This document shows positions 1 to 21,778 of a DNA stretch of 21,778 nt, in pieces (positions within the stretch are counted from its first letter, which is position 1; every line of letters begins with the position of its first letter). Both the position numbers and the translations under genes were made by a program. The notes beneath the pieces were generated by a model. The model did not search any database, was not told the DNA's origin, and saw only the letters and a list, made by a program, of their open reading frames with translations. The stretch comes from a virus. The stretch covers positions 1-21,778 of IMG/VR virus record IMGVR_UViG_3300027706_000038. One strand, given 5' to 3'.

Positions 1-35
1 GCCGCAATCGGCTGAGTTTCGTCAGCAACCAGCGA

Positions 36-2132
36 ATGGCAAAAAACTATCGACAGCGGTTAGACGAGGACAACGCTCGGAAGACGCTGCGCAGCGCGGC
101 GGCGCGTGACATTGCGGAGGGCTACCCGTCCAGGCCTCACTGGCGAGTTCTGGCGAAACGCAAGGCATGCGAACGCGATCTGCGCTTGTTCTTCACGACC
201 TATTTTCCCGCCGCCTTTTCTCGGCCGTTCTGCAAGGACCACCTGCGAGTTATTGAGCGATTACAGAACTGCGTCTTGCACGGCGGCCTGTTCGCCCTGG
301 CCATGCCGCGCGGATCGGGGAAAACCACCATGTGCGAGCGGACCGCAATATGGGCCTTGCTCTACGGTCACCGTCGGTTTGTCGCGCTGGTGGCGGCCAC
401 GCAGGCCCTGGCCGAGCAGATGCTGGGTCGAATCAAACGCGAACTGGAAGCCAACGACGCCCTGCTCGCGGGCTTTCGCTCAGTTTGCTACCCGATTCGT
501 CGCCTGGAAAACAACGCACGCCGCGCCGTGGGTCAACTGTTCCGGGGACAGCAGACGAGGATCGAGTGGTCCACCGGTCGCCTCGTTCTGCCCACCGTCC
601 CGGACGAGGCCTGCGAGGGCGTCAACGCGAGCGGGTTCGTGGTCACGGCCGCCGGTCTGACGGGCGCTCTTCGCGGCCAGGCGCACACGCTCCCTTCCGG
701 CGAAGTGATCCGCCCCGAGCTGGTCCTGCTCGACGACGTGCAGACGCGCGAAAGCGCCATGTCTGTTGCGCAAACGGCGGAGCGGCTGGCAATAATCAAC
801 GGCGACGTGCTAGGCATGGCGGGGCCGGGCCAGAAGATCGCGGCCGTTTGCCCCTGCACGGTGATCCGTGAGGGCGATCTCTCCGATCAGCTTCTCAACC
901 GAGAACTCAACCCGCAGTGGCAGGGCGAGCGGACGCGAGCCGTTTATTCCTGGCCGACCGACGAGGAATCCTGGGATCAATACCTTCGCATTCGCTCCGA
1001 GGGACTGCGCACGGGGGCTGGCACGGGAGAGGCCACGCGATTCTATCGCGAGCGGCGTGCGGCAATGGACGCGGGCGCCGTGGTCGCCTGGCCGGAGCGG
1101 CACTACGAAGACGAACTGTCGGCCGTGCAGCACGTGATCAATCTGCGGGCCGATCTGGGCGAGGCGGCCTTCGCCGCCGAGTACCAGAACGAGCCGCTGC
1201 AGGCAGCGGCCGAAGAAGTGCTCGTTCCGACCGCGGCGCAGATCGCCGCCAAGGTGAGCGGCCTGCCGCGCGGCACGCTTCCGCTGGATGCCGCCCACCT
1301 GGTCGCCTTCGTGGACGTTCACGATTCCTTGCTGTTCTGGGCGGCGACGGCGTGGGCGGCCGATTTCACAGGCCAGGTCGTCGATTACGGGACGTGGCCC
1401 GAGCAGCGTCGCTGGCACTTCACCCTGCGAAAGGCGTCGCCGACTCTCGCCGACGTCGCTCCCGGTGCGGGACGAGAGGGCGCCGTTCGGGCCGGTCTCG
1501 ATCGTCTCGTGGCCGCACTGTGCGAGCGGGAGTGGCCGGTCGAGGGCGGGCGGGTCGCGCGAGTCGAGCGGCTGCTGGTGGACAGCGGCTTTCTCCCCGA
1601 CGTGGTCTACGAGGCCTGCCGGCGCTCGCCTCACGCCGCGGCGATCCTGCCCTCGCGCGGCGTCGGGGTTGGCGCGTCGGCCCGGCCGTTCAGCGAGTAC
1701 CAGAGAAAGCCGGGCGAACGACACGGCCCCAACTGGCTGATCGGCCACGCCCCGAGCCGGGCGGCCCGATACGTGCGCTTCGACGCCAACGCCTGGAAGA
1801 CCTTCCTGCACGCCCGCCTGGCCGCGGCCCCTGGCGACCGGGGCGGCCTGTCGCTCTTCGGCCGAGGGCCGGAAGAGCACCGGCTGTTCGCGGAGCACCT
1901 GACGGCCGAGACGCCGACCCGCGTCAGCGCCAAGGGTCGCACCGTGGACGAGTGGCGGATGCGCCCCGGCGTCGCCGACAACCACTGGCTGGACTGCCTG
2001 GTCGGCTGCTGCGTGGCGGCGAGCACTTTGGGTGCGGCTCTGCCGGCGGCCGCCGCGTCGGCCCCGGCCAGGCCGAAGCTGACTCTGGCCGAGCTGCAAA
2101 AAAGAGCCAAAGAAAAACAGGGGCGACGATGA
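36..2132 (+). CDS. terL: Phage terminase large subunit (packaging ATPase-nuclease)
   Basis: Motor that cuts concatemeric phage DNA and pumps it through the portal into the prohead. The 698-residue protein has a Walker A motif PRGSGKTT at residues 91-98 and a Walker B strand LVLLDD at about 229-234. The C-terminal half looks like the RNase H-fold nuclease: acidic residues at D427 (AFVDVHD), D516 (LLVDSG) and D648/D653 (DNHWLD) are candidate metal ligands. Length fits a full-size enzyme. The frame is open upstream to the window edge and there is no clear Shine-Dalgarno before the ATG at 36, so the true start may lie outside the window. No small terminase is visible. The stop overlaps the next start (ATGA). 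Confidence 0.93.
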   Translation: MAKNYRQRLDEDNARKTLRSAAARDIAEGYPSRPHWRVLAKRKACERDLRLFFTTYFPAAFSRPFCKDHLRVIERLQNCVLHGGLFALAMPRGSGKTTMCERTAIWALLYGHRRFVALVAATQALAEQMLGRIKRELEANDALLAGFRSVCYPIRRLENNARRAVGQLFRGQQTRIEWSTGRLVLPTVPDEACEGVNASGFVVTAAGLTGALRGQAHTLPSGEVIRPELVLLDDVQTRESAMSVAQTAERLAIINGDVLGMAGPGQKIAAVCPCTVIREGDLSDQLLNRELNPQWQGERTRAVYSWPTDEESWDQYLRIRSEGLRTGAGTGEATRFYRERRAAMDAGAVVAWPERHYEDELSAVQHVINLRADLGEAAFAAEYQNEPLQAAAEEVLVPTAAQIAAKVSGLPRGTLPLDAAHLVAFVDVHDSLLFWAATAWAADFTGQVVDYGTWPEQRRWHFTLRKASPTLADVAPGAGREGAVRAGLDRLVAALCEREWPVEGGRVARVERLLVDSGFLPDVVYEACRRSPHAAAILPSRGVGVGASARPFSEYQRKPGERHGPNWLIGHAPSRAARYVRFDANAWKTFLHARLAAAPGDRGGLSLFGRGPEEHRLFAEHLTAETPTRVSAKGRTVDEWRMRPGVADNHWLDCLVGCCVAASTLGAALPAAAASAPARPKLTLAELQKRAKEKQGRR

Positions 2133-2323
2133 ACACTGCTCTTCTTGACGAGCCGAGCGGGCTGTACTGCCCTCGCTGCCGCTGCGACCGGCTCCGAGTC
2201 CGCAACACGATCCGGCGGCGGCACGGGGTCAGGCGCTACCGCGTCTGCCGTCGCTGCGGCTGGGTCCTGACCACCTTCGAGGCCGCCGTCTCGCGCGGCA
2301 CGCCGAGGCCCAGAAATTGCTAG
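2129..2323 (+). CDS. Small NrdR-like zinc-ribbon protein
   Basis: A 64-residue protein starting inside the terminase stop codon (ATGA overlap), so probably translationally coupled. Two knuckles, CPRC at residues 14-17 and CRRC at 40-43, are separated by a basic RRRHGVRRYRVC stretch and followed by GWVLTTFE. This layout matches the N-terminal zinc ribbon of the NrdR repressor (CPxC, basic segment, CxxCG, FTTxE), but the ATP-cone domain that follows in NrdR is absent. By analogy it could bind DNA or RNA near the packaging genes or act as a small regulator; that role is inference. Its stop codon falls inside the 23-bp repeat at 2316. Confidence 0.75.
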   Translation: MNTALLDEPSGLYCPRCRCDRLRVRNTIRRRHGVRRYRVCRRCGWVLTTFEAAVSRGTPRPRNC

Positions 2324-2338
2324 CGCTGGCACAATTTT
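2316..2338 (+). repeat. 23-bp dispersed repeat, copy 1, with imperfect palindrome
   Basis: This element matches 18261-18283 at 22 of 23 positions (the mismatch is A here, G there). Its core GCTAGCGCTGGC is a 12-bp palindrome with one imperfect pair. It covers the 3' end of the zinc-ribbon gene and the start of the short gap before the gene at 2396. It is either a shared operator or promoter-like site, or part of a host-genome repeat. The TGGCAC part resembles a sigma-54 -24 box, but no GC occurs at the required distance. Confidence 0.7.
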
Positions 2339-2395
2339 CCATTTAGCAGCTCTTGCGATTTGCTTATCGGCGATTTTTGCCTCCACACTGAAGGC

Positions 2396-2653
2396 ATGGC
2401 AACTCCCGATCTCGTCGGCGTCGTTCAGTCCGTGGGGCAGGGGCCGGCGGCCGTCACCTCTGACGGGCTGTCGGTCACGCAGCAGCCGGTGGCGGCGGTG
2501 ATCCAGGCCGACCGCTACCTGGCCGCCAAGGCCGCACGCGGCAAGAAGCAGCGCGGTCTGCTCTTCTCCAAACTGATCCCCGCCGGGGCTATGCCCGACT
2601 CGCAGGGGACGCTCGGCGGCGTCATCGGCTTCAACTCGGGGGGGCTTCTCTGA
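2396..2653 (+). CDS. Small protein between terminase and portal, possible gpW-position head-tail protein
   Basis: An 85-residue protein immediately upstream of the portal, where lambda-like phages carry the small head-completion protein gpW. The sequence is not clearly gpW. It has a short beta-like start (VTSDGLSVTQQPV), a helical middle (ADRYLAAKAARGKKQRG) and a glycine-rich C-terminus. I chose the ATG at 2396; an in-frame TTG at 2360 would add 12 residues but has no better ribosome site. The TGATG junction with the portal start implies co-translation. The gene is probably real, but the role is inferred from position only. Confidence 0.6.
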   Translation: MATPDLVGVVQSVGQGPAAVTSDGLSVTQQPVAAVIQADRYLAAKAARGKKQRGLLFSKLIPAGAMPDSQGTLGGVIGFNSGGLL

Positions 2654-4167
2654 TGCTGGACTGGATCAAGAGCGTCTTCGGCAAGCCGCCGGCATCCGGG
2701 CCGGCTCGCTCGGCCGCCGCGCCGGTCCGCCATCGCATCCAGGCCCGCTACGACAACGCTCAGTGGACCGACGAGAACCAGCGCCAGTGGTGGATGTCGG
2801 ACTGGCTGTCGGCCAAGAGCGCTAACAACTTCCAGGTCCGCCGTCAGCTCCGTATCCGTTCGCGCTACGAGGTCAGCAACAACCCCTACCTCTACGGCGT
2901 TTGCACCGGCAACGCCGACGATCTCGTGGGCACCGGGCCGACGCTTCAGTGCCTGCGCGAGTCCGCCGCCGAGAACCGCGCCATCGAGGCGGCGTGGCGA
3001 GAGTGGGCCGAGGAGGTCGGCCTGGCCGAGAAGATTCGCACCTGCAAACTGGCCAAGACCGTGGACGGCGAGGGGTTCCTGATCCTGAAGACGGTCCCCG
3101 ACCTCGAGCACTCGGTCAAGCTCTACCCCCTCGACGTCGAGGCCGACCAGGTCACTACGCCGGCGCCGCACAACCTGGCCGAGCTGTGGGTGGACGGCCT
3201 GGTGCTGCACCCCGTCACCGGCCGGCCGATCGCCTACACGGTGCTGCGGCACCACCCCGGCGATTACTTCTTTCCAAACCTCAATCCGCTGGAGGCGGAC
3301 CGGGTGCCGGCCCGCTTCGTGGTCCACTGGTTCGTCAAGTTCCGGCCCGGTCAGGTGCGCGGCGTCCCCGCCTTCACCAGCTCGCTCGACCTGTTCACCG
3401 AACTGCGTGCGTTCCGCAAGGCGGTCCTGGCCAAGGCGCAAATCTCGGCCAACCTGACGGCGGTGCTCGAGTCCGAAGCGCCGGCCGACGCCGATGGGAC
3501 CGTACAGGAGTCGCCCTTCTCGACGGTCGCGATAGATCGCGGCGTGATGACCGAACTTCCGGCCGGCTACAGTCTCAAGCAGTTCGCCACCGGCGAGCCC
3601 GGCACCAGCTACGAAATCTTTCAGGAGAAATGCTTGGGAGAGGCCTGCCGGCCGCTCTCCTACCCGCTGAACCTGGCCCTGGGCACGAGTCAGAAGTTCA
3701 ACTTCTCGTCCGCCCGTCTTGATCACGTCAACTACCGCAACGCACTTACGGTGGAGCGAACCGACTGCGAGCGCGTGGTCCTTGACCGCATCTTCCGCGC
3801 CTGGCTGGACGAGGCGGTGATGGTCCCGGGGCTGCTGCCCAGGAGCGTCGTCCGTCCAACGGACGTGCCGCACGAGTGGCACTGGCCGGGCTTCGCGCCG
3901 CTCGACCCGGTCGCCGACGCCGACGCCGATCACAGCCGGCTGTCCAACGGCACTCTGACCTGGCGCGAGTTCTGGGCTAGCCGCGGCTACGACTGGCGCG
4001 ACGTGATGCGGCAGCAGGCCCTGGAGCGTGAGGAGATCGAGAAGTTCAAACTGGTCTTCGGCAACCCGCTGCAAAAAACAGAGACTCAGCAGGTAGACGA
4101 AACCAGGGACGCGCGAGCGGACGAGGCCGATGGCGTCGAAGAAGAGGAGGCGGCCGGTGTCTCTTAA
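2653..4167 (+). CDS. Phage portal protein (lambda gpB-like family)
   Basis: Forms the dodecameric ring at one capsid vertex through which DNA enters and to which the tail attaches. The 504-residue protein has the hallmarks of the lambda-type portal family: YDNAQW near residue 33, the RSRYEVSNNPYLYG block at 69-82, DDLVGTGP at 89-96, and KFRPGQVRGVPAF at 229-241. The C-terminal tail (about 465-504) is highly acidic and probably disordered. The start codon shares one base with the previous stop. Its 3' end overlaps the methyltransferase start by 38 bp if the ATG at 4130 is used. Confidence 0.9.
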   Translation: MLDWIKSVFGKPPASGPARSAAAPVRHRIQARYDNAQWTDENQRQWWMSDWLSAKSANNFQVRRQLRIRSRYEVSNNPYLYGVCTGNADDLVGTGPTLQCLRESAAENRAIEAAWREWAEEVGLAEKIRTCKLAKTVDGEGFLILKTVPDLEHSVKLYPLDVEADQVTTPAPHNLAELWVDGLVLHPVTGRPIAYTVLRHHPGDYFFPNLNPLEADRVPARFVVHWFVKFRPGQVRGVPAFTSSLDLFTELRAFRKAVLAKAQISANLTAVLESEAPADADGTVQESPFSTVAIDRGVMTELPAGYSLKQFATGEPGTSYEIFQEKCLGEACRPLSYPLNLALGTSQKFNFSSARLDHVNYRNALTVERTDCERVVLDRIFRAWLDEAVMVPGLLPRSVVRPTDVPHEWHWPGFAPLDPVADADADHSRLSNGTLTWREFWASRGYDWRDVMRQQALEREEIEKFKLVFGNPLQKTETQQVDETRDARADEADGVEEEEAAGVS

Positions 4168-4858
4168 CACGGTGAGCCTGCCAGCAGTTTCCGAGCGACT
4201 CGCTCCGCGGCGACGCCGCGTCGAGCCGCAGCTCGCTCCGGCCGTTACTCAGCCCGGCGACCTGTGGCTGCTGGGCGAGCACCGTCTTCTGTGCGGCGAC
4301 AGCGCGCGGGCGCTGCTCCCCGGCCGAGCTGTCTACGTGTGGGGCGGCTACGGGATCATGGACAAGTGCCTGCCGCTGTTCAAGGAGACGGGGCTTCACT
4401 TCTCCCAGGTGATTATCTGGGACAAGGTGGCTCCGGTGATTACCTGGAAGGATTTCATGGGTGTGCATGAGTGGTGCTTCTACGGCTGGCGCGAAGGCGC
4501 TCCGCACCAGTTCTTTGGTCCGAGAAACGTCCAGGACATTTGGCGAGTGAAGAAGGTTCCTGTGCAGTCGATGATTCACCTGACCGAGAAACCGGTCGAG
4601 CTGGCGGTACGGGCGATTCAGTGCTCGTCGCGCTCCGGCGAGAACGTTCTCGACCTGTTCGGCGGCTCCGGTTCGACACTGATCGCCGCCGAACAGGTCG
4701 GCCGCAGGGCGTTCCTGATGGAAATCGATCCGTGGTACTGCGACCTGATCGTTCAGCGCTTCGAGCGGGTCGCGGGGCGAAAGGCGGAGCGGATCGCGGC
4801 AGGCGAGGAGATCTTTGCCGCGGTCGGCGCGAGCGAGGAGACGGTCGGTGCCTCGTAA
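4130..4858 (+). CDS. Beta-class DNA methyltransferase, internally deleted (no DPPY motif)
   Basis: Belongs to the phage group of N6-adenine/N4-cytosine methyltransferases that begins with a W-LGEHRLLCGD segment (here residues 46-57). The SAM-binding motif LDLFGGSGST is clear at 174-183, preceded by HLTEKPVELA at 150-159. In this class the catalytic DPPY/DPPW motif should follow GDS by some 20-40 residues, but the chain goes directly from GDSARALLP (57-64) to AVYVWGGYG (67-75). The catalytic loop is missing, so the protein is likely inactive as a methylase although the frame is intact. It is 242 residues long. A GTG at 4157 with AGGAGG six bases upstream is an equally good start. It sits oddly between portal and capsid genes. 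Confidence 0.85.
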   Translation: MASKKRRRPVSLNTVSLPAVSERLAPRRRRVEPQLAPAVTQPGDLWLLGEHRLLCGDSARALLPGRAVYVWGGYGIMDKCLPLFKETGLHFSQVIIWDKVAPVITWKDFMGVHEWCFYGWREGAPHQFFGPRNVQDIWRVKKVPVQSMIHLTEKPVELAVRAIQCSSRSGENVLDLFGGSGSTLIAAEQVGRRAFLMEIDPWYCDLIVQRFERVAGRKAERIAAGEEIFAAVGASEETVGAS

Positions 4859-7385
4859 GTGGAAGAAGCACGGCAGGCCGAAGATCCGGGCCGACCGGCA
4901 AGACGGGCCGCGCAGGTTCCTGGCCCTGGCTCAGCAGCCGGTCGCGTTCGACCCGGAAGGGGGCCTGCGGGCGGCACTCGGCGGCGCCAAACTGCCGACC
5001 TTCGAGGGCCTCGCCTACACGGGCGCGGTGATGCGCCCCTCGGGCTGGTGGCAGGACGTGGTGATCGACCTCGCCGGGGTGCAGGTGCCTTTGCAGCACC
5101 GGCCGGTGCTGCGGCAGCACGATCACGAGCAGATCGTCGGGCACACCACCGAGGTGGCGGTGGACGAGGCCGGCATTCACGTCAAGGGCGTGCTCTCGGG
5201 CCAGCCCGAGCACGTGGCCAAGGTGACGATCCCGGCAAGGAACGGCTTTCAGTGGCAGCTGTCCGTCGGGGCCGACCCGATCCGCTGGGAGGAACTGGAG
5301 GCCGGGGAGGAGGCCGAGGTCAACGGCAAGACGGTGGTCGGTCCGCTGCGAATCAGCCGCGAGACGCGACTCGGGGAAATCAGCTTCGTCCCACTGGGCG
5401 CCGACGGCAGCACCTCGGCGACGGTGGCGGCGACGCAGCGAAAGGGCAATCGTATGATCTGGCGATCCGCGCTCAAGCAACTGATGGCCGACCGCCGCGC
5501 CGCCGGCGGCCTGGCGGCCGCCAAATACTCCGACGTAGACATCGACAAGATGTCGGAGGACGAGGCCAAGTCCGCCCTCAAAGAGGCGATGGCCGAAGAG
5601 GCCGACGAGGAGGAAGAGGAAGAGGCCGACGAGGAGGAGGAGGCCGACGAGGAGGAAGAGGAGGCCGACGAGGAGGAAGAGGAGGCCGACGAGGAGGAAG
5701 AGGAGGAGGCCGCGCGGTGCTCGCGGCGATCGGCCGCTCGCGGCGGCCGCCGCTCGACGATCCGGGCCGGCCGCCGCCGCAACGATCCGAGGTCGATCGT
5801 GGCCGAGCTGCGCCGCCAGGCCGCTCGCGAGCTGAGGCGTCAGGAGTCGATCCGCGCCGCCTGCGAGCGCTGCGACAATCCCCAAGTGATCGTGGCCGGC
5901 AAGAGGGTGCCGCTGGCCGCTCACGCGATCCGCAAGGGCTGGGGCCTCGCCCAGGTCAAGGCCAAACTGCTCGATCTGCTGAGGGCGGAGCGGCCCGGCG
6001 GCCCCGTCGGCGTTCCCGGCGGGCTGGCCTACTCGACCAGCCGCCCGCAGGTCAGCGAGGCCGTCCTTGAGGCGGCGGTGCTCCAGGCCTGCCGCCACCA
6101 GTTCAAGCTCGACGACGACGACTTCTACACCGAGCCGACGCCGGACGGCCGCGGCCGCATGCGCCGCGTGCCCAAGTACGTCGAGGCCGACGCTCGCCGC
6201 GAGCTGCGGACCCGCTACACCGACCAGGTGCAGCAGGCGGCCCACGATCTCTACCGCGGGCGGATCGGCCTGCACCAACTCCTGGCCGACGCCTTCCGCG
6301 CGAAAGGGATTTCTCGCCCCTTCGATCTCCGCAGTGAGCCGGGGGTCCGCTCCATGCTCGCCGCCTGGGACCGGCTGGAGCCGGCGGGCGGCCAGCCGAT
6401 CGAGGCCGACGGCGCGAGCAACCTCGGCATCTCCAACATCCTGGCGAACGTTTTAAACAAGTTCGCCCTGCAGGGCTACCTCTACGTCGAGCAGACCTGG
6501 CGAGAAATCTGCGCGATCCGGCCGGTCAACGACTTCAAGCCCACGAAGTCGATCAACCTGCTGGGCAACGCGATGTTTCGGCAGGTGGGCAGCTCTTCCG
6601 AGCTGTCCAGCCTGACGTTCGGCGACCAGGCCTTCTCGAACCAGGCCGCGCCCTACGGGATCATCGGGACGATCCCCTGGACGCACCTGGTGAACGACGA
6701 TCTCGGGATCCTCTCGGGCGCGCCGCTCAAGATCGGTCAGGGCGGCGGTCTGGCCCTCAACGACGCGATCTGGACGCTGTGGGCCGGCATGGCCGCCGGC
6801 ACCGTCAACGGCGACGACGGCGTGTCCTTCTGGCGGACCGGCAACCTGCTGACCGACGCCGCCAAGAAGCAGGGCAAGGCCTACCGCGCCAACAAACTGT
6901 CCGGCGGCGCGTCCGCTCTCAGTTCGGCCTCCCTCCAGGCGGCGAAGGCGCTCTTCGATAACCAGGTCGATCCGAACGGCTTCCCGCTGGGCTTCGACGG
7001 CTCGATGCCGATCCTGCTCTTCGGGCCGTCGAACTGGACGACGGCGATGGAGCTGCTGACCTATCGCGAGATCGTCTACGGCGGCGCGACCGCCGCCAAG
7101 CAGCCGCAGGGCAACGTCTGGGCCGGCACGATGAAGCCGGCCATGAGCCGATACGTCGAAAACCCGAGCTACGTCAACAGTTCGACGGCCTTCTGGATCC
7201 TCTATAACCCGGCCGCCCTGCCGGTGATCGAGGCCTGCTTCCTGAACGGCGTGGACACGCCGGCCGTGCTGCAGGCCGGGCCGGACTACCAGTTCGACAA
7301 GCTGGGGATTTCGATCCGCGGCACGATGCCCTTCGGCTGCAATCAGCAGAACTTCCGCGGCGGCGTTTACTCGGTCGGCGCGTAG
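4848..7385 (+). CDS. Prohead protease-scaffold-major capsid fusion protein
   Basis: One 845-residue polypeptide combining functions usually split over two or three genes. Residues about 45-195 resemble the HK97-type (S78) prohead protease: PLQHRPVLRQHDH at 81-93 holds the candidate catalytic His, QLSVGADP at 137-144 the candidate Ser, and LGEISFVPLGA at 175-185 is a typical closing strand. Residues 236-288 are extremely acidic (scaffold-like). A basic linker follows, then a helical AAHAIRKGW segment and the capsid domain (about 410-845), ending GGVYSVGA. The GTG at 4848 is preferred because GAGGAG lies 7 bases upstream; it overlaps the methyltransferase end by 11 bp. Self-cleavage should release mature capsid protein. 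An internal ATG at 5454 (Met203) could give a separate scaffold-capsid product. Confidence 0.85.
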   Translation: MPRKWKKHGRPKIRADRQDGPRRFLALAQQPVAFDPEGGLRAALGGAKLPTFEGLAYTGAVMRPSGWWQDVVIDLAGVQVPLQHRPVLRQHDHEQIVGHTTEVAVDEAGIHVKGVLSGQPEHVAKVTIPARNGFQWQLSVGADPIRWEELEAGEEAEVNGKTVVGPLRISRETRLGEISFVPLGADGSTSATVAATQRKGNRMIWRSALKQLMADRRAAGGLAAAKYSDVDIDKMSEDEAKSALKEAMAEEADEEEEEEADEEEEADEEEEEADEEEEEADEEEEEEAARCSRRSAARGGRRSTIRAGRRRNDPRSIVAELRRQAARELRRQESIRAACERCDNPQVIVAGKRVPLAAHAIRKGWGLAQVKAKLLDLLRAERPGGPVGVPGGLAYSTSRPQVSEAVLEAAVLQACRHQFKLDDDDFYTEPTPDGRGRMRRVPKYVEADARRELRTRYTDQVQQAAHDLYRGRIGLHQLLADAFRAKGISRPFDLRSEPGVRSMLAAWDRLEPAGGQPIEADGASNLGISNILANVLNKFALQGYLYVEQTWREICAIRPVNDFKPTKSINLLGNAMFRQVGSSSELSSLTFGDQAFSNQAAPYGIIGTIPWTHLVNDDLGILSGAPLKIGQGGGLALNDAIWTLWAGMAAGTVNGDDGVSFWRTGNLLTDAAKKQGKAYRANKLSGGASALSSASLQAAKALFDNQVDPNGFPLGFDGSMPILLFGPSNWTTAMELLTYREIVYGGATAAKQPQGNVWAGTMKPAMSRYVENPSYVNSSTAFWILYNPAALPVIEACFLNGVDTPAVLQAGPDYQFDKLGISIRGTMPFGCNQQNFRGGVYSVGA
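5598..5711 (+). repeat. Imperfect 18-24 bp tandem repeats encoding a Glu/Asp-rich tract
   Basis: Five direct units of 24, 18, 21, 21 and 24 bases each begin GAGGCCGACGAGGAG and encode EADEEEE-type heptads inside the protease-capsid fusion. Unit lengths differ by whole codons, so expansion or contraction would keep the frame. The encoded stretch (about residues 251-288) is nearly all Glu, Asp and Ala and probably works as a flexible acidic scaffold or delta-like domain that is cut away on maturation. Confidence 0.9.
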
Positions 7386-7408
7386 CCGGCGTGACTCGCC
7401 GCAGCAAG

Positions 7409-7442
7409 CCCGCCGAGGTCGCAGGCTCGCGACCCCGGCGGG
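7409..7442 (+). terminator. Strong GC hairpin just after the capsid gene
   Basis: The arms 7409-7422 and 7429-7442 pair over 14 positions with one A-C mismatch (7416/7435), around a 6-base loop. It starts 24 bases after the capsid stop codon. There is no T-run directly after it, so it is not a textbook intrinsic terminator. It may attenuate read-through or stabilise the capsid transcript's 3' end. It is immediately followed by the decoration gene. Confidence 0.5.
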
Positions 7443-7474
7443 CGAGAGGCACCGGTTTTCCTTGAGGAAAAAAC

Positions 7475-8233
7475 ATGGCAGCTTACACTGGCCCGAGCGC
7501 GATCTTCCGCAAGGGCAAGCCGGTGATGATCGATTTCGACGCCGGCGGCAACAGCTACAGGGCCGGGGACGTGGTCGTGATCGGGCCGACCCCGTGCGTG
7601 GCCCACGAGGACATTCCCGCCTTCACGGGCGGCCCGACCCGCGACGCCCTGGCCGTCCGCGGCGGCGTTTACGAGATGGCCACGGACGGCACGGGCGTGA
7701 TCGGCGACGAGGTCTTCTGGGACGCGGCGAACAAGAAGATCACCGCCACGGCCGCGGGCAACACCCACTTTGGCACGCTGGTCGCCGGCCCCAGTTTTCT
7801 TCTCTCGGGCGCCGGCCCGGCCGCCGACCTCGATCTCTGCTGGGTCCTGCACGGCCCCAAGGGCAAGCCTCCCAACGTGCTGGAGGGCGCTCGCTCGGAG
7901 GCGACGCAAAACGCCACGGCGACCCTGACGCCGGCTCAGGTACAGGGCGGACTGATCAACTCGGCCCCGGCCGCGGCGATCACGCTGACCACGCCGCCGG
8001 CGGCCACGCTCGTGGCCGGCATCCCCGGCTGCAAGGTGGGGGACGCCTTCGACGTGACCCTGACGAACACGGCCGGCGCCGCCAACTCGATCACGCTGGC
8101 CGCCGGCGCGGGCGCGACGCTCCGGGGCGGCACAACGGTGGCGCAAAACAAGTCGGCCCTTCTTCGCTTCGTTCTGACCAACGTGACGCCCGGCACGGAG
8201 GCATACGTGGTGCATTCAATTGTCAGCGCGTAA
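7475..8233 (+). CDS. Capsid decoration protein, DUF2190-like
   Basis: A 252-residue protein directly downstream of the capsid gene, the usual place for the outer-surface cement protein. The first ~130 residues follow the DUF2190-like pattern: GNSYRAGDVVVIG near the start, a GGVYEMATDGTGVIGDEVFWD middle, and NTHFGTLVAGPS. The rest (about 140-252) is Ala/Thr/Gly-rich, beta-like, and reads as an added exposed domain (ITLTTPPAATLVAG, VGDAFDVTLTN). No signal peptide or transmembrane segment is seen. The SD GAGGA at 7464-7468 lies 6 bases before the ATG and forms part of a small TTTTCC/GGAAAA stem (7456-7471), which could temper translation. Confidence 0.7.
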   Translation: MAAYTGPSAIFRKGKPVMIDFDAGGNSYRAGDVVVIGPTPCVAHEDIPAFTGGPTRDALAVRGGVYEMATDGTGVIGDEVFWDAANKKITATAAGNTHFGTLVAGPSFLLSGAGPAADLDLCWVLHGPKGKPPNVLEGARSEATQNATATLTPAQVQGGLINSAPAAAITLTTPPAATLVAGIPGCKVGDAFDVTLTNTAGAANSITLAAGAGATLRGGTTVAQNKSALLRFVLTNVTPGTEAYVVHSIVSA

Positions 8234-8254
8234 GCGTGAGACGAGGAGCAAACC

Positions 8255-8536
8255 GTGCTGTCCCAGCGAGACGCCGAAAAGTACCTGTTCGGCTGCGACC
8301 ACGCGGCCGCGGTCACGCCCTCGGACGCCGGCGGGCTGAACCTGGGCGGCGTTCCCGCGCCGTCGGCCTGCCGGCGGCTGTACGTGGGGGGCGCGGGCAG
8401 CGTCAAGATCGACACGCAGGGCGGCGAAACGGCGGTGGTCTTCGCGGCGGTGGCCGCCGGCACCTTCCTGGACGTTCACGCCACGCGGGTGTACGCGACA
8501 GGCACGACGGCCACGGCGATCGTGGCCCTGTGGTGA
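8255..8536 (+). CDS. Head spike-base protein (RCAP_Rcc01079-like)
   Basis: A 93-residue beta-rich protein with a GTG start, supported by ACGAGGAG seven bases upstream. The sequence VTPSDAGGLN, then RRLYVGGAGSVKIDTQGG, and finally ATRVYATGTTATAIVALW closely matches the small head spike-base family of gene transfer agents and related phages, which sits on the capsid and carries spike proteins. That family match is from memory. Position next to the decoration gene agrees. A separate spike subunit is not recognised, so the long C-terminal domain of the preceding protein could be the attached partner. Confidence 0.7.
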   Translation: MLSQRDAEKYLFGCDHAAAVTPSDAGGLNLGGVPAPSACRRLYVGGAGSVKIDTQGGETAVVFAAVAAGTFLDVHATRVYATGTTATAIVALW

Positions 8537-8539
8537 GCC

Positions 8540-8920
8540 GTGCAAGACCTCCTCGACAGCGCGGCCTCCTGGCTAGCCGGCCAACTCCGGGCCAACGCGG
8601 CCCGGTCGGTGACCTATCGGCGCGGGGGCGACTCGGTCGTCCTGTCCGCCACGCTCGGCGGGCGGCTGCTGTCGGTGCTCGACGCCCAGGGGAACGTGAA
8701 GGTGGAGCGCACCGACTGCGACTTCGTCTTTGCGGCGGCCGACCTGGTGCTGGCTGGCGTGCCGACGACGCCCCAGCGGGGCGACCTGATCGACGTCCTC
8801 TACGGGGCCGTGACGCGCCGTTTCGAGGTGACCGCGCCGGGCCGCGAGCCGGTTTGGCGCTACGCCGACGCGCACGAGTACCTGGTGCGCGTCCACGCGA
8901 AGTACGTGGGGACCGTCTGA
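8540..8920 (+). CDS. Head-tail joining protein (gpFII-like)
   Basis: A 126-residue protein with an N-terminal helix (LLDSAASWLAGQLRAN) followed by a beta-rich domain (VTYRRGGDSVVLSATLGG, GDLIDVLYGAVTRRFEV) and the ending RVHAKYVGTV. This helix plus barrel layout, its size and its place after the capsid genes match the gpFII/neck-adaptor type of proteins that connect the head to the tail. It starts at GTG 3 bases after the previous stop. Functional class is inferred from layout and synteny. Confidence 0.65.
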   Translation: MQDLLDSAASWLAGQLRANAARSVTYRRGGDSVVLSATLGGRLLSVLDAQGNVKVERTDCDFVFAAADLVLAGVPTTPQRGDLIDVLYGAVTRRFEVTAPGREPVWRYADAHEYLVRVHAKYVGTV

Positions 8921-8921
8921 G

Positions 8922-9392
8922 GTGGCCGACGCCTGCGAGGTCCAGATCGCCAACGCGGTCGCGGCCGAGCTGAACGACCCGGCCCGGCCGTGGGCCGGGC
9001 AGTTCACGGCCCAGCCGCGATCGTGGCTGCCCGTCTACGGCCCCGACGAGCTGATGCAGGCCGGCGTGCCGGTCCTCCGCGTGGCGGTGGTGCCGCTGAC
9101 GATCGCCGCCGCGCCGCAGGGCCGCGGGTCGCGCTGGCTCTACGACTACGGGGTGGCGATCGAGCTGCAAAAGAAGGTCCTGACGCCGCAGGCGGCCACG
9201 GCGACGATCGACGCCCTGGCTCAGCTGGCGGAATCGATCCAGGGCTTCTACGCCGACTTCCACGTGCTGGCGACCCTGGCCGGCTGGAGGGTCGTGGGCA
9301 GCCAGCGCGAGGACGTTTACGACCTGGCGCAGCTCTACGAGGACAACACCTTCGCCACCCTGGTGGGCCTGCGGGTGAGAGGCTGGCGGTGA
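8922..9392 (+). CDS. Minor tail or tail-terminator-like protein
   Basis: A 156-residue protein lying between the head-tail joining protein and the gp10-like protein. It has alternating helices and strands (EVQIANAVAAELND, LRVAVVPLTIAAAP, RWLYDYGVAIELQKKV, FATLVGLRVRGWR), a pattern seen in gpU/gp10-type tail-terminator and completion proteins. Its place in the gene order supports a role at the head-proximal end of the tail tube. I do not recognise a specific family. It starts at GTG 8922, one base after the previous stop, and its end overlaps the next gene as GTGA. Confidence 0.6.
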   Translation: MADACEVQIANAVAAELNDPARPWAGQFTAQPRSWLPVYGPDELMQAGVPVLRVAVVPLTIAAAPQGRGSRWLYDYGVAIELQKKVLTPQAATATIDALAQLAESIQGFYADFHVLATLAGWRVVGSQREDVYDLAQLYEDNTFATLVGLRVRGWR

Positions 9393-9853
9393 CGGCACAG
9401 AAGACGCTGACGGTGCGGCAGGCCCGCGAGGGCTTCTTCGACACGCGGCTGGTGGCCGGGGCGGTGGACGCGGCCACGCGCCGGGCGCTGTCCCGCCTCG
9501 GCGCCTTCGTCCGGCAGCGGGCGAAGACCTCGATCCGCAAGCGCAACCGGCCCAGCGAGCCGGGCCAGCCGCCCAGCTCGCACACCGATCTGCTCAAGCG
9601 GTTCCTGTTCTTCGCCTGGGACCCGGCGAGCAAGTCGGTCGTGGTCGGCCCGGTGGTTCTGAGCGGCCACTCGGGCGAGGCCCTGGCCGCCCTGGAGCAC
9701 GGCGGGACGAGCCTGGTGCGAACGGCGGCCGGGCGGCTGCGGCCGCCCCGGCGCGTGCAGATCCGGCCGCGCCCCTTCATGGCGCCGGCCCTGGCGGCCG
9801 AGCTGGCGGCGGCGCCGGAGGCCTTCCGGGACCAAATTCGACCTTCGGGGTGA
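9389..9853 (+). CDS. HK97 gp10/gpZ-like tail completion protein
   Basis: A 154-residue basic protein with the family signature: a long amphipathic helix (ALSRLGAFVRQRAKTSIRKR), then PSEPGQPPSSHTDLLKRFLFF, a VVVGPVVL strand, ALEHGG, and the closing RPRPFMAPAL. These blocks are typical of the virion-morphogenesis proteins (HK97 gp10, lambda gpZ, P2 gpS relatives) that complete the tail for head attachment. The GTG start overlaps the previous stop by four bases, indicating coupled translation. Assignment rests on these motifs and synteny just before the tube gene. Confidence 0.78.
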   Translation: MTAQKTLTVRQAREGFFDTRLVAGAVDAATRRALSRLGAFVRQRAKTSIRKRNRPSEPGQPPSSHTDLLKRFLFFAWDPASKSVVVGPVVLSGHSGEALAALEHGGTSLVRTAAGRLRPPRRVQIRPRPFMAPALAAELAAAPEAFRDQIRPSG

Positions 9854-9857
9854 TGCA

Positions 9858-10298
9858 ATGTCTGAAAAAATCGGCCTCGACGGCAACCTCTACCGCAACA
9901 CGGGCACCTACAGCACGCCCGTGTGGACGCTGATCCCGACGGTCCGCGACCTGACCCTGGAAATGTCGGCCTCGGAGGCCGACGTTTCCTCGCGCGGCCA
10001 GAACTTCAAGCTCAAGCGAACCGCCCTGCTCGAACTGAGCGTGGACGGGGAACTGATCTACAACCCGACCGACCCGAACTACACCGCCCTGCGCGACGGC
10101 TTTCTGAACAAGACCGTGATCGAGTTCGCCGTCGCCGACGGCCCGATTGCGACCTCGGGCACGCAGTACCTGCGAATGAGCTGTCAGGTCTTCAAGTTCA
10201 GCCGCGGCGAGCCGCTCGAGGGGGCGATGACAAACTCGTTCTCGATCAAGCCGACGCCGAACCCGAACGCCGACCCGGCGTTCGTGACCGTGCCGTAG
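9858..10298 (+). CDS. Major tail tube protein
   Basis: A 146-residue all-beta protein just before the tail chaperone/tape-measure block, where the tube subunit is expected. Segments such as TLIPTVRDLTLEMSASEADV, LLELSVDGELIYNP and SGTQYLRMSCQVFKFSRGEP are typical of the two-layer beta-sandwich tube fold, and the ending FSIKPTPNPNADPAFVTVP resembles tube subunits of siphophages. Subunits would stack as hexamer rings around the tape measure. It has an ATG start 4 bases after the preceding stop. It lacks the C-terminal Ig-like domain seen in lambda gpV. Confidence 0.78.
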   Translation: MSEKIGLDGNLYRNTGTYSTPVWTLIPTVRDLTLEMSASEADVSSRGQNFKLKRTALLELSVDGELIYNPTDPNYTALRDGFLNKTVIEFAVADGPIATSGTQYLRMSCQVFKFSRGEPLEGAMTNSFSIKPTPNPNADPAFVTVP

Positions 10299-10323
10299 CG
10301 GCGGGCACCAACCGGAGGCGAAC

Positions 10324-10686
10324 GTGGACGCGGAAACTCACCAGACCCTGACCGATCTTCGCGACCGGCGGGCCGCCGAGGCGAAGGCGCGAGCGGCCGC
10401 CGGGCCGCCTGACCACGACCACCACGGCAACCCCTTGCCCTGGGGCGAGCCGCTGGTCGCGGTCCACCTGGATCACCTGCGGCGGCTGACGCAGGAGGCC
10501 AGGCCCCTGCCGGGCGACGGCCCGGCGGAGGCGGCGCGGCTGGCCGCGCTCGCCAGGGGGGCGCGGGCGGGAGGCCCGCCGGCGGACCGGCCCGAGGCGC
10601 TGGCCGAGCTGCAGCCCGGGCAGCTCCTGCTGTCGATTCAGCTGTGCGACCTGACGTTCCTGCTCGACCGCGTGGCCGTGGGGTGA
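10324..10686 (+). CDS. Hypothetical phage protein, His/Pro-rich N-terminus
   Basis: A 120-residue protein not recognised as any family. It begins with a helical, charged segment (QTLTDLRDRRAAEAKARAAA), then a His-rich turn (PDHDHHGNPLPWGEP), and ends in a hydrophobic helix-like stretch (LLLSIQLCDLTFLLDRV). A good SD (GGAGG, 10314-10318) precedes the GTG by 5 bases, and third-position GC is as high as in its neighbours, so it is likely expressed. Its place between tube and chaperone genes suggests a tail-assembly or minor structural role. Confidence 0.55.
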   Translation: MDAETHQTLTDLRDRRAAEAKARAAAGPPDHDHHGNPLPWGEPLVAVHLDHLRRLTQEARPLPGDGPAEAARLAALARGARAGGPPADRPEALAELQPGQLLLSIQLCDLTFLLDRVAVG

Positions 10687-10689
10687 GCG

Positions 10690-11142
10690 ATGGCCGCCAC
10701 GATCTTTAACCTCGACAACTCGAACGTGGCCGGCAACGCCGGGATCAAGGCCTCGAAGCTCGAAGGGGAATTCAGCCTCGGCTACTCGCAGACCGGCCCG
10801 GTCGTCAGCGACACGCACTATTTGCGGATCGTCCGCGGGGCGAACGCCACCGTGCTGGCGCTGCAGGCGGCGATCACCGAGGCCGTCGCCACGGGCGCGG
10901 ACCGCACGGTCACGCTCGACCTGCAAAAATCCACCGGCGGGTCCGCCTTTGCGACGATCCTGGCGGCCCCGGTCCAGTTCACCAGCGGCTCGGCGCTGCG
11001 GGCCGTCAGCGCGGCCGTGATCAGCTCGGCCTCGCTGACGGCCGGGGACGTGCTGCGCCTGGTCGTCACCGCCGGCGGGTCCGCCGGCGCCCAGGCCCAG
11101 GGCCTGGCGGCCACCGTCACCCTCCGCGAGGACCCGAACTGA
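10690..11142 (+). CDS. Hypothetical tail-region structural protein
   Basis: A 150-residue beta-rich protein (TIFNLDNSNVAGN, HYLRIVRGANATVLALQAAI, RTVTLDLQKSTGG, GDVLRLVVTAGGS) with very few charged residues, as is usual for virion surface or tube-associated proteins. No known domain is recognised. Its stop overlaps the first base of the next ATG. The placement between tube and chaperone suggests a second tail component, for example a tube decoration. That is inference from composition and position. Confidence 0.55.
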   Translation: MAATIFNLDNSNVAGNAGIKASKLEGEFSLGYSQTGPVVSDTHYLRIVRGANATVLALQAAITEAVATGADRTVTLDLQKSTGGSAFATILAAPVQFTSGSALRAVSAAVISSASLTAGDVLRLVVTAGGSAGAQAQGLAATVTLREDPN

Positions 11143-11642
11143 TGGCGTCTTTCACCGACGAAAAGAGCCGGACCTGGCAGGTGCCGATCAACGTGGGCGC
11201 GGTCCGGCGCGTTCGTGATCGGCTGGGGATCAATCTCTACGCCCTGATCGAGGACCGGGCCAAGGGCCTGGGTCAGCTGCTGGGCGATCCCTTGCGGCTG
11301 ATGGAGGTGGTGGGCGTCCTGTGCGAGGAGCAGATCGCGCGGGCCGGGATCAGCCGCGAGGACTTCGAGGCCGGACTGGCCGGCGACGCGCTCGAGGCGG
11401 CGACCGAGGCCTTCGTGCAGGGGCTCGTCGATTTTTTCCCGAACCCGAAGGTGCGGGAGACGCTGCGCCGCGTCGTGGCCAAGGCCAAGCGGCTGGCGAA
11501 CGAGTGGCTGAACGAGACCGTCGCCAAGACCGGGCCGGCGCTGGATCAGCTGACCCTGGAGGACGTGAGGCCAGCGCTGGAGAGTGGGAGCGGCTGGTCT
11601 GGCGGATCGCCGGCCAGTGCGAGATCGACCCCGCCCCCATGA
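11142..11642 (+). CDS. Tail assembly chaperone, upstream frame (gpG-like)
   Basis: A 166-residue protein directly before the tape measure. Helical segments (VGAVRRVRDRLGINLYALIED, DPLRLMEVVGVLCEEQIA, LRRVVAKAKRLANEWL) fit the alpha-helical chaperones that coat the tape measure protein during tail assembly. The last ~20 residues (from about 147, SGSGWSGGSPASAR) look out of frame, whereas the -1 frame from about 11582 onward encodes a convincing helical continuation (EWERLVWRIAGQ). This is the classic G/GT arrangement in which a minority of ribosomes shift back one base to make a longer protein. Confidence 0.75.
   Translation: MASFTDEKSRTWQVPINVGAVRRVRDRLGINLYALIEDRAKGLGQLLGDPLRLMEVVGVLCEEQIARAGISREDFEAGLAGDALEAATEAFVQGLVDFFPNPKVRETLRRVVAKAKRLANEWLNETVAKTGPALDQLTLEDVRPALESGSGWSGGSPASARSTPPP
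11575..11590 (+). other. Probable -1 translational frameshift junction
   Basis: Coding character passes from the frame starting at 11142 to the -1 frame around codons CTG GAG AGT. The resulting chain would read about ...RPALE-EWERLVWRIAG. No canonical X XXY YYZ heptamer is at the junction itself. The nearest perfect one, T TTT TTC in the correct register, is at 11432-11438, roughly 145 bases upstream. Confidence 0.45.
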
Positions 11643-11845
11643 CCCTGCGCGAGCTGATCAGGATGGCCGAGGGCGCCTGGGACCACACCGCGCATCTGCT
11701 GGCCCTGATCCGAAACGTCAACCGCGGCTCGCAGCAGGCCGCGATCGGCCCGGACGAGGTCAACCCCTACCGCCACCGCCAGCGGCCGCGGCGGGGCGAT
11801 TTCTCGGAGGTCAAGGCGTTCTTCCGGCGGGCGGCCGCGGGGTGA
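11639..11845 (+). CDS. Tail assembly chaperone, downstream frame (gpT-like extension)
   Basis: A 68-residue reading frame starting at an ATG that overlaps the chaperone stop (ATGA). The sequence TLRELIRMAEGAWDHTAHLLALI followed by a basic linker (YRHRQRPRRGDF) and FSEVKAFFRRA is typical of the second chaperone frame in siphophages. Coding character begins upstream of this ATG (WRIAGQCEIDPAP), so the natural product is probably the frameshift fusion with the upstream frame, with the ATG only a possible secondary start. The T part normally recruits tube subunits to the tape measure. Confidence 0.65.
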   Translation: MTLRELIRMAEGAWDHTAHLLALIRNVNRGSQQAAIGPDEVNPYRHRQRPRRGDFSEVKAFFRRAAAG

Positions 11846-11848
11846 GGC

Positions 11849-13513
11849 GTGAGCGCGAGCGCGAAACAGGTGCGTGCCGGCGGGGCGGTCGTTGAGATCG
11901 CCGCCGACGACTCGAAGCTCGGCGCCGGGCTGCGCAAGGCGGCCGACCGGGTCCGGGCCTGGGGCGAAGCGATCGGCAAGGTCGGCGGCAAGGTCCAGGG
12001 CCTCGGCGCGGACGTGGCGGCGATCGCCGCCGGGCCGCTCGGCCTGCTGACGCTCGCCTTCAAGGATCTGGCCAGCCTGGCCGACACGGGCGCCCTCTCG
12101 GGCGAGCAGGCCGAGCAGGCCAAGGCGCTGGACGACGCCCTGACCGACCTGGTGTCGGCGGTGCGGGCGCTCGGCCTGCAAATCGCCACGCTGCTGGCCC
12201 CGGCCCTGGTCGAGATGGTCGGCTGGGTCACGGAGGCGGTGGACTGGGTGGCGGCCCTGGCCGAGAAGAACCCCGGCCTGATCAAGACCCTGGCCGGGGT
12301 CGCCTTCGGCTTCGCCGCGGTCGGGGCGGCGCTGATGGTCGTGGGCCAGGTGGCCGGCGCGGTGCAAACGATCCTGTCGGTCCTCGGCCTGGTCCTGGCC
12401 GGCGTGGGGCTGCTCTTCAAGGCGGTCGCGGTCGGGGCCTCGCTCCTGTGGGGGGCGCTGACGGCGGTCGCCGGCGCGATCCACTTCGTGGCCTCCGGCG
12501 CGGCCTTCAACGCGGTCGCCCTGATCGCGGCCAAGGTCGCCGCGGTCGCGCTGACGGTCGCGACCTACGCGGCCAGCGCCGCGGGGCTGGTCTTCAAGGC
12601 GGTCATGTGGCTGGTATCGGTCGCGACCACCGCCGCCTCGGGCGGGATCAACCTGCTCGTCGTCGGACTGCTGGCGCTCGCGGCCGTGCTGGCCGTGGTC
12701 GTGCTCGCCGTGGGCGGGCTGGTGCTGGCGGTCGGGGCCGTGGTCGCCGCCGGGGCCAAACTGTCCGAGCTGTGGGACCGCTTCAAGGAGGCGCTGGGCG
12801 GCGTGCTCGGGCCGATCCGGGAGGTGATCGACGGGCTGAGGCAGTGGGGCGTGGCGGTCTTCAACGCCTTCCGGGTCGGCGACCTGGAGCTGGCGTGGAA
12901 GATCGCCTGGGGCGGGATCAAGCTCGTCTGGGACGAGGGGATCGACTACCTGCTGTCGGCCTGGGACGGCTTTCGGCTGGACCTGCTGCACGTCCTGGGC
13001 GGGCTGGCCGTGGCGGCCGCGGAGGTCTTCGCCTCTCTGTTCTCGCGGATCGTGTCGATGCTTTTGCGGGTCGTGGCCGCGACGGCCCCGCTCTGGGACA
13101 AGGTGTTCGGCGAAGGGACGGCGGGCCGAATGGCGGGGGCGCTGGCGGCGGCCAACGCCAACCTGCAAGGCCTCGCGCGGCAGCTGCCGGGCGAACTGGC
13201 CCGGCGGGAGCAGGCGGAACTGGCGGCGGCCGGCGAGCGGGCCGCCGCCCGGCAGGGCGACATCCTGAAGCAGCGGAACGAGCTGCAGAAGCTGATGGAC
13301 CGGGCCAACGCGGCCGCGGCGAAAGGCGTGGACAGGCACCGGGCGCGGTTCGCCGAGCTGCGGCACGCGGTCACGGGCACCTTCAGCGCCGAGGCGGCGG
13401 CCGGGCTGGGCACGGACGTGACGATCCCGCGCCAGCAGCTGCAGCGGCTGGCCAGCATCGACGAGGGCGTGCGCCGGCTCAACGACCGGGCGCAGCCCCT
13501 CGTTTTCAGCTGA
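11849..13513 (+). CDS. Tail tape measure protein
   Basis: A 554-residue protein that sets tail length and is ejected into the host at infection. It has an N-terminal helical part (ADDSKLGAGLRKAADRVRAW), a long hydrophobic region at about 147-305 with several membrane-spanning-like helices, then helices with aromatic residues (FNAFRVGDLELAWKIAWGGI at about 336-355) and a charged, coiled C-terminal half (RREQAELAAAGERAAARQGD). It ends with a small VTGTFSAEAAAGLG segment and a baseplate-side tail. At the usual ~1.5 angstrom per residue the tail would be about 80 nm. The GTG start has TGAGG just upstream. It directly follows the chaperone pair, as expected. Confidence 0.88.
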   Translation: MSASAKQVRAGGAVVEIAADDSKLGAGLRKAADRVRAWGEAIGKVGGKVQGLGADVAAIAAGPLGLLTLAFKDLASLADTGALSGEQAEQAKALDDALTDLVSAVRALGLQIATLLAPALVEMVGWVTEAVDWVAALAEKNPGLIKTLAGVAFGFAAVGAALMVVGQVAGAVQTILSVLGLVLAGVGLLFKAVAVGASLLWGALTAVAGAIHFVASGAAFNAVALIAAKVAAVALTVATYAASAAGLVFKAVMWLVSVATTAASGGINLLVVGLLALAAVLAVVVLAVGGLVLAVGAVVAAGAKLSELWDRFKEALGGVLGPIREVIDGLRQWGVAVFNAFRVGDLELAWKIAWGGIKLVWDEGIDYLLSAWDGFRLDLLHVLGGLAVAAAEVFASLFSRIVSMLLRVVAATAPLWDKVFGEGTAGRMAGALAAANANLQGLARQLPGELARREQAELAAAGERAAARQGDILKQRNELQKLMDRANAAAAKGVDRHRARFAELRHAVTGTFSAEAAAGLGTDVTIPRQQLQRLASIDEGVRRLNDRAQPLVFS

Positions 13514-13520
13514 GGCGGAC

Positions 13521-14324
13521 GTGGCCACGATCGTCGAAAGGTCGAACAGCCGAGCGGCGACGGCCGGGCGACGCGACCCGACCGCCGAGCTGTACTACTA
13601 CGTCGAGGGGACCGAGGACGAGACCGAGGTCCACGCGACGGTCCAGGCCGCGGTGCCCGCCTACTACCTGGGCCTGCCCTTCCAGAACTATCAGATCCGC
13701 ACCGAGGGCGGCGGCATCTGGGAGGTCAAGGTCAATTACGCGCAGCGCGGCCTGCCGGCGATCACCTTCGACACGACCGGCTCGAAGGAGAAGATCACCC
13801 AGGCCAAGGAGCACCTGCGCAGCTACGCCCGCGCGGACCCGAACCTCGTCGGCCCGCCGCCGCCCGCCCCCGACTTCAAGGGGGCGATCGGCGTCACCGA
13901 CGACGGCGTGGACGGGGTCGAGATCACCCTGCCGCGCCTGGGCTTCACCTTCACCCGCTATCTCCCCGCCTCGGAGATCACCGGCGATTACGTCCGCACC
14001 CTCCGCGGCCTGACCGGCTGCGTCAACGACGCTCAGTTCTTCGGGTTCGACGCGGGCGAGGTCCTCTTCCTCGGGGCCACCGGCTCTCAGCGCGGGCTGG
14101 AGGACGTCGAGATCAATTACCGCTTCGAGGCCTCGCTGAATCGCGAGGACCTGATGGTGGGTGACATCGGGCCGATCACCAAGGGCGGCTGGGAGTACCT
14201 CTGGATCCGCTACGAGAGCTACGAGGACAAGGCGGCCAAGCGGCTGGTGCGCAGGCCGGCCAGCGTCCACGTCGAGCGGGTCTACGACGCGGCGGATTTC
14301 AGCCAACTGGGGCTGGGGGTGTGA
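13521..14324 (+). CDS. Distal tail / baseplate-like protein
   Basis: A 267-residue protein between tape measure and fibre, the place of distal-tail and hub proteins. Notable blocks are ITFDTTGSKEKITQAKEHL at about 86-104, DFKGAIGVTDDGVDGVEI, LTGCVNDAQFFGFDAGEVLFLGATGS, and KGGWEYLWIRYESYEDKA. I recall similar proteins in planctomycete prophages but no formal name. The order (N-terminal beta region, FDTTG turn, FxGFxxGEVLFLG, GWEYLW) suggests a beta-sandwich tail-tip protein. It starts at GTG 13521, 7 bases after the tape measure stop. Confidence 0.6.
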   Translation: MATIVERSNSRAATAGRRDPTAELYYYVEGTEDETEVHATVQAAVPAYYLGLPFQNYQIRTEGGGIWEVKVNYAQRGLPAITFDTTGSKEKITQAKEHLRSYARADPNLVGPPPPAPDFKGAIGVTDDGVDGVEITLPRLGFTFTRYLPASEITGDYVRTLRGLTGCVNDAQFFGFDAGEVLFLGATGSQRGLEDVEINYRFEASLNREDLMVGDIGPITKGGWEYLWIRYESYEDKAAKRLVRRPASVHVERVYDAADFSQLGLGV

Positions 14325-14325
14325 G

Positions 14326-16374
14326 GTGAACGATCCGTTCCGCCGGGCCAACACGGGCGAGCGGCTCGACATCAGCGCCCAGGCCTGGAACGCGATGCTC
14401 GAGGCGGTTCGCGCCCGCAGTCTGGGCCGATCCGAGGCGGCGGGCGTGCCGCAGGCGCTGGCCGTCGCCGACCGGGGCGGCGACGCGACGGTGCTCGTGC
14501 GCAACGATTCCGGCTCGGACCGCTCGCGCTTCGACGTGCTGGGCGTGGCGAGCGTGATCTTCGGCCCGGCGGACAACCTGGCCGAGTTCCAGGACAACGC
14601 CGCCCTCGCCGGCGCCGTCCCCGCCGCCGCGTCTCACAAGGGCCGCTTCGCCGTCCTGCTGGAGCCGATCCCGGCCGGGGTGATCGGCCGGGCCGCCCTG
14701 AACGGGCTGGTCGTCGCGCGGCTCAACGTCAGCGCCGCCGCCGACGCGGCCGGCATCGCCGTGGCGGACGTGAAAGACGGCGACGCCACGCAGCTCGACC
14801 TCCAGGCCGGCGGCACCGCCCAGGTGCTCTGGCGCGAGAGCGGCACCGGCACGAAGTGGGCGCTGCTCCGGCTGGGCGGCGGCACCGGCGGCGCGGGCGG
14901 CGGCACGGCCCTGGAGGTCAAGGAGGCCGACGGCGCGCCCGACCTGACGGGGGTCGGCGCCCTCGTCGTCGCCCAGGCCGACGGCGGCTACCTGACCCAG
15001 CCGGCCGCCGGCCAGGCGCAGCTCAACTGGTACGACGCCACCCGGACGCAGAAGGGGATGGTCAACGTTGGATCGCAGAGCTGGCAGGGAGCAAAAGTCT
15101 TCTACCCCCAGCTCTCCGGCCCCGGGGGACTGCCGGGCGCCGGCTGGGTCAACAGTTACGACTTTTCCGCGCCGACCAATCCGGACGGTCAGACGGCGCC
15201 TTCCGCCTACGGCTTCTACGAGGCCGCAGGCCAAAGTCAAGGCTATAACTGGACCTGCACCTACCTGGACCCGCGCAGCGGTTTCGTGATCGAGTCCGGC
15301 TACGGGGCCTTCGCCGGGATCGACGCCAGTCAGGCGGTGCGGCTGACGCTGGACTGCTTCAGCCAGAAACTGGTCCTCTCGACCCGACCGGCCGGCGGCG
15401 GCACGCCCGGGCCGGGCCTCTACGCCGTCACCGACGCCGGGGGCGTCGTTCGGAACGGGGCCACCGCCAGCACGGGCGGGCTGAGCTTCACGGGCGGGCT
15501 CTTCACGGGAGGAGCGATCGCCTTCCCGTACGCGCCCGCCGAGACGTGCGAGGGGCGGCTGACGCCCTTGCCGAACGCGCCCGTCCCCGCGACGGACCTG
15601 GGCACGGTCACCGCTCTCTACTGGGTGCCCTGCCGAGGCAATCGCGTCGGTCTTTACGACGGCACGACCTGGACCGTTTACACCTTCTCGGGGCTCACCC
15701 TCGATCTCTCCGGCCTGGCGGCCAGCACGGCCTTCGACGTCTTCCTCTACTGGAACGGCAGCGCCGTGGCGATCGAGGCGGTCCCCTGGGCCGGCCTTAC
15801 GAGCCGCAACTTCCCCCTGGCGACACAGGACGGCGTCCTGGTGAAAAGCGGCGCCCCGGGGCACCGCTACGTCGGCAGCTTCGCCACCACGGGCACCGCC
15901 GGCCAGACCGAGAGCAGCCGCCGCCGCCGGCTCGTCTGGAACCATTACAACCGCGTGCGTCTGCCTTTCGAGGTCCGCGAGACCACGCCCTCCTGGCTCT
16001 GGCCCTCGGCCGCCTGGCGGATCGCCAACAACGCCGCCAACTACGCGGAGGTCGTGATCGGCTGGGAGGAGGACGCGCTGGACGCCCGCGTGCTGGGGCT
16101 GGTGTCGTCGCCCACTGCCACCCCCTGCGCGGTGGGGGTCGGCCTGGACGGCAACTGGACGGCGAACGCGGCCCGGCTCTTCGGCGACGGCGCTAACGGT
16201 TACGGCCCCAGCGGCGCGGCGGTGCCGCAGCAAACGACCGCCTTCTGGTCGGACCAGCTGGCGGCCGGCTATCACCAGATCGGCTGGCTGGAATACGGCG
16301 GGGCGACCACCACCTGGTACGGCCAGGCGGGCGCGTGGGGGCAGGCGGGACTGCTCGGGACCTTGCTGGGGTGA
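14326..16374 (+). CDS. Tail fibre / receptor-binding protein
   Basis: A 682-residue fibre. The N-terminus (NDPFRRANTGERLDISAQAWNA and the following beta region up to about 190) probably anchors to the tail tip. A Gly-rich hinge GGGTGGAGGGTALEVKEADGAP follows near 185-206. The middle is beta-rich with many Gly, Thr and Ser. From about residue 406 (CEGRLTPLPNAPVP) runs a recognisable fibre domain with YDGTTWTVYTFSGLTLDLSG, DGVLVKSGAPGHRYVGSF and LVWNHYNRVRLPFEVRE, which I recall from many unrelated phage fibres. It likely determines host range. GTG 14326 is used because it sits one base after the previous stop. Confidence 0.82.
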   Translation: MNDPFRRANTGERLDISAQAWNAMLEAVRARSLGRSEAAGVPQALAVADRGGDATVLVRNDSGSDRSRFDVLGVASVIFGPADNLAEFQDNAALAGAVPAAASHKGRFAVLLEPIPAGVIGRAALNGLVVARLNVSAAADAAGIAVADVKDGDATQLDLQAGGTAQVLWRESGTGTKWALLRLGGGTGGAGGGTALEVKEADGAPDLTGVGALVVAQADGGYLTQPAAGQAQLNWYDATRTQKGMVNVGSQSWQGAKVFYPQLSGPGGLPGAGWVNSYDFSAPTNPDGQTAPSAYGFYEAAGQSQGYNWTCTYLDPRSGFVIESGYGAFAGIDASQAVRLTLDCFSQKLVLSTRPAGGGTPGPGLYAVTDAGGVVRNGATASTGGLSFTGGLFTGGAIAFPYAPAETCEGRLTPLPNAPVPATDLGTVTALYWVPCRGNRVGLYDGTTWTVYTFSGLTLDLSGLAASTAFDVFLYWNGSAVAIEAVPWAGLTSRNFPLATQDGVLVKSGAPGHRYVGSFATTGTAGQTESSRRRRLVWNHYNRVRLPFEVRETTPSWLWPSAAWRIANNAANYAEVVIGWEEDALDARVLGLVSSPTATPCAVGVGLDGNWTANAARLFGDGANGYGPSGAAVPQQTTAFWSDQLAAGYHQIGWLEYGGATTTWYGQAGAWGQAGLLGTLLG

Positions 16375-16378
16375 CGGC

Positions 16379-17386
16379 GTGGACCTGCACGGCATCGTTC
16401 TGGCGCTGCGGGCGGCGGGGCTGAGGGTGGCCGGCGCCGCCTTCGCCGCGCCGCACCCGACGGCGGCGCGGGCCACGTTTCACCGCTCCGGCGCGGGCTG
16501 GGTGCGGCTGGACTGGGAGGGCGAGCCGGACGAGGCGGCGGCCGCCGCGGTCCTGGCCTCGCCCCGCGGCGAGGCCCGCTTCGTCTCCTGCGCCGACCTG
16601 GCGCGGGCGGCGGTCGCCCTGGCCGGGAAGCTGCCGCCGGACGCGGCGGGGATCGCCGGCGTGCCGCGGTCGGGCATGGCGCCGGCGGCGGTGATCGCCA
16701 CGCTGCTGCAGCTGCCGCTCTGGGAGGCCGGCGACGTTTTGCGGCGGGTCGGCCACGGCGGGCGGGGCGGACAGGTCGGCTTCGCCCGCGACCGGGGACG
16801 CCTGGTCGTCGTGGATGACACGGTCTACAGCGGCGCCAGCATGGAGCGGGCCTGCCGCGCCGCCGGCGGCGGCGTGGTGCGGGCGGCGGTCTTCTGCAAG
16901 CCCGAGTCGGCCGGGGCCGTGGACGTCTTCGCGGAGCCTCTGCCCAGCCCTCACCTGCTGGAGTGGAACCTGTTTAACTCGGCGGTGCTGCGCGGCCAGG
17001 CCACCGACCCGTTTTTCGCGGGCGGAGTTGCCGCCGACCTGGACGGCGTGCTGCTTCACGACGAGCGCTCGGGCGGGCCGCCCGGCACGCCCTACATGCT
17101 CCCGCGGACGCTGCCGGCGCCCCTGATCGTCACGGGCCGGCCGGAGTCGGTGCGCGCCGAGACCGAGGCCCAGCTGCGGCACTGGGGCTGCCGCTGGGAG
17201 CGGCTGGAGATGGCGCCTCCGGGGGCGGACCCGGCCCGGCACAAGGCCGCGCACTACGCCGCCTCGCGCTGCGGCGTTTTCGTCGAAAGCGACCCGGAAC
17301 AGGCGCAAGAAATCTTCGAGCGCTGCGGCAAGCCGGTCGTCTGTCCGCGCACGGGCAGGGTCTGGAGCGAAAGGAGCGAGCCGTGA
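16379..17386 (+). CDS. Phosphoribosyltransferase-HAD hydrolase fusion protein
   Basis: A 335-residue two-domain protein. Residues ~65-185 form a type I phosphoribosyltransferase-like domain: GIAGVPRSGMAPAAV at 91-105 and the PRPP-binding signature LVVVDDTVYSG at 142-152. Residues ~215-330 form a HAD-type phosphatase-like domain: motif I DLDGVLL at 220-226 (D220, D222), motif II VTGRPES at 251-257, a lysine near 289, and FVESDPEQA at 301-309. Such pairings occur in stress and nucleotide-biosynthetic operons linked to Ter proteins and in some phages. The substrate cannot be told here. It sits right after the fibre gene, 4 bases downstream, and its stop overlaps the next start. It might supply a modified nucleotide or nucleoside, or act on fibre or host ligands; these are guesses. 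Confidence 0.78.
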   Translation: MDLHGIVLALRAAGLRVAGAAFAAPHPTAARATFHRSGAGWVRLDWEGEPDEAAAAAVLASPRGEARFVSCADLARAAVALAGKLPPDAAGIAGVPRSGMAPAAVIATLLQLPLWEAGDVLRRVGHGGRGGQVGFARDRGRLVVVDDTVYSGASMERACRAAGGGVVRAAVFCKPESAGAVDVFAEPLPSPHLLEWNLFNSAVLRGQATDPFFAGGVAADLDGVLLHDERSGGPPGTPYMLPRTLPAPLIVTGRPESVRAETEAQLRHWGCRWERLEMAPPGADPARHKAAHYAASRCGVFVESDPEQAQEIFERCGKPVVCPRTGRVWSERSEP

Positions 17387-17583
17387 TTTCGGTGAACGGA
17401 CAGCCCGCGTCCCCGGTCGCCGGCACGATGGGGTTCCGCGGCCTGTGGTTCCAGGTCGCGAATACCTCGGTGCTCGCCGTGATCTGTGTGGCCTTCCTCT
17501 ACGGCGGCCGGGAGCTGCTCGTGATGGCCCGCGAGGAGCGAGCGGCCCACCGCGAGGCCCGCGGCCGGCCGGCCGCGGGCTAG
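17383..17583 (+). CDS. Small single-span membrane protein
   Basis: A 66-residue protein with one hydrophobic helix (about residues 24-43, VANTSVLAVICVAFLYGG) flanked by a polar N-terminus and a strongly charged C-terminal helix (MAREERAAHREARGRPAAG). This topology fits a small phage inner-membrane protein such as a holin-like or spanin-like partner, but no family is recognised. The GTG start is within the previous stop (GTGA). Its stop overlaps the stop of the opposite-strand lipoprotein gene (CTAG at 17580-17583). Confidence 0.6.
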   Translation: MISVNGQPASPVAGTMGFRGLWFQVANTSVLAVICVAFLYGGRELLVMAREERAAHREARGRPAAG

Positions 17584-18185
17584 TCGCGCCAGAAGGGCGA
17601 GCGGGGGAAGCGGAAGCGCAGCGGGGCGCCGCCGCCGACGCTGTCGCCGGGAAGTTCCAGGACGAACGACCGGGCGGCCGCGGCCGGCCGCTCGAAGGCG
17701 AGCAGGTCAACGATCTCCCGGCCGGGGGCCACGACGACCTCGCGCCGCACCTGCCCCGCGATCCCGGAGTCAGGCACGGCCGCGCCGTCGATCTCGACGC
17801 CGCCGTCGTAATCGGCCGGCGCGCAGCGGCCGCCGAGGTCGTCGCGCAGCACGGCCCGGAGACGCCAGGGCCTGAAGATCTGTGGTCTCGCAGTGGAGAG
17901 ATTGCGGACTCTGACGCGAACGATCAGGTGCTCTCTCTCCGACGCGCCGACCTCGACGCCGCGGGCGGCCAGCGGCACGGCGGCGATGGCCGTCTCGGCC
18001 ACGGCCACCTGCCAGTCGCCCCGGCGCACGGTCTCGCCGCGGGCGAAATCGGCCGCGTCGTCGGCCGCGGCCGGCTCCTTGCCGTCGGCCTTCTGGGAGG
18101 GTCGCCCGGACGGTCCGGGGAAACAGCAGGCGGCGAGAACGAGGGCGAACAGGCCGCTCAGGGCGGCGGTCGGAAGGCGGAGCAT
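17580..18185 (-). CDS. Secreted lipoprotein with DUF4352-like beta domain
   Basis: A 201-residue protein on the opposite strand to all phage genes. It starts with a lipoprotein signal (MLRLPTAALSGLFALVLAAC; lipobox LAAC, lipid-bearing Cys at 20). A disordered acidic linker (about 22-50) is followed by a beta-sandwich-like domain with EREHLIVRVRVRNLSTARPQIFRPW and APGREIVDLLAFERP, as in extracellular DUF4352/telokin-like lipoproteins. SD AGGGAG lies 7 bases before the ATG. It would be exported to the cell envelope. Its orientation and own promoter suggest it is expressed from the prophage, as a moron-type gene would be. Confidence 0.72.
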   Translation of the reverse strand: MLRLPTAALSGLFALVLAACCFPGPSGRPSQKADGKEPAAADDAADFARGETVRRGDWQVAVAETAIAAVPLAARGVEVGASEREHLIVRVRVRNLSTARPQIFRPWRLRAVLRDDLGGRCAPADYDGGVEIDGAAVPDSGIAGQVRREVVVAPGREIVDLLAFERPAAAARSFVLELPGDSVGGGAPLRFRFPRSPFWRD

Positions 18186-18227
18186 GGTCGATCTCCCTGG
18201 TTTTTGGTGATTGCGCCGGGGATTTTT

Positions 18228-18256
18228 ATTGTCGCCGGGCGGCGGCGGCCGGGCAA
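18228..18256 (-). promoter_or_regulatory. Candidate sigma-70-type promoter for the lipoprotein gene
   Basis: On the minus strand, TTGCCC (18256-18251) and GACAAT (18233-18228) each match the -35 and -10 consensus at 4 of 6 positions with a 17-bp spacer, about 43 bases upstream of the lipoprotein ATG. It is a weak call because the region is GC-rich and planctomycete promoters are poorly defined. The 23-bp repeat lies 5 bases further upstream, where a regulator could act. Confidence 0.25.
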
Positions 18257-18260
18257 GGGG

Positions 18261-18283
18261 ATTGCTAGCGCTGGCACGATTTT
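18261..18283 (+). repeat. 23-bp dispersed repeat, copy 2
   Basis: This element is identical to 2316-2338 except for one base. It lies in the intergenic region between the divergent lipoprotein (- strand) and membrane-protein (+ strand) genes, where an operator or promoter would be expected. The TGGCACG core followed by TTTTGC resembles a sigma-54 promoter, but GG-to-GC spacing is 11 rather than the strict 12 bases. Confidence 0.7.
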
Positions 18284-18360
18284 GCCGCCGCGATCGCCGC
18301 CGGCTGGACTCCTTGATCTTCCCGGTGTAGAGTTCGTTTGAGGCCTATCTTCGGTGCGAA

Positions 18361-18392
18361 GGCCGGCGCCGGCGGTGCCGCCGGCGCCGGCC
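18361..18392. repeat. Perfect 15-bp-arm inverted repeat upstream of the holin-like gene
   Basis: Arms 18361-18375 and 18378-18392 are exact reverse complements made only of G and C, separated by TG. The arms are also internally near-palindromic. It lies 22 bases before the ATG at 18415 and would form a very stable RNA hairpin or DNA cruciform. No T-run follows on either strand, so it is not a classical terminator. It could insulate the accessory genes from upstream transcription. Confidence 0.8.
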
Positions 18393-18414
18393 CTGGTTCT
18401 CTCGGGGGCGGGCG

Positions 18415-18651
18415 ATGCGCGGCTGGTTGCTTGCTCTCCTCTGCGCCACGTTCGGCTATGTCGTCTGCCTGCTGACGATCGCGGCGATCACCTGGGACCT
18501 GGAGCAGTTCCGCCGCGGGGCCGTGACGATCTCCGCCTGGTTCCTGGATACCGGCCGCGACTACCCCTTTCTCCCCGCCCTGGCGGGGCTGATCGTGGGA
18601 CTGATTCTCGGGACCCTCGTGGGGCACCTGGGCTTTCCCCAGTACCGCTAA
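18415..18651 (+). CDS. Two-span membrane protein, holin candidate
   Basis: A 78-residue protein with two predicted membrane helices: residues ~3-25 (GWLLALLCATFGYVVCLLTI) and ~52-70 (FLPALAGLIVGLILGTLVG), joined by a polar loop with charged residues (DLEQFRRG, DTGRDY) and ending with a short tail (HLGFPQYR). Size and two-helix topology match class II holins, but no holin family signature is recognised and no endolysin is seen in the window. The ATG start is 22 bases after the big palindrome; no strong SD is obvious (GGGGGCGGGCG precedes it). Confidence 0.55.
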   Translation: MRGWLLALLCATFGYVVCLLTIAAITWDLEQFRRGAVTISAWFLDTGRDYPFLPALAGLIVGLILGTLVGHLGFPQYR

Positions 18652-18670
18652 GGGCCATTTTCTACCGCTG

Positions 18671-19330
18671 ATGGCGACTATTTCCCTGGTCTTCCGCCAG
18701 TCCACGCCCCTGGGCGTGGAGCCGGCGGTCCTGAAGGACGTGCTGCAGCGGTACGCCGACCTGGTCGGCGTACCGTGGGGCGTCAGCTGTCAGGTGGTCG
18801 TGGGCGAGCAGCCGGGCGCCTGGCCGCTCTATTTCCTGGACGACGCCGGCCAGGACGGCGTGCTGGGCGAGCACGACGACCCGGACGCCGAGGGGCCGCG
18901 GCCGCCCGAGGGGTTCGTTTACGTCCGGACGGCGCGGCAATACGGCGAGCCGGTGTCGGTCGTGGCCGGCCACGAATTGGCCGAGTTGCTCGTGGACCCC
19001 GCGACGAATCTGGCCGCCCTCTCCCCCCGGGAGCGCTGGGTCGCGCTCGAGGTGTGCGACCCGGTTCAGGCCCACACGTTCACCGTGGGGGGCCTGGCCG
19101 TGCCCGACTTCGTTCTCCCGGCGTGGTTCGGCGGGCCGGGGAGCCGGTTCGATCACCTCGGGCACTGCACCGCCGCCTGGCAGCTGCTGCCGGGCGGCTA
19201 CGTCCTCTTTCAGCAGAACGGGCGGTGGTCGCAACTCTTCGCCGACGAACAGGCCCGGGCGCGTTTCCAGAGGCGGGCGGGGCGTTTCCGCCGGCCGGCG
19301 CGCCGCATCCGCAAAACGAGAACCCCGTGA
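18671..19330 (+). CDS. Zincin-like HExxE phage protein
   Basis: A 219-residue protein with a putative metal site: VVAGHELAELLVDP at residues 97-110 (H101, E102, E105, D109), followed by EVCDP at 127-131, and VPDFVLPAWF at 144-153. This order resembles a phage/planctomycete family of HExxx-type zincin-like proteins; canonical HExxH is not present, so the third ligand may be the Asp or a later residue. A basic tail (FRRPARRIRKTR) ends the protein. Proteolytic activity is inferred, not shown. It could be a virion-associated peptidase or a lysis or escape factor. The stop overlaps the next start (GTGA). Confidence 0.6.
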   Translation: MATISLVFRQSTPLGVEPAVLKDVLQRYADLVGVPWGVSCQVVVGEQPGAWPLYFLDDAGQDGVLGEHDDPDAEGPRPPEGFVYVRTARQYGEPVSVVAGHELAELLVDPATNLAALSPRERWVALEVCDPVQAHTFTVGGLAVPDFVLPAWFGGPGSRFDHLGHCTAAWQLLPGGYVLFQQNGRWSQLFADEQARARFQRRAGRFRRPARRIRKTRTP

Positions 19331-19590
19331 ATTCGCAAAACGAGTCGACGCACGTGATCACGTTTCACTTCGCGGCGGACGGCCGGCAGCCGGCGAACCA
19401 CGCTGCGGAGGCCGCGGAGCTTCAGGCCCACGCGGCCGCCCTCGGCCTGCCGCCGGGGACGCTGCTGGCCCTGGTGCTGCGTTACACGGCCCCGGTGCTG
19501 CTCTCGGTCCTGCGTGACCTCGTCGCCGGCCGGGGGCAGCAGTCGACCGGCACGCAGCCGCCCTCGACCCGGATCGACGTTCTGGCCTGA
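19327..19590 (+). CDS. Small hypothetical protein
   Basis: An 87-residue protein starting at GTG within the previous stop codon. The N-terminus ([20 protein letters not shown]) is polar. The middle has a moderately hydrophobic helix ([24 protein letters not shown] at about 46-69) too charged for a certain membrane span, and the C-terminus is Thr/Pro-rich. No family is recognised. Translational coupling suggests it works with the HExxE protein. Confidence 0.5.
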
Positions 19591-19594
19591 GCCG

Positions 19595-19834
19595 ATGGCG
19601 CGACGAACCAAGCCCGACCTGACCCGCCGCCTCGCGGACGGCCGCCGCTGCGGCGTCGGCTGCGAGCAAACGCACGTCGGCGCGGACTACAGCGACGAGG
19701 AGCGCGAGTTCATTCAGGCGATGGAGCGCTACCGCCGCCTGCGGCGGCGGCCGTTCCCGACCTGCCGCGAGGTCCTGGAGGTGCTCCGCTCCCTGGGCTA
19801 CCGCAAGGTCGCCAGAACGCGACGGCTGCCGTAG
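19595..19834 (+). CDS. Small basic hypothetical protein (RPFPT family)
   Basis: A 79-residue, strongly basic protein. The block [20 protein letters not shown] then [21 protein letters not shown] resembles a small domain I remember from many planctomycete genomes, with a helix-turn-helix-like look (a DNA-binding role is possible but unproven). The ATG is 4 bases after the previous stop. Codon use is like its neighbours, so it is probably real. Confidence 0.6.
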
Positions 19835-19845
19835 GTAAACGCTAT

Positions 19846-19947
19846 TTGGGACATTACAAAGACGGCACGCCGGCGAGGATCAGCGACGTCGTGAAGGGCG
19901 CGGGACTCAATCAGACGCTTCGTATTCGCAATACATTGCAACGATGA
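19846..19947 (+). CDS. Possible short ORF or gene remnant before the DpdA-like gene
   Basis: The gap between 19834 and 19944 contains a frame that reads like natural protein (HYKDGTPARISDVVKG, then AGLNQTLRIRNTLQR) and whose stop overlaps the next start as ATGA. The only in-frame start near it is TTG 19846, giving 33 residues. It may be a decayed C-terminus of a small helix-turn-helix-type gene or a coupled leader peptide. Positions 19922-19934 also form a 5-bp-arm inverted repeat (GTATT/AATAC). Confidence 0.3.
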   Translation: MGHYKDGTPARISDVVKGAGLNQTLRIRNTLQR

Positions 19948-20630
19948 TCGTCTACCTCGCCAGCCCGAACACGCAGCAGCAGGCCGAGCACGCGGCCGGG
20001 ATGCCCGTGCTCCTGTCCTACGCCTCGTGGTCGGCCTGGCTCGACAGAGGCTATCAGCAGTCCTTCTCTCGCCTCCTGATCGACTCCGGCGCCTACAGCG
20101 AGTTCAGCAGGGGGGTGAAGGTGGACCTTGCCGCCTACGCCGACTGGTCTCGGCGCTGGGTGGGCCACGCCGATGCCATCGCCGGCCTGGACGACGTCGG
20201 CGGCGACTGGCGCAGGTCGCTGCGCAACTATGAGGCCTTCCCGCTCGGCTTCCCGACCTTCCACGAGAGCGACCCGCCCGAACTGCTGGACGACCTCGTA
20301 GCCCTGGCCCGTGAGCGCGGCAACTGGATCGGCCTGGGCCTGCTCCCGCCGCGGGAGAACAAGGAACGTTGGGTCCGCGCCGCACTGGAGCGCATCCCCG
20401 ACGGCCTGCACGTTCACGGCTGGGCTCTGCGCCGGTACACGCACTGCCGCCGCCTGGACAGCGTGGACTCCACAAACTGGTGGCGGGAGGCCATGAGGCT
20501 GCATTCCCTGAGCGAACTGTCTCACCTGACCTACGGCGAGTGCCTGGAGATCGTGGTGAAGCGGTACCAGCGCTGGACGCGGCGGGTCGTTGACGCCGAG
20601 GCGGGGTTGTTCGCCGGCATGGACGGCTAA
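19944..20630 (+). CDS. Guanine-transglycosylase-like TIM-barrel protein (DpdA-like)
   Basis: A 228-residue protein resembling the TGT superfamily, whose members swap guanine for a 7-deazaguanine base in tRNA (Tgt) or in DNA (phage and bacterial DpdA). Visible motifs in order are YLASPN at 4-9, LIDSGAYSEFS at 45-55 (compare the TDSGGFQ block of Tgt), GLDDVGGDW at 81-89, WIGLGLLPP at 128-136, LHVHGWALR at 155-163, and DSVDSTNWW at 172-180, where D172 or D176 could be the nucleophile. No Cys zinc-binding loop is seen, as in short phage DpdA variants. No deazaguanine synthesis genes (folE, queC, queD, queE) are in the window, so a substrate would come from the host or from elsewhere in the genome. 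The match is from memory. Confidence 0.6.
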   Translation: MIVYLASPNTQQQAEHAAGMPVLLSYASWSAWLDRGYQQSFSRLLIDSGAYSEFSRGVKVDLAAYADWSRRWVGHADAIAGLDDVGGDWRRSLRNYEAFPLGFPTFHESDPPELLDDLVALARERGNWIGLGLLPPRENKERWVRAALERIPDGLHVHGWALRRYTHCRRLDSVDSTNWWREAMRLHSLSELSHLTYGECLEIVVKRYQRWTRRVVDAEAGLFAGMDG

Positions 20631-20689
20631 CGGGTGCGAGGCGCGTGCGGACGCTTGGTCCTGCAACTGCACACACGCAAGTTTAACGC

Positions 20690-21454
20690 ATGATCACGAC
20701 CGCTCCCCAACTGTTCCGCGCCGCCCTCGGGCTGCCCCTCGACGATGGGCCGCACCGCTGCCTCTTCTGCGGCGCCGCCTGCGGCAGTTGGCACCCCGCC
20801 GCCGACCACCTCCGCGCCAGCTTTACCGGCCTCGGCGACGTCGCCGCCCCCGCCTCCGCCCACGTCTGCGGCGGCTGCGTCCTCTGCCTCCGCGAGTCCT
20901 GCGCCGTCGACCTGATCGACGGCACCCGCGGCCGCCCCGTCGCCAAGGGCGCCATGCGCGCCTTCTCCTGGGTGCTCACCGCCCGCGCCGCCCTCGCCGC
21001 CAGCAAGGCCCACCTCCCTCTCCTCCGCGCCGCCTGCCTCGACTCGCCCGAGCCGCCCTTCGCCCTCGTCCTCAGCGACAGCGGCAAAAAGCATCTCCTC
21101 TACCGCGGCGTCGTCTGCCACGACCGGCAGTTCGTCACCCTCACCCTCGAGGGCGAACGCCTGGACTACCGGCCGGCCGAGCTGTCGGCCCGCCTCGACC
21201 TCGCCGCCCGGCTGGCGGCGGCGGCCGGCAAGTCCGCTCTGGCCGGGCCGCCGGGGCTTCGGCTCGCCGCGGCCGTCTGCGAGCGGTTCGCGGACGGCGA
21301 AGAACTGTTCGAGCAATGGGAGACCGTCTATGCCGACCCGCTCAGCCGACTCGCCGTCTGGCTCGCCCCCGGAAGGGACGAGGCTGCCGCCCTCCACCCC
21401 CCCCACTGCCCGCGCTGGACGCAGAGGCCTTCCGCCGGAAGTTGGCGGGGCTGA
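20690..21454 (+). CDS. Csf1-like zinc-finger protein (type IV CRISPR-Cas-type effector subunit)
   Basis: A 254-residue protein with a two-knuckle zinc finger (CLFC at 24-27, CGGC at 60-63) flanking SFTGLGDVAAPASAHVC. A helix (FSWVLTARAALAAS) follows, then EPPFALVLSDSGKKHLLYRG at 121-140 and a VTLTLEGERLDY strand. This order (Cys pair, SFT, Cys pair, PP...SGxKHLL) is what I recall of Csf1, the Cas8-like subunit that defines type IV CRISPR-Cas systems of plasmids and phages. No CRISPR array, csf2 or csf3 is in the window. Leucine is encoded by CTC about 19 to 4 over CTG in the first 470 bases, unlike the CTG-rich phage genes. There is no clear SD before the ATG. The end may be altered by the C8 run at 21397. 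Alternative: an unrelated zinc-finger protein. Confidence 0.5.
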   Translation: MITTAPQLFRAALGLPLDDGPHRCLFCGAACGSWHPAADHLRASFTGLGDVAAPASAHVCGGCVLCLRESCAVDLIDGTRGRPVAKGAMRAFSWVLTARAALAASKAHLPLLRAACLDSPEPPFALVLSDSGKKHLLYRGVVCHDRQFVTLTLEGERLDYRPAELSARLDLAARLAAAAGKSALAGPPGLRLAAAVCERFADGEELFEQWETVYADPLSRLAVWLAPGRDEAAALHPPHCPRWTQRPSAGSWRG

Positions 21455-21778
21455 CCGACCCGGACCGCCGCCCCGAGAGCGCCGGGGAACGAGAGGCGGT
21501 GCGGCAGGACGCGGTCCGTTTCTGTTCGATCCTGGCCCACCTGTTCGGTGAGTCGCTCGAGCGCACGACGCTCTGGGAGCGCATCGGCTCGGCGCTGAGC
21601 ACGTCCCTGGCCAAGGTGACCGACGACGACCTGGACCGCTTCACGACCCTGTGCCTCGAGCACGTCTGCGCCGAGGACGCCCGCGTCGCCGCCTGCGAGC
21701 CGCTCCTGGGGCTGCTGCAGACGTGGGCGGCCCGGCCGCGCGAGTGGCGGCAGGCGCTGCTGCACTACCTGGCGACCC
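21316..21778 (+). CDS. Truncated helical protein next to the Csf1-like gene (partial, start uncertain)
   Basis: An open frame runs off the window end. From about 21415 it encodes LPALDAEAFRRKLAGLTDPD, a charged helical region, then TTLWERIGSALSTSLAKVTD, FTTLCLEHVCAEDARVAAC, and RPREWRQALLHYLAT. It looks all-helical and is not recognised. By position after a csf1-like gene, a small subunit (Cas11-like) is one possibility. The frame has an ATG at 21316, but its N-terminal part looks non-coding. A better N-terminus (MPTRSADSPSGSPPEG) starts at ATG 21330 in another frame and would join this one if the run of eight C at 21397-21404 were seven. Confidence 0.55.
   Translation, partial: MGDRLCRPAQPTRRLARPRKGRGCRPPPPPLPALDAEAFRRKLAGLTDPDRRPESAGEREAVRQDAVRFCSILAHLFGESLERTTLWERIGSALSTSLAKVTDDDLDRFTTLCLEHVCAEDARVAACEPLLGLLQTWAARPREWRQALLHYLAT
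21397..21404 (+). repeat. C8 homopolymer at a frame junction
   Basis: Eight consecutive C lie inside the overlap between the Csf1-like gene and the partial downstream gene. Loss of one C would fuse the ATG 21330 frame with the coding frame that runs to the window end. This is either a sequencing error or a slippage-prone (phase-variable) site. Confidence 0.6.

Follow-up and report, generated by a model that had tools for sequence, protein, structure and literature searches.

What kind of gene lies between the portal and capsid genes of the virus record IMGVR_UViG_3300027706_000038 (IMG/VR), where a DNA methyltransferase lacking its catalytic motif was predicted, and could its product still methylate DNA? 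Within the 21,778 nucleotides analysed here (the window), the open reading frame (ORF) occupies 4130–4858 on the plus strand, exactly as originally given, encodes 242 aa and is free of stops and frameshifts. It matches the Pfam profile PF01555 (N6_N4_Mtase) with 67.6 bits, above the curated cut-off of 26.7, yet only over profile positions 138–220 of 221, and its best PHROG is phrog_498, DNA methyltransferase. The ORF can be described as a truncated beta-class DNA methyltransferase lacking both ParB and DPPY. Its N-terminal tail (residues 1–42; 4130–4255, +) is only a linker-like stretch at the place where homologues have a ParB domain, and is followed by GDLWLLGEHRLLCGDS (residues 43–58; 4256–4303, +), which aligns with the conserved segment preceding motif IV. 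Behind the junction at 4303/4304 (+) come residues 59–106 (4304–4447, +), in which conserved columns are changed, then HLTEKPVEL (4577–4603, +), a motif X-like segment, and DLFGGSGST (residues 175–183; 4652–4678, +), motif I, containing the FxGxG loop for S-adenosylmethionine (SAM) binding. Both segments are kept in the alignment with homologues, and the SAM-binding end is intact, as had been predicted.

At the junction, CGDS58 runs straight into A59RALLPGR, where the aligned homologues have about 100 additional aa. Among 114 homologues the distance from CGDS to FGN averages 102 aa (mostly 95–121), and the segment lost in frame from the window protein comprises motif IV together with its strand; homologues carry NTDPPYNVKVEPRSNNAI there. 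The DPPY-type catalytic site of motif IV expected from PF01555 was not found in the ORF, and in all six frames of the window [DNS]PP[YFWH] strings occur only at 9352 and 18572, both in unrelated sequence. When a full-length homologue was compared with the window, significant matches were confined to its residues 151–172 (4241–4306) and 273–454 (4295–4840). Because it matches in these two pieces only, the missing segment does not lie elsewhere in the window, and neither the pattern search nor the homologue search of the window revealed another DPPY-bearing methyltransferase piece. The alignment and the six-frame search thus bear out the original prediction that the DPPY/DPPW segment is absent and the frame kept. 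A long repeat at the junction was considered and rejected, as the two sides are only weakly similar (on average 7.0 of 12 bases identical, versus 3.5 in other in-frame registers); in homologues, they have identical runs of only about 3–4 bases in common. Motif IV is essential in beta-class DNA methyltransferases; as this motif and its strand are gone, the 242-aa protein should not methylate DNA. An APPA change of DPPY has been used for catalysis-defective variants (PMC7736820).

The relatives, collected from virus contigs and from a genome collection, mostly of Planctomycetota, are typically 440–500 aa long and combine a ParB domain with a DPPY-containing methyltransferase. Two of them, L001 and L003, match PF01555 over positions 1–220 as well as ParB_N, the ParB match of L001 being slightly below the Pfam cut-off. 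The N-terminal ParB domain is absent from the window ORF, which according to the alignment has lost the whole ParB half of about 150 aa. The ORF is therefore doubly truncated; the original prediction recognised the loss of the catalytic segment and overlooked that of the ParB half. Compared with these Planctomycetota phage fusions (phrog_498-like, including L001 and L003), the ORF shows about 65–71% identity over the retained C-terminal segment and has the same SAM-binding motif, but it lacks ParB and the DPPY segment and is located behind the portal gene instead of upstream of the terminase.

The large terminase gene (36–2132, +) begins at the left edge of the contig and is followed by the portal gene (2653–4167, +), whose 3′ end shares 38 bases, read in another frame, with the first codons of the truncated ORF. 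At its other end the ORF overlaps by 11 bases with a prohead protease–capsid fusion (4848–7385, +), for which the start at 4848 is likely a GTG, as judged by eye. Both overlaps resemble those of a normal coupled operon. In the 4848–7385 ORF, protease and capsid seem to be fused into one frame, with a long acidic repeat, EEADEEEEEADEEEEE, separating them. Farther downstream, 16379–17386, where the tail region ends, gives a weak phosphoribosyltransferase match (VVVDDTVYSGASM) and, farther on, has DLDGVL, a string similar to a HAD motif; it may encode a protein of two domains. The stretch 19944–20630 encodes a queuine tRNA-ribosyltransferase-like protein (phrog_887).

Of the 93 homologue loci with a match to the terminase of the window, 92 have the methyltransferase upstream of it, and in all 28 homologue loci with an identified portal gene the portal is downstream of the methyltransferase, never upstream. 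Likewise, 66 portal places were compared in 392 Planctomycetota genomes; at 22 of these a methyltransferase gene precedes the portal by 4.2–9.3 kb on the same strand, and at none does it follow. The window ORF thus departs from the usual, although not strictly defining, position of ParB–methyltransferase fusions upstream of the terminase. No gene was found between portal and protease in the five nearer portal relatives (60–71% identity) that cover this site, and the nearest portal relatives, most of which are fragments, carry no methyltransferase. The oddness of a methyltransferase among portal and capsid genes had been noticed in the original prediction, and the gene order of the homologues agrees with it; that the ORF is displaced from its standard site ahead of the terminase had escaped notice. 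Since the contig begins at the terminase (window 1–36), that standard site is cut off at the left end, and any working full-length copy would lie beyond it.

Combining these observations, the ORF is probably a copy of a ParB–methyltransferase fusion that is incomplete, out of its usual place and catalytically dead, most likely a relic. Many Planctomycetota prophages carry such a fusion upstream of the terminase. A piece starting within the interdomain linker would have been placed behind the portal gene, where it could be read from an ATG inside the end of that gene, and about 100 codons around DPPY would have dropped out without a change of frame, perhaps because the CGDS and FGN-A codons, which are weakly similar, recombined with each other. 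The truncated ORF would then most likely survive as a relic that is still translated within the head-gene operon. We infer that activity is lost, how the deletion came about and in what order these events took place.

A second copy of the short form was found neither among 305 loci with a relative nor in the 392 Planctomycetota genomes. Ten ORFs among the 305 fetched loci lack DPPY, none of them in the form of the window ORF: three start at a contig edge (L093, L187 and L028), in L028 and also in L047 the remaining exon is preceded by a group II intron, two (L186 and L188) have the remainder of the gene in other frames, and four (L097, L099, L101 and L111) end early or are interrupted, apparently through an edge, insertions or frame breaks. 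A degenerate pattern of the junction gave 0 matches in the virus collection, and further searches, with the N-terminal 99 aa, with an internal stretch of 81 aa, of the genome collection and of the 392 Planctomycetota genomes, retrieved only full-length genes, genes at contig edges or otherwise broken genes.

Several of these broken genes have features of their own. Matches to the group II intron family RF00029 (L028:28–102 and L047:2379–2453) lie directly before exons that resume near V-x-x-RSNNAIA, just behind DPPYNV of the methyltransferase, so that these introns appear to be placed in the region of the catalytic motif; L047 also has reverse-transcriptase-like sequence upstream. In L101 (1353–3732) the methyltransferase is split into pieces that match window residues 38–59 and 56–238 and are about 1.8 kb apart, a spacing far above that of intact homologues, and the locus has no Rfam match. 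A Type II hammerhead ribozyme match (RF02276) lies near the broken methyltransferase of L097 (2089–2152, minus strand).

Selection on the retained part was estimated from 22 sequences and 168 codons. On the branch of the window sequence omega is about 0.055, versus 0.050 elsewhere; omega = 1 is rejected (2 delta lnL about 32), and the likelihood profile gives a rough upper limit near 0.13. This shows strong purifying selection on the retained part over the branch as a whole, over which omega does not support a pseudogene. Because the branch spans time both before and after the deletion, its low omega is no proof that the short form is selected. It does rule out that the gene decayed neutrally for most of the branch; since constraint prevailed over most of that time, the deletion either came late on the branch or has left a short protein that selection still maintains. 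Splitting the gene for omega brought no gain, since synonymous sites are saturated.

Changes at conserved residues are concentrated beside the junction. Among columns conserved to at least 95%, 10 of 28 are changed in residues 59–106 versus 4 of 65 in residues 107–226 (Fisher p about 7e-4, for a boundary picked after seeing the data), and residues 167–226 depart from the consensus no more than the average homologue does. Counted in a wider set, rare residues number 11 in residues 59–106 and 3 in each of two later parts. For changes in the 95% columns the window protein ranks first among 141 sequences, while in a wider set including more distant proteins its number is high, yet not the first. 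A fresh deletion in the clone or population had originally been considered too; these odd changes hint that the deletion is not brand-new. A mosaic of two methyltransferases was also considered; compared with L277, the best match of an internal segment of the ORF, differences at third positions are spread evenly over the gene (0.42, 0.42 and 0.39), and a mosaic origin is therefore unsupported.

Structure predictions point in a similar direction, but are weak evidence because the alignments are shallow. With the same 21-sequence alignment, mean pLDDT is 59.5 for the window protein versus 71.7 for a full-length homologue, in whose model DPPY directly follows a confident strand (186–191) that is missing from the window protein. 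Confidence is 51–64 in window residues 61–90 versus 66–81 for the matching blocks of the full-length control. Together, the sequence changes and models make the segment adjoining the deletion look destabilised and less constrained. The closest solved folds are beta-class N6/N4 methyltransferases (TTHA0409, M1.HpyAVI, M.MboIIA, M.RsrI, CcrM and M.BceJIV), reaching TM-scores no higher than 0.43 when normalised by query length; the window ORF keeps motif I, but unlike these enzymes it is without motif IV and the strand.

The low omega of the branch as a whole, together with the open frame, the tight overlaps with both neighbours, the intact motif I and motif X-like segments and the near-consensus residues 167–226, would also fit a short protein kept in the portal–capsid operon for a non-catalytic role, for example SAM or DNA binding, regulation or an association with the head. 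Such a role, envisaged originally as a retained non-methylating DNA-binding or virion-linked protein, seems unlikely: the short form is a singleton without siblings, the ParB DNA-binding half is lost along with the motif IV strand, the segment by the junction is diverged and poorly modelled, and the omega estimate mixes time before and after the deletion. In a more specific version, quite improbable, the protein lacking DPPY and ParB would have been recruited to bind SAM or DNA without catalysis, perhaps in association with the head, and would be translated together with the portal and protease–capsid genes.

An assembly artefact, or a minority deletion variant at a locus where the true gene is longer, has slight probability. 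Virus records of this kind are often assembled from metagenomes, this one is without a close relative, and conserved genes of the ParB–methyltransferase family are plentiful in such samples; however, the identical runs seen at the junction in homologues are too short for an ordinary k-mer misjoin, the frame is kept there and both ORF ends overlap neighbours, an ORF starting inside the portal gene leaves no room for a ParB half, and the changes beside the junction suggest age. That the protein is an active methyltransferase through a replacement motif, or is completed in trans by another polypeptide, is hardly credible despite its SAM-binding motif, given the window without a second fragment or DPPY-like gene, the need for motif IV in this class and the defect caused by the APPA change.

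A displaced and dead partial copy remains the preferred reading, and both insertion elements and recombination inside the gene have been described for phage methylases (PMC9957025, PMC11855218). Like the window ORF, those methylases are sites of repeated rearrangement; their cases are insertions (inteins and homing endonucleases), whereas the window ORF has undergone deletion and displacement, a comparison that does not extend to the families themselves. For automatic annotation, the ORF illustrates that an open frame is not the same as an active methylase. As a relic, it would be one more broken and moved phage methyltransferase gene, of little consequence; if the short form is selected, a head-gene operon would have adopted a methyltransferase that is catalytically dead.

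Follow-up and report, generated by a model that had tools for sequence, protein, structure and literature searches.

At the end of the contig analysed here, a tailed phage very probably carries the 5′ part of a type IV-B CRISPR-Cas effector operon, consisting of csf1 and cas11. The window, i.e., the whole stretch of DNA under study, is the complete linear record IMGVR_UViG_3300027706_000038 (21,778 bases), and the contig stops inside cas11. This high confidence covers the type IV-B identity and the phage location only, not the biological role. The assignment is made because relatives of the module show the order csf1, cas11, cas7, cas5 and a cysH-like gene with no array found, matching the published definition of subtype IV-B (Csf1, Cas11, Cas7, Cas5 and a CysH-like protein, no array; PMC8175902). 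Judged from sequence, the remainder beyond the contig end most likely consists of cas7 (csf2), cas5 (csf3) and the cysH-like gene. The type IV-B reading is limited in that only two of the five genes are visible in the window, the second being cut by the contig end, and that the csf1/cas11 pair may have undergone an indel or decay. A virus-encoded type IV-like complex had been proposed in the original prediction and is supported by csf1 and cas11 on the phage contig together with cas7 and cas5 in the relatives.

The open reading frame at 20,690–21,454 (plus strand, ATG start, 254 aa) is identified by profile as the type IV Csf1, the Cas8-like large subunit. It matches the PADLOC type IV Cas8 model PDLC01574 over residues 3–232 (E = 2.3e-53, 179 bits) as well as four further type IV Csf1 models in the PADLOC profile search. 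The NCBI csf1 equivalog TIGR03114 matches at E = 2.7e-13 with 50 bits, below its curated cut-off of 140, and Pfam has no match to the protein. The zinc-finger protein with two Cys pairs, an SFT segment and a PPF...SGKKHLLYR block, on which the original prediction was built, is present in full: CxxC pairs are located at residues 24/27 and 60/63, SFT at 44–46 and PPFALVLSDSGKKHLLYR at 122–139. In an alignment of 12 Csf1 sequences, C24, C27, C60, C63, W94, S131-G132 and K134 are invariant columns.

The predicted structure points in the same direction. A PDB profile search with the 12 Csf1 sequences ranked the three solved type IV-A Csf1 proteins on top (8rc3, 9n3y and 7xfz; 3e-5 to 6e-4). In a PDB fold search with the AlphaFold model (pLDDT 90.5, pTM 0.86), 7xg1 (2.8e-5) and 8rc3 (4.5e-5) were the only matches with E < 0.001, followed by a weak match to 8rc2; all three are type IV-A Csf1 chains, and nothing else came near. 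Sequence profile and structure thus agree on the resemblance to Csf1 that had been predicted. When 72,556 plasmids were searched with the protein by tblastn at a permissive E-value, 11 records were retrieved, nine of them annotated as csf1; the other two are an unannotated Pseudomonas copy (same alignment) and an unannotated Gloeobacter gene matching type IV Cas8 profiles. The solved type IV-A proteins (8rc3 and 7xg1, from P. aeruginosa and Aromatoleum plasmids) share the Csf1 fold and the zinc-finger Cys pairs with the window protein, but are only 27–28% identical to it, and type IV-A systems encode DinG and csf5 and are devoid of Cas11. Subtype IV-A is recognized by DinG, csf5, an array and the absence of cas11, whereas cas11 is present in the window.

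This second gene (21,316–21,778, plus strand) lies in another frame, overlaps csf1 and is truncated by the contig end. Its earliest ATG is at 21,316 and its conserved part starts from ~21,415. The matches to PDLC01573 (E = 8.5e-32) and PDLC01570 (6e-26) identify the frame, at the sequence level, as a type IV Cas11. The protein is 29–40% identical to its 12 relatives (41% to G027, the closest Csf1 relative, in a pairwise comparison). Its predicted structure is an all-helical bundle with a mean pLDDT of 86, and a PDB fold search with the model returned no significant match. The helical partner of Cas11-type size and character that was expected to overlap csf1 is therefore recovered by both profile and model.

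The junction between the two genes is unusual. In the window, cas11 is in frame +2 relative to csf1, whereas the 11 relatives in which both genes are present all have +1. Because of this difference, a run of eight C (21,397–21,404, plus strand) inside the overlap, longer than any other C/G homopolymer in the window, was considered as a possible indel site, and a one-base difference at this run, either an assembly error or natural, is the simplest reading of the frame shift. The same two features, the deviating frame relation and the homopolymer within the overlap, would also be expected of a decaying remnant, in which the csf1/cas11 pair is frame-damaged and non-functional in the window phage. 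This is highly unlikely, as the conserved domains on either side of the run are uninterrupted (Cas11 as far as the contig end), the invariant residues are kept, the GC content at codon position 3 (0.91 for csf1 and 0.88 for cas11) is as in the other phage genes, which mostly range between 0.81 and 0.96, and a homopolymer assembly error would account for the shift. The idea that csf1 and cas11 are joined by a programmed frameshift found no support, since the frame relation differs between the window and its relatives; in addition, the csf1 tails past the overlap do not look conserved. Across all loci with both genes, csf1 and the conserved part of cas11 overlap out of frame by up to 169 nt (there is no overlap in L040 and L051). 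This arrangement, in which all 11 relatives agree on the +1 relation, is unlike the usual ATGA-type coupling.

The module is preceded by a set of phage genes, all on the same strand. These encode a terminase large subunit (3–2132, phrog_38, E = 1.5e-37), a lambda-type portal protein (2653–4167, phrog_21, E = 1.9e-56), a prohead protease and major capsid protein in a single reading frame (4815–7385, phrog_4523 at E = 4e-37, also phrog_133 and phrog_3244), a head decoration protein, a major tail protein (9858–10,298, phrog_1407, E = 6e-9) and a tape measure protein (11,849–13,513, phrog_1272 at E = 3e-9 and others). With terminase, portal, HK97-type capsid and tail genes on the contig, the carrier is classified by its gene content as a tailed phage (Caudoviricetes), and the phage location of the module given in the original prediction is confirmed. 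The protease-capsid frame is 856 aa long and has an acidic Glu/Asp-rich linker near 5600–5660. A gene for an N6/N4 DNA methyltransferase (4130–4858) is located between the portal and capsid genes and overlaps the end of the former. The product of 16,379–17,386 weakly matches phosphoribosyltransferases in its N-terminal part and polynucleotide kinases in its C-terminal part.

The location at the extreme end of the contig raises the question of an assembly chimera, in which the type IV end of a plasmid is fused to a phage contig, and G004 (42 kb, portal 66%), the long contig whose backbone is most closely related to the window, is indeed free of the module. Nevertheless, the overall GC and the codon-position GC of the module agree with those of the phage, G034 and G037, which share the backbone class of the window, both carry the module, and its nearest relatives lie with few exceptions on virus contigs, the plasmid relatives being distant. 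The chance of a chimera is accordingly rated as very small.

The DpdA-like candidate that was predicted to adjoin csf1 is found at 19,944–20,630 (plus strand) as a TGT/DpdA-like phage gene (phrog_887, E = 3.9e-15). It occurs in 19 other viral contigs, none with a Csf1 of the window type. As a part of the module it was rejected, as tblastn found no match to TGT in the other type IV carriers. A PDLC01574 search, validated on the window, G027 and the Gloeobacter plasmid, found no match in the phage relatives that were retrieved through the portal and TGT genes. The unusual host group suggested by the original prediction was not established: no host is claimed, because the Acidobacteriota relatives of the portal are mostly distant (best 43%).

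Twelve relatives of the module were collected, 11 on IMG/VR virus contigs and one on a 4.5-kb contig of an Acidobacteriota MAG. G027 was found with a short conserved stretch of Csf1, G028 by a second scan and the others by a Cas7 alignment. Single-protein scans of viral and genome contigs with the whole Csf1 returned no relatives, and an alignment including the distant type IV-A Csf1 proteins was too diverse for a pattern search. L002, obtained in a Cas11 scan, was rejected as a relative; the match is a terminase-small-subunit-like protein with the short motif TKVTDDDLDR in common.

According to profile searches, all relatives have the order csf1, cas11, cas7, cas5 and cysH-like gene, as far as the contigs reach. 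Since the window is the whole record, the genes downstream of cas11 are seen through these relatives, where Cas7- and Cas5-like genes follow directly, as would be expected from the original prediction. In G027 (IMGVR_UViG_3300044994_000102, 53.6 kb; Csf1 identity 47%), cas11 is followed by genes for Cas7 (PDLC01572, 2e-79), Cas5 (PDLC01727, 2e-33), Cas6e (PDLC01617, 7e-30) and a CysH-like protein. A search for CRISPR arrays in the 21.8-kb window, G027 and the remaining carrier sequences retrieved found none, the scan of the 224-kb G031 covering 60 kb. No DinG-like gene was noticed beside the module in the relatives, by inspection rather than by profile.

The module appears on different phage backbones. 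Phage hallmark genes, of differing packaging types, were recognized in at least eight carriers. HK97-type portals are present on the contigs of G027, G028, G030 and G033, with a phrog_9 terminase and a phrog_10 capsid in G027. The terminase (phrog_38) and portal (phrog_21) of G034 are of the class of the window, and G037 has terminase, portal and capsid in common with the window at 29–40%. A tape measure gene was identified in G036 and a terminase in G038. Even within the same backbone class the site of the module differs, being after the tail genes in the window, next to the terminase in G034 and upstream of the terminase in G037. The clearest case is the pair G033 and G034, whose Cas7 and Cas11 proteins are 79–81% identical and whose DNA is 75% identical over 2.6 kb of the module, while no other called protein is shared at E 1e-8. 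Because these two have only the module in common, sequence comparison indicates that it moves as a cassette between phages. The match to G033 crosses the ends of the G034 contig (start of L057, end of L058); since it continues from one end into the other, this 37.8-kb record probably represents a near-complete genome that is circular or permuted, although it is classed as linear.

The 12 loci group together in the Cas7 tree as a single clade (support 99/97) that is separate from type IV-A, from actinobacterial and archaeal plasmid type IV-B and from phage SPI1. This clade partly reflects sampling, because its members were collected for their similarity to G027 and G028. The window, which has no Cas7, is nearest to G027 by path in the Csf1 and Cas11 trees, where the support is not strong. 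Among 396 Acidobacteriota genomes, PDLC01574 matched one, the MAG already in the set.

Type IV systems in phages are not new. They have been cited from plasmids, prophages and several lytic phages (PMC10848311), and their presence in phages and prophages is also stated in a review (PMC11656645). PADLOC already has models of the branch of the window (PDLC01570 and PDLC01572–01574). The isolated tailed Skermania phage SPI1 (KR011061) resembles the window in that its orf40–43 (L072, KR011061.1, 3840–7473 for orf40–44) correspond to Csf1, Cas11, Cas7 and Cas5 by PADLOC profiles, with a CysH-like orf44. Its Cas7, however, is 23% identical to that of G031 and groups with actinobacterial plasmids in the trees. 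Fuxivirus, comprising viruses of Bathyarchaeia, likewise encodes a type IV-B system with csf1, cas7, cas5 and a cysH-like gene, but these are archaeal viruses with a mini-array, whereas no array was found here; this likeness is drawn from the published gene content (PMC10848311). The type IV-B locus of Mycobacterium sp. JS623 (csf1, cas11, csf2 and csf3; PMC7937560) is also array-less and starts with csf1 and cas11, as the window does, the relatives of which go on with cas7, cas5 and a cysH-like gene. JS623, likened here by description, carries it on megaplasmids, in contrast to the tailed phage of the window. The Cas7 proteins of other actinobacterial plasmid type IV-B loci are ~24–31% identical to that of G027 and fall outside the virus-contig clade. 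Phage-borne type IV-B was thus already known, and what is added here is the exchange between unrelated phages and a carrier with Cas6e.

In the JS623 complex, heterogeneous RNA of ~55–60 nt is bound by a filament of Cas7, alongside which Cas11 builds the minor filament (PMC7937560). By analogy with this solved type IV-B complex, the phage complex would assemble in the same way on small RNAs, with Csf1 and Cas5 presumably at the filament ends. Without guides of its own, it might sequester or take over small guide RNAs of the host, including crRNAs, and such a capture could serve counter-defence or act against rival elements. Guide-RNA sequestration or takeover as counter-defence is the role that we favour, tentatively and with somewhat less than even confidence, because the complex is array-less and phage-carried.

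A type IV-B operon with a cas6e gene was found once among 13 loci, in G027 (L032, 12,422–13,000). The protein resembles E. coli CasE along almost its entire length (residues 23–192) and has retained the Y-x-x-H motif. As no array was found on the contig, its sequence points to the use of host type I-E crRNAs in that carrier at least. This gene also speaks for a true crRNA-guided complex, which would use guides taken from the type I-E array of the host to silence its defences or rival phages, and in which the carriers without cas6 would depend on the host Cas6. Such a complex is unlikely, given that Cas6e is confined to this single locus and that in JS623 crRNAs were not enriched in the type IV-B complex and co-expressed I-E crRNAs were not preferred (PMC7937560).

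The CysH-like protein suggests another possibility. Its gene is retained in eight of the loci that extend to this position (G027, G028, G031, G032, G033, G036, G037 and G038), and the proteins keep the SWGKDS loop and are devoid of the C-terminal Cys motif of PAPS reductases, both features having been described for CasCysH (PMC8175902). This conservation argues for an extra step on the bound nucleic acid, on which the ATP-pyrophosphatase-type protein might act. Accordingly, the complex could be an RNA-guided or RNA-bound modification device, with a complete operon off the contig, whose ribonucleoprotein recruits the CysH-like protein for an ATP-dependent change of the bound nucleic acid, so that transcripts of the host or of competitors are affected and guides are not sequestered. 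Such a role for CasCysH has been proposed in a review (PMC8175902). On the other hand, CasCysH has no reported activity in the type IV literature cited here, these small proteins are without the catalytic Cys of PAPS reductases, and the window stops before the gene; a modification device is therefore considered possible but somewhat unlikely. Returning to guide-RNA capture, its most extended form would be a virus-dedicated type IV-B lineage, distinct from that of plasmids and exchanged among unrelated phages as a cassette for counter-defence, with the Cas6e of one carrier harvesting host I-E crRNAs (a phage-encoded crRNA hijacking complex). In this full form, it is speculative and rather improbable.

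No other CRISPR subtype is as poorly understood as type IV-B, which has no array, no nuclease and no proven function. Because the cassette resides in phages of ordinary size and moves between unrelated ones, it lends itself to deletion or transplantation with phage growth as the readout, and its role thereby becomes testable. The virus-contig clade is largely unseen in isolates, since Cas7 searches of 50,697 GenBank phage records retrieved only Skermania phage SPI1, by one of two queries, and its orf40–44 are annotated as hypothetical proteins.

Several loci contain additional genes. In G030, cas7 and cas5 are separated by a radical-SAM gene (L043, 1225–2544); in G028, an HD-domain gene separates cas5 from the cysH-like gene (L040, 13,119–13,637). 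The latter contig also has an integrase-like ORF and, immediately upstream of its csf1, a longer PAPS-reductase/DndC-like gene (L040, 8673–10,001). The operon of G031 (IMGVR_UViG_3300028862_000012) resides on a 224-kb virus contig of ~30% GC. Finally, plasmid pGMOR1 of Gloeobacter morelensis has a largely unannotated type IV locus (L029, 3222–9258) near DNA methyltransferases, in which Cas11-, Cas7-, Cas6-, Cas5-, CysH- and Csf1-like genes are arranged in a different order, together with a cupin gene.
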